64,000 nt of DNA, from the NCBI GenBank assembly GCA_030141585.1, contig JAQIFP010000005.1, positions 1 to 64,000 of the forward strand, read 5' to 3'. Origin of the DNA: Ophryocystis elektroscirrha. Its lineage: Eukaryota > Apicomplexa > Conoidasida > Neogregarinorida > Ophryocystidae. The notes under the pieces were generated by a model that did no database searches, had not been told where the DNA came from, and was given only the letters and a program-made list of their open reading frames with translations. The position numbers were made by a program, and so were the translations under genes. Positions 1-64,000 of the stretch are shown here, piece by piece. Each line of letters begins with the position of its first letter. Positions within the stretch are counted from its first letter, which is position 1.

Positions 1-216
1 GATTCTACCGCAGGTTCCTTTGGAGATTCTACCGCAGGTTCCTTTGGAGATTCTACCGCAGGTTCCTTTGGACATTCTATCACAGGTTCCTTTGGAGATT
101 CTATCACAGGTTCCTTTGGAGATTCTACCGCAGGTTCCTTAAGAGGTTCTGTAACAGGTTCTTTTGAAGGTTCTGTAACAGTTTTTTTTGATGGTTTTGT
201 AACAGATTCAAAAACT
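1..216 (-). repeat. 24-bp coding tandem repeat (PKEPAVES)
   Basis: About nine 24-bp units lie head to tail. The first three are identical, the next three differ by a few bases, and the last three (145-216) are strongly diverged. Read on the minus strand in the frame of the flanking gene each unit encodes the octapeptide PKEPAVES or a variant. The array continues past the left edge, so the copy number is a minimum. Confidence 0.9.
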
Positions 217-3200
217 TTGTTTAATACAATCTTATTTTCCGAGTAAAGTTTCTCTGGACTTTTCAAGGGTACCTCTACTCGAGGGTTTGTAGATGAACTG
301 ATTTTAGGTTTTGAAATACACAAAGTAATTGGTTTTGAGCTGCAAAGTGTTACAAGTTTTGTAGTTACAAGCGTGTCACAAACTTCTTTCGCTCGACATG
401 TATTAGATAATGGTGTTAATTTAGACTCTTCAGGCATAGCGAAATTAGAACCAGATTTATTTATGTGATTCTGAGAAATTACAGTGTTAGATTTTGAAGA
501 TGATTTTTTAGATGAGCTTGCGCTTTCTCTAAACAGTTTATTCTGAGAAACAGAGCTATTCGATGATTTGTTATTTCTTTTTTCAGACATATTATTCTTG
601 CTTATATTATTTATATCAGTGGAATCAATTACATTTTTTTTTTTTATATTCTTAGTTTTTTGCTCCATTGTCTCACTGACATGATTTTCCATGCTTTGAA
701 TGTTAACTTTGGATACGTATTCTTTTAAGTCTTTATTGACTGGAAATTTTTCATCTAATGTGTGCTCATGATTTGCTTTTTGTAGATTGGAATGGTTCAA
801 ATGGAATGTTAAGTCTTTTTTTACTTTGCCTGTTTGAGGATATTTTAGTGATTTTTCGCTTGACTCTACATTCTGATTCTGTTCTTTCGAATATACATGG
901 GTTTTATGGAGTGTACTTTCAGCTTTATCTATATTTGATTTTTTGTTATTGGCATCAATATAATTCTGTAAAAATGATATATTTGAAGCAAGAGTTTTTT
1001 TTGTTTCTGAAGCTGTTCTTTTTTCAGATGTATGAGAATAACTAGACTTCACTGTAGACTTTTTTTTTTTTAGCTTTTTAGTCGTGGAATCATAAGTGTA
1101 GTTTTTTCCTGAAGTCAGATATGTATTTTTTGACATTGTTAAATACCCAAAACTAACACCTGTAGCATCAGAAACATCAGTGTTAGAAATATCAGATTTC
1201 TGACTGCCATTATTAAAATAAACATCGAAATCAGATGCATTCTGTCTATGATATCGATTAACTAAAGCTTCACATGAATTAGCCACATTAATTACATCGT
1301 CAGTATTTTTTGGTCGGTCGCTGTGTCGTGTATCAAATGACTTGGAAGTATTATTCGTTCTTGGTTCAGTGAATTGGTTTTGGTTTGTATTCATAGAAAC
1401 CAAATTATTATAGCTTGAGTTGGTGTGTATAGAAGTTTTTTTGTACGTTTCAATATTTTTTTGTTTATCTTCAATATATACATTTTTATGGGTTGATTTC
1501 TCTGTTACTTTATCAATCGAAATTGAAGATCTATTAGATTCAATATCGTTGTATGAAACATCTTTGTTCACAATTATTTCATTTTTTCCACTTCCTTTTA
1601 AATTTTTTTTCATACATTCGTTCAACATGTTTATATATTGTAAACTTTGCTTTTCATTTTTATAAAATTCCATATTTTTATTTAAAGAAAAATGTTCAAG
1701 TTTATCTGAAAGTAAACTTTTGATTTTAGTCCAATTATTTGTAACATGAGAATCTTTTTGTGATTCTTTATTATATGTATGTGCTTCCGAGACAAGTTCA
1801 TTTTCCGTGAATACGTTGTTTTCAAGTATCGATTTAGACGAAAAACTACTGCTCGAATTATATGAAGATTTGGAATCAACTTGAAACTTCGAGTCACTAT
1901 TTATAAACGTTATATTATTGGTTGCTGATTGATTAATGGGTCTATAAGCACTTTTAATTTCTGTTTCCTCACTTAAATAAGAACGTTTATCATCTTCTTT
2001 ATCTAAATTATTGATTGTTTCAGATTCAGGGTCCATATTGTCATTTATAAAACAGTTCTTGGAAACTTTGTGTGCTTTGTCTTCATTTCTTGAAGCTTCT
2101 TCCTCTTCTTCTTCGAGTAATCCGCGGTGTAGCTTTACATAATCACCAAACTCAAAAGTCTTGTTTTCGCAAGTGTCTTCTTCGTCATTTATCATACTGG
2201 ATAATCGCTTGATTACATTATTGATAATGTCAATACATGCTGGACGTGAAAGATTTTTTTGATTCATTAATTTGAGGTCATTTTTCTCAGAATAGTTTAA
2301 ACAAGTTTCTGATACTAATTTCTCAGTCGTTTTAATTTCCTGATCATTAGTTTGCAAATGATTTTTTTTATCAATTATAGGAAAAATTGAACCATGCGGG
2401 AAAATGTTGTCAACAGCAATACTTTTACAGAGTGTGTTTGAGTCTTTTAATACTTTTTCCTCCGATTTTCCTTTATTTTTGATACTATAAAACTGCTTCA
2501 ATAGAGCTTGAAATTTGTCGTTTTGATTTATATCATCATTACCCGAAAATACATTTTTACTTGTGGAATGAGTCGCTAGCACAGAATCAGAATCGTACAT
2601 TGGAGAAAAAGTTGAAGGAGGAATCAAATTTTTTCTATAATTTAGCTTTTCTGAATTATTATGGATGGAAAAATCTGGTTTATATGTGCTTTCTAAATTT
2701 TTAACAGAAGAGTAATTTTTATCATTTTTTATCGGGCTTGATGGAGCTGTAGCCGACTGTTTATCTCCAAATGGACTTGTGCAATGTTTTCTTCCCACTG
2801 GTATTTCAGAACGCAGCTTCAGCGTGTTAGCTGAATTTTTTTCAAATAATTTAATCAGTTCAGACATTCTGTTAGAGGAAGAATATTTTTTTGAAGAGAA
2901 GTCTTCAGAAAGTTGTTTTGAATCACATATCGTGTTTCGCTTTATTGATCCAACTGGTTTTAAACTCACAAATCTCTCTTTTTCGGAGGATTTAGAACGT
3001 TTCAAATTGCGTGATCCTGGTGGTTTTTTTTCAATTTTAGGTCTCATTGCTTCAAATGCTTTGATAAGTTCTGCTGTCCTTGTTTTTTGATTTCTTGGTG
3101 TCTCTTTTGACCAAGAACGGAGATTTAGTTTAGTATTTTTTCTGAAGTCGTGTTTTGAGTGTTCTGAACGTTTTCGGCCTAAAATTTTATTTAAAAAAAT

Positions 3201-3487
3201 ACTTTTATATTACTTTGTGACTTCAATAATTTTTCATTGAAACAAGTTCTTTTGTCGGATATAGACTCTGTAAAATTTTCTGTTTTTGGAGTAGATGCCA
3301 CATAGTTCTCGGAATCATACATTTGCTTTGTCTATAATAAGTTGTATACACTTATAGATCTTGATGTTATTAAATATATTACTTTGATATTATGCTCTTC
3401 AGTTACATCTTTTTCTACATTTAAATATTCTCTTGGTTTATCTTTGTCAGTAATGAGAGGATATTTTTTAAGCTCTTCATCTGCCAT
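1..3487 (-). CDS. large low-complexity protein with C-terminal tandem repeat, partial
   Basis: Three exons can be rejoined: 3383-3487, 3214-3331 and 1-3178, with introns of 51 and 35 nt that have GT/AG ends and matching phase. The start is ATG at 3487 (MADEELKKYPL). Exon 3 was spot-checked at several places and appears open to the window edge, giving at least 1,130 residues. The protein is rich in S, N, K and E with no recognised domain. A basic stretch near residues 75-160 (RSWSKETPRNQK, KKPPGSRNLKRS) could be a binding region, but that is only a guess. The frame runs into the PKEPAVES repeat at the left edge, so the real C-terminus is outside the window. Function unknown. Confidence 0.7.
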
Positions 3488-3631
3488 AAAATTTTATCAA
3501 AACTAGCAACGTATATCACCCTAGCTAAAATATCAGTATGAAAATATATAGATATATAGATATATTAAAATATAATTACAAGCACTAATTAAAGTCGCTA
3601 GATACAGACACAAGTATATGGAAAAACCAAT

Positions 3632-4488
3632 TTAAATAATACCGTTAAAAAAGTTAGTTTCATCGTTGTCTCCTAATAGATTATTCATAATGCAATCCCA
3701 TTTACGACACTCGGCTTCCGGTTTTTGTTGAAATAATTTATTGGTTTTTTCTAATTCGTTGTCAAGAGATTTTAATAAGTTATCATAAACTGGTTGAGCA
3801 GTTTCTTTATTGTTTGAATTTTTCTAAAATATTACAAGTTTACAAATATTTGAGCACATACTTCAGTTAAATCTTTTAGCAATTGTCTAATATTCTGCTC
3901 AACATTATTTAATACATTTTTCTTTTCCATTAATTCTTGATATTCCCATTGTAGTAACCATTGAGTTTCGACCAGTTGTACACGCCAGACTCTTAACAGC
4001 AATTTTTCAATGGGTTCTTCGTAATTTGTGATATCTGAAAAATTTAACACTAAATTTTCTGCAATTTCATGGATATCTGAGTATAAGTTTCTAAAAATCT
4101 TCTCATAGTCTGTTAGATTTGATTCATCTGCGGCATTAAGTTCATTTAAGTTTTTAGAAGTTAGCAAAGCATGTTTCAGTCTCAGAATTTGATGCTTGTA
4201 ATGTTCGAGTAAACTGATTTGCTGCGCAAGTTTTGAAGCTGTATTAGTGCTTTTGCTATTTAGAATACGAAATTTTGAAATAGCGTATTTCAAAGGTTTT
4301 AAATGTTCTTGAATAACATTCCATTCCTAATTATACAAGTCACTTTTTTCTTTTCGATTAAAATTTTTAATTAAATATAAAGTATATATGCATCATTTAT
4401 CTAAATTTGTTATCATAGCAATACATTTTTTTTTGTTCCAATAAAACTTTATTAAAATTATTATAATACTTACATAGATTGCTAACAT
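3632..4488 (-). CDS. coiled-coil/helical protein, unassigned
   Basis: The main exon ends in a 38-nt intron and a last exon that finishes NNLLGDNDETNFFNGII. Upstream, the frame reads EWNVIQEHLKPLKYAISKF back to an AG. A canonical GTAAGT donor after a five-codon ATG exon at 4488 (MLAIY) restores a start in phase, so that start is likely but unproven. The product is about 240 residues, mostly helical with heptad-like leucines (LEHYKHQILRLKHALL, QWEYQELMEKKN) and several conserved-looking tryptophans. There is no signal peptide or membrane segment. I do not recognise the family; a tether or spindle coiled-coil subunit is possible but unsupported. Confidence 0.55.
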
Positions 4489-6418
4489 TTACTATATATA
4501 TTCTCAACAGTATTTAAAAATTTGAAGCATTAAGTTTCACTTATTTGTATCTTATAAATGTGTCCACGCGTCCTGATTATTATGTGAGATACATGTTCTG
4601 TATCAGGATACATACAAAATCAGTATTCTAGGTAATATCTTATTATTCTTTCACAATTTTCATTCTGAATAGTATAAGTTTTAATTGAACATTTGATTTT
4701 TTCGTATACTTATTAGATCATATATTCATATACATATCAATCATAGCAACATGCGGTAATAATAAAAAATTAAAAACTCATGTACTAATTCATGAAATAA
4801 TACTCAACATATAATGTCTTTCCTGAACAACTAATCCATTTATTTAATTTAGAAGATTCAATCTAAAGAAATAAACTCAAATTTATTTTTTCCAAAATTA
4901 CGTAGTATATCACTAAAATTATCAATTTTTGCAATTATTTTTGATTAGAATCCAATTAATAAATTTTTTTTTTTTTACGTCTAATATTTTAAAATAAATA
5001 TAAAAAAATTAAAAAGTAATGCGATGTTCAAGCAATATTTGAATAATTTGGATTAAATCATAAATCATAAAATATAACTTAGTGTTAGATGTATCGTAAC
5101 TTGAGTTATTATTGATTTTAGCACGAGTGCCATATTAATAGTTATAAGCCCCACATTAAACCACACAAAAGTGCTTCAACTTCATGAAACCGGTTTTTGC
5201 ACATTTAGAATTGTTTTTAAGTATTTCAATTATTGAATAAAACAAAATTTTTAGTATAGGATAATATTTACGAAAAATGTACAATAAATATAGTGGGGTG
5301 ATCAAAAAATATTGCTTATGCCATTTTAAAAAGCAATTTATAACTCTAAAAAACCTAAAAATTTGCAGTGCAATAGATAAATCGGACAAGAGAATTAATT
5401 TAATCATTTTTATAAACTTACATTCATAAATTTTAATTAAGAAGAAATTTTGTTTTTAGTTAGATTTCGAGGTTATGGGAATGCTCAAATTTATACCAAA
5501 AAATAATTCTTATAATATTTGCTCTATTATACAATGTCGTTCAGAACTATCATACAAATAGAACTAGCAATAAGGTATTAATGATCACATCAGGGGAATC
5601 AAACAAAACTAGTCGCACATATTGCAAAAATTAGATACTCAAATTTTCAATGCTTGTAACAACTGATCTAATTTTTCTTGAAGAAGGAAAAAAAAAAAAA
5701 ATTTAAAAAAAAACAGATGTTTTCAGAAATTTTATTCGGATTTTGATTGACAACCGTGGGTACACAGAAAAAGCAGGACATGGTTTTGAAAGACCTGCGG
5801 TAATCTACAAACAATTTTAATATTGATTATTTTGGCTTATTAAAATTAACGAGTAATTTTATAAAATAGAATATTTTTTAGACTTCTAATTTTTTTTTCA
5901 GTAATTAGCAGTAATCTAATCTTGCATTTATTTGTATTATATTTCGCAATATCTCGATAAATTCAAGTCCCCATTCAAACATAATAGAAAGGAATAATAT
6001 ACCATAAGCATTCCCATGCGTTAAGAACTTTTATTAATATGTTCAAGATTTACGGCACATACGGCTTATATTTGTAAAGGTTATGAACATATAAAGAACA
6101 ATGAAACTTGCATCTTTTCACTTGTTTTCGATATTTTCTTTTATAACAATTGTCTTAAAGAAAGACTACAGATTTAGAACAGAAATATTGAGCAATATTA
6201 TAACTTGTTTGAAACAGAGAAATTTAAATTTATCAGTACAAGACCAAATCCTGGAATTATAAGAGAAAGTACATCTTCACAAATCAGAACGGCATTATTT
6301 ATATTTCTAGTCGCTACTAACGCTAGATGATAAATATATTGAATATTCACTCCACGTAAATAAACCTAGTAATAATAAATCGCTAAGTAATCTAGTTCCC
6401 GCTCTTAATCGATTATAA
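4489..6418. other. long AT-rich stretch without a convincing gene
   Basis: About 1.9 kb of very AT-rich sequence with homopolymer tracts (near 4965 and 5690). The only ORF over 80 codons here, on the minus strand at 5156-5407, has no domain and low-complexity hydrophobic composition, so I do not call it. I see no tRNA cloverleaf or protein family. It is the longest apparently empty interval in an otherwise packed window. Confidence 0.5.
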
Positions 6419-6683
6419 ATGGATCCAACCTTTGGAACTACTTCTCTACTTATCGAATATCAAATAAATAGCTCAATTTTGAGTGAAAGAATATCTTTAA
6501 AAGTTGCACTTCAATCGCTTCAAATGGTAAAGTGTCGATTAGCTTTGAAACTTACTGATTATTTACATTGGCGTATTCTCTTGTTACACAACAACCTTAA
6601 AAAATTGATTATTGAGTTGAAATTATTGTGGAGCGAATGTAAGTGTTTCCTGATGTTTACCTATAGTTGAAGATTTCAATTGA
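6419..6683 (+). CDS. small helical protein, tentative
   Basis: ATG at 6419 opens 73 codons (MDPTFGTTSLLIEYQ) ending at a GTAAGT donor. A 28-nt intron (6639-6666) joins to a five-codon tail FEDFN and a TGA at 6681-6683, giving about 78 residues. It is helical and leucine-rich with no transmembrane or known domain. Its last codons overlap the convergent end of TAF7 by a few bases, which fits the compact layout. An unspliced reading would also end soon after the donor. Existence is uncertain. Confidence 0.35.
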
Positions 6684-8474
6684 CGCCAAAATTAATTGAT
6701 GAGGCGTTAGACTTAATGGATTTTTGCTCTTTTTTACTTTTGTGTCGTCTTTGCTTTCGAGTTTGTGTATCTTCTTCATTGGATAACGAGTTGTCAGAAT
6801 TTATTTTGTCTGTTTCATTGGTCATGGTTGAATATGCAAACTTTCGGATTTCTTCCTCTGTAATAATTATAAAAATGGATTAATTATGAAAAATAATTAA
6901 TTATAGAAACTTGTTATACTATTTATAATAAATAGAAATTTATTATTGCACTTCGTATAATAAATAGTTTTTAATAGATAAATCTAAAATTACCAAGTTG
7001 AGCATCTTCTTTTTCCGGATCTACAGCGAACTGCAATTCATCGAACAAATAATCACTTAAATCACTGGGGATATCATCATTTTCATCAAAGCAAAACTCA
7101 ACTTTATTTGTAAATTTGAGTTTATCCTTTAAACTGACATCGTTGATAGACTTTTTCTGAGCATATTTTCTTAATAAAAGATTGGATTTAACATTTTCTT
7201 CATCAAATTGTGAAACTGCCTGGCTTGGCTTCATTTTATGAACAGCTGAATAAAGTATGGGGTTTTCTGGTCCAATAACAGCAGTTACATTTGGTTCAAA
7301 CCCATTATCAATAGCATTTAAATGCTCTTCCATATTAAATTCAGAAGCAGCCTCTAAATAGCATAACTGGTGAGTGCCACGTTGATTTAGTATCTAAAAA
7401 GACTATATGAATATAATCACAATGATTAATAATAGAAAAAACAAATATTTAAAAACAAATTTGTCTTTAATATATAATTATATTAGTATTGTACGTTATT
7501 TGTAATTATTATAATTCGAATATTCTAATATCTTCATAAAAACAGTATTTGATATTTATATAATTAATCTTATATTACTAATATAATAGTTATATTTAAT
7601 GATCCAAAAAAATTTTAGTCTATTCAATTTATTTTACTTAATGACTTTAAACTGTAATAATTAAGTTTTTTAATTATTAACTAATTCCAATAAGTTTTTT
7701 TATAAGCTATATATGGAAATACTTTAAAAAAAATAAACTTACATTACAAATTTCTCTTTCTGCAACAATGACGTCAGATCTATCAAACACATTAAAATTT
7801 TTAAATTTTCTGTGACGAATACGATGAGTCCCTGGGGTTAATCCACTATGCCATTCCCATAATTGTGAGTTTTGAATTTGATTTATATCAAAGGGGATTT
7901 CAGATGTATTAGGATCATACACGTATATCATTTGAGATATATTATTAGATTTAAATAATAAATCTCCCTCTAAACTTTTATAGGCCTCCAGTAAACAAGG
8001 TAATTCAACTAGTATGCCAACCAAATGAACTGCTGAAGAAGAGACTCCTAACTTTTTCTCAACTTGTATTTTAAATAATCGATAGTCATATTCTGGAGTC
8101 GGCGTGATAACTAACCCCAAATCGTCTCCTTTTAAAGAACTAAAATCAAGGATGTCCAAGTCATCTGAAGCAGGTAACTGTTCTCCTAATCTCGAGCGAA
8201 TGATAGCAGCTATGTCATCAGGAAACCTTATAATGCATACTTGTTCTACATCAGAATTTTCTCTGTAGAAAGAAAAAGCGTCACGATAATGCAGTAATTC
8301 GCTTGCATAATAAATTCCTCTTTTAGAGTCACGAACTTCTCCAGTTACTTCAATTGTAACTTTATCTTTAACTGAAATCTGGCTTAATCGTTTGTTATTT
8401 AAACTTTTATTAGACAAGTCATATTGTATTGTGGAACGTTTTTTACGAGTAGAACTTCTTTGAGTGCTCGACAT
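6676..8474 (-). CDS. TAF7: TFIID subunit TAF7
   Basis: A TAF7/TAFII55-type TFIID subunit that acts in RNA polymerase II pre-initiation complexes and is known in animals to restrain TAF1. Three exons (7743-8474, 6994-7393, 6676-6857) give about 437 residues. The TAF7 N-terminal domain is clear: EQVCIIRFPDD near residue 75, then LVGILVELPCLLEAYKS and a SQMIYVYDP segment near residues 150-190. The basic SGLTPGTHRIRHRKFKN motif, the counterpart of the LTPP..N.RKRRF block of the family, follows near 215-230. The C-terminal tail is acidic, then lysine-rich. The start is ATG 8474 (MSSTQRSS); upstream in-frame codons are not ATG. Confidence 0.88.
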
Positions 8475-8715
8475 CAGGTTCAAAAAAGTTTTACCAAAGA
8501 AAAAAAAAAAAAAAATTACAAAATATTTGTAACTATCTAATTGAAGTTACTTTTAGTTATACACCAAAAAAAACGTCAATCATTAGTTCATAGTATCCAG
8601 CAATTTTCTTATACTAAATTATTCTAAGAAAAGCAGTTCCTATAAACCGACTTGAAAAAAAAGATAATTTATTATGTAAATCTGATTTAAACTTTTCTAA
8701 TAAATATGAGATATA

Positions 8716-9408
8716 ATGAGATTTGATGTTCTAAGAAATGATTATGAATTATTGAAACCATTAACTGAAGAGGATGTAGTAGAATCTTTATCGCATCGTG
8801 TAGATTCTCCAATAGTCGACGCATGGCAAACTCCGTTCGACTTTGTTGCGATTCAATCATCTTCGCTTCATAGGAGAGGTAAAGGTGTTATATATTTGTG
8901 TTTGATATTATCTATAATATTTTTAGGAGCAAAGTCCATAAATAATAAAGAATTAACCAATAGTTTGCCTGCTTTTTATTGGTATATACTATTGTCGTTA
9001 ACACTAGATTTCATATTTTTCTTCATAATTGGGTGCTTATTATTTATATGTCGTTGTGTTTTGAATGATTCTGCCATGCTTCAAGCAACTATAGTTTTTA
9101 GTCTTATTCTAAATTTCTTGTCCAAATGTTCCAATATACTGATTTTTTCAATGAGTTTATATTATTTAATACACTACCGATCACACATAGGGAAATACAA
9201 CTTCGTTTTAGCGTTTTGTATATCTCAATTTATGATCAATGTTCCTGTCGTAATTAATTTAGTATTGGCGGCGTATAAAATTATCAAATATAAATTTTCA
9301 AGTTCAACTGATGATCTACTCATACAATTGTCTCATTCTGAGCTATATGAACCGTTAACAGATCCAGAAATACACAGTGTTTCAAAAACGAAATCAACTT
9401 CAGAATAG
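8716..9408 (+). CDS. four-TM membrane protein, unassigned
   Basis: A single-exon gene of 230 residues starting at ATG 8716. After about 55 hydrophilic residues there are four hydrophobic segments at roughly 58-75, 88-115, 120-145 and 160-185, then a hydrophilic acidic tail with repeated ELYEPLTDPE-like sequence. The N-terminus contains a similar motif (DYELLKPLTEEDV), so both ends carry an E/D-L-x-x-P-L-T-(D/E) element that may be a cytosolic sorting or binding motif. There is no signal peptide. I do not recognise the family. It is divergent from TAF7, with about 240 bp between starts. Confidence 0.7.
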   Translation: MRFDVLRNDYELLKPLTEEDVVESLSHRVDSPIVDAWQTPFDFVAIQSSSLHRRGKGVIYLCLILSIIFLGAKSINNKELTNSLPAFYWYILLSLTLDFIFFFIIGCLLFICRCVLNDSAMLQATIVFSLILNFLSKCSNILIFSMSLYYLIHYRSHIGKYNFVLAFCISQFMINVPVVINLVLAAYKIIKYKFSSSTDDLLIQLSHSELYEPLTDPEIHSVSKTKSTSE

Positions 9409-9623
9409 CCAATCGAAGTGTTTGTTATATATTCGATGCAGCTTTATTTATGAAATACTTAAAATCAACATTTCATTATTTGGTATTTATTATTGTGTGT
9501 AACAACCAACACTAACTCTTACTGAGTGAAAAAAAATTATAAGAGTAAAATATTTATTCAAGCATCTTTCAAAATATCTGCGGGAATTTGAAACCTAAAA
9601 TCAATAAATATTAAATTAATCTA

Positions 9624-10218
9624 TTACAAGTTCATAAACTGCTCTTTGTTAATAGATAAATTATCATTGGATATATCATATCCATGCAATAAGCATAATT
9701 CATCAAACTCTTTTGGCTGTAGATTATTTATATCAAAGAATTGTACAGTACCGTCATTTTTTCCCCAACAGATGTGACTATATGTTTTAGTTCGCTCAGT
9801 AATATCATTCCGGTCTCATATCGATCGAAAACCTATATAATAGTTCTAATTCTAATATAATATTTTATTTTTTATATTCAATGACAATTAATGTATATAA
9901 TTACATCAAATGCAGCTTCAACTTCTGCGTAATGAGGTGTAACTTTATAGTTTCGCGAACAGATTGTCAAAAATTCATTAAATGACACAGGCTTATCTGA
10001 TGGATATTCTTGAGCTAATTGCTCAAGTTCCGAAAAAGTCCAATATTGCCCGGCTGCACGAACCGCACATGACAATTCCATGCCATCAATGTAGCCGTCT
10101 CCATCTTTATCAAACCAATCAAAACATTCTTTATACTTAATTATCTGAATATCAGCATATTTTGTATTTCTTTTAATACTTCATCTTCTTCAATACATAT
10201 ACTGTCATTTTCGTGCAT
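9624..10218 (-). CDS. calmodulin-like EF-hand protein
   Basis: Four exons rejoin into about 149 residues; two of the introns are exactly 35 nt. The start is ATG 10218 (MHENDSICIEEDE). The first EF-hand loop is canonical (DKDGDGYIDGME, near residues 25-36). The other three positions keep the EF-hand helical pattern (FDRYETGMILLSELKHI, GYDISNDNLSINKEQF) but lack full calcium ligands. This one-competent-loop pattern is common in apicomplexan myosin light chains and other calmodulin-like subunits. A structural light-chain role is my inference; the partner is unknown. Confidence 0.75.
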
Positions 10219-10404
10219 TTTGCTTTATTTTCAGATTTATCCTTATAATTTTATTCATACAAGGAGAAATTAATGTATAATCAAGTAATATTGACATGAA
10301 TTTATGCTAAATTTATAATTATTACACAAAAAACAATATTTATTTAATATCAATAAAAAGTGTCTGTGATTTTTTTTGAATCATGACTGATACATAAAAT
10401 AGGA

Positions 10405-12399
<1,995 letters not shown>

Positions 12400-12417
12400 T
12401 GACTGTGACTGAATTAT
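12400..12417. promoter_or_regulatory. 18-bp divergent intergenic between two start codons
   Basis: Only 18 bp separate the DHFR-TS ATG (minus) from the ATG of the DIX-like gene (plus). Any promoter must lie inside the opposing coding region or be shared. No motif can be assigned in such a short stretch. Confidence 0.6.
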
Positions 12418-13574
12418 ATGGCTTTAAGCGCTTTTTTTCAAAACATATCTAATTTAGACGAAAAAATAAAAAAACAATATTACAAATACACCAGAATACT
12501 TATTATCTATACTACAGTAAAAATACCATGCATTTCTCATAAGAACCCAGAGCACAAATCTGATGAGTCACTAAATCTTTTTTATATACCTTATTTGAAT
12601 AATGTAACACTGGGGTACATAAAACGCCATATTCCTCTACAGTTATTAGACTCAATTAATGCTAGTATACCAAAATACCGATTCAAAGCTTATAATCCTC
12701 AATATGAGTATGTTTGGAGGGATTTAATAAATGATAATGATTTGATTCATCAGTTTAATAATAAAATAGAGCTCAAAATTATATTATTTCCTAAGATCCT
12801 CAATACTCAACCGAAAATCTCTCTAAAAATAAATAGCCAACCTGAGACCTTTCAAAAAAATCTAGGTATAAAAATATATTTTGATTACCTACAGTAATAA
12901 AATGTTCATCATATGACTTATACGTCTCTATTTATATATATATACATATAGATAAATTGTTTTGTAAAATTATAAAAAAATTGAATAATTATGTAGATTT
13001 AAATGGAAATCAGTTTCAATCTAAATCAACTTCAACTGATTCAAAAAGCTCTTCAAGAACTCAAGGTATGAATATCTGATATCTTTCAATAATCAAAGAA
13101 GCGAAAGCAAAAGATCAAAGTTCTTTGCATAATAAAGGAGGTATTAACGGTTACATTAAATTACAGAATCAGAAATTTTAACAAAAACTTTGGAACGATG
13201 GGCATTTAATTCAGATGAAACACTTAAAGACATAAAAACTTTGCTCTGTTCACTACATGAAGTTAGAAACTTTTAAGATTTGCATTATAATTCAAGGTTC
13301 TATGGGAGAATTGCAACTGGAAACCTTTGTCATTGTCTTCAATTGTCAATTTAAATGAGAATGAGCTTAAAAAGTTATACCGGTACTTGTATAAAAAAAA
13401 AATGCTTCTTTTAGAACAGCAGTACTTATATGCCATCCAGACAAACATACAAAGTCTCCAAATGATACTCAGGTATATACTCAACATAAGTTATATTTAA
13501 TATAGTATCGTGCCCAACACATATTTTCTGCATTAAATCAGTCTTATAAAAATTCTCAAACACATACAATTTGA
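12418..13574 (+). CDS. DIX-like domain plus auxilin-type J-domain protein
   Basis: Exon 1 (12418-12865) encodes a DIX-like domain: VTLGYIKRHIP, KYRFKAYNPQYEYVWRDL, then NDLIHQFNNKIELKI, matching the order ITLG.FK / F....F..V..E / LP.F.G.I of Dishevelled/Axin DIX. Exons 12997-13065, 13099-13140, 13167-13261, 13297-13382, 13415-13472 and 13506-13574 encode an S/T-rich linker and a J domain with HPD (ICHPDKHTKSPN), preceded by TLLCSLHEVLWENCNWKPL and ended by RAQHIFSALNQSYK, as in auxilin/GAK. Downstream introns are 26-35 nt. The DIX part alone would stop at 12897, but the J part has no in-frame ATG, and a GT at 12866 matches phase with three downstream acceptors. The fusion (about 288 residues) is inferred; two genes is the alternative. 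Confidence 0.65.
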
Positions 13575-13681
13575 ACTTAAATAGTTTTCAAGATTTTAGC
13601 AGACTTAAACTATTTGGTTGAAAGCATTTGTCGAAATAATTGAATTTTTACATAATTTTTTTAAAAAAGCATGCATCAAAT

Positions 13682-14031
13682 ATGGTAAACAACGAAGGCG
13701 TTACAGACAACCAGCTTTTAGACAAACTAGAAACCAGAAATTGTCTAGATAACTCAATTAATACATCTAATAAAGAAAAAGAACTCCGAAAGTTTGATTT
13801 TGACATACTATATGGCCCCAGTATCGGTATTTCAAGAGTAAGAAATTATTAATAGTAAAAAAAGAAGAATACATTGTGAATATTATATTAAGTTAGTGAA
13901 AGACTGATAGGTATAAAAGAGCCTTAAAGTTTCATATTGATCCTCCTCCAAAATTTGAATACTTAGTTGATCAAAAAATGATATCCGAAAATGACCAGTA
14001 CTGTTATCATATTCACATAGTATTTATATAG
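13682..14031 (+). CDS. POLD4: DNA polymerase delta small subunit POLD4-like
   Basis: Two exons (13682-13837, 13903-14031) give 94 residues. The C-terminal half carries the POLD4 signature: LRKFDFDILYGPSIGISR, then after the intron TDRYKRALKFHIDPPPKF, corresponding to F(D/E)...YGP..GI.R...RA...GL.PPPEV of the family. The product ends YCYHIHIVFI, like the short hydrophobic tail of the human protein. The acceptor chosen (AAAG at 13902) keeps the RY-KRA block in frame; other acceptors give stops. POLD4 stabilises the polymerase delta holoenzyme. The N-terminus is variable and acidic. Confidence 0.78.
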
Positions 14032-14080
14032 ACAAAGCTATATTACAAAGTTGTTGCACCCGAAAGGATGGAAGTAATGA

Positions 14081-15733
14081 TTACGGTTGCAGAGATTGGT
14101 TATTTACATCGTCATTTGAGTTATCTTGTAAATTCATTATCTCGGAAGAGTTATTGATACTATTTATCAATTCTTTAATAAAATGCAACATAAATCTTTT
14201 CTATACAAATTAATTTAATTTCACTGTTATTATTATTACTTGAGACTGACGTATTTCTGTAAGTTTTTTCCATCTTTCTAATTCTTCGCGAGATTTCTCT
14301 AACTAAACGAAAAGTTGATAAATTAAGCATTATTTATTACTTTTAACAATTCTTGGCTAGATTCGTGCTCATAAACAGACCGAGATTTTTTTGATAGTAC
14401 TTCTCTAAAAAATTTACACGAAATTGTTTTATATCATTAAAGCTATACGAAACTGTAAGAAATTACAGTATTTTATTGAATAAATAAACAAAGTTCAACA
14501 CTAGCTGATGATAATTTGTCAAATTTAGCTCACAACAAATATATATATGTATATTTGACATATAACTTACGTAGATAATCTTTCGAGATTTAATTGATAT
14601 TCACGGCGTTTTTTTGCTTTGAGTAAATCTTTTTCTACTTGTGAGAGCTGTGTACTTTGGAGTGTTTTATTGAAAGCTTCTTTTTCAGTTATCTATCTCA
14701 GCAAAACACTGTTATTAGAATAATCTGTTATTACTTAATATCAAGAAATTACATACAATATTCAAGTTTTATGCTCTTATCAATTCAGTGATAGTGTAAA
14801 TAAATACAAGGTACAATATTTATAACATGTATCAATGATATGTGATTTTAGAGAACAGCAGACAATTTGTATAATAAATAAAACTGACATAAAAACATTT
14901 ATTTATACATATATATTATTAGTTATATCATTATGAGTCTAATAAGTTTTTAAATTTAATTAAGTTGTTAACGTTGTGCAAAACCTATTACCTCATCTTT
15001 GTACTGTTCGATATCTTTTTTCCGTGACGATAAAGTATTTATGTAAGTATTGTTAGCTTCTTTGAGTTGATCCAAACAGTAAGGAATATCTGTTACAAGT
15101 AGGGTTTTTATTAATTGAAGAGTAGTTGAAATAGCTGTATTTTCTTTACTATTCAGAGAATTTATCAACTGAATTAATTTTATAATTTTAGTATAAACTT
15201 GTTTAAATGCTGGTTGTTCTAGCCAAATCTGAAAAGAAATTACATTTGTTATTATATTATCAAAATAAACTTGATTCATACTAATATGAGTTATTAATTT
15301 ATCTTACACTTTGTTGTAACTGCAAACCCTTTGTCATAGTTTTTAAGTTTGCATCAATATAAACTGGCGTTAACGTATAAGCGCTTGACTGCAATTCATT
15401 TTGAAGCTTTGAATCTTCAAGGTTAGCTTCAGAAACTTCTGGTGGTAAGTTTGAAGAACTACCATGGGGATTAGAAAACTTATTATAGTGTCGCATAGAT
15501 GACGTACGCGAAGGCAAATTGTTTTGGTACAGGTTTAATACAACAGGAGGAGGAGGACGTGACAGTAAGGAATAATTATTTCTTCCCGTAAAATTTGAAG
15601 CCATATCACTTTGATCCGACGTATGGAAGTTTTGAGGAGTTTCTTCTTCTACACTGTTACGAGCAATATAATTTGGGGGCAAAAACTTTGAGGAATTCGG
15701 ATAGTTTTGTTTTTGTATATATTTATCTCCCAT
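14081..15733 (-). CDS. coiled-coil protein, unassigned (BAR-like C-terminus possible)
   Basis: ATG 15733. An N-terminal 130 residues of low complexity (PPPPVVLNLYQNN, SSSNLPPEVSEAN) precede a long helical region built from at least six exons: IWLEQPAFKQVYTKIIKL, SSRKKDIEQYKDE, ITEKEAFNKTLQSTQ, LSQVEKDLLKAKKRREY, EVLSKKSRSVYEHES, LEKSREELERWKKLTEIRQ and KRFMLHFIKELINS, ending SLQP and TAA at 14081. About 360 residues. The pattern of a last amphipathic helix with E/K-W-K before a short hydrophobic helix recalls sorting-nexin/BAR C-termini, but no PX domain is seen, so I leave it unassigned. Confidence 0.6.
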
Positions 15734-16166
15734 TAATTATTAAAGTTATGAATTTGTCTTAGCCCTATAAGCGTACATTAGTTAAATAAAATTTGAACTT
15801 TTCTATTTCAAAAGTGCATTAAATAAAAAAAAAAAAAAATACCAACTTTTGTTAATAAATTGGCGAACCTGATGAGTGTAACATAAATTGATTTAAAGCT
15901 TCTTCTTCAGTTACGTCAAATCGCTCTGTATGTTTTTATTTTGAAATTTTATTATCTGGGTTAACGCTAGTTATAGTTATGAATTTGGAAGTTAGGTCCA
16001 GTTTAGTTTAAATAAAAAAGTTTATGCAACATACAGTTTTCATGGCTTCATGTAGTAATTAACACTCTGAATTTGATTAAGAAAATCATTATGAGATAAA
16101 ACAATCAATTTTTATAAAGTTTTGCTTGTGTAGAAAAATGGAAAATAATTCCAACTATTAGTTGAA
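15734..16166. other. divergent intergenic region
   Basis: 433 bp of AT-rich sequence between two divergent genes. No ORF, RNA gene or repeat beyond short A/T runs is visible. It presumably holds both promoters. Confidence 0.5.
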
Positions 16167-19100
16167 ATGGTTTCTATAAGCTACTTTCACTGCAACAAAT
16201 TATACAGATTATTGTTACTGATATATTTATGTATACTCCGTTTTTGCAGTTGTGATATCAGTCATACAAAATCCACAGAGCTACAAATAAACACGTATTT
16301 AACAAAAGGGGCTGAAGGGGAAAGATTTATTTTACAGTCATACATATTCTTTTTTTTATGCTGTTTCCTAGCCGCTGCAGCCATACAATGGCTAATCAGC
16401 CATGTTACAGTTTACGTTATACCCGTCAGTGTGATTTGGTTTCTGTTTGGCATGTCACTTCACTTTATATGTCAATGGACGATAAATAATTATAATCTTA
16501 TTAAAAATCATGAATCCACCGCAGAAGATTTGTTTAGTTATGGTGTGGAGTCAATTAGTACAGTTAACGCCGAAGTTGTTTATCTACTATTTTTACCTAT
16601 TTTGCTCTATGAAAGTTGCTTGAATATAAATTGGCACAAATTTAAACGCTTTGCTATCAGTGGAATTTGTTTAGCTGTTTTAGGTGTAAGTACTTATATA
16701 GAATTAAATATATTAAATGACTTTGACATATTATTATTATAATTATTATTATTACTTCTATTACTATTATTATTATTATTATTCTTATTATTGTATATCT
16801 GTAATTTGTTATGAGAGTCAAATGACTTGCATTGCAAGTGTGTGGTTTAATATTATTAATAAGCTCTAAAGATACAATATGTGTAAAACAAAATTATTAA
16901 TTATAGTTAACAAACAATAATCATAAAACTTATTTTAGGTGTTTTATCAAACTATAGTTGTTGGCTCTTTAATTCATATGTCACTTGAAAGTTCATCCAG
17001 CGGATCTTGGTCAAATTCTTTTTTATTCGCATCAGCTATGGTGTCAACAGACCCAGTTGCCGTGGTTTCAGTACTCAATGGGATGCAAGCTCCAGACAAA
17101 CTTGCAACTATGTTTGAAGGAGAGGCATTAATCAACGATGGAAGTTCCATGCTTTTTTTCCAATTTTTTCAATCTTTTTCGAAAGGAAATGTTCAATCTT
17201 TTTATGTAGTTTTTCTGAAATTCATGAATCTTTTTGGTTTGGGTCCATTTTGGGGTTTTGGAATAGGGTTTCTAGTTTATATGTGGGTCAAACATTTCCG
17301 AAAATTTCCTGACATGCAAGTAATAAAACATAATATATATATATATATATATATATTAAAACAGTTAAATTTAGATATACTTTGAATTTACAATTAGTGA
17401 GATATTAATAATTAATATTAATAATAATATTAGAGAAAAGTAAAATTAAAAATAGTTAATATTACTTAATAAATATAGTATAAGTGGATTAATGCCAAAA
17501 TCAGTAACTTCACATGTTTTTGCTTAATTAGTCTTAAGTTAATTTTCGTTCAATTATTATATACTTGTTACTATGTATAGGTTATGATTTGGATCTCTGG
17601 AAGTTATTTTGTGTATTTTATTGGAGAGAGATTTTTGCACACAAGTGGCCCGATTGCAATTGTATGTTACGGTCTATTTTATGTTGCATTTGGCCATATT
17701 GGTTTAGATCATTTGACTCATGAAAGGTTACATCACTCTGTTCAAGCTTTGGGATTATTTGCTAATAGTGGTGTATTTGTTATATCAGGTGTAATTGCAG
17801 CGCGAATGATATACGAAGCATTAAATTTGACGTATTCAGGAGTTAATTACAGCGTTATGATGAATGTTGGAATTATTTATCTTTATCTAATGTTTGCCAG
17901 AGCAACAATGGTTATTTTACTACTCCCAGTATTGAAACGTACTGGATATGGGGTAAATTGGAAAGAAACTGTTCTTTTAATATGGGGAGGCTTACGTGGA
18001 GCTATTGTCTTGACAATAGGCCTTATGATAGAACAAGATTATCAATTACTTTCTACAGCAAGATACACCGCTGTATTATATATGGCAGGTAGTACTTTAT
18101 TAATTTTACTCATTAATGGAACAACTTTTGAATTGTTATACAAGATTTTAAATCCTTACCCTCCTAAACCTTTTAGATGTGTATATTTAGAGAGAGTCAT
18201 GAAACTTGTAAGTTATAAATTAGTACTTCTATATTCAACGAATATATTGAAATTATTTTTGTCTAATTTCATATCTTTCAGATTGATTTCCAATATGATA
18301 AAGAAAAAAAAGTATTAGAAAATCATTGGTTATTCAAGAAGACTGGAATTTTAGAATATGCTGATCGTGTTGTACCCATTTTAGGTAATACATGGTTTAT
18401 TTGATTACATAAATCATAAAATTGAATTTAAAATGTCTAATGATGAACAAATTAGGTTGGAGAAGAATGAATAATCACGGAAAAATAAACTTAAAACTAC
18501 CAAGTATACACGCCGCATTTTTTAATATATCTAAAATTGATGACTGGAAACCTCCTTCTCCTAGAGCCTCGTTTGAAACTTCAAACAATATTTCTGATTC
18601 GAATATAAAAGATAACAGTAGATACAGCAACTTTGTTTTGAACCCTTTATTGAATGTTTCCAAGCGGGACTTGTCTTCTAAAAATATTGTAAAAGCCGAA
18701 CAAAGAGCTCATACTGCTACTGCTAATGTTTGCGGTCTTCGAGGTAATTAAAATACCATTAAAATGTGTTTTTCTTTAGTGTTGAACGAAGCGGAAGGTA
18801 CTTTTGACCCGGAATTATATTTGCAGCTGGTCGATAATCCAACAGCTGCGAGTTCATTCAAGTTATATCAATTTGATCCCACAAAAAATAAAACACATAC
18901 GGAACCCACAGCAGCTTTTGAAAAAGATGATAGAAATAATGTAACCCGGATTTGTTTTGATAATGCAGTACAACCAACTTCTTCCAATAATTCACACTTC
19001 CTGAAAATGTTTGACTCCCCTAATAAAATACCTTCAACGGATTCCAATAGTATTCTTGCTAGACAGCACAGTTGTTATTCTAATCAAAATGAAAACTCAA

Positions 19101-20660
19101 GTAAATAAATAAGCGGTTCATTTTTCATCAGAAATTATGTTCAATAAAACAAAATGTATACGAAGCATTACTTCAGAGCCTTTTGGTAGTTCCAAATTTG
19201 ATAATATTCGCATTACACGTCTCCGATTACCCGAATGGATAGGACGAGAAGAATCAGATAGTTTTACTTTACAGTATCCTCAATACATGTTTACGCCTAA
19301 CGAATATGCTCAAAATGAAAAACGTGTCCAAGAGAAAATAACTATAGATTCCAACTATGAAATGATAAAGCATAAAATCAGTAAAAGAAGATTATTTTGT
19401 ATGAAATGTTGTTTTGGTTTGATGCGTCGAAAGTACAATGGTGCTTATGCGAAGCGTGTGGTTAGCACATCTCCAATGTTTATTAAAAGATCTCCCCAGA
19501 AGTTTCCTGGTAGGATAATGTCTGCCCCCACCGGTATGCTGGATACAAGAGAACTAGGCTTTGACGAAGCTTCTGATTATAGTGAAGATTATTTACCTGT
19601 ATATGATAAGATAAAAAAACATAAATCGGCAATACCACCGGTAACGTTTGTTAAAGGTCTCCGTAAAGACCGCGAAGGTGAATTGTATATAATGGCTTTT
19701 AATGCTATCCGTCAAATGTACCATCGACTCTATGAGCAAAAGTTCATTGGAGGAGCAGCTTTGCTTACATTAAACAATGTTTTAGATGTGTCCACTGATT
19801 TTGCAATTGGAAAGCTTAAAAGAAACCCTATTAAAGTAGACTATATTTAGTTATAATAGATAACTTCATAATGAAAATCATATACTCATAAAAATTTAAT
19901 TAGGCTTGGAAAGATGTTCTTAAAAATACATCAATGACAGAAAACAATTTATTGGAAAATTTTTATGACAAAGAAGTTACGGAATCTATGACGGGATTTC
20001 AATTTGAGTGGAAAATGCTCGCTTGTCGCTTACATTGTTTTAAGCAAAATAAAAGATCCTGGATAACAAAAAATATTCATAACAAAAAATGGTTCAAGTT
20101 ATTCGTAGGATACCCAGCAGCTGTAGTTGATTTACAGCTCGTATCAGCATATGTCGACGTCCACGAAGAATTAGTTTACAAAGGAGGTTCATCCTTAGGA
20201 GATTTTTTGGGACCACGACTTCTGTAATATTACTTGAATTTAGATGTAATTTTGATTAAAATGAATTATTATTTTATGTGTTGTTTAGGCAATCTTTCCA
20301 AGGACAAATACAAGCAGCTAAAAAATTTGTTTCTTTTATGGAAAAATTTTATTCCATTAGTTATTCATACGCTTTAGCTGTACACGCAGCTGCAATTCTA
20401 CTTAATTGGAAGCAAATGGTAAAAGTGTTAGTATATATTAAATATTGTATCAATCAAAAATTTGAATACATAATTGATGTTTGCTTTAGTTAGTTGAAGA
20501 ACAAGCACAAAAAGGATTAATTCTCCAAGAAGATTGTGATTACTTGCTAGGCTTATTCAAAGAGCAACATCAAAATTTAGCTTCATTTACTCCTTTTAAA
20601 CTATCTTGGCCGTCTTTTAATCGACTTTGCCGTCAAAAAAAGAAAAACATAACAGTTTAG
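16167..20660 (+). CDS. Na+/H+ exchanger (NHE/CPA1 family), long C-terminal tail
   Basis: Ten exons rejoin in phase (16167-16685, 16939-17319, 17581-18207, 18282-18384, 18456-18743, 18780-19100, 19132-19835, 19904-20223, 20289-20418, 20490-20660) into 1,187 residues. The first 30 residues look like a signal or signal-anchor. The exchanger core has about 12 TM segments: FLPILLYES, SAMVSTDPVAVVSVL, the ion-site motif FEGEALINDGSSML (ND pair) and LLIWGGLRGAIVLTIGL with the conserved arginine. A cytosolic tail of more than 600 residues follows, as in apicomplexan and plant SOS1-like exchangers; it contains LRLPEWIGREESDSF and GELYIMAFNAIRQMYHRLYEQKFIG, regions shared by this class. Role: proton/sodium balance at a surface or organelle membrane. 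Its stop overlaps that of the opposite gene. Confidence 0.92.
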
Positions 20661-22217
20661 TTTTTCTTATCAAGAGCACCATAACTCAGCCATGTTTCAT
20701 TTGACTCATTGGCTGTTTGATACGTTTTCTATTCAAACAAGTGACTCAATAATTTTACGTACTTTCAAATATTTTTCAATATTTTGCATCCCAAAAATTT
20801 TTATATCTTCATTTGGATCTTTCAAATATGGTATCATAAAACCTAATTACATAGCTTCTTTTTAATAATGTATATTTGCTCTTTTTTGATGATAAAAATT
20901 ACATGACTAAATATAAATAATTATTTTATCAAACATTATGAATTACGTTATTCAATGTACTTACATCTACTATTACTCAAGACTTTACTAAGAAATTTTG
21001 ATATACTGCAAGAACACTGTTCATTTGCTGATTTTTCATTGTTTTTTTTGAACAAGTTATATTTGGTGGTAGATCCTACTGGCATGACACAATGCAAATA
21101 AGGTAATTCTCTGATGACATTGAGTAAGAATTGTAATTTTTACAGCATATCCAAGATTTCTCGAACTCGCCTAACTTTTCCAGATGATTCAAAACCGTAT
21201 AACTCTAGAATCTAACGACATGATGTAATTAGTCAAATGACAAATTATTTATATTCTGTTTTTTAAGATAAAGTAACATATTCATCAAATTATGCTATAA
21301 AACAAACTTTTGAATTTATATCTTGTCAACCTTTGTGTTAAATTTAATTTTTTTTGGGTTACAAAAAATGTAATTTTTTGAAGATTCTATGAAGTACCTT
21401 TTGAGGACGGCGAGAAGCAGCTCTTAATATGCCCATATCCATGCAGGGACCTATAATGAATCTAACTTCAAAATACTGTACGTAAAAATGAACATAAAAG
21501 TGAAGAGATCCTGAAGAAGATAGGTGATTGAGCTATTGTATAATTGAATGGTGCTTTAGCTTTTGATCCATACTGCTTCCATAAATATTCTTTTATGGAG
21601 CTGGAATCATATAGCTGTATTTTAGTATTTGCTGAGTTTACATTAATCGTAAAAAAATTCTTACGATCTACTAAAAAAGGGAATGTAGTGCGCCCTCCTA
21701 ATTCTATAACATCGGGTCGAAATCTTGAAATAATAATTAAAAACATTTTAAAACAAATACAAGTTTTATGTGATGCAGTTTTTACCTTGAATTCACACAC
21801 AAATTGCTTTTTCTTAACGTCTCTCTAGGACAAGGATATATTATATGGTCAAGGTCAAGTACAGATAGTGTCTATTACAGTATATATGTATTACAGTCAT
21901 ACTTCTCGAATTTTTCTACAGAAAGGGCATCCCTCAAATCTAATTTACATCTGAGCGATTGATATGTCTTACTGATAAAGAATCAAAGGTTCTTTTGGTC
22001 TGTTACATTTTTCCAGATTTTTGGCAGTATATCTTCCCGCAAAAAAACGAGATATATCGACCAAATAGAGTGTTGATATATTGAAAATAGGCCATATGAA
22101 AGCAATTGGCAGTGTCTTTATATAATTTAGAAAAGCAGCATGCCCTGCTAAAGCATGTTTAAAAATAAATGTCTTGATATTAGTCAACATTTTTCTATAA
22201 TCAGATTTAGTGTGCAT
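20657..22217 (-). CDS. two-domain GST_N/thioredoxin-fold protein (CPFC)
   Basis: A multi-exon gene, most introns 31-34 nt. ATG 22217 gives a hydrophobic N-terminal region (IKTLPIAFIWPIFNIS), then domain 1: LYQFEGCPFCRKIRE with a redox CPFC, LDLDHIIYPCPRE, RFRPDVIELGGRTTFPFLVDRK and YDSSSIKEYLWKQYG. A linker SRRPQK leads to domain 2: ILELYGFESSGKVRRVREIL, LRELPYLHCVMPVGS, MIPYLKDPNEDIKIFGMQNIEKYLKKTY. This is the tandem glutaredoxin/GST_N arrangement known from plant plastid and cyanobacterial proteins. Domain 2 lacks the cysteines and has an inserted low-complexity segment. A plastid-derived or redox role is inference. It ends WLSYGALDKKN; TAA at 20657-20659. Confidence 0.82.
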
Positions 22218-22234
22218 GTGAACCGTCACACACA
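22218..22234. promoter_or_regulatory. 17-bp divergent intergenic between two start codons
   Basis: The start codons of the GST_N protein (minus) and the calmodulin-like gene (plus) are 17 bp apart. The next in-frame ATG of the minus gene is about 27 bp further inside, so the gap stays under 50 bp with either start. Confidence 0.55.
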
Positions 22235-22657
22235 ATGCGCAATATAACTACAGCTCAAATAATAGAAGCATTTCGTTTATTTGATCGCGACTTAGATGGT
22301 AGAGTTAGCGCTCGAGAAGTTTTATTGATTTTCCATAGTTTGGGAGCAGCGGTATCTGCGGCACAAATAGATCAGCATTTTGGGTTTCAAGGATTATTCA
22401 CCTTAGATATGTTTTTAGAAAAAGCTACTGAGATACTTAAAGATTTGGATCCTGTTGAAGAATTAATTGAAGCTTTCAAAAGAGTTGATACCCAAGGAAC
22501 TGGAAAAATTGCGTTAACTGAACTTAGGCAAGTTGTTTCTATTATTGGCGAGCTTTCCTTACAAAATGAATTAGAAGAATACTATCGATCATTAGACGTT
22601 AATAGTAACGGAGAAATTGATTACCATCAACTAGCAAACGAATTATTTGAAACATGA
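22235..22657 (+). CDS. calmodulin-like protein / myosin light chain candidate
   Basis: A single exon of 140 residues from ATG 22235. Four EF-hand positions: loop 1 DRDLDGRVSARE (near 17-28, a plausible calcium site), loop 2 replaced by FGFQGLFTLDMF, loop 3 DTQGTGKIALTE (degenerate at one ligand) and loop 4 DVNSNGEIDYHQ (near 122-133, good ligands). Length and degenerate second hand resemble apicomplexan essential light chains and calmodulin-like regulators more than true calmodulin, which is about 149 residues with four intact loops. The partner cannot be read from sequence. Confidence 0.82.
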   Translation: MRNITTAQIIEAFRLFDRDLDGRVSAREVLLIFHSLGAAVSAAQIDQHFGFQGLFTLDMFLEKATEILKDLDPVEELIEAFKRVDTQGTGKIALTELRQVVSIIGELSLQNELEEYYRSLDVNSNGEIDYHQLANELFET

Positions 22658-22886
22658 TAATTATATATTATACAGTTTCGTTTAGATGTTTAATTTATAT
22701 CGGTATATAAATAATTACAATGAACTATTTTATATTTGAAAGGTTTTTTTTTTAACCTTAAGCATATTTAGAGATCGTTTCTCTTATTTTTGATAAATTA
22801 TTTAGTAAATTTATTTTCATAAATATGTACTACTTTGGATTGAATATTTTTGAAGTATAAGAATTATTGAAGGTTTACTGCAAATT

Positions 22887-23494
22887 ATGACAAAAAAAAT
22901 TAAACGTCATAATAAAAAAAAAACTTATAATAAAATAGGCTTAAGAATTAAAGAGTCGGATCAGTGTGAGTAAAAAAAGAAATTATTATATATTTTTGTC
23001 AGTATTTAATGATCTCAATAGCAAGTTCATTGCAGAAATAGACCCTGATTTACCCGGCAATGGTAGATTAATTTATATTATTATTAATCGTATTATATTT
23101 TATACTTTATTACGTTAGTGTAAATTTGATTTGTCTAGTCCAAATAATCAATAATTATTGATACAGTCTCATTCAGAAAGTGTAATGCTTCTTAACAAGC
23201 ATTACATTGTTTTCAGTAGTATTAATGCATTTAAACCATCATTATAATATTTAAAAACTTGATATATTTCAGGCCAATTTTATTGCATAGGTTGCCAGCA
23301 ACATTTTCAAAATGATTCTTGTCGAGAAGTACACTATAAATCTAAAAAGCACAAAAGAAGATTAAAACTTTTACAAAACCCTTACAGAGTGGTATTGATT
23401 CTTTAATTTTATATAATCAAATTAGATTGATTCGGAGATAGCGGCGGAAATGACACATGAAAAATACCAGTCAAAAAGAATGATTATGGATTAA
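22887..23494 (+). CDS. Bud20/ZNF593-type C2H2 zinc-finger, ribosome biogenesis
   Basis: Exon 1 starts at ATG 22887 with a very basic segment (TKKIKRHNKKKTYNKIG). After a GTGAGT intron the frame reads LFNDLNSKFIAEIDPDLPGNG, then QFYCIGCQQHFQNDSC, EVHYKSKKHKRRLKLLQNPYR and IDSEIAAEMTHEKYQ. The order D.DLPG.G..YC..C...F, H..SK.HKRR and a final PY...EAE-like block is the ZNF593/Bud20 signature. Family members bind pre-60S ribosomes and help nuclear export. About 125 residues, usual for the family. The exon joins were chosen by phase and conservation. Confidence 0.85.
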
Positions 23495-23782
23495 AAAAAA
23501 ACATACTTAATTTGTAATATTAAATTTTTACAACCAAATTAATCTAAATAATTCATTCTGTATATAAAGTAAAACTCTGCTAATACTGATTTATGTAATT
23601 ATCTATTTTTAATTAAATTCATGATAAAAATTTTTGTGTTTGTACTAAGCACGCGGTAAATTTTGAATAGTTTTGCACTACTGTTTTTATTGTATGGAAC
23701 TCACGCCCTAACACAGAATCGCATTAAGAAAATTAATCTGAAAAATGACACTGCTTTTTTTTTTAAATCATTCCTCACCGCG

Positions 23783-25743
23783 ATGCAAGATATGTTCTTA
23801 AACCGGAACTCAATCACAGAGCTAATATTAAATGAACCTCTGTGTTTAGCTAATAATATATTCTCTCATTTTGATATCTCATCTAAAGAAAACATTTCAT
23901 CTCTTACATCGTCAATGAAAAACAAACAATCAATATACGAATTGGCACTTTCAGTATCAGCAAATTCTCAGCGTATCGCAGCATTAATTCCAACTAAATT
24001 ATTTGGTAAATCAAAACAGGATAATGAAGAAAAAAATTTATTCGCGTGTAAAAATATTCTATCTTGCTCGTCTTCCAATTCGGACTTCAGCAAAATTCCA
24101 GTTTTAGATGAATTCAACTGCTTCAAAATCGCAGAAAAACAAGACAATAATTTAGTCAATGAAATTCCTAATTTAAACCCCACTCAATCACATACAAAGT
24201 CAACATGTGAACCACCTCTTGCTTGCGATAATGACACCACAGATAGAATATTAGTAGAATGCATCGAATCTGAACCATCAACTATACAATCAATAAACGC
24301 AATTTTCAAGCGGGATGCTGTTTTAGGAGAAGGAACTTATGGAACGGTATACAGAGCTGTCCATAGACAATCTGGAGAAGTTGTGGCACTCAAAAGGCTT
24401 CATTGGGACTCTCAGCAAGATGGTATACCGGCTACATCCATACGTGAAGTTATAATATTAAAGTAATGTATTATGAAACAAATTATGTAAATGTATATAT
24501 TTTACATTTTTAGAGGGCTGTCACACCCCAACATTGTGAAATTAAAAAATATTCATTACGAATCTAAATTTTCCTCAAAATCAAATCCGAAAATTTACTT
24601 GGAATTTGAGTATCTGGAATTAGACTTACGAAAATACATGTAAGTTTGTTATTAATTTGTATCATTTTTCAAGGAAAACTTTCCCTAATAGACAAATTCC
24701 ACTTCCTTCTATAAAATCTATCATGTACCAGCTTCTTCGAGGCATAGCATATTGTCATAATCGTCGAATCGTAAGTCAAATAGTTAGATTCCTAAAAACC
24801 ATTTTACAGAAAAATTCTAAGTTTAATTATCATATGTATATATATTACAGATTCATAGAGATATTAAACCAAATAATATATTGATTTGCTGCCAACACAA
24901 AAAAAAACTTAAGCATACTCCAATTAAAAAGTCTCAGATGACTTTAAGACAAAAACCAAATCGTTACCCATTATCAGAAAATAATATTGTTCGTCAAAGT
25001 GAAACTTATGAAAACTCGTCTAATCATATACTCTCTTCAAAGTCTTGTGAAGAAAACATCAAATTTCATAATTCAGTGAAATGCGATTTATCTACAGACG
25101 ATAATAATATTACTAGATCTAATCATAAAAGAAAATTTTCCGAAAGCGACAATATAATAATTAAAATAGCCGATTTTGGACTGGCAAGAGTTCTACCATT
25201 CCCGCCAAGAAACTTAACACATGAAGTTGTGACTTTATGGTATCGAGCTCCAGAAATTTTGTTAGGATTACTTAACTATACACCTGCTATAGATATTTGG
25301 GCGTCTGGATGTTTATTTGCAGAACTTTTATTTGGAAGAGCAATTTTTCCAGGAGACGTCGTAAGAGCTGTAATATTATTTATTTTTTATGAAGGAAGTC
25401 GATACACTATTCAAAATATTTCAACTTTTGGGTACACCAGATGACACTATATGGAAGGGTGTTTCAAAATTACCACATTATAAAGTAAATTTGTTCTTTT
25501 TCATATTGTTTATAGCAAGAATGGCCTAAATGGCAACGAAGACCTGATAGATATGATTTTTTTCGTGAAAACTTAGATGATGCAGCAAAAGATTTACTAG
25601 ATAAGTAATACTAAAACCTAAAGATTACCATATTCTTCAGACTATTAGCGTATAATCCATCTTGTAGAATAACAGCTACTCAAGCGTTAAAACATGAATG
25701 GTTTGATTCTGTCAGAAAACTTAGAATTCATAATTATACTTAA
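23783..25743 (+). CDS. CDK-related protein kinase with large insert
   Basis: An N-terminal extension of about 175 residues of low complexity is followed by a CMGC kinase domain: [12 protein letters not shown] (P-loop), VALKRL (catalytic lysine), [14 protein letters not shown] (a PSTAIRE/PITSLRE-type helix, so cyclin binding is likely), [10 protein letters not shown], then [11 protein letters not shown]. About 90 polar residues separate this from [10 protein letters not shown]. The activation segment ends [14 protein letters not shown], followed by [28 protein letters not shown] and [14 protein letters not shown]. Seven exons. The SIRE helix is closest to CDK10/CDK11-like enzymes, though apicomplexan CRKs diverge too much for a firm name. 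The frame is open upstream to 23663 without ATG, so I start at 23783; an upstream mini-exon is possible. Confidence 0.88.
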
Positions 25744-25919
25744 TGTAACAATTAATGTGATATAAACAATTAAAATTTAATTTTTTTTAAGCTCGGTCAA
25801 ATTTTTAGGTTAATGTGGACGCCTTTATTATCTTTTTTTTTTATTTTTTTTTAATAGTAGTAGACAACAAGCTTAATGCAATATTAACAGTTTCATCAAT
25901 ATACATTGTGTTTAATTCA

Positions 25920-27068
25920 ATGAATAGAAGAACGCCGGTGCAAGAATTCAAAATCCCAACTCAAAAGGACTTTGAACATTTTACAAGCACGATTAATTTT
26001 CCAAATCTTCAAAAGCCTGTTAAAGTTCAAAAACAACCATTTCTTTTACGAAAAAAAGGATTCATTTCTAATGAGTTCATTAAAAAAACCAACATTATTT
26101 CGGAACCAAAAAAGGTAACGTTATCTATTTGTGAATTTTACAAAATAGAATTTTAGTTGCAAAATACTAAATTCACTAAAAATCTGACTGAAAAATTGGA
26201 AAACTTTCTTAAAATGAGATCAATAACAAAAGCTCAACCATATATGAAATTTAGCGAGCTTGATAACATAGCAGGTATGAACATAAATAAAAGCGTTTCG
26301 GACAATGAGCTTACCTATCAAAAATCTTTTTCCGAACTGCAAGACAAACCTATGCAAATTAAGTCAGTTCAACATGTATCTTAAATTTCAACAGTGAAAC
26401 ACAGCAAATTTCTCTAATGAATACAGTATCTGATGATTATACAATTTTCAAGGTAAATTAAATAAAAGCTTCTATTTTGATGCATAAAAACATAACGCGT
26501 AAGTGTTCACAGTTTTTTAATATTTGTTATACATTACAAGAAATTCACATATCAAAGAAATAAATTATTTATGTATTTTAAAAATAATTGATGCCATTAT
26601 ATACTCTTTATGTTTGAAAAGGATAATATAAAGTTTTAAATATTCAGACATTATTTAAATAACTTTATGTATATTATTTACACAAAAAAAAAAAAAAATA
26701 TTATTATAAATGTTATTACAAATTATTGACATATAATGAAGTATAAATAAAAAAATGATTTGTATTAGTGTCACTGGGTACATAAAATAGTATTAATTTA
26801 TTTTTTATGCCAAAAATTATAGCATATGCAAAAAGGAATTGGATTGTATAAACTAATAAGCTGTTTTCCCACATCAATTGAGTACAGTTTATTGAGGGAT
26901 GCTTTAAACACAATGTATCATTACACTTTTGCTTTGAATGAAGATGATCAAAATCAAGAAGAACCAATAAGTGCAAATTCAAATTTAAGCTTTTTAATGT
27001 ATTCATTGAGAAAAGAACAAATATATTTAATGTTTGAAAATAAAAAATTACAGAAACAAGTAAATTAG
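25920..27068 (+). CDS. unassigned spliced gene, tentative
   Basis: ATG 25920 (MNRRTPVQEFKIPTQKD) opens 65 codons to a GTAACG donor. A 42-nt intron joins to LQNTKFTKNLTEKLENF and SFSELQDKPMQ. A 29-nt intron would add QISLMNTVSDDYTIFK. A last coding stretch at 26822-27068 (HMQKGIGLYKLISCF, SFLMYSLRKEQIYLMFENKKLQKQVN) is in phase across a long intron of about 370 nt, or could be a separate gene. The protein is basic in its first half and ends in a short coiled coil. No family recognised. Gene ends are weakly supported. Confidence 0.4.
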
Positions 27069-28162
27069 GAGTAATTATTATAATAATAAATATTAGATAT
27101 TACTGTTGCGGAAATTCACTGAAAAAAACCCTAAAAAATTTATGAATTCTATAAAAACCTACAAGGTTTAAATTAATAATTTTTACGATTAATCAGCATT
27201 ACGTCAATCAACCGACAGAGCTCAAAAGTATATTATTTTGATTGTAATTTGAGACAGACTTGAAATCATGTGACATGTACAGTGGAATCATTATTCTTAA
27301 TTCATTAATTAAAAAAAGAATAGAGTACAGTTTCACATTGTAGGTCTTGTATTTTAGTTAATTGGTACTTTTAGATGGAAAGTACAAATTAAGTATCTTT
27401 ATTTAGCTTTTCTATATTCTCGCAAGCCTCTTGTATTTTTATTTCTTTATATTTTAAGGTAAACTGATTTATCTATTGAATAACAATTAGAGATTGTTTA
27501 TACAAAAAATTGTCTTCAAATTTTAATGATTTTCTATACGTTTCAAAAAAAGTTTCTAGAAAAGTAAAATTTTGTAACTTAACCTCTTCGGAAATACTTT
27601 TAAGCTTATACCCGCATTAAGTCAAAACTGCCACCCAGCCCCTAAACGTCCTGAAATCTTTTTGTTAATGAATCGCAAATAAAAAAAATAAAAATATAAT
27701 TAAAATAGTAATTTACTATCATGCATATAATAAATTAAGTTTGAAATTCAATTCAAAAGTTTTTTCTATGCTTAAATCAATTTTCTAAAAATAAATTAAA
27801 TACACATCGGTTACATGCAATTATAAGGTGCTAAAATCAGTCATGTTTCTTTTACCACTTAAATTTTGATTATATTTAAACAAGGTATCGTATATGCTTA
27901 GAAACCCTATACTTGTCATTAAAAGAGATAATTTTAACATCTCAAATTAAATATGTGTTATATATATAACATTAATCAAATAGTTGCCCCATTGTAATTT
28001 ATTTGACTAATGAATTTTGTGCATGAACGTCATGTATATAATATATAGAAGTAAAAATATTTTTTATTGATAATTTAATAAAAAACTTGTCTTAATAAAC
28101 TATTAAGTTACTATGAAGCTTAAAGTGGTTATTTGCATGCTTGTTTTTTAATTTAGATTTCC
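27069..28162. other. intergenic region, no gene seen
   Basis: About 1.1 kb of AT-rich sequence without an ORF of note or a recognisable RNA. A slightly less AT-rich patch at 27600-27660 carries CACCCAGCCCC but no coding frame. Confidence 0.5.
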
Positions 28163-29834
28163 ATGACCAAATTTTCGGATAATTACGTAAATAGTGCCAC
28201 AGCGTTATCGTTCCTGTTTGGTTATCATATAGCATTTTTCAATTCCACTGGAGCTTACTATGGCAAAGTTTTAGAAGAAATAGCTTTAACTCTATATAAA
28301 TCAGAGATAGATGTCTCCTCATTAATTTCAAAACTAACATTTACCTTATTTGGTGGTGCATTTCTTGGATCATTGCTGTCTGGTGTAATAACATCACGGA
28401 AAAGCTTAAATTTCACCTATAAAATCACCGCTCTATGTTTCATATTTGGTGGAATATTAGAATGTATCCTTGTTAATATAATATTTGATGATCCCAGAAA
28501 ACTTTTTCTTATTTATTTAAGTCGCTTTATTGTGGGTGTAGCCACAGGGTCGACAAGTGTAATAGTTCCAATGATTATAAATGAAATGTGCTTTCCAAAG
28601 TTAAGGGGTTCACGCGGAATGTAAGTTATTAATTTTATTGATTCAATTAATACACGCATATATTATTTTAACTTTTCTTTTTTTTTTAGAATTCATCAAA
28701 TTAAAATTTGTTCGGGAATACTTGTGAGTACGTCTTATGCTCTTATACTATCTGTTTGTGAATCTCGCAATCTTTCCCCTATTTATTACAAGTAAGAAAA
28801 AATTAGATATTAAATAAAATTGTTTAAACATTTTTAAATCAGAAAATTATGTTAAAATACTGTAAACTATAGTTAACTAAATATTTTTTAGATGTGGCTG
28901 GATATTGCAAAACACTATCTCAGTATTAATCGCTTTAATGGGATTGATTCAGTATATAATTCACGCCAAATATCATTCACCGTTTTATTATATGAGACTT
29001 AGAGATTGGGAGAGCGCAAGAGATGTTATAGAAAAAATGGCAGATTCTTCTGAAGAAGCTGATGAAATTTTCACAGATTTTTCGGAAGCTTTCAATATGA
29101 AATGCGCAATGTATTCGCAGAATATGAACATAGTACAAATTTTCACAAATTGGTTTCATCTAAAGTTATTTATACTTGCTTGTTTCCTAGCAATAAGTCA
29201 GCAGCTTTCGGGTATAAATGTAGTTGTATCTGCGTCTAGTCAATTGTTTTGTAAGCTATGTAACAAAAACATTGCGTTGTATATGGCAATGGCTATAGCT
29301 CTTGCTAATTTAATAATAACATTAATCGCTAAATGCTTTATGGATAAAATTGGACGCAAAACACTTTTACTGGTTGGCGTTACTGGAGAAACTATTGCTT
29401 TGATTCTCGCTGGTTTATCGTACACCTTTGTCGATAAAGCATCTTCAAGAACTTTATTTGCAGCTTTAACAATATATATTATTTGTTTTGGATTTTCTCA
29501 TGGTCCAATTACATTTATATATATTGTTGAAATGCTTCCACAAGAATCCAGAAAAACGTCAAACAGTTACGCCTCTGGTTTAAACTGGGCAACAGCTGCA
29601 CTTACTATAGCATTGTCAGGACATATGTCAAATCAGAATTTATTTTACCTATTCAGCACAGCTTGCTTCATAACAGTATTAGTTATTATTGCGTTTGTCA
29701 AAGAAACTAAAGGCTCTCTGGAAAGTCCGTATTTATGCGATACCGCTGAAGCTGATGAAATTATGTATAGCTCTATTGATATTGATTCACCAACTGGAAG
29801 AGACCAGACAATTAACAAGTTTAACTATTTATAA
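28163..29834 (+). CDS. MFS sugar porter (hexose transporter-like)
   Basis: Three exons (28163-28620, 28691-28791 and about 28892-29834, boundaries at GT/AG) give about 500 residues with 12 predicted TM helices. Sugar-porter marks are FIVGVATGSTSVIVPMIINEM followed by RGSRGMIHQIKICSGIL, the QQLSGINVV motif in helix 7, CFMDKIGRKTLLL (the D-x-x-GRR-like loop after helix 8), EMLPQESRKTSNSYASGLNW and VKETKG at the end of helix 12. It has short loops and a 45-residue cytosolic C-terminus. Role: facilitated or proton-coupled hexose/polyol uptake; the substrate cannot be set from sequence. The N-terminus is close to helix 1 (SATALSFLFGYHIAFFN). Confidence 0.9.
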
Positions 29835-29921
29835 TCTCTTAAAATACAACTTTCAATGCAGTCAAAAATAAACTTTTTTAGTCTAAAGTAACAGCAGTTA
29901 TTTCAATTGATAATTTATCAG

Positions 29922-32900
29922 TTAAATTAAAATTTTTTTATTATGTAGTAAATACAGAACATCTGCAATTTCGTCATTTGATATCGATAATGAAACGTTA
30001 TCCCTAATGCATTTAGGAAGCAGTTTTTTTTTGTTTTGTTGTAATGTCTCTAAATATTCTTCTAATAGCTGCTCTAATATTGCTTGATTAGAAACTTTTT
30101 TAAGAGAGTATAGTCCCTTTATGATGTGATACTGGGGTAAATTTACTGTTATTGTAATTGAATTTGTGTTAGTTTGTTTGTTGGAAAATATAGGTATGGC
30201 GAGCTCTACATGTATTAATACGCTTTCGCACAAAAATTCAATAGTTCTGTTAGAGAACTGTTTCTCATAAGATTTAACTGAGTCGCTGAATATGTTTTCA
30301 AGTTTGTTGCAATCTTTTAAATAAGGATGTGTCATGGAAATTCGTTGGAAAGAATAAATTTTTCGGTATTGACTTATGTCACATAAATTTGATCGAATTT
30401 CATTATCTGACATTAAAACCGATTTTGGCCACATTTGCATAGACAATATTGCTGATTGTAACTGTGTTGGACAATTACTCAAATTAATTAAACGATTTTT
30501 TAAAATTTTATTGGAATCATTAGATGTAAAGCTATTTTCATCACCTATTATGTTCTTCGACAATAGGTAATGGATATCTACCAAGCTTAAGATATAAGAC
30601 TTTACTAGATCTATAGATATATATAATTGAGATTTTAATACATCATTAATAAGACCGCCCATTTGGTCAAGAATGTTTACAATACTATTTGCTTCATTGC
30701 AACAGTCAATAGTATCATAATTTTCATTTGTTTTCATGTTGCTTTCTTCGGCGACAACATCAGAGTTTATCACGAAATTATTTATTGTGGCTACCGAATC
30801 ATTCGAATCTCCGGAACCTAAAAATTCTTCACTGTTTGAACTTGATTTCTGTTCCTTGAATATGCTAATATTTTTTGGAATGGTAACGTCATTTGAAAAA
30901 CTTGAAAAAACATTTAAATTAGGCATCGAGTACTTAGCCGTATTTAAAATACTCTCTCGTGATTTTAAAATTTCAATTAAAGAGACCCCGCACGAACTTA
31001 ATTCAAATACAGTGTAACCCATTATTTTTAAAGAAGTTGAAGTGGGTATACTCAAACAAAACGGATAAGGCTGACATAGCCACAATTTCAGATATACTAA
31101 AAATATGATATGATTCGCTAAATTTTGTTCAATTAATTCATCATTGAATGGCCGTATTAAATTGAGCATTCTTAAAGAAAATGCCTTTTTTAATAATCTA
31201 TAGAATGACACAATAGATTTACATTTTCGTTGAATCCATGTTTCTATTAATTCGTTGCAATTGTCACAAGTTTTTGCAAGGACATTATCGCTACTATCAG
31301 AGAAAGTATTTGAACGCTTACAAATTTCACTTGCATACCAATCTTCATGGTTTAAAGCTTGAAGAAAAAGATAACAATCTGAATTAAACTTATCAACCAC
31401 TTTGAAAAAAGACAATTTGTCTGGAAAGCATTCATTTATGTTGGGTGTGTTAAATTGATTGAATATATTTTGCTTACACAAATCTTGTGCACATGGTAAG
31501 CAAAATTGTAACACATTTAAATCGATTGTATTTCCCCAAAATGATTTTTTATTTATATCGTAGTTAAAAGATTCTAGCTTCAATATCGCTGTATTAATCA
31601 AATCATATCGAGTATTAGATGCTTCAAGATTAAATGATGCAGAAACCCAACTGCTCAAAACCAAAGATACAATATCAAGTGAAATTCGCTCTACAATTAT
31701 TATTGAAAGATTTTTTCAATACCTTTTTTTATCTCATTTATAGTGTTGGAAGGTATAGAAAAAAATACATTAAATACATCGCTTAAAGAATTTGTTCGAA
31801 ATAATTTGCTTTGAAATTCCTCGGAGTCTTTTTTTGAGCCTTTACAACATTAAAAAAAAATAAGCTATTATCTTGACAAAAATTTAATATTGACTATTTA
31901 CTTAATCATTAAAACTTTCAACTATGCAACTTATTTACCGAAAGATTCTGAAACGCTTGAATTCTTTTTTGACAACATCTTTTTTTTTAGAAAATTTACG
32001 GCAGGACTTGAAGTTGCTAGATAAACTTCAGTCTGTTGACACAATAATTTTCCAAACACTCACCAAAAATTTGAATACAAAAATATTAATTTTTGAAAGA
32101 ACCCCTTTCAATTGACGCAGCCAAATTTTAGGCAGCCTATCAAGTATGGCGTGAACTTCTTGATCATAATCCCTAAAATAAAATATCTAGTCTACATAAT
32201 ACATACAATGGCTTTACAACAAATTGATGTATTGTATCAATTAAATTGAGGTTATTACTAGATGATTTATTTTCTGATACTTGATAGTAACCATTATTCA
32301 AAATGCTTGTTAATTGAATTATAAAACAATGCCATATAAACATAAAATCTAGTTGTTTGAAGCTTTTAATTTTTTTATTTCCTTGATTAATAAAATAATC
32401 TAATAATGAACCAGATTTATCATTTAAAAGAATAGATTCTATAATATTTGACGTCCCACATGTTTTATAAATTCCAGAATATGATGAGTCTGTATCTTCT
32501 ATCAAACACATAAACTGTATAAAGCGTTCAAGCAAAAAGATAAATTCAATAACATTAGGAAAATAATCTTCCCATCGTGACTCGGTTGAAATCCAATTAT
32601 AATTACCAATATCAAAATTAGCGTTAATAATTTTTTTAGCAATTTGTATATCCATCAATCGGCTGAACTGTTCATACATCGTCAATTTGGATATATTTGA
32701 TAAAAGCGATTTTGCAGTTGTAAAAGAATCAAATAAATTCTTACAAACAATTTTTTGTATATGTTTCATGACTTGTGCTAACTTTTGGCAGTTATTTTTG
32801 TGAATCACCAACATTCGAATATCGTTTTTAAGTAATGTGATTCTTGTTTCAAAATTGAGATATTTATCAATATTAATAGACATTGGCTGCTCCAGCCCGT

Positions 32901-34313
32901 AATTAACTTTTTTGCTTGAATTAATTAAAATAGTACTAATGGATTCCATACAATTATAAATACAGATAGTTAGCGTCGAAAGTATTACATTTAATGATAA
33001 TATAGGAATATTTATGTAAAGATTTTTATCCATATTTTGAAATCCATTGATTATAGCTTTAAACCACTTAAACTTTCTATAATTTTGAAGTTGAAATCGC
33101 TCAAATTGATTTGCGTTAGTGTAAATCAGGCTGAAATTTGATATATTCTTATAAATTTCGCAATTTAACTTATCGTTTATGATACCGAATAATCCTATAC
33201 AAACCAAAAGATTTTCGGCATCAGCTTCGTTTACAGTACTTTTTTTTTTTACCTTCAAAAAATATATTTAATTGGAGATTACTGTATATGAATAGTGTCG
33301 ATTAAAGAAAGTCCATAAATTGTAATAAAATGACAAGTTTGATGTAATCTTGTGATTTCTGCATAAAATTATCTTATAATGATTTTACTTCAAATCGTTT
33401 TTGCCCAAATTCGAAAGAAATTGTTTGAAGACATCTGAAACAATTTTTTTTAAAGCACTAATACCGTGTATTATATTAATATGAAACTCATAGTTGTTGC
33501 GTTTCCTATAGGGACTTTTGTTGATTATAAATTTTTTTTGAAGCAATGTAATTTTCAGCTGTCGTATAAACATAGATGATCTAATAAAATATATTATAAA
33601 AGATTCATATTACATGAAAAACTGAGATTCAGATGAACCAGAGTATATCAAAACTGCGTTTTCATAAAGCGTTTTATACATTTGGGATAATAAAACAGTG
33701 ATAACTTGTTTATTAAAATCTAAATATATATATATATACATTATATTTTTATTTAATACTTGCAGCTATTGATATTGGAACTAATTGATTTGATGCTGAA
33801 TTTTGAATATATAAATCTTATTTTCATACTCAATTCAGGATATGGTTTATCCTCAATCATCATCCATTGCAAGTCTTCATCAAGTTGCTTGATTTGTGAG
33901 TTTTGACAGACTAAGTTGATAGATTCGTTTATATAGTTAATAAAATGTAATTTGCACAATACGCTCACTAATTCACAATACTTATAGTTGTATAGGCTTG
34001 AAATGTTATCAACATATGTGCAATAATTGTACAAAATCCAACCGTAAGACGCAACGTAGTACCACGTGCACTGTTTATCTAAAAATACTATACTTTGATT
34101 TTCAATCGATGGGAATATAAGATGTTCATGAATCTGTTTTAGATTGGACAAAATATCATCTCTGCATTCATACATTATATCAAAATTACTTTTTAAATTT
34201 TCATATAAAATCAGAAATACGTTATCTAAATTGGATTTTAAAAGAGAATTGAAGAGATCTGCATAGGTTTCAAAACTATTTGGTGCAAAGATATGTTGAC
34301 TTTTGTATTCCAT
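29922..34313 (-). CDS. large helical protein, unassigned
   Basis: ATG 34313 (MEYKSQHIFAPNSFETY) to TAA 29922, roughly 1,300 residues over about eight exons. Well-supported joins: 33585 region (SSMFIRQLKITLLQKK), 33245 (NTVNEADAENLLVCIG), 32186 to 32152 (KPLDYDQEVHAILDRLPKIWL), a 31-nt intron before TEVYLATSSPAVNF, and EIKKERISLDIVSLVLSSW entering the 3' exon. The join after the first exon (near 33770) is not clean. The composition is helical, leucine-, asparagine- and serine-rich, without TM segments or catalytic motifs; it ends ADVLYLLHNKKILI. It could be a tethering, nuclear-pore or axonemal scaffold, but I have no diagnostic motif. Confidence 0.6.
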
Positions 34314-34791
34314 TGCACTTATTAAATTATTTAAAAATCTAATTTATCGGTCGAATTTATATTTTTTATAAAATAGGGTTATTTAATTTAAATGAGAATT
34401 CGTTTTTTAACTTTTTCTACGTTCGATTGAACTAAATTTGGATTAATGAAAATAAATATGTGTGAATAAAATAAGTTAACGCTGCTGACGAAACAGAGTA
34501 GATGGAATGTAATACTAGAGTTTAAGTTACACAAAATGTGTATCAAAATTTGCGAAATACCTAAAATATTGTTAAATTAAATTTGAGGAAATACGGAACA
34601 TTAAAAATTCTTTCAAAAAGGTAATATTATAATATATACTAAGTTACTCATTTTTATGAAACATTTGAAGCAATTATTCTAATATGGGTATTATTGCAAT
34701 CATCACTTAATTAGTGCATTTTTGACGTGCTTTTTTGTGGGCTGCCACATATAAGTTTTATATATATAAATTATTTAATCATAATAATTAA
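34314..34791. other. divergent intergenic region
   Basis: 478 bp between the large minus gene and GAP50. AT-rich with no coding frame. A GTGCATTTTTGACGTGC stretch at about 34713-34729 is more structured than its surroundings but is not assignable. Confidence 0.45.
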
Positions 34792-36339
34792 ATGAAGTAT
34801 TTCAGCTTCTATGCATCTATTTTATCACTAGCAAATTGCCAATTACATTTTGCTAGTTTAGGAAGCTGGGGTACTGGTACTTCAGCACAATACTCAGTTG
34901 CAAACGTTTTGAAGTCGACGGCAAAAGCTAACAAAATATCTTTCATTGTTTCACCTGGCAGTAATTTTATAGATGGAGTTGAATCTTTAAATAGCTCTGA
35001 GTGGAAAACACATTTCGAAAATCCATATAAAGGGCCAGAATTAAATCTTCCTTTTTTTACAGTCTTGGGTCAAAGTGATTGGTCAGGAAATTATACAGCT
35101 CAAATACTACGTACCAACTCAACTTATGATAGAGGAACAGAAGAAAATTTTGTAGTTGCCCCACAATGGACCATTCCCAACTTTTGGTATCACTACACTC
35201 AGCACTTTACTGATTCTTCGGGTAATTCATATCAGCTAATTAATTAATATAGTTTTTCGAATATATGAACTTATATACTCTTAAAATTAGTTTGTGATAA
35301 TGAATATCGTAGTCGATTTTTATTTTCTATATTTAGGATTATGTATAAATTATACTAAAATAATAATTGAAATCATTTTCTCTTTAGATTATTTATGATT
35401 TTATCATTATTGTGTTTGCATGAATTATAAATAATTAGTTTTGTATTATCCATGTATTTTTTTTTATTATAGAAGCAAGTACCGCGTACACAGCAACAGA
35501 TTCTTCCGTTGGGTTTGTTTTTGTTGATACATATATATTATCTGATTCGTTCCCCCATACAAACATCACTAAATTGCACTGGGATGCAACAAAAAACACT
35601 ATTGCAGCTGCAGTACAAATATACGATTGGGTAATTGTCGTCGGAGATAAATCAATTATGTCTACCGCAAGTGTAAAAGGAGACACATATTTATCAGATA
35701 CATTAAGACAGCTTTTAAAATTTTACAAAGTAGATGCTTACATATCAGGAAGTGATAATGAATTAGGAGTTATAGAAGTAAACTTATAGAAAAAAACAAC
35801 CTGTATTTAGGACGGTTCCCTTGTACATATAACATGTGGCTCTGGATCGGGAAGCAGTTTATTTGGCAGAATGAATACAGATGATTTCGTTGTTCACATG
35901 AATCGTGCTGGATTTTGTCACCATACACTTACCCAGAAAAAATTCACAACTGAGTTTGTGGATGGATATACGGGCTCAGTTATGGAAACATATTCTAAAT
36001 CTAGAAATGTTCGAGAAAGAACTTTATTGAAAAGGTTCAATGTTTTTCAAACATTACCAGAGGTGAGTTAATATGAAATTGTTTGAGTAGTTATTATTCT
36101 ATATTTTTATAAAGTTATAATGGAAAGAAAATAAATATTCTTATTTCAATTATCAGATTTCTTTCGTTGAGGTGCCTCCATGGAAGCCAGATTCTCCAAT
36201 GGAAAATGACTTATTTATACGAGTATGTGGATCATTGGGTTTAATTGCATTAACTTATATGATTTCTCTATTTATCGCATCATTTGTAAATCATTTAACC
36301 AAAAATGATAAAAAAAATTTGGACCGTGAAGCTTATTAG
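34792..36339 (+). CDS. GAP50: GAP50-like glideosome anchor (purple acid phosphatase fold)
   Basis: Four exons (34792-35221, 35473-35777, 35811-36062, 36157-36339) give 389 residues, close to known GAP50 proteins. A signal peptide (MKYFSFYASILSLANC) precedes HFASLGSWGTGTSAQYSVA, the purple-acid-phosphatase start. It ends in one TM helix (GSLGLIALTYMISLFIASFV) and a short basic cytosolic tail (NDKKNLDREAY), the topology of GAP50, which holds the myosin motor complex in the inner membrane complex. Metal-site motifs are altered: GSNFI for GDNFY, GQSDW for GNHDY, GDKS for GHYP, GSDN for GHDH. There are several N-glycosylation sequons. The WKPDSPMENDLF membrane-proximal segment is typical. Confidence 0.9.
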
Positions 36340-36496
36340 AAATTTTAAATATTATTTTCACGGAAAAGCCTAGGAAATACAATTTTTTTCAAATAGTTGA
36401 GTTGTGTAATTTATATTTGATATTTTAAATTTATAAGAATTTAAATTTGTGCAACTAAGTGATATTTAACATGTGTTATTGGTCCAACTTTAAGAC

Positions 36497-37407
36497 TTAC
36501 TTTTGTATAAAATCTACATAATCGATTAATAACGAATTCTTCATATGCCTGCATGAACTTGCAAGGTTTAATATGATTTCCAGTTCTTCTTCATTCAAAT
36601 TTTCGTGTTCCGGAGTTTCGAGAAGTTTTTGTAGTACAGAGAAACTTATATAACCTAAAAAATGGTTGATTATTACACATATTAACCTGTTAATTTGGGA
36701 TCATATAAGCTCATGCCATCTATCAGTATTAGCGATGCTGGAGGATTTTTGTAATTTTTCTGTAAAAACTTTAAAAACCCTTCAAAATCCATGACTGTAA
36801 GCTAGATCTTCTTTTATATGCACTACCTTCAAAAGTTTTGGTTTCTTCTACAGAACATTACATTATAGTGAACAAAAGTTACTGTTAAATCGCTAATATC
36901 ATTTTTATTTACTTTGATTTAAATTAAAATACTTTCTATTTACTTATAAGACAAGAAAAATTATACAGACAAATTGTATGAAGTTGTGTTTATGTTAAGC
37001 CTATTATATATCATTACCTTCTTCTTCTTTTGTCGAAGATTCCACCTTGACGGTTTTGGTTTTAAAAGAACCTTTCTTTTTTGAAGTTTCAAAAAATAAT
37101 ACCTTTCAGTATAAACTCCAAATCTTTATTGCTAATAATTTGGCCTGAGAAAAAAATGCATTTTAATAGTTATTTGATGAAACTTTCAAAATACCTAAAG
37201 ATCGATACAGTATTATGACTTGCTCGCGAGTAAGCAGATTATCATGATCATCGTCAAGTAAATCGAAATTTGAACTGTTTGCGACCAAAATAAAATGTCG
37301 TTGAACATAGAACAAAAACATTCATTATCAAAAATAAAACTTGTGTATTCTATCATGTCATACCGAATTAGTTGTAAATTTTCTTGAATTAAAGAATTAA
37401 CACTCAT
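36497..37407 (-). CDS. EF-hand/calmodulin-like protein with K/E-rich insert
   Basis: ATG 37407 (MSVNSLIQENLQLI). After an intron the first EF loop reads LLDDDHDNLLTREQV (near residues 18-30) followed by IILYRSLG, as in calmodulin hand 1. GQIISNKDLEFILK covers hand 2 without ligands. A charged segment, KKGSFKTKTVKVESSTKEEE, follows if a potential intron is not removed. The C-terminal half has DFEGFLKFLQKNYKNPP, LTGYISFSVLQKLLETPE and LNEEELEIILNLASS, ending DYVDFIQK. About 200 residues in five or six exons. One likely calcium site only. A divergent calmodulin-like subunit; partner unknown. Confidence 0.68.
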
Positions 37408-37748
37408 TAATTGAATACAATACAAATATCTTGAAATTTAACGTCTTTTTGAATCAATGAATAGAATTTAAAGCGTGAATAGAAACTAATGATTTAATGA
37501 ATGCTAATAAAAAATTTAAAAAAAAAATGCTCAGCATAAAAAAAAGTGATAAATCATTCTCTCATTTAATAATTTAAAAAGATTTTGGTATAGCAAAATA
37601 AATGATTTTTTTGGGATTTTTTTTTTTTTTAAATATTAAAACAAATTTTATCGGAGTTGATTATAAAAGGAATTTGTTTCTGAAATTATTTAGATATATA
37701 ACTATATATATCCTGAATAAACTGATTTATAAAAAACAATTGAGTTTG
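37408..37748. other. short intergenic region
   Basis: 341 bp, AT-rich with poly-A/T runs. A 67-codon hydrophobic plus-strand ORF here has low complexity and is not called. Confidence 0.45.
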
Positions 37749-38960
37749 TTATATTTTAAGAGCATTGGGATTATTTTTATTCATCTCTTTCATAGCACTT
37801 TGTAATCCAAGTGCAATAAACACAACAAATATGCAAATCCATTGTGTCAGGTTGACTTTATGGTTGAATGCAACAACGCTAACTAAAACGCTAAAGCATT
37901 TTCTTGTAGTTGTGATCAGTGTTAGTTGTAAAGAACCTTTTGCTGTAAGGGCCCAAAATATAAATGTTTGACCAAGAGAGTGGGTCAAAGATGCAGCTAG
38001 AAGGTAAAACGCAACTATTGGATGCTTCACTAAGAAGGCGGTTGACATATGTGGGCTTTCAAATATGAGGCAGACGATAAAAACAAGTAAAACAGCAAAA
38101 CCATTTACTAGAAACATGACATGAATCGAAGATAATTTATGCTGTTGATTCATTCTATCTTGACGAGGACCAGTTATTGAATCACACAGTAAAGATATAC
38201 ATAGTAAAATTATTCCAATAGGCGTTGTATTTTTAGATGAACTGTGTGAGTTTTGCAAATTAAATATAACCAAAGAAATAGTAACTAAAATAACGGTAAG
38301 GTAATCAAATATGTAAAATTTTTTTTTGAAAAATAAGCGACATCCTAGAATAACGGGAACTGTTTTTGCTGATTTCAATAATACTTGTGTGGGATAGTTC
38401 ACGTGATTTAAAGCTACGCTAGTTGAAATTATAGATAAAGAGTAAGTAAATGCTATATAATATATTTCCCTCAATATACTGTAATTTAGCCCAGAAACAT
38501 ATATTTTGAAAAAATGATTCGAATCTTCAATTTCTGTGGAATCTGATTTCGATATAACACTTGTTTCTTTATCAAGTTGATCACTTTCGTCCGTTTTTAT
38601 AGATGCTTTACGTTTTTTGTTAAATATATTAAAATTTTCAAATTTTACATTTCTATGCCGGAAATAAAGTATAATCCATGCAGTAAATGTATTTGAGCTT
38701 AGCAAAGTAAGAGTGAAAAATACGGGATAATAAAAAACATCGTCTCCAGACTTAAATTTATACAAATGTTCTTGGTAATATCCGAACGGTATAAAGAAAA
38801 TATAAATACCGAATATTATAATGATCGTTTCCCATGATGGAATCAAACTAGTTAAAATATTTGAAGGCTTCACTTTTTTTTCAGTAGTAATTGTTCCATT
38901 TTCTTCTAGCAAAAGCTTAACTGAACTTGAACGTCTTTGACGATCATTGTTTGACAACAT
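37749..38960 (-). CDS. nucleotide-sugar transporter, SLC35B/UAA family
   Basis: A single-exon gene of 403 residues with ATG at 38960. About 45 cytosolic residues precede ten hydrophobic helices. UAA-family marks: a first helix ending FIPFGYYQEHLY (family F.xxG..QE.hy), NYPTQVLLKSAKTVPVILG in the middle, DSITGPRQDRMNQQHKLSS and ASLTHSLGQTFIFWALTAKGSL, then TTTRKCFSVLVSVVAFNH. These match SLC35B1-type ER/Golgi transporters of UDP-galactose/UDP-glucose or, in later work on SLC35B1, ATP. A 60-residue charged loop between helices 2 and 3 is unusual. No KKXX signal at the end (NPNALKI). Confidence 0.9.
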   Translation of the reverse strand: MLSNNDRQRRSSSVKLLLEENGTITTEKKVKPSNILTSLIPSWETIIIIFGIYIFFIPFGYYQEHLYKFKSGDDVFYYPVFFTLTLLSSNTFTAWIILYFRHRNVKFENFNIFNKKRKASIKTDESDQLDKETSVISKSDSTEIEDSNHFFKIYVSGLNYSILREIYYIAFTYSLSIISTSVALNHVNYPTQVLLKSAKTVPVILGCRLFFKKKFYIFDYLTVILVTISLVIFNLQNSHSSSKNTTPIGIILLCISLLCDSITGPRQDRMNQQHKLSSIHVMFLVNGFAVLLVFIVCLIFESPHMSTAFLVKHPIVAFYLLAASLTHSLGQTFIFWALTAKGSLQLTLITTTRKCFSVLVSVVAFNHKVNLTQWICIFVVFIALGLQSAMKEMNKNNPNALKI

Positions 38961-39527
38961 TTTGGATTACACAAGGTTAACTTTAATGTTCAGGTTCAGA
39001 TGCCTAGTTAAATCGACCAAATACTTATTCTCAACTTCCGACTTCAAGCAATAAAACAGAAGCGTATTTTTATTTTAGTTAATTACTATTGAGGAATAAA
39101 CCTTTTTTGGGCTGAAATTACTATAAATTAAAAAAAAACGTTCAAACTCTCAGTTTGGGAAATACCGAACAACGTTTTTAAAATTCTTAGATACAGTTTT
39201 ACTCTCATTGTAATTTTTCATTTTCAAATACGCACTTTCAATATAGTTCAAAAAATTGAGTTTTATGTTACTTGTTTTTTTATATATTTGAATATAAACG
39301 AAAAATTACTTTATTTGTTGCCTATTTACAGAACAATATGCATGATGTTTTTGTTTCGTTGTTATACCATTTCAAAAACTTGCTATTTTTGAAAAAAAAA
39401 TTATTTATAATAATTAAATTAGGTTTTTAAGTTTGTATGTAGTATAAATATATATGCAGAATCTGGTTGAATAGTATTATTTATACTTTTTTTTTTTTTT
39501 TTTTATTTACTTTTATTTAATGCGCAA
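38961..39527. other. divergent intergenic region
   Basis: 567 bp between the transporter and capping protein alpha. Includes a poly-T run at about 39488-39504. No gene seen. Confidence 0.45.
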
Positions 39528-40709
39528 ATGTTAGTTGATTTGAGTTATTTATCTGAAAAAAAGACAAAGACATTATGTAAATTAATGAGCTTGAGTGACC
39601 CTCAGCTTTTACTTCATATGCTTGAAGGTGTGATTAAATAAATTTATCTGCACACTAGTACTTCGAAGTGAATTTTGTGAACAAATCCTGTCTGAAAAGG
39701 ACTTCGATTCAGTAGAAAATTTCAATAATTATATCAGTTTGCTTGCAATCAATCAAATTATTGATAATAAAAACAGCGTTCTGAAACTCTCAAAACCTGT
39801 AAATATTGATTAAACAAAGAAAAAAAAGTTGATAGAGTCCACTATTGCCCCATCTAGAACGAAGCAATAGTCGAAAACTGTTTTTAATTCCTGAGTTAAA
39901 ATGTCTTTTAGAGTATAAACTTAGCAACCAGGTATTTCATTGTACAGTTTCAAATTTATAGATTGAAAAGTATTCAATAGTAGATAAAGAGCTAAATGAT
40001 GATGACCGAAAAATGTTAGCAGATTCTTTAAGATGTGAAATTGAATATAAATTACGGAGCATTTTTCAGAAATACGAAACAGAAACAGAAAACACAGCTA
40101 TAGCTGTTACGTGCACTTATGGTATTACAGCATATTGATTTTTAAGTAAAGTAGACGAAGACCTTACCAAAAAATACAAAATTATTTTTATCTCAGAAGA
40201 GCTGAAAATAAATAGTTATAGAATTGGTTCTTGGATATCAGAATGGTTTATAAATATTCCTAATCAATATACGGAAGGTTTCAAAACAGACTTACAGGTA
40301 ATTTTCTTCATAAGCTGGTAAAATAATGTTTCAAATTGAAGGGATCCATAAACGTAACATTACATTACAATGAGGACGGAAATTCTATGGCTCGATTTAG
40401 AGAGCCAGAGTTAAAAACTGAAGTTATACTATCTTTAGTACAGTATTGATAATATATGATATTTATTAGGATACGAATATTTGTGCAACAAACATTATAA
40501 ACAGTATCATGACATTAGAAGATGAGATCGACAACAAACTGAAAAAATTTATTTGTTTATCTTGTAATAATAACAGCTCAAAAGTGCATATAAGAACAAT
40601 TATTAAAAAAATTTATGATATTTTATTTTCAGGGAAATGTGCATTAAAGTTTCTGAAGCATACAAATTTACCCATGAAATCTTCAAATACCTTTATTACT
40701 GACAACTGA
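39528..40709 (+). CDS. F-actin capping protein alpha subunit
   Basis: Starts at ATG 39528 (MLVDLSYLSEKKTKTL). Multiple short introns; most joins are in phase: RKLFLIPELKCLLEYK, NQIEKYSIVDKELNDDDR, NTAIAVTCTYG, VDEDLTKKYKIIFIS, INSYRIGSWISEWFI (the NYWNGRWRS.W block of CP-alpha), then GSINVTLHYNEDGN (family I.VNVHYYEDGNVQ) and DTNICATNIINSIMTLEDEI with the C-terminal ALKFLKHTNLPMK in place of the FK.LRR.LPVT tail. About 270 residues, usual for the family. It forms a heterodimer with CP-beta to cap barbed ends; apicomplexans retain it for motility. The join near 39830-39870 uses a weak GTCCAC donor and is the least certain. Confidence 0.82.
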
Positions 40710-40896
40710 GCGATGTGATTATAAATTATTATTATAAATTGATATATAACTATCATAAGCGAAAATTGTTTTATTAAGATATTAATTATACAAATAAAAT
40801 ACTGATTGGTATTTAATAATAAAAGATACGCTACAATTCTGGATCAGGACTACATATGAACTGTATATAGGAATATTAACGATCGCTATTGCATAG

Positions 40897-42751
40897 ATGA
40901 AGGAAAATAGTTTTTCTCCAATATGTGAAAATAAACTGACAACTGCTTATTTTTACGATCCTGAAGTCGGAAGTTATTACTACGGACCAGGGCATCCTAT
41001 GAAACCACAACGCGTACGCATGACGCACGCTTTGTTGAAGGGTTATGAGCTTTACCGGCTTATGGATGTATGTTTAATTCTAATGTAATTTAAAGGAGAA
41101 TCGATTTATTTTCTCAAAGCGATTTATAAGCACATATGTATTTGAGTCTATCATTAGTTTAAAAAATTTGAATTAGATCGTATAAATTCAATAAAGTGAC
41201 AAATTGTTTTTAGGTTATAAAACCACACCGAGCTTCTGAAACGGAGATTTCTTATTTTCACGATACCGATTACGTTAATTTTCTGTCAGTAGTAACAGCT
41301 GAAAATGCTAGAGAGTTCTTAAGCCATACAAAACGTTTCAACGTTGGTGATCAAACTGATTGTCCTATTTTCCCCGGACTTTTTGAGTTTCAGGTATTTA
41401 TAGTTCAGATAGGATTATATATATATATATATATACATATATATATTAAGAATAATTAAATTTTGAGATAAAATTAGTGATATAAATATTACGCTGTTAT
41501 TAATGCTGTTATTGAAATAATCTACGTTTTATTGATAAATTTGTTTTTTTTATCAAGCAATCTTGTGCTGGAGCTTCGATAGATGCTGCAGCTAGATTGA
41601 ATACTGGGAAAGCCGATATATGTATAAACTGGTCTGGAGGCTTACATCACGCTAAAAGAGCTGAAGCATCCGGATTTTGCTATATAAATGTATGAAATTG
41701 TTCAAAACATTCATCAAACTAAATTAGGATATTGTATTATCTATATTGGAATTATTAAAGTATCATCCGCGCGTAATGTATATAGATATTGATATTCACC
41801 ATGGAGATGGTGTTGAAGAAGCCTTTTATACTACGCATAGAGTAATGACGGTATCATTTCATAAGTTTGGGGATTTTTTTCCGGGTACAGGAGATATAAC
41901 TGACGTTGGTACTGCAAGTGGCAAGTATTACGCAGTAAATATTCCTTTAAATGACGGAATTCAAGATCAACAGTTTTTAGATTTGTTCAAACCAATCATA
42001 TCCAAAGCTGTTGAAGTTTATCGTCCTAGTGCAATTGTAATGCAATGTGGTGCTGATTCAGTCTATGGTGATCGTTTAGGAAAATTTTCTTTGAGTATAA
42101 AAGGTCACGCAGAATGCGTTGCTCATGTACAGTCATTTAACATTCCTCTACTTATTTTGGGAGGTGGAGGTTATACTATTCGAAATGTCGCTCGTACATG
42201 GGCGTATGAAACTGCCGTTATTCTTAAACAAAATGTTCCAAATACTCTTCCATTCAATGACTATTATGATTATTACGGTCCAGAGTATTTGCTGCATCTA
42301 CCGGTCCCTCATCAAACTAATTTAAACTCTAAAGAACATTTGGACTCTATACGTACAAGAGTTCTCGAAAATCTTTCTCGTTTACAACATGCACCTGGTA
42401 AAAACATACTATAATATTACTGTATTTCTATTAGGCGTTGAATTTTCTTATGTTCCACCTAATTTTTTTCAACCATCACATGATCCAGATGAATATGCGC
42501 AAAATCATGTTGATTTCGAAGGTGGTGGAAAAGCTGCCGACATGTCACGTAAAAAGAGAGCAGTGTCTAAATTGAGTCGAACTAAAAGCGGCTCATACCA
42601 AAACATTCATCTTGTGCGAAAATCTGATCATGCTTTAGAATTTTACGATGAAAAACCAAATCAACTTGAAGCGGAGCATTTAGATATCGAACCTGGAGTC
42701 GCTCTTACGGATGATGCTAATAATCAAAAATTTGATGAATTCAGTGAATGA
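40897..42751 (+). CDS. HDAC3: class I histone deacetylase (HDAC3-type)
   Basis: Zinc-dependent lysine deacetylase. Five or more exons, about 440 residues, ATG 40897. Motifs in order: [71 protein letters not shown] (catalytic HH), [19 protein letters not shown] (zinc D-x-H), [38 protein letters not shown] (zinc aspartate in the GADS block), [18 protein letters not shown] (catalytic tyrosine). The Q-T in GDQTDCP is an insertion relative to animal HDACs and occurs in apicomplexan HDAC3. The tail has a [15 protein letters not shown] basic patch that could be a nuclear signal. Conserved-core introns carry TA repeats. Confidence 0.96.
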
Positions 42752-42902
42752 ATGTCGTTTGTGTTTTTATCATAACGCAAAGTTCTACTTTTGATGAATG
42801 ACACTGTATCAAAAGTCAAGCTTATATGAAATAAACTGCAAAATGATATCATTTGAAATCAGTAAATTGCACTAGGTGCTTATTAAACTATAAAGTTATT
42901 AT

Positions 42903-44267
42903 TTATAGCGCTGAAGAAGATGTTATAAAATCTAGTATCAACATAAAAATAGCTGCACCGAAATACCAAATCATTATATAAAAACGATATCTAAAATTGC
43001 ATTTTTGAAAAAATAAAACTATTACGATTTATTATTTTTAATTTTCTTTAATGTTCCAGAAGCTTCAACTATGTTTACTAAACTGTCTTCCAATGAAGCA
43101 TGTACTAATTTAAAAATTGATTAGATTAATTAAATATATACTTTGTTCACAGGTCTCATTTTGTGTAAGGACTTCATTAGAGAAAGTGTCCAATAATACT
43201 TTTACCGTTGTGTAGTTTCGAAATAGTTGTCTATGCTTAAAAATAAGAAACCATTCATTTCTACTTCATAGGAAGATCTTGAGCAAGATGCTCTTTATGC
43301 TTCAGCATCAATATATTTTTTTCTTGTTGAATATGATCAGTGATTTCATCAGGGAGACCATTTTGATTATCAATATCTTCATTAAAAGAAACAGCAGTTT
43401 TTAATGGTGGGTTTTCTTTTTTAGAAATTTTAATGTCAAAATTTTGAGTCTCCCATATATGTTTCCAATATGTACTCAAAAAGCTAAAATATCCAGGATC
43501 TAAAATGAAAATTAATTTTTTTTTTTACCTGCTCCCATCGGAGGATTTTGTTTTGCATAAAGAACAGGAAGAGAATCAAATACTGTTGGTATTAGTATAC
43601 TAATTTAAAATGAATTTATAAAAATTAATTATTCATAATCGAATTATTGCTTTCATTAAACATTTTAGCTACCTGCTCAATATTTCCACACGTTTAATTA
43701 CTTCTAGTTTGGATTTTTGGAAAAACTATGTGAAATATAAAATAAATCTATTATCACTGACGTCCGCTACTACGAGAAAACGTTGACTCAAAAATTCTAA
43801 TATAGCTTTTCTATGTTCTAATAAGTTTTTTTCAGATTTGGAGATTTTGTTTTCTATTTTTTTTATTGCAGTTTTCAAGTCTGCAAGTTCGTTACTACAG
43901 TTCTATAATAAAAAGCTTTCAGATAAATTACCGAATAAATTCATCTTGTTTTGATTCTACTGTCAGTGTATATGAGTTTAAAAAATTTGTAAGAGAATTG
44001 ACGTTAACATAGTATTTTCTGAGCTCCGATTCAACTATATCCAAACGCTCAGCCTTTGATACATTTTATTATGAACTAGATTATTATACTTTGTGTGCTA
44101 AATTTATGTAAAATGTGTACTAAATAATAAGCAAAAATACATACCAGCTTTAAAGCATAAGATAGAAACCTATCTATTTGTATTTTAGGTTCATTATCAA
44201 GATACTGGAATTTTGCTAATTTAAAAAATTCATTTGAACGGTCGCATAATTTAATTTTGCTTTTCAT
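42903..44267 (-). CDS. Qa-SNARE syntaxin 18/Ufe1-like
   Basis: ATG 44267 (MKSKIKLCDRSNEFFKLAKFQ). Rejoined segments: KAERLDIVESELRKYYVN, ELADLKTAIKKIENKIS, NLLEHRKAILEFLSQRF (family EHR.AVLDFIE.), DSLPVLYAKQNPPMGADPGYFSFL, ITDHIQQEKNILMLKHKEHL, then the SNARE region VKVLLDTFSNEVLTQNETCEQ / ASLEDSLVNIVEASGTLKKIKNN and the membrane anchor YRFYIMIWYFGAAIFMLILDF. The NN.(Y/F)R.(W/Y) join to a C-terminal TM ending LDF/LDW is typical of syntaxin 18. Role: retrograde Golgi-to-ER and ER membrane fusion. Exon joins in the middle (43550-43900) are approximate. It starts 72 bp downstream of the HECT gene, same strand. Confidence 0.72.
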
Positions 44268-44339
44268 AAAAAAAAACCTTTATATTAGACCTGTTTTTTT
44301 GAAAAATAGTTTGGATCATATAATATGTATAAAACTTAT

Positions 44340-47300
44340 TTAAATTAAAAAAAAACCCGTACAATGTTCTATAGATATCAAAAGTTTAGATTTCAAAGCA
44401 TCGTAATTTTTGTAATCAGGTAAATTCAGTTGATTATTACACGTAGCCGCTGAAGGAAGTAAATGTTCGCATCCTTGACAAACAATTTTGAAGGGTGGTT
44501 CGAGCATGGAAAATCCCTAAGATAATACCAAAGTAAAAATATTAATACATAAACTACTGAAAGTGATAGGTTTTTAATTACCAAAAATGGTGGTCTGGAA
44601 TTCCCTGTTACAAAACACAAGAACTTTTGTTTCAATTCATACGAAAAGTTTATCTACAATGGACATATAGAATATGCAACTTATACCAGTATATCTTTGA
44701 GATCACATATAGTTTGACTGTTCACTTCGTAACCTGGTCCATATATCATATTTTTAAATAGATCTTCAATATCTATTGTCATCCTGGATCCACTTATAAG
44801 CTCGCTAAGCTCCCAGCTTTCAAATATTGTGAAACCGTCATAATTGAAATAAGCTAAACCAGACTTTATGTACTGAATTTCTTTTGCAAATTGCTGATTT
44901 GTGTAATAGTCGGACATTTTATCAATGTATTCATTTAAATTTTCCCTTTGTAATCAATATAGTAATTCAAATTAATACTTGGTTACGCTAATTGAGCTCC
45001 CGTTGGGGATTAAATCAACCTAAATAATTTTTTCAGTGAAATTTTAAGCTTCAAAACGTTTTTATATTTACCTCTTCAATTTTGGATGGTGTTTGTACAG
45101 TTATTGAAAAAACTAAATTTAAATCATCTAAATTGCATCCCTATTATATAATTATGTTATTCCGTTTGTTACTTGATTTTTTAATTTATTTAAATTATTA
45201 TATAGCTCAAGATCCAAATAAGCTAGTTCAGATATCTAATTGAAATATAGATTGAGGGTATAATATATACAGTGTTTTTTCTTGATAAGAGTAAATTGTA
45301 GCAACATCGATTTAAAACAGGTTGTAGCACCAAACCTTCTTGTATAGCCTACAACTTGAGTATATATGTGTAAAATACTTTTCCAATAATCACTCCAGTC
45401 AGTTTAAACAATTTAATAGCTTTATTGTGGCCATGAATTGCAAATGCATTTGGATTTGGTATGCAGGTGTTATTAGAAAGCATCTTAAATAATTTATATT
45501 TAGGGTCGAACAATGCACATGACAATAAGTCCTGCAATATAGAAAGTCAATTATAATAGAATACTAATGATCAAAATTCATAGTGACAAACCATAAATTC
45601 TCGAAAAGGCCCTCCCGCGTCTACACCAGGCTCTACTTTGGCAAAAGATGATTTAAACGACACAGCGAATCGGGAATGCCAGTCTAATAAAGTTAGTCTT
45701 TTGAACTAAAAAAAAAATTACCTAAGCTTTCATTCAGGATACTATCAACTAAAAAATATAAGTACACATAATTGATTACTCAAATTTTCTCTATCGATAA
45801 ATACTTGAGTGGTTTTATTAGATAGTCTATCATAAGTTGTGAGCATCAAATCAAATAGCATGAATCGATGACTTAATTCGATAGATTGAGGCAAAAAATG
45901 AATTAATAGAGAAAGGGTTTTATAAGAATTTGTTTTCGTATCAAAGACTTGAGACAATGCATTGTTTTTTGAGATTAAAAAGGCGTTCGGTCCCCTCAGA
46001 ACTTTGATAAAATACATAACTTCTTCACTGGAATTCTTAAATTTAAATAATATATAGAAATTCTTACAAATAGTTTCTCAAATAAATAATGGTTTTCACT
46101 GTCGAGCATTTTCGGATAGTTAATTAAAATGTTTCTTAATCGAGCAAAGAAATGTTTTATAAACTTGATCAAAATGTCAACGTTTAAATAAGAGCCACTT
46201 GGAAGTACTTTCAAATTCTAAAATTAACAAATTATTACTATAAAAATTGATTCAAGAAATTATAGTGTACTGTAAAATTATTACCCTTAAAAGATACTTA
46301 GTAATATTTAGTATAAGGACAACTAAGCATTCATCGTCTAATGAATCAATAGCGAATAAATTTAAAGATTTGAGATTAAACTTTTTTGTTTCTCGGTTTT
46401 TAACATCAATCGCCATCTAAACCATAATATAATGAGACATTTGGGGATTTAATTACTGCATTCAATTTTATGTCTAATAAATGAATCAAGGCCAGTATAT
46501 CCTGCAAAATTGTAAATAATTCGTAATCCGTTGAGGGTAAAAAGTTAGGTTCCAACAAAAACTGTATGTGATCTCCATTTAAATGTTCTTGAGGAATTTT
46601 GTCTTGCATGTTTTTCAGAATTTTCTTATTCAAAAATTGTAAAAGAATTCCTACGTCTGGAAATGCTTTCAAATGTTTGTCATTGAAAAGTGCAACTGGT
46701 ACAATATCAGTATGAATTGAATTATTGATACAACTCAATTCAGTAAGAAATACATGAGTATCAGAATTTTCATCATGTAGTTTATCGTCTAGTAGTAATG
46801 AATGGATCCAAGGTTTTTCTGCATAGTGTTTTACAGGAAAGTAAAGTCTGCATAGGACTGGTATTTGCACGTCTGAGTAATCAAGTATTTTTTTCATTTC
46901 GAGCATTTCTGGGTTTAATAATAAATGATATAATTGTTTTAATTCTTCTGTAAACTTTCGCTGGTATGACTCGTTGTATTTGGTATTTGGCTGATTTATT
47001 ATATATTCGCAAACATTGATAGTTGATTCAATAAAATTCGGAGTAAGCTTCAAATCTTTTGTAAAACAAAAATTTAGCAGCTTTTCAGCAAGATTTATAA
47101 CATAAATACGGTTCGGAAAGGTTAATTCCAAATTTTTTTCTTGATTTCCAATTATTCTATTTTGTGTCTTCATAAAATTGTCTAAGAAGTCATAAGCTAG
47201 TTGTAACAAATCGTAATCTGACCAAGATAATAATTCTTCTAGGGGTATGTGAAATATTCTGAAGTTTTCTAGTATTAAAAGATATCTAGAAATGAAGTCT

Positions 47301-48253
47301 GATCTATTCTCTAGTAAATGATTATTTAAAATGTCTAAAAGAAGGAGGTTAATATTAGTTTGAATGAAAGACGAGCACAGAAGTCTTGCAAGTAAACGAA
47401 ATTTCCATACATCAGAGCTCGAATGTATACTAAATATATTTTTGATGAAATCTGCAATGTGTTTTTGCTCCACAAAATTTGAATCATAGAGCCATATAAG
47501 GCTTCTTACACAGTTTGAATTGCACAATAGTTTGAACACATTGTGTGATGTGTATTGAAGAAAAATGGGTGTTGCAGTCAATAGTTTTAGTATAAATTCT
47601 GTTGGAAGTTTTTTATTTTGGTATGTACAACTCAACAAATGCTCCCATAATATTGAAAAAAATTGTGCTATGGGCAAAATTGATTGGAAAAAAAATATAT
47701 CATTTTTTGAGTCAACAAAATATGTGCTTTGTAAAAGAGATAAGCAATATAACGCAACATTCAGATTACTGATAGATAAGATTTTATTTTTTAATATATA
47801 ATCAAGATCGTAATAGGCAGACACAAGATTATCTTTAGAATTTGGTGTTTTATGACTCAATATAGAGTTATTAAAATAAGCGTAACTGTTTACATTCTTA
47901 TTGTAAAAATTTTTATAATATTTCAGTCTCCATTCACGATATGTTTCGGATATATTAAACAGTTTGAGAACATATAGTAATGTTTTAGCGTCGATGTTTC
48001 CTTTGTCGTATCTTATAAAATCGAGGAGCAAATTATTGCACTGCTGTTTGAATTTTTTGCGTAATTGAAAAGACCGAAATAATTTCTGTATTTTGATTGC
48101 GGCATATGATTGCCTCATAGATTTCTGACGTAATTCTTTTTGACGTTGTAAAGTTTGGCTAAATTCATCTGGACGAATTGATTCTGATAGAGGCTTAAAA
48201 CAATGAATTCCAAAATTTGATGGAGCTTTAGTTCCTTTTCTTGTGCTAAACAT
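44340..48253 (-). CDS. HECT E3 ubiquitin ligase, UBE3C/Hul5-like
   Basis: Start ATG 48253; exon 1 (46406-48253) carries an IQ-type motif AAIKIQKLFRSFQLRKKF near residue 52, as at the N-terminus of UBE3B/C and Hul5, then a long helical region. HECT domain pieces on separate exons: RFAVSFKSSFAKVEPGVDAGGPFREFM, LLSCALFDPKYKLFKML, GHNKAIKLFKLTGVIIGKVF, NLVFSITV, VDLIPNGSSISVT, FNYDGFTIFESWELSELISG and FLCFVTGNSRPPFLGFSMLEPPF. The catalytic cysteine is in LLPSAATCNNQLNLPDY, and the protein ends EHCTGFFLI with TAA at 44340. About 1,000 residues. Family members extend ubiquitin chains on proteasome-bound substrates. UBE3C versus UBE3B cannot be settled by eye. Confidence 0.88.
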
Positions 48254-48544
48254 TATATATTATTAATTACGAAAATTTCTTAGAATTAAGTCGAAGGTAA
48301 AAAATAAATAAAAAACCAAAATAAACAAAATTTTCAATATATTATTTAAGGTGATAAATATTTATGAAGTAGCATAAAATTGAATAAATTTTTTTTGTTA
48401 TGAAAAAATAATGAACAAGATATATTTAAACACATAATCTTTCTTCAGTAAAGTATCAAAAAGTTTGAGTTGTAACCTGATAATAATTTTCCTTCCAAAA
48501 AAGACCTTTAAGTTTATCGATCGCCAAAAATTTATCAAAATGTA

Positions 48545-50082
48545 TCAGTGATGAACTACCTCTGATATGAGAACTATTATAACACCCAGCAAGCCAAATG
48601 CCACTTTTGCAATATAGTCCTGAATTCATGTTAAAGTTTGGTATTTGACATTACTTGTTGCCTCATAAAAGCTCGTGCAATCATTCCATTCACAGAAATA
48701 TACAAAAACGTTGCAGCTGAAATACTTGTGAATATGCCTGTAAGCAAGTGTTTGCTATCCAGTGACGTTGCTAAAGCTCCAATAAGAACACCTTAAAATG
48801 TAGAACAATCATTGTAATATTACCGACTGGAGTCATCAAAGAAAAGGTCAAGACAGCAAATAAAAATCCTTTCAAAAAATATGTTTTCCTATGGCTTACG
48901 TAGTATTGGAAGTTTGGCGTGAATCAATGATGCTCCTGCTCCAAGATAGTTTCATTAAGTAACTTACCAATTGCAAATCCAGCAAGTCCTTTATGTAGAG
49001 CAATACCCAAACCAAACTTTGTTGTATATTTAGTAGATCCTAAGCCAATACCCTCTATTACACTAAAAAAGTATTAAGAACGTAATTTGATTATATACTA
49101 CAATTAAAGTTTACATAATTCTATACCTGTGGATTGAGAAACATAAAAAAAAAAGAGCAGATACTAATCTATCTGTCATTTTTTTTGAGTCTATTTTGAA
49201 ATCTATATTCGATTTTTCGTTTGAATCATTTCTGTATGAGCATCTGTGAATAGATAAGGGGTTTTGAAAGGGAAGTTTGAACAATCTATTTAGAGAATTA
49301 CTGGCTTGAGTTATTTCGGGAGGATGAAGTCCGTTTGGGTGAGGACATGCTTCCGGGTTCTTTACACAAACTTCGATATGTTGTTCTTCATCGCTTTCGC
49401 AACAATAAGCTTCGCAATCTCTGTTTCCACAAGTGTCATGATGCTCGTCTAAAAATTGATTATTTTGATGAATAAATAAACAATATAAGTTTGAATATAT
49501 ATTTATTCAACAGAATCGAATATATTTTACCTATAACTTCATTTTTGGAAACTCCTAACGATTTTGTTAGACAATTTTGAGCAGTAACGTCAACTGTTTG
49601 ACATGTGTGATGATGTGGATGCTCGGAAGTTTTACCCAGCGTATCTTTACTAGTCAATAATGGTTTACTTAATTCATGTGCTCCACAGCCATCATTCAAT
49701 AGATTATTGTGTTCTTTACCATAAAACTTTCCAATAAGATCAATACCTTATAAAAGATAAATCATTTAATATCATTTTAAACCCAATATATTCATTATAA
49801 CTTACAAAATAATAAATAATATGTTGCAACAACACTTGAAATAACAACAATTTTTGCTGTTTGAGTATCCCATAACTCAGTGACTTGCTCAAGACCCTCT
49901 TGAAATAAAAACATTCCTATTGTAAAACAGACACTTCCTGCGAAACTTGTGATTAGTGCAATGCATCTATCAGCTATTGTTGAAAAATGTCGAGTTATGA
50001 AAAAAGGACAAAGACAACCAAGTACCGCCAAAGAAAAAATGAAAACTGTTAAAATGATTTTTTCTTGATATAAAACTGCCAT
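48545..50082 (-). CDS. ZIP (SLC39) metal transporter
   Basis: Membrane importer of zinc or iron into the cytosol. ATG 50082 (MAVLYQEKIILTVFI). Helices 1-3 are in the first exon, including SFAGSVCFTIGMFLFQEGLEQV. A cytosolic loop of about 160 residues is rich in His/Cys (EHPHHHTCQ, DEHHDTCGNRDCEAYCCESDEEQHIEVC). Then the ZIP core: FSIHSVIEGIGLGSTK, GLGIALHKGLAGFAIGASLIHAK (HKG, metal site), MTPVGVLIGALA, SISAATFLYISVNGM and a final helix ending SEVVHH. Seven exons with several introns near 32-35 nt; stop TGA at 48545. About 420 residues. Substrate not determinable. Confidence 0.85.
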
Positions 50083-51047
50083 CAAAATATATTACAAATA
50101 GCTCATAGGCAATTAAACGTGCCTATTCCTGCTGAAGTCAGACATTTTTATTATTTAATGAAATTCTTAAATTTAAACGTATTACATTATATTTTTATAA
50201 TGATAAATTACAGATTACGTTTTATGTGGCGGTCTGGCATTTCAGCTAAATTTTAAGCTGTTTTATTATCGATTGCATTTACAGTGTATTTGAAAACCTT
50301 TTAAAATTTGTATTAGAAAGTGATTAGTTAGTCATATTTAAATTACTTTATCTTCTCAAGTAAATATAAACTATGTAAGAGTTCAGTCAAATAAACATTT
50401 GTAAAAAACTGTAAGTCAAATTTTTTTCTAGTATAAGTTTTTTTCTTTTTATAAGAATTTTTTATTTGGAGCTTTATTGTGAATTTAAATTGAAAAATTT
50501 ATTTTTAAAATTAATTAGTTGATTTTAAATGTTGCCGAAGGCTTGAGTTTGAATGGTATAAATGACTGTCCTTCTTAAAAAAACTTTTTATAGAGTAAAA
50601 AAATTATTATGGTATAATAATAATTATGTTAAGATTTGCTTTATAAGCACACAATCTTAATATATTGAGTATAACAATTAAAAAAACTATTTACCTTCTG
50701 GACCAGCATTTCTCTTGGCAAGTCAGATAAATCATTAATTTTTACATATTTTTGATATCTCTATAGCCTCTTTTGTTTTTACACTAGCTCACATGTATCT
50801 TTGATTGAATCAGTGAAGGGATGTCTGACAATAATTTTGNNNNNNNNNNNNNNNNNNNNNNNNNNNNNNNNNNNNNNNNNNNNNNNNNNNNNNNNNNNNN
50901 NNNNNNNNNNNNNNNNNNNNNNNNNNNNNNNNNNNNNNNTCTTGGCAAGTCAGATAAATCATTAATTTTTACATATTTTTGATATCTCTATAGCCTCTTT
51001 TGTTTTTACACTAGCTCACATGTATCTTTGATTGAATCAGTGAAGGG
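50083..51047. other. intergenic region with assembly gap
   Basis: Upstream of CBP80. AT-rich, no gene seen in 50083-50712. The remainder is the duplicated flank and the N run. Confidence 0.6.
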
Positions 51048-51066
51048 ATGTCTGACAATAATTTTG
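50713..51066. repeat. 127-nt identical flanks around a 100-N gap
   Basis: Bases 50713-50839 and 50940-51066 are identical over 127 nt and flank 100 N (50840-50939). Both copies contain the CBP80 start (ATGTCTGACAATAATTTTG). This is what two contigs look like when their ends overlap but were joined with a default-size gap. The duplication is probably not in the genome. Confidence 0.93.
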
Positions 51067-54000
51067 TTAAAACTGAGCATCCTCTAAACATTCCAGAAAA
51101 AAAAAGAAGTGACAGAAGACATAGTGAACGTATCAAATACGAGGATAAACATAAATATTATGATGACTACAATTATCGGCATGATAAGTCAAGAAAGGTT
51201 AGAGTCTCCGAAAGTTACGCTTTCTCAAAAGATCGATTTATCAAAGAAGAAACTAAACGAGATAATGAAGCAGCTATGGCTTCCAATCAAAAGTATTCCA
51301 GTTCATCTTATACATCTCATAATTATGCACCTAAACATCGGGATCGAACATTAATATATATTAACGAGAAATATTTATTAAATGACTTCTTACAATTATG
51401 TAGTCAAGTGCAAAATTTGGGGCATCATATTAACAGTATGGCTTCAAGAATATACGAAATATCTATTGAATATAGTGATACAGATCCCGCTGCATTTGAT
51501 GTTCTACAACCGCCCATTTTTGAATTACCATTAGAAATTGATCAAATGTTGTCTAGTAATTTAAAAAGTATATCTAATGTAATTGAAAGATTAGTATTAA
51601 GGTTACCTATAGCTCCCAATATTTTTGCTACTATGATAGCCATCTGGCATTTTCGCAAATCCGCATTACCTGGAAACATAAGCTTAGCAGACTTGAACTC
51701 TCTGAAAACAAAAAGTTTTTTGGAAAGTATAGATGACGTTAATTTACGTAAGATCAGAAAAACAAAGAAAAGTTGGTGGCTCGCTCATACTACGTCTTAT
51801 TTTATAATAAATTCCATTCATAATAAAATAGAACGATTATTATTAAATGGACAATGGATGGAAGCTGGTTTAGGAATACAGTTTTTCTGCGAATTAGTAA
51901 ATTTGAATATAATTGATTTGTCTAGCTTACTCTTTTTAATACAGCAGCTATTAGAATTGATTTTGACGTGTCAAAATGTGTATCATACCAAATTCATGCT
52001 GTATAATATTTTGAGAGTATTACCCAAAATACAGCACCCTAAGTTTTTTGATATGCTCACAGCAAACGATAGTTTTAAACTGTTGAGAATTATAGTATTT
52101 TCTCTTGTTGATGAAGAAAGTTTAGATAAATTTGCAAATGAAGATGATTTAAACGTAATTAATGATGAATTCGACAGTGTAAGTCAATTAAAGAAAGTAT
52201 TGTCCAACAAGTCAATATATGATGAATTAACAATCTGCCCTTTAACAAATTTAGATGACGATATGTATATAACCAAAAATTGTTCGTTACAAAAGTGTCT
52301 CTCTGCAATTAAAGCTTTAAGTAAAATTCAATGGAAAGCGAGGTTTAATTTCCATGTTTATCACCATGAACAGCTTGTATCTTTACTAGATGAACAGCCT
52401 CACGCAGTTCAACACCATTTACGTTTAATCTCAATTGGATCTGTCTACTCTTTGATAGATGGCATAGATAAACAACTTATGTTTCAAAGACACATTTATT
52501 TAACAGGAGAAGCTTCAGGAGCTCCGAAAGAAACATTAGAAAATGTTTCTGTAGGAAGAAATGCAGTCTATCAACATTATCACGTTAAACTATTTTCGGA
52601 TGAAATAATAAGACAGCAATTGCCAGGTGTATTACCCTTGTTAGAACATGACTATTGGCAAGTTGAAGAAGAAATTTTGTCTACTTTACACGCTTTCAGA
52701 CATTCCATAGATCTGTGTTCTACGGCTCTATTAAAAATCAATATACAACATGACCAGTTTGACTTAATATTGGTAGAGATCCTTTTAAATGAAATGTTGA
52801 TCATACCTTATTCTGCCGAGTACCCGAAGTTTTACTGTTTATTGCTTGAAAAAATGACAAATCTGCAATCTACGTTAATTAGCTTCATAAATATAGCAAT
52901 TCGTAGGTTAAGTGATCTCTGTGATTACCTGGACATACAAGTAATTGATAAATTGAGTACATTTATGAGTTACTGGATAAGTTGCCAAAAAAGTCCCATA
53001 GTGTGCTTCAATACAATACTAGACAATTTCAATTATAATGTTGGTAATCATATGAAGTTGGAATACTTCCTACGCTTAATGTTTCAAAAACTATCTCATT
53101 ATATGTATTTGAGTGAAGCAGAGATTGATTTGTATTCTGAATGGTCTCGTGGTTTAATTCCAAGCTCTAAAATACAAATTGATTGTTCCCTGAATAATTT
53201 AATAAGTGATTATCAAATGCAGTTAAATCAATGTCTCAACACAATAGAAAAAATTGACGATGAAAATAAGCGGAATGATGAGAACAGTCAACAAAGTGAA
53301 CAAGAACTAACTTTAGAACAACTAAGAAAACCTCCTATTTACCCATTAGAATATGTATTTTTGCGACGTTTAATAGTATCCAAGCTAAGATCTGAAACTC
53401 AAAAAAGAGCTGCAAAACATATAATTAGTACTGTAATTTTTTCAGTTTTAGCAAAAAACAAAAGATTATCAGAGTTACCTGAAAACTCCTTTTTCGAAAA
53501 ATTGACAAATCCAGGTATTTATGATTATTATTACTATTATAATCAATATTACTAGTATAATAATATTAAAATAATACCTTTATCAATAATATCATCCAAA
53601 TCATTCTGTTACATTTAACAGTAGTAATTTACTTATATGTGTAGATATGCGTGTTTATTAAAAATAATAGTATTGTTTTTTATTATTGTATTATGATTTT
53701 CAACAGAAATATACTTAAGATTAAATAACTTTATAAAACCTGATGTTGATTTGGAGGGGGAGGATACTTTTATTGAAAAACCTGAAACGGAAGAGAGTGA
53801 AAATTTTGACGCTGTTCTTTCTGAGATCACACAGTATAGCTATAAATTTGATCAAAGCAGTGAAAATTGGTTGCTGAATGATTTACTACAGTTAACTACC
53901 AAGGTATTTTTGGGCCATGGTAGTAAATCGATATACCATTTTTACCGTGTTATTGAGTTATACCATGATATTTTCCTTCAATTTAAATTACAATATGAGT

Positions 54001-54755
54001 CAGATGAAACTGAGAATTACAATAAAGTCATTTTAAATACCGCTTATAATTGCTGGAAAAATTGTCCAAAAAGGTAGGTTTTTTAGCATAATTTTTACTA
54101 TGTGCAGATTAACGACCGTTTTAGAAATATTAGTCAGGAGAAATATTATAACGGATTTTAGTTTACAGTCCTTCATTATTGAGCATTTTTCTATTGTTTC
54201 TTTAACTGAATATGTTGTCTTTGATTTATTGTTACTTTTATTACGCTCCTCTTTAACCAAACTGTATCAAGCACGGAAATCGGCCCATTTAATAAAAAAA
54301 GACGAGTTGTAAATATCAAAAATAAATTACATATGCATATATATACACAAACGCATATTTATAATAAAATTTTTACATTTTAGTGTTGGAGAAATGTTAG
54401 AAGAAAATTCATTACAAAAAGCATCTCTTGATGTCCCAGACGAAAGACATAATAATTTATTAATTCAAGGATTAACCACACTATGCCAACGTTACGACCT
54501 TGAAGTTCAGGAGCATTCAGTACGTTTTACTACATTTCTAGTCAAATATCTCAGTTTTCAACAATAAGTTTAAACTAATTTTATTTTCAGAATGAGTTCT
54601 TCAACAATTTAATGGAAGGTTTTATTATGTTATATGGAAAGATTCATTTATATTATATGGATAATTCTTTCTTTACTGATCATGTAAGTTTCAAAATCTA
54701 TAAACTGTGTTTAAGACATTCTCTAATAAGTCTCAAAATCTCTTGGACAAATTGA
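51048..54755 (+). CDS. NCBP1: nuclear cap-binding protein subunit 1 (CBP80)
   Basis: Large subunit of the cap-binding complex with CBP20; acts in pre-mRNA splicing, export and decay. Exon 1 has an RS/charged N-terminal tail (ERIKYEDKHKYYDD) then three MIF4G-like helical regions: NGQWMEAGLGIQFFCELVNLN, LYNILRVLPKIQ, KALSKIQWKARF, QHYHVKLFSDEIIRQ, LILVEILLNEMLIIP and LSTFMSYWISCQKSP. A GTATTT donor at 53514 joins to EIYLRLNNFIKPDVDLEG and the third MIF4G part NDLLQLTTKVFLGHGSKSIYHFYRV, LNTAYNCWKNCPKR, RLTTVLEILVRRNIITDF, FVGEMLEENSLQ and NEFFNNLMEGFIML. About 1,080 residues. The stop is at 54755 if the GTAAGT after FFTDH is not used; the end is approximate. Confidence 0.85.
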
Positions 54756-54973
54756 ATAATATTAAAACCTATTTCTATCCAAGCCAAATTGATCGAATTG
54801 TTAAGAATTAATTAGTTTTTATCGTAAAAAGGGGTTTTGTTACATAAAAAAATTTGTCTCTATGTAATCAAAAAACACATTTCATAAATTTTACAAATGA
54901 TTAAAATCATATCTTTTGATTTAAAAAGCAATAATCAAAATATTACGTGTGCCTGATATATGGTTTATTTTCT

Positions 54974-56644
54974 ATGTTTGAACTTGAGACTTATACAGCT
55001 AAAGACGACAAGAAAAATAAACATATTATAGAGGAAGATAAAGTCTCTCAAGGTCTTAATAAAAATACACTTAATTAGTTCTTTTAAAGTCGAAAAATAA
55101 ACTTATAATTCTTCTCACTGCATCAGATTATATGCTTATGTAGATGACGAACCAAATATTGAAGAATCTTTGAAAATATTTTGCCCATATTGCGAGAGAC
55201 ATATTTACAGTGTTATATTTTCAAGGCCCTCAATATGGGCTTACGTTGTCTCTGGGTTTGTTGTTCTCATATTCGGATGGATAGGGTTTGTAATCATTCC
55301 TTTCTTATGGCCATTAATGAAAGTAGTGTTTGCTTTGAACTCAAGTCCAGAAATAGGTCAATGTACACAAATGTTCAATTTGTGAGGCTGCTTTACAGAA
55401 ACAATACAATACATCATGTACTCGTTTCAGAGAACAAGTAGGGGTTGTTTTCTCTATTTATTATACAATGCAGATAGTAACTATAAGACTTGGATCATGT
55501 GCCATCGTTTTGACGCGAACATACATTATAGTTGGGTTGATATTACTAAGCCTGTTAACATTTTTACTTTCAATAAAATGGTATCTTGTGACATATGGGT
55601 TGCCCGATATTACAAAAGGTTTGCCATGATAATGAAACTCTTAGTATACTACACTGTCTTTATCATGAACTTACGGTTTGAAATCATTTATATTAAACAT
55701 AACCAATCTTAATTATAATTTTATTAAATTATCATCATAAGATTGAATTGCTGAAATAGATATGTTTAGGACCATTAATTCCGGAGACATGGGATGATTA
55801 TATCAATGATTGTGGCAATCCAGTTTACTCCATTAATCCTTTGAAAGCTGAAAGTACGTTTGAAGAAAAGTATATGGGGAAGACTGTGAAGTGGTATGGG
55901 AAAATGCATCATGTGGAAAAAGGAATATTAACAAAGAATTTTTTGTATTTAAAGTAAAGAATATTTTACTGAAATAATAATCACATAATATATATGTGAA
56001 ACATTGTTGTTTGTATTCAAATGACGGTTTTTTTAACAGTATGGATGCTTCTTCCAATCTAAGAAATGATGTCCGTGACATTATGCTCATATTTGGAAAA
56101 GAGCTTAAATCTAAAATTAAATCTTTAAATGCGGGAGACGTTCTTGATTTTGAAGCTACACTTATGGAAATGGGAAAAAGGTAACTTTTGTAAAACTCAT
56201 TCAATTGTATAGGGGAAAACCGCAACTAGGTGTTTTATGGGACTTCAACGTTACTAAAGATTTTAGCAAGTTAGAACGTTTTGATTTTAAGCGTTCGGTA
56301 TGAATTGATACATTTAAAACAATTATAGTTTCGAATCATTGAAATAGGGCATATGATGGCTTCCCCTTTCATGTTTCCAAGTATGTTGATGAATATAATT
56401 CATGACATGGATGATGATGCTGAAAATTCAATCCAATTCAACGTTATCCAGCCAGATAGTGTACAGCCTATTAGCGCTAGTTGAACAATTTGGTGATTTA
56501 TCTTAATGAAAAATTTCAGGCTCTGATGTGTTCGAGTTTTCCTTAGATGTTTTTCGAGGAAATAATGTATTAGATATTTTTGTTAAAAAAGCTTCTTGGT
56601 TTCGCTATAGACAAAAACATAGTATAAATAATATGTTTGTATAA
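54974..56644 (+). CDS. LITAF-type zinc membrane domain plus OB-fold-like protein
   Basis: The LITAF-like part has a first CPYCERH, a hydrophobic hairpin (SIWAYVVSGFVVLIFGWIGF, IIPFLWPLMK) and, after removal of a 34-nt intron, VHKCSICEAAL: the CxxC...HxCxxC zinc pair. Next comes a separate TM (TYIIVGLILLSLLTFLLSI), then a lumenal or cytosolic domain: YINDCGNPVYSINPLKAES, VKWYGKMHHVEKG, NDVRDIMLIFGKELKSKIKSLNAGDVLDFEATLMEMGK and KPQLGVLWDFNV. W.G....V....G DV..F.ATL resembles wolframin-type OB folds. It ends YRQKHSINNMFV. The first exon join is not clean: ATG 54974 gives 26 codons that do not meet the next exon in phase, so the true start is uncertain. Confidence 0.65.
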
Positions 56645-56645
56645 A

Positions 56646-57295
56646 TTATTTTATGTTAAAGAGTAAATTAAAATTATTTACCTTTCTTAATTTTTTTTCC
56701 ATTTCTAAAGCTTGCTTATATTGCTCACGTGGTGTTGTAACAGCTTTTTTAGAAAATATTACAACAATACCTTCAATGACTGCTAAGAATACACCTCCGA
56801 CAGCAGCTTGCTTTACTGCGCTTTTTAAGCCGCCTCTTAGAGCAAGAGTACCTCCTGTTGCTGCTCCAGCATATATTGCGTTCCAGCTATCGTCTTTATT
56901 ACGCAACCTTTGACTTATACAATCGTAAAAACTGAAAGTACCTCCCCAGGCCGCAAAGCTTCCTATGTATAAACATATGTAATTTATGATAATAATGATG
57001 TGTAAGAAGTTATACAGCTCCAAAATTACTTTTACATTACCTCCTAATATAGGACCATTCACTCTTCCACAATAGAAACCGTTTTTTAATTTTTGATGAT
57101 ACGGCGAATTAACAAAATTTTTTCCGAAATTCCATAAAAATCCACCAACGCATCCCATGGTAAAAGCCCCTCCTGATATAATACTTAACGACATGTATAT
57201 ATATAATTAATGGGTTTCAAAAAATATTGTAAATTACCAATGTCACTGATTACACGATCTGGACAGGGAGCTCTGTTGAAATCTCTGTAGGCCAT
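56646..57295 (-). CDS. TIM17: Tim17-type mitochondrial inner-membrane translocase subunit
   Basis: ATG 57295. Exon 1 (MAYRDFNRAPCPDRVISDIG) joins across an intron to GAFTMGCVGGFLWNFGKNF, giving the RI..D.GGAFTMG..GG signature of Tim17. After a second intron follow GSFAAWGGTFSFYDC, RNKDDSWNAIYAGAATGGTLALRGG and AAVGGVFLAVIEGIVVIF: four TM segments with GxxxG repeats. About 165 residues. It is a core TIM23-complex channel subunit importing preproteins into the mitochondrion. Its stop and the stop of the convergent LITAF gene have one base between them. Confidence 0.93.
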
Positions 57296-57509
57296 TTTTT
57301 TTTTAATGATAGTTTTATTTATTTTGGATATATTGCGAAAACTTTTATTTAGGTGCCGTTCCAGTATTTATCTGTATAAATTGAACCTTACTTGTTCTCT
57401 ATTTAAATTTTTTTTTTTAGTAACGATTGTTAGTAATTATTTTATATTAACTTGCTTTATTTTAACAAAACCACTTTTACATTCTTTAATTAAGTTCTTA
57501 TAAGAATAA

Positions 57510-57976
57510 ATGTCCAAAATGTTTGATGTACTATTAACAAATTTTAATAGCGATGAAACCTTGTAGACTTATAAATTTTGTGTAATTGATCCTTAGATTT
57601 TCAAATTTTGAAAAACAACCCAATAATGCTGCTTCAAATAGACATTGCTGTCATGCAAAAATACCTTTTCAATTAATAAAAAACTTATTAAATCAATTAG
57701 AACATGAAATCATTCTGATTAAAAACGAGATGAATTTGGCAATTAACAAGTAACTAAATTTGGGCTGAAGCTCACTTTCTTAGTTTGGATGCCAAATTAC
57801 TTGAGGCTAATAATACCATAGAAAAACAAGAAAGACTTATTGAAAGGCTCAATAAAAATCAAAAACCTTTACGGTCCAGACGAATTATTATTAAAAAAAC
57901 CAATGAATTTGAAGAGCTGGAAATTTGTGAGCAACAAGGAAAAGTTTTATTGGCATCCGCCAAAAAAAAATTTTGA
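57510..57976 (+). CDS. small coiled-coil protein, unassigned
   Basis: Three exons with introns of about 34 nt: MSKMFDVLLTNFNSDET, LFSNFEKQPNNAASNRHCCH to IILIKNEMNLAIN, then NLDAKLLEANNTIEKQE to VLLASAKKKF. About 132 residues, with a continuous heptad pattern from residue 50 (NNLLNQLEHEIILIKNEM, KQERLIERLNKNQ). No known domain. The frame is open across all joins, which supports it as a gene. Confidence 0.6.
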
Positions 57977-58078
57977 GTAGTTTACTCATTAAAAGCAACA
58001 ATAACAATCAAAGGGACAAAGTTCTGTTTCGCCACCATTATTATCTATAAACATTTACAATATAAAAATTAATTCGTA

Positions 58079-58420
58079 TTAAATGCATTCTATATAATTA
58101 TTGAACGTTTCACTACCTAAACCTAATGATTCTTCTGAATAGATTCTATATCCTTCATTCGTGAATTTGCAGGAACTTTTTGTAGTTGGAATTAGATCAT
58201 CGGAGTGCTCGTTTCTATGACTGTTTTTCATCCGATCATCATCTTTCTTATTTTTTGCTTTGTATATTTTTTTAGTCGGTTTTTCAATTTTCGGAGTGGA
58301 AATTTTATCAGACACTTTATGTTTTCCTAAATCTTCAAAAATTGCACTTATTATAGATTTGCTATCGCCTATAGAGTTATTGCTATTAGTGTTTTTTTTT
58401 TTAAGGTTTTTTTTTACCAT
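58079..58420 (-). CDS. DUF1764-like small protein
   Basis: A single exon of 113 residues from ATG 58420. It is lysine-rich (VKKNLKKKNTNSNN, PTKKIYKAKNKKDDD) with an SAIFEDLGKHK segment and a C-terminal FTNEGYRIYSEESLGLG, which fits the (T/D)EG..IY.EEELG. block of eukaryotic DUF1764 proteins of unknown function. Likely nuclear given its charge. The upstream MLSV codons include a non-ATG start and are not used. Confidence 0.65.
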   Translation of the reverse strand: MVKKNLKKKNTNSNNSIGDSKSIISAIFEDLGKHKVSDKISTPKIEKPTKKIYKAKNKKDDDRMKNSHRNEHSDDLIPTTKSSCKFTNEGYRIYSEESLGLGSETFNNYIECI

Positions 58421-58452
58421 TACAGATAACAAACCTATTAGCCGAGAGAGCC

Positions 58453-61272
58453 ATGAATTCAGAAAATAACATAGCTCCGGGGCTTGATGGAGGTATATTG
58501 TTTACTTATGTCATTTAGTAATTTTAGGGAGCGTTCAAACTAATGTGAATTATTACTCACATCCTGCTACCCAATATATGCCTTACATTGACCCCAAATT
58601 AATACCTCCTGATGTTAATCCAAATCCTTATTGCTTCTTAGGACCCGTTCCAAACCCTGTCAACATTCCCGTTATTCCTTACTTTGATTCTTTTTTACCT
58701 CCTGATGCTTTCAAAAAATGTCATTTACACACAAAACCTCGCTTAACATGCAAGTATTGTAGAAAATATAAAAGCGCTCTTGTTACTTCAAAATTGCTGG
58801 TAAATTTATATATAGAATTAAATTTATTTATTATATAACGTAATACCATTGTTAACTACTTATTCCAGCAACATCAAGCGCGATTGACTCAGCAGCAAGA
58901 AACCCTTCGAACTATGAATCATCCTGCTTCTGTGTTTGAGCCAAATGAATCATGGGCCGCAATTGAAATGTAATAATCACAATGTTTATATATATATTGT
59001 AGGACAAATATTACTACGTTTAATGTTAACAATCTCTTAAGAGAGAATATACTGTCATCTGAATATTACAAATCGTTGTAGTAAGTTTTCACATCACTTT
59101 ACGGAAGTAATTGAAAAAAGTAGTTATCAAAATAAAGTTACTTCGTGAATAGAAAATTTAAATAACTACTTTTTACAGCTAGGTATACAATTAATTTATA
59201 ATTAAAGTTTAAAAGTTAAGCATTTTGCCTAGCCAATCTATGACCAAATATCTCACTTTACAACATGTCTTAATTGGAACTCTAAAATGGATATAAATTC
59301 TAATTTGTGGATAGTGTATGTTTCTTAATGTCCTTTTAATAGAATTTACGTGCTCTTACAGTAAATATGAAGATGTTCAATTATCATTTTCAGTGACATG
59401 AAAAATTATTTGGAAATTGTCAATGAAATATGTAACTATGCTGATCACGCAGGTATTAATTAAAATACATACTGTCTATTATTTTAATCAAAATATCTTT
59501 ATCAATCAACTTTGGTTTTAGCGTTGTTTTTTCTACAGAACCATACTGTGCTGGAAGTTCTCGAGCTCCATCCACATTATTCTGTTGTCTCTACAAGTTA
59601 TTTACCTTACGCTTAAAACAGCATGAAGTAAACTCATAAGAATATTTTGATGCAGTTTAGATTCAAAATTTACTTGATTTCAGTGAATCTTCTTATGTGC
59701 GATGTGCTGGGTTTTTATATTTACGCTATGTTTTATCTCTTGACAAGGTTCTAACATTTATTGTAATATCTCCATTATAGCTTTGGGAATGGTTTTGCCC
59801 CTATTTTCTGGACGATGACTCTTTTTCACCGGGGACAGATAAACAAAAACTTACGTAAGCCAAATGTCTTACTATTTTTTTTTTTAAATATTTCAAATTC
59901 AATTAATTTTTGTTCTTCAGTACAATCGGAGAATATGCTGAACGTTTAATGACAGATGATCGTTATTTTTCTACAGGTAAAAGCTTGAAATTAAGGCGCC
60001 TGTAATAATCTTTCTTAAGTCATTTAATTTATTAAAAGTGTTTAAATTAAAAAGGGATTAATAATTTTTCATTAAGTTCAGCTGCATATGTGAACAAACT
60101 GATGTTAGTTTACTATTTGCGTTCTCATTTTCAGTGCTTCCTAGGATTCCAGTAAAGTTGAAATCTCACTACGGAGCTCAATTAATGCCTTTGCCTGCTC
60201 ACAGAAAACAAAAAGCTTTAAATAAAGCAAATATTGATCATTTTAAGCCTGGAGTAATTGTTGCAGCTTGCGTCAAGTGCGTTTTTTGTCATTTGATTTT
60301 TTAATAGTGGAGAGTGGGTTGAAGGAACATTAGTATCTGTTGAAGATCCTACTTCAGGACAAGCTGCTTGTCAAGTTCAAATTGAAGATGAAGATGATCA
60401 TATAGAGCTTGTAGATTTAGGTCTTGTTATAATCTTAACAGCTAAAATGTAAGAATTGCATAAATAAAATGTGATTGTACATTCATAGTATAATAATTTT
60501 TAAGCATTATTAATGATTTATCAGTGTATAACGCACGATTGAAATTCTATGCATTTTAGTCGAAAGCTTAAAAGACATCAAGAAAGGCAAAACAGACAAT
60601 TTACACTTGGACGTCCTCCATTAGTTAAAAGACAAAAAAATCATAAATCTTCGCACGAATCAGCATCTCATCAGAATTCCTCAACAAGAGAACCCGCTCT
60701 CCAACGTTCTCGTCATAAAGGGCGTAGCTACAATGTCTATGACAGTCCCAGTCATCATCAAAATCGCAGTTGCAGTCGCAGTAGGAGTCGAAGTATAGAT
60801 AAATGTAAACGTCTAAAAGACCGTCGGAGTACTTCAAGAGACAACAATACTAGACGAGAAGTGAGTCCAAGATCTAGACGTATTAGAGAAAGGTAAAACG
60901 TTTCTAGAATCGATATTTTTGTTATAGATCGAATAGTCCTATTGAGTTGTCGGGACTTACTGAGCAGGATATGCTGAAAGAATTTAAACGACGTGAACAA
61001 GCAAAAGCTTTAGCTTCTGGAAAAGTAATACTACTCTATTTGATATTATTCTTCAGGATTACGCAAGAAGACCAACATCTTACAAATCTTCGTTGTCTTT
61101 AAGATTTTCGGGCACTACTGCTAAACCAAGCCGTGGATTATCACCGCCAGTCAAAACAATTCATAAGCCGCCTGCAGAGGAACCCAAACATGTTGTTACA
61201 ACACCTACCCAGTCCGTTCAAGAACCTTCTCAAGAGTATCAAGAACGCATGGCTCAATTAATGAGAAAGTAA
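58453..61272 (+). CDS. PRP38: pre-mRNA splicing factor PRP38 family
   Basis: Spliceosome B-complex activation factor. ATG 58453. N-terminal extension: Y/P-rich (QYMPYIDPKLIPPDV, YCFLGPVPNPVNIPVIP) then CHLHTKPRLTCKYCRKYK, a possible zinc knuckle. PRP38 domain on many short exons: MTNITTFNVNNLLRENILSSEYYKSLY, NYLEIVNEICNYADHAEPYCAG, RAPSTLFCCLYKLFTLRL, SSYVRCAGFLYLRYVLSLDK, LWEWFCPYLDDDSFSPG, TIGEYAERLMTDDRYFST and VLPRIPVKLK. Then SGEWVEGTLVSVEDPTSG and DDHIELVDLGLVIIL, a Tudor/KOW-like strand set, an RS domain (NRSCSRSRSRSIDK) and a tail ending QERMAQLMRK. About 600 residues. Confidence 0.88.
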
Positions 61273-61461
61273 GAGATATCATGATATAAGAATATTTTAG
61301 GTATAATAAATAAATTATTCTGAATTAGCATTTTTCAAGGGTTTCGCGGTGTTTATAGTTTGCAATCAGACTAGCTTTTTTCTATTTTGGAAGATTTTTT
61401 TTTTTTGAACTATAATCCTGAACTACCAAATTTATTTGATTTTGTGTTGGCTAGTGTTGAA

Positions 61462-63332
61462 ATGAATCAAAATTACTTGAATGATTTAAATTTTATAGAA
61501 AAATTGTCTGAAAATAAGTACTGCATCAAAAAGGGGTTTGTGAACAACATGAATGTAGAGGCTGTTTTTTATGTTAATGATGAGTTGAAAAACCTTGTTT
61601 TTAATGAATTGCAAGAATTTCATCAAAATAATAATAGTTTTTTTCTACCTGCTTTGAAACAACTTGCCAATGTTGCTTCTCTCCCAGGAATATTGAAGCA
61701 TTCAATTGGGCTTCCTGATATACACTCAGGTGTTACAATTAACATATGTCATACTTTTAGGTTATGGTTTTGCTATTGGAAATGTTGCAGCTTTCGATTT
61801 AAGTGATCCTTTTTCCGTAGTTTCTCCTGGAGGTGTGGGATTTGACATCAACTGTGGAGTACGAGTTATCAGAACTAATCTATTAGAAAAAGATATAAAA
61901 GACCTGAAACCACAATTAGCTAAATGTTTATTCAATAAAATACCAGTGGGAGTAGGAGCCAGAAGTTCAGTGAATTGTAACCATCATGGTATAATCATAA
62001 TTTAATATTTTAATTGGGTTTTTACTATAGAATTGACAGATGTCCTTGAACTGGGTTTAGATTGGTGTGTTAAAAAAGGTTTTGCCTGGGAGGAAGACAA
62101 AGAAAATTGTGAGGAGACAGGCAGAATGGTATCAGCAAATCATAAAAAGGTTTCCGCTAGAGCCAAAAATAGAGGTTTGACTCAATTAGGTACTTTAGGA
62201 GCCGGAAATCATTATGCTGAAATTCAAGTTGTTTCCGAAATTTATGACAAACAATCTGCAAAGCAAATGGGCATAGAGCAAGAAGGTCAAGTGTGTATAA
62301 TGCTACATTCAGGATCACGTGGTCTTGGTCACCAAGTTGCTACTGATTATTTGATCAAAATAGAAAAATTTTCTCAAAATTCTAATATGATCTTGAATGA
62401 CAGACAATTAGCTTCAGCAAGAATTTCAAGCGAAGTAGGGCAAAGCTATTTGAATGCTATGGCAGCAGCAGCAAATTACGCCTGGGTGAATCGGTAAATA
62501 TTCTCAACTTATACAGAAATTTTAAGATCTACAATGACTAGCCTTGTTAGAGATGTTTTTTGTGAAGCTTTCAAAACTTCAGCTGATGATCTTGACATGC
62601 ACGTTATATATGATGTGTCACATAACATTGCTAAGTTTGAGGTAAATTTCATAATTGACTATTTTTAGTTTCAATATAAAAATATTAAATACAAAAATGC
62701 AAACATTTTACATACGATAGTAGTATCATGAATAATAATAATGCTTCTTGTAGAAACATTTGGTTGATGGAAAAGTGAAAGACGCGCTGGTGCATCGTAA
62801 AGGATCAACAAGAGCATTCCCTCCTAATCATCCATTAATACCTTTAAAATATCAAGACATTGGACAACCTGTCTTGATTGGAGGATCTATGGGAACCAAT
62901 TCATACATTTTAACAGGAACTGATAATGCAATGAAAGAATCTTTCGGTTCCACATGTCACGGAGCAGGAAGAGCTATTAGTAGAAATAAGTCAAGAGCTC
63001 AAATGACATATCAAAGTGTATTCCAAGATTTAGCTGATAAAGATATATCGGTACGTAGATTTAAGATTTACACGCATTGCATAGTGAAATAACCAACCCA
63101 TTCTAAAAACTTATCAGATCAATTTATGAAAATGTTGATAAAATGCTGCTTTAGGTTTGTGTTGCATCTCCCAAACTGTTAATGGAAGAAGCTCCTATGT
63201 CTTATAAAGATATATCTTCTGTTGTTCAAGTAAAATTAATAAATGTTAGCTATTTTATTTAAGACTTGTCAAGACGCTGGACTTTCCAACAAATGTATTC
63301 AACTTCGACCTGTTGCAGTAATCAAAGGTTAA
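61462..63332 (+). CDS. RTCB: tRNA-splicing ligase RtcB
   Basis: GTP/Mn-dependent RNA ligase joining 2',3'-cyclic-phosphate to 5'-OH ends in tRNA splicing. ATG 61462 ([15 protein letters not shown]) matches the family start; the frame extends upstream only to non-ATG codons. Motifs: [21 protein letters not shown] (31-nt intron between them), [18 protein letters not shown] (metal cysteine), [73 protein letters not shown] and [12 protein letters not shown] with the guanylated histidine. It ends [13 protein letters not shown]. Seven exons, about 505 residues. Confidence 0.96.
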
Positions 63333-63447
63333 TGGTTGACGTGTAAACTATTTTTTTTTACATATATAGAGCATACGCTTCTGTCAATAATTTTTTTATT
63401 ATAATATAATTAGTAATAATTTGAGTAACTAGTCAATCATATCTGAC

Positions 63448-64000
63448 ATGGATGCTGATAATGAAAAGTCATCATTCTCAGTCTATTTCCATTATCTTGA
63501 GCAAAAATATTTATACTATATTGACTGGGCAACACTTTATCTGAAATCAAGATGGATGGGCTTTTTATTTTTATTCACTTTTTGTTGTTGGCGAATTATT
63601 GCACTTCAAGGTAATCCGCAAATAATTTATATTATTTTTTTTTTCTTAATAGGGTTTTACGTTGTACTTTATATTTTAGCCATCCATTTACTAAGTTTAT
63701 TTATCGGTTTTATTTCGCCTCAAGTAGATTCAGAAACAAATACCTATATTCTTCCAATACGTGAGATAGAAGAATATCGACCTTTTCAGCGGTCTTTGTC
63801 TGAATTTAATTTTTGGTATGATATACTTTTATACTTTTTAATTTTTCTGATGTGTTCTTTAAATCATTATTTTTATTTAGGTTATATTCAACTCGTGCAA
63901 CCCTTATAGCAATTGTTTCAACCTGTTTCCCGTTTCTCGATATTCCTGTATTTTGGCCAGTTCTATTCATTTATTTCATATTTCTTATGATAGTGACGTT
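63448..64000 (+). CDS. RER1: RER1 ER-retrieval receptor, partial
   Basis: ATG 63448. Golgi receptor returning ER membrane proteins. About 45 residues, then hydrophobic segments WMGFLFLFTFCCWRIIALQ and IIYIIFFFLIGFYVVLYIL, with HLLSLFIGFISPQVD (family YLLNLFIAFLSPK.DP), LPIREIEEYRPFQRSLSEFNFW (EEFRPFIRRLPEFKFW) and, after an intron, LYSTRATLIAIVSTCF, FLDIPVFWPVLFIYFI. The right window edge cuts the last helix and the cytosolic tail. Confidence 0.93.

Follow-up and report, generated by a model that had tools for sequence, protein, structure and literature searches.

A predicted DARTAGNAN-type gene that joins a DIX domain to an auxilin-type J domain in Ophryocystis elektroscirrha

On one strand of a contig from the apicomplexan Ophryocystis elektroscirrha, a DIX-like block is followed by an HPD-containing J domain. 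This raises the question of whether the two domains belong to one protein and, if so, what such a protein would do. The window analyzed here is a stretch of 64,000 nucleotides (JAQIFP010000005.1, positions 1 to 64,000). A reading made from the letters of the window alone (the sequence-only reading) had proposed a fused, self-assembling Hsc70 recruiter. The proposal was followed up with profile, structure and genome searches and with an enumeration of splice paths.

Gene model

The DIX-J gene was read from the sequence as seven exons and six GT..AG introns at 12418-13574 on the + strand, with a predicted product of 322 residues. The order of domains in this protein is DIX, linker and auxilin-type J domain with HPD. 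The features are as follows.

12418..12865, + strand: exon 1, ATG and DIX domain; 149 full codons, with Pfam DIX aligned to residues 55-121
From about residue 25 of exon 1, + strand: first DIX strand, read by eye
12866..12894, + strand: intron 1, 29 nt, GT..AG; in-phase alternative ends at 12951 or 12996
12895..13065, + strand: exon 2, linker, open frame; shortened by use of an alternative acceptor
13099..13140, + strand: exon 3, linker
13167..13261, + strand: exon 4, auxilin-type lead-in with LLCSLHE; PDB match
13297..13382, + strand: exon 5, VLWENCNWKP lead-in and start of the J domain; PDB match
13415..13472, + strand: exon 6, core of the J domain with HPD; PDB match
13506..13574, + strand: exon 7, end of the J domain and TGA stop; PDB match

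The introns measure 29, 33, 26, 35, 32 and 33 nt from 5' to 3'. The 29-nt form of intron 1 was preferred because its size agrees with that of the other five introns. Longer forms of intron 1 may also occur, since an intron of around 100 nt seems, by eye, to be present in the adjoining DHFR-TS gene. Three alternative acceptors in phase with the donor at 12866 had been proposed; exon starts at 12895 and 12952 are in frame, whereas an exon start at 12996 breaks the frame and is one base off, the intron that preserves the frame being 12866-12996. A stretch of 97 residues C-terminal to the DIX domain contains 15 S and 14 K; in the DARTAGNAN proteins described below, the linker between the two domains is disordered. 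DIX and DnaJ were the only Pfam domains found in the 322-residue model up to an E value of 1.

J domain

The auxilin-type lead-in, LLCSLHEVLWENCNWKP, is spread over the exons at 13167-13261 and 13297-13382, with a 35-nt intron between them, and the HPD motif is at residue 288 of the 322-residue model. In a phmmer search against the PDB, residues 221-297 of a 303-residue version of the protein matched 1nz6, 1xi5, 1n4c, 2qwn and 2qwo with E values from 2.1e-11 to 3.4e-10, the best match being 1nz6 (2.1e-11). Residues 210-297 of the same version matched 3ag7, which we take to be a plant auxilin-like protein, at 1.6e-9. The six best distinct PDB sequences were thus five auxilin J domains, according to their record names, and 3ag7. 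The best J domain of another kind in the PDB had an E value of 0.021, around nine orders of magnitude worse than auxilin. These results bear out the earlier call of an HPD-containing J domain with an auxilin lead-in on the same strand as the DIX block.

The general Pfam DnaJ profile responded less clearly, with an E value of 7e-6 and 26.5 bits in the 322-residue model, below its cut-off of 27.8. A search of the genome with the J part gave three matches at an E value of 1, all of which were the DIX-J gene itself. The genome search with Pfam DnaJ gave 19 matches elsewhere and missed the J domain of the DIX-J gene, probably because introns split it; other split auxilin-type J domains may therefore escape in the same way. 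Among 1166 candidate homologues of the whole spliced protein and 15 of the J part, none scored at an E value of 0.01 or better.

DIX domain

The open frame of the DIX exon to 12894 matched Pfam DIX over its cut-off (23.2 bits against 22.2; E value 6.2e-5), and the match spans profile positions 17-77. The score was slightly below the cut-off in the full 322-residue model (20.5 bits). The 303-residue version scored 20.6 bits for DIX and 26.8 bits for DnaJ. None of nine shuffles of the exon 1 residues matched DIX up to an E value of 10, which disfavors a chance match. The DIX-like block that had been noted by eye in exon 1 was thus recovered by profile search.

Other comparisons of the DIX exon were less informative. 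The phmmer search against the PDB gave weak matches to Dixin only (E values of 1.4 and 1.8), ranked under an unrelated match (E value of 1). Structure prediction, which had been suggested as a check, did not serve as one: the single-sequence AlphaFold model of the exon was poor, with a mean pLDDT of 44. A fold search of the PDB with this model gave no match at an E value of 0.001 or better, and no DIX chain was among the best 50 of 126 fold matches. Neither the model nor the fold search was taken as evidence in favor of the DIX domain.

Residues W100, D102 and K120 are spaced like W83, D85 and K103 of Arabidopsis SOK4. According to van Dop et al. 2020, D33 on the head of SOK4 is bonded by W83 and K103 of the tail, and polymerization is severely attenuated by the D85A change (PMC7042713). 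In the chain of 6rsn (VW-Y-A...VLK), the K is 20 positions from the W and an A is found two positions past the W, as D85A predicts. Polymerization, with SEC-MALS, has also been reported for DIX domains of the SAR supergroup, including those of Cryptosporidium parvum and Plasmodium falciparum (PMC7042713). By analogy with these domains, the DIX domain of the predicted protein would polymerize head to tail.

The DIX-J gene was the sole Pfam DIX match found in the assembly of 8,008,172 bases, even at an E value of 10. A genome search with the DIX exon itself gave no paralogue, and neither query gave a second DIX gene as a possible partner in the whole assembly. These searches matched exon by exon and scored the best candidates, so that an intron-split gene could escape them. 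An ELMO-domain gene on C2 was considered as a candidate for another DIX class, ARAMIS (described below), and was rejected, as no obvious DIX was seen by eye in its 4.5-kb neighborhood.

Relation to known DIX and DnaJ proteins

The sequence-only reading had presented the architecture as one unfamiliar to it from other eukaryotes. This did not hold, since DIX with DnaJ was published in 2025 under the name DARTAGNAN (PMC12077222). In a screen of eukaryotic genomes, Kostareli et al. 2025 distinguished four classes of DIX protein in the SAR supergroup, the "Musketeer" proteins: DARTAGNAN, found in stramenopiles and alveolates, combines DIX with DnaJ, PORTHOS combines it with an NAK-type kinase and ARAMIS with ELMO; ATHOS lacks a C-terminal domain (PMC12077222). 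The predicted protein likewise has an N-terminal DIX-like domain, a linker and, in the same predicted protein, a C-terminal DnaJ domain, and the TS/DHFR neighbor points to an apicomplexan and hence SAR organism. The DIX-J gene is therefore best filed as DARTAGNAN-type, a kind already known, with kinship judged by architecture alone. It differs from the published description in that the J domain is not called auxilin-type there; the word "auxilin" is absent from the main text of the paper, although the authors speculated on a GAK-type activity (PMC12077222). In open-licence PubMed Central, no on-topic paper by title was found for the pairing of DIX domain and auxilin. Papers found there for DIX domain, clathrin and DnaJ together were unrelated by title, beyond PMC12077222 and PMC12742282.

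The predicted protein shares with auxilin and GAK (DNAJC6, DNAJC26) a C-terminal J domain with HPD and a helical lead-in that ends in LW..WKP. It differs from them in having an N-terminal DIX domain in place of other parts. Neither a kinase nor a PTEN-like part was found by Pfam up to an E value of 1 in the 322-residue model. The clathrin/AP-binding motifs of auxilin and GAK are the clathrin box, DLL, DPF/DPW and NPF; in a pattern scan of the 322 residues none of these was found, nor was WxxW. The DIX domain is shared with SOSEKI and Dishevelled, and its W, D and K residues follow the SOK4 spacing. DnaJ is the only other Pfam domain of the predicted protein, and none of the other domains of animal and plant DIX proteins was found in it by Pfam.

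A DIX protein and a DnaJ protein also occur together in one clathrin-associated set in P. falciparum (PMC12742282). In the clathrin light chain pull-down, the DnaJ protein PF3D7_1411300 (568 aa) had counts of 62, 68 and 62 and the DIX protein PF3D7_1421000 (177 aa) had counts of 61, 62 and 56, with controls at 0 for both. The counts in the clathrin heavy chain pull-down were 9 and 10 for DnaJ and 3 and 9 for DIX. In the AP-1 gamma pull-down, DnaJ had counts of 3, 5 and 4 and DIX had counts of 2, 0 and 0, the latter not significant (PMC12742282). PF3D7_1411300 is counted among the type III J proteins (PMC11594657). In contrast to the single protein predicted here, there are apparently two proteins in P. 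falciparum; they were compared by description, and PF3D7_1411300 could be auxilin-type or of another type and could have its own DIX or lack one.

Alternative readings

The J-frame exons from 12895 on contain no Met in 174 codons, stop included, in agreement with the earlier remark that the J part has no in-frame ATG. Because the J exons lack a Met codon, fusion with the DIX exon is the simplest reading, by which both domains would be joined in one spliced gene. It is unlikely that the locus instead holds two genes, namely a short ATHOS-like DIX-only protein that ends at the stop at 12895-12897 and a separate downstream J-domain gene, possibly with both forms arising through retention of intron 1. 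A DIX-only form is conceivable because the frame of exon 1, when intron 1 is left unspliced, continues to the TAA at 12895-12897 and gives a DIX protein of 159 residues, and the two domains do seem to be on separate proteins in the P. falciparum clathrin pull-downs. Against this, all three in-phase acceptors for the donor at 12866 connect DIX to J. In a search for a separate J start, GT-AG paths into the lead-in exons were enumerated from the eight ATGs between 12866 and 13296, and a path had to keep its ATG intact and contain no exon of zero length. None of the eight reached a lead-in exon with introns of 20-60 nt; one did so with introns of up to 110 nt (13003) and two with introns of up to 150 nt (12913 and 13003). 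The ATG at 13003 would give a first coding exon of 10 nt followed by an intron of 86 nt, and that at 12913 an exon of 11 nt followed by an intron of 125 nt, so that a separate J gene would begin with a first coding exon of 10-11 nt.

Under a single spliced gene, the DIX domain could still be a non-polymerizing, ubiquitin-like binding module, which would make the protein an ordinary member of the class III J proteins, one end of which binds clients. This is consistent with a profile match that is barely over the cut-off and begins at position 17, and with head-surface residues that were not identified. The SOK4-like spacing of W100, D102 and K120 argues for a polymerizing domain, as does the behavior of those SAR DIX domains that others have tested (PMC7042713), and the binding-module reading is quite improbable. 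The reading preferred here is that of one gene whose product carries a DIX domain predicted to polymerize.

Possible role at clathrin coats

In the preferred reading, one gene encodes a DARTAGNAN-type protein of 322 residues, DIX-linker-auxilin-J, in which the DIX domain would place the J domain on clathrin coats for uncoating by Hsp70. We give this reading a probability of roughly two in three. Within it, the two domains and the in-frame intron-exon reading are demonstrated at the level of the sequence. The DIX domain, by itself or with a DIX partner, would polymerize head to tail, and the polymer would concentrate and position the protein on clathrin coats at a high local density of J domains. 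The J domain would then deliver Hsp70 to clathrin and drive uncoating, and the DIX domain would thus take over the targeting job that is done by the clathrin-binding region in animal auxilin.

The J domain is auxilin-type, none of the scanned motifs is present, and a DIX and a DnaJ protein come down with clathrin in P. falciparum; together these observations suggest a role for DIX in gathering the recruitment of Hsp70 at clathrin coats. Since the scanned clathrin-binding motifs are absent, the DIX domain is the best candidate for targeting, although a divergent motif is possible and, for the same reason, targeting to the coat is unproven. DIX polymerization and the clathrin association of DIX and DnaJ proteins are supported in relatives by the work of others and would apply to the DIX-J protein by analogy; stimulation of Hsp70 and uncoating of clathrin are predicted from the type of its J domain. 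Of the self-assembling Hsc70 recruiter originally proposed, the evidence agrees with the calls of both domains, with their fusion and with the general idea, whereas self-assembly and recruitment are parts that we infer. It is possible, with the odds clearly against it, that in this compact genome the single DIX protein detected is also the single auxilin-type J protein detected, that DIX homopolymerization has replaced the clathrin-binding region of auxilin and that the co-chaperone, by assembling with itself locally, acts as the switch for clathrin uncoating.

Because the J domain is auxilin-type, the predicted protein may be a factor that uncoats clathrin and is targeted to the coat by its DIX domain. 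The auxilin identity would give a SAR-type DIX-DnaJ protein a definite job, and the GAK-type activity on which Kostareli et al. speculated would become directly testable. Together with the pull-downs, it also gives a gene-fusion hint that the DIX and DnaJ proteins of Plasmodium may cooperate.

The genome contains a gene for the clathrin heavy chain, with seven repeat matches on C36. Adaptin-like genes gave 15 matching pieces; one archaeal control genome was also over the cut-off, so that single adaptin pieces prove little. Searches with the clathrin light chain and propeller families gave no match anywhere and were uninformative, as the controls were also silent. The Hsc70 site on the clathrin heavy chain is QLMLT (PMC4436892). 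No QLMLT-like site was found by pattern in the predicted tail of the heavy chain (C36, L004 about 2547-2850, delimited by eye), and if the tail truly has no such site, Hsp70 may load elsewhere. The pattern had three matches in the + frames of L004, all of them before the tail.

Neighboring genes

The DIX-J and DHFR-TS genes are arranged head to head, with start codons at 12418 (+) and 12399-12397 (-) and 18 bases (12400-12417) between them. This gap leaves hardly any room for two separate 5' leaders. The best matches of the TS/DHFR exon were structures presumably from Plasmodium and Babesia. The next frame downstream of the DIX-J gene (13640-13849, +) resembles DNA polymerase delta subunit 4, with an E value of 1.4e-4 and 22.7 bits, below the cut-off of 25. 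Further along the + strand, at 16149-17385, two adjoining frames matched the sodium/hydrogen exchanger, with E values of 2.9e-4 (below the cut-off) and 5.2e-17. On the - strand, an exon of an EF-hand protein was found at 9881-10180 (E value 2.7e-8).
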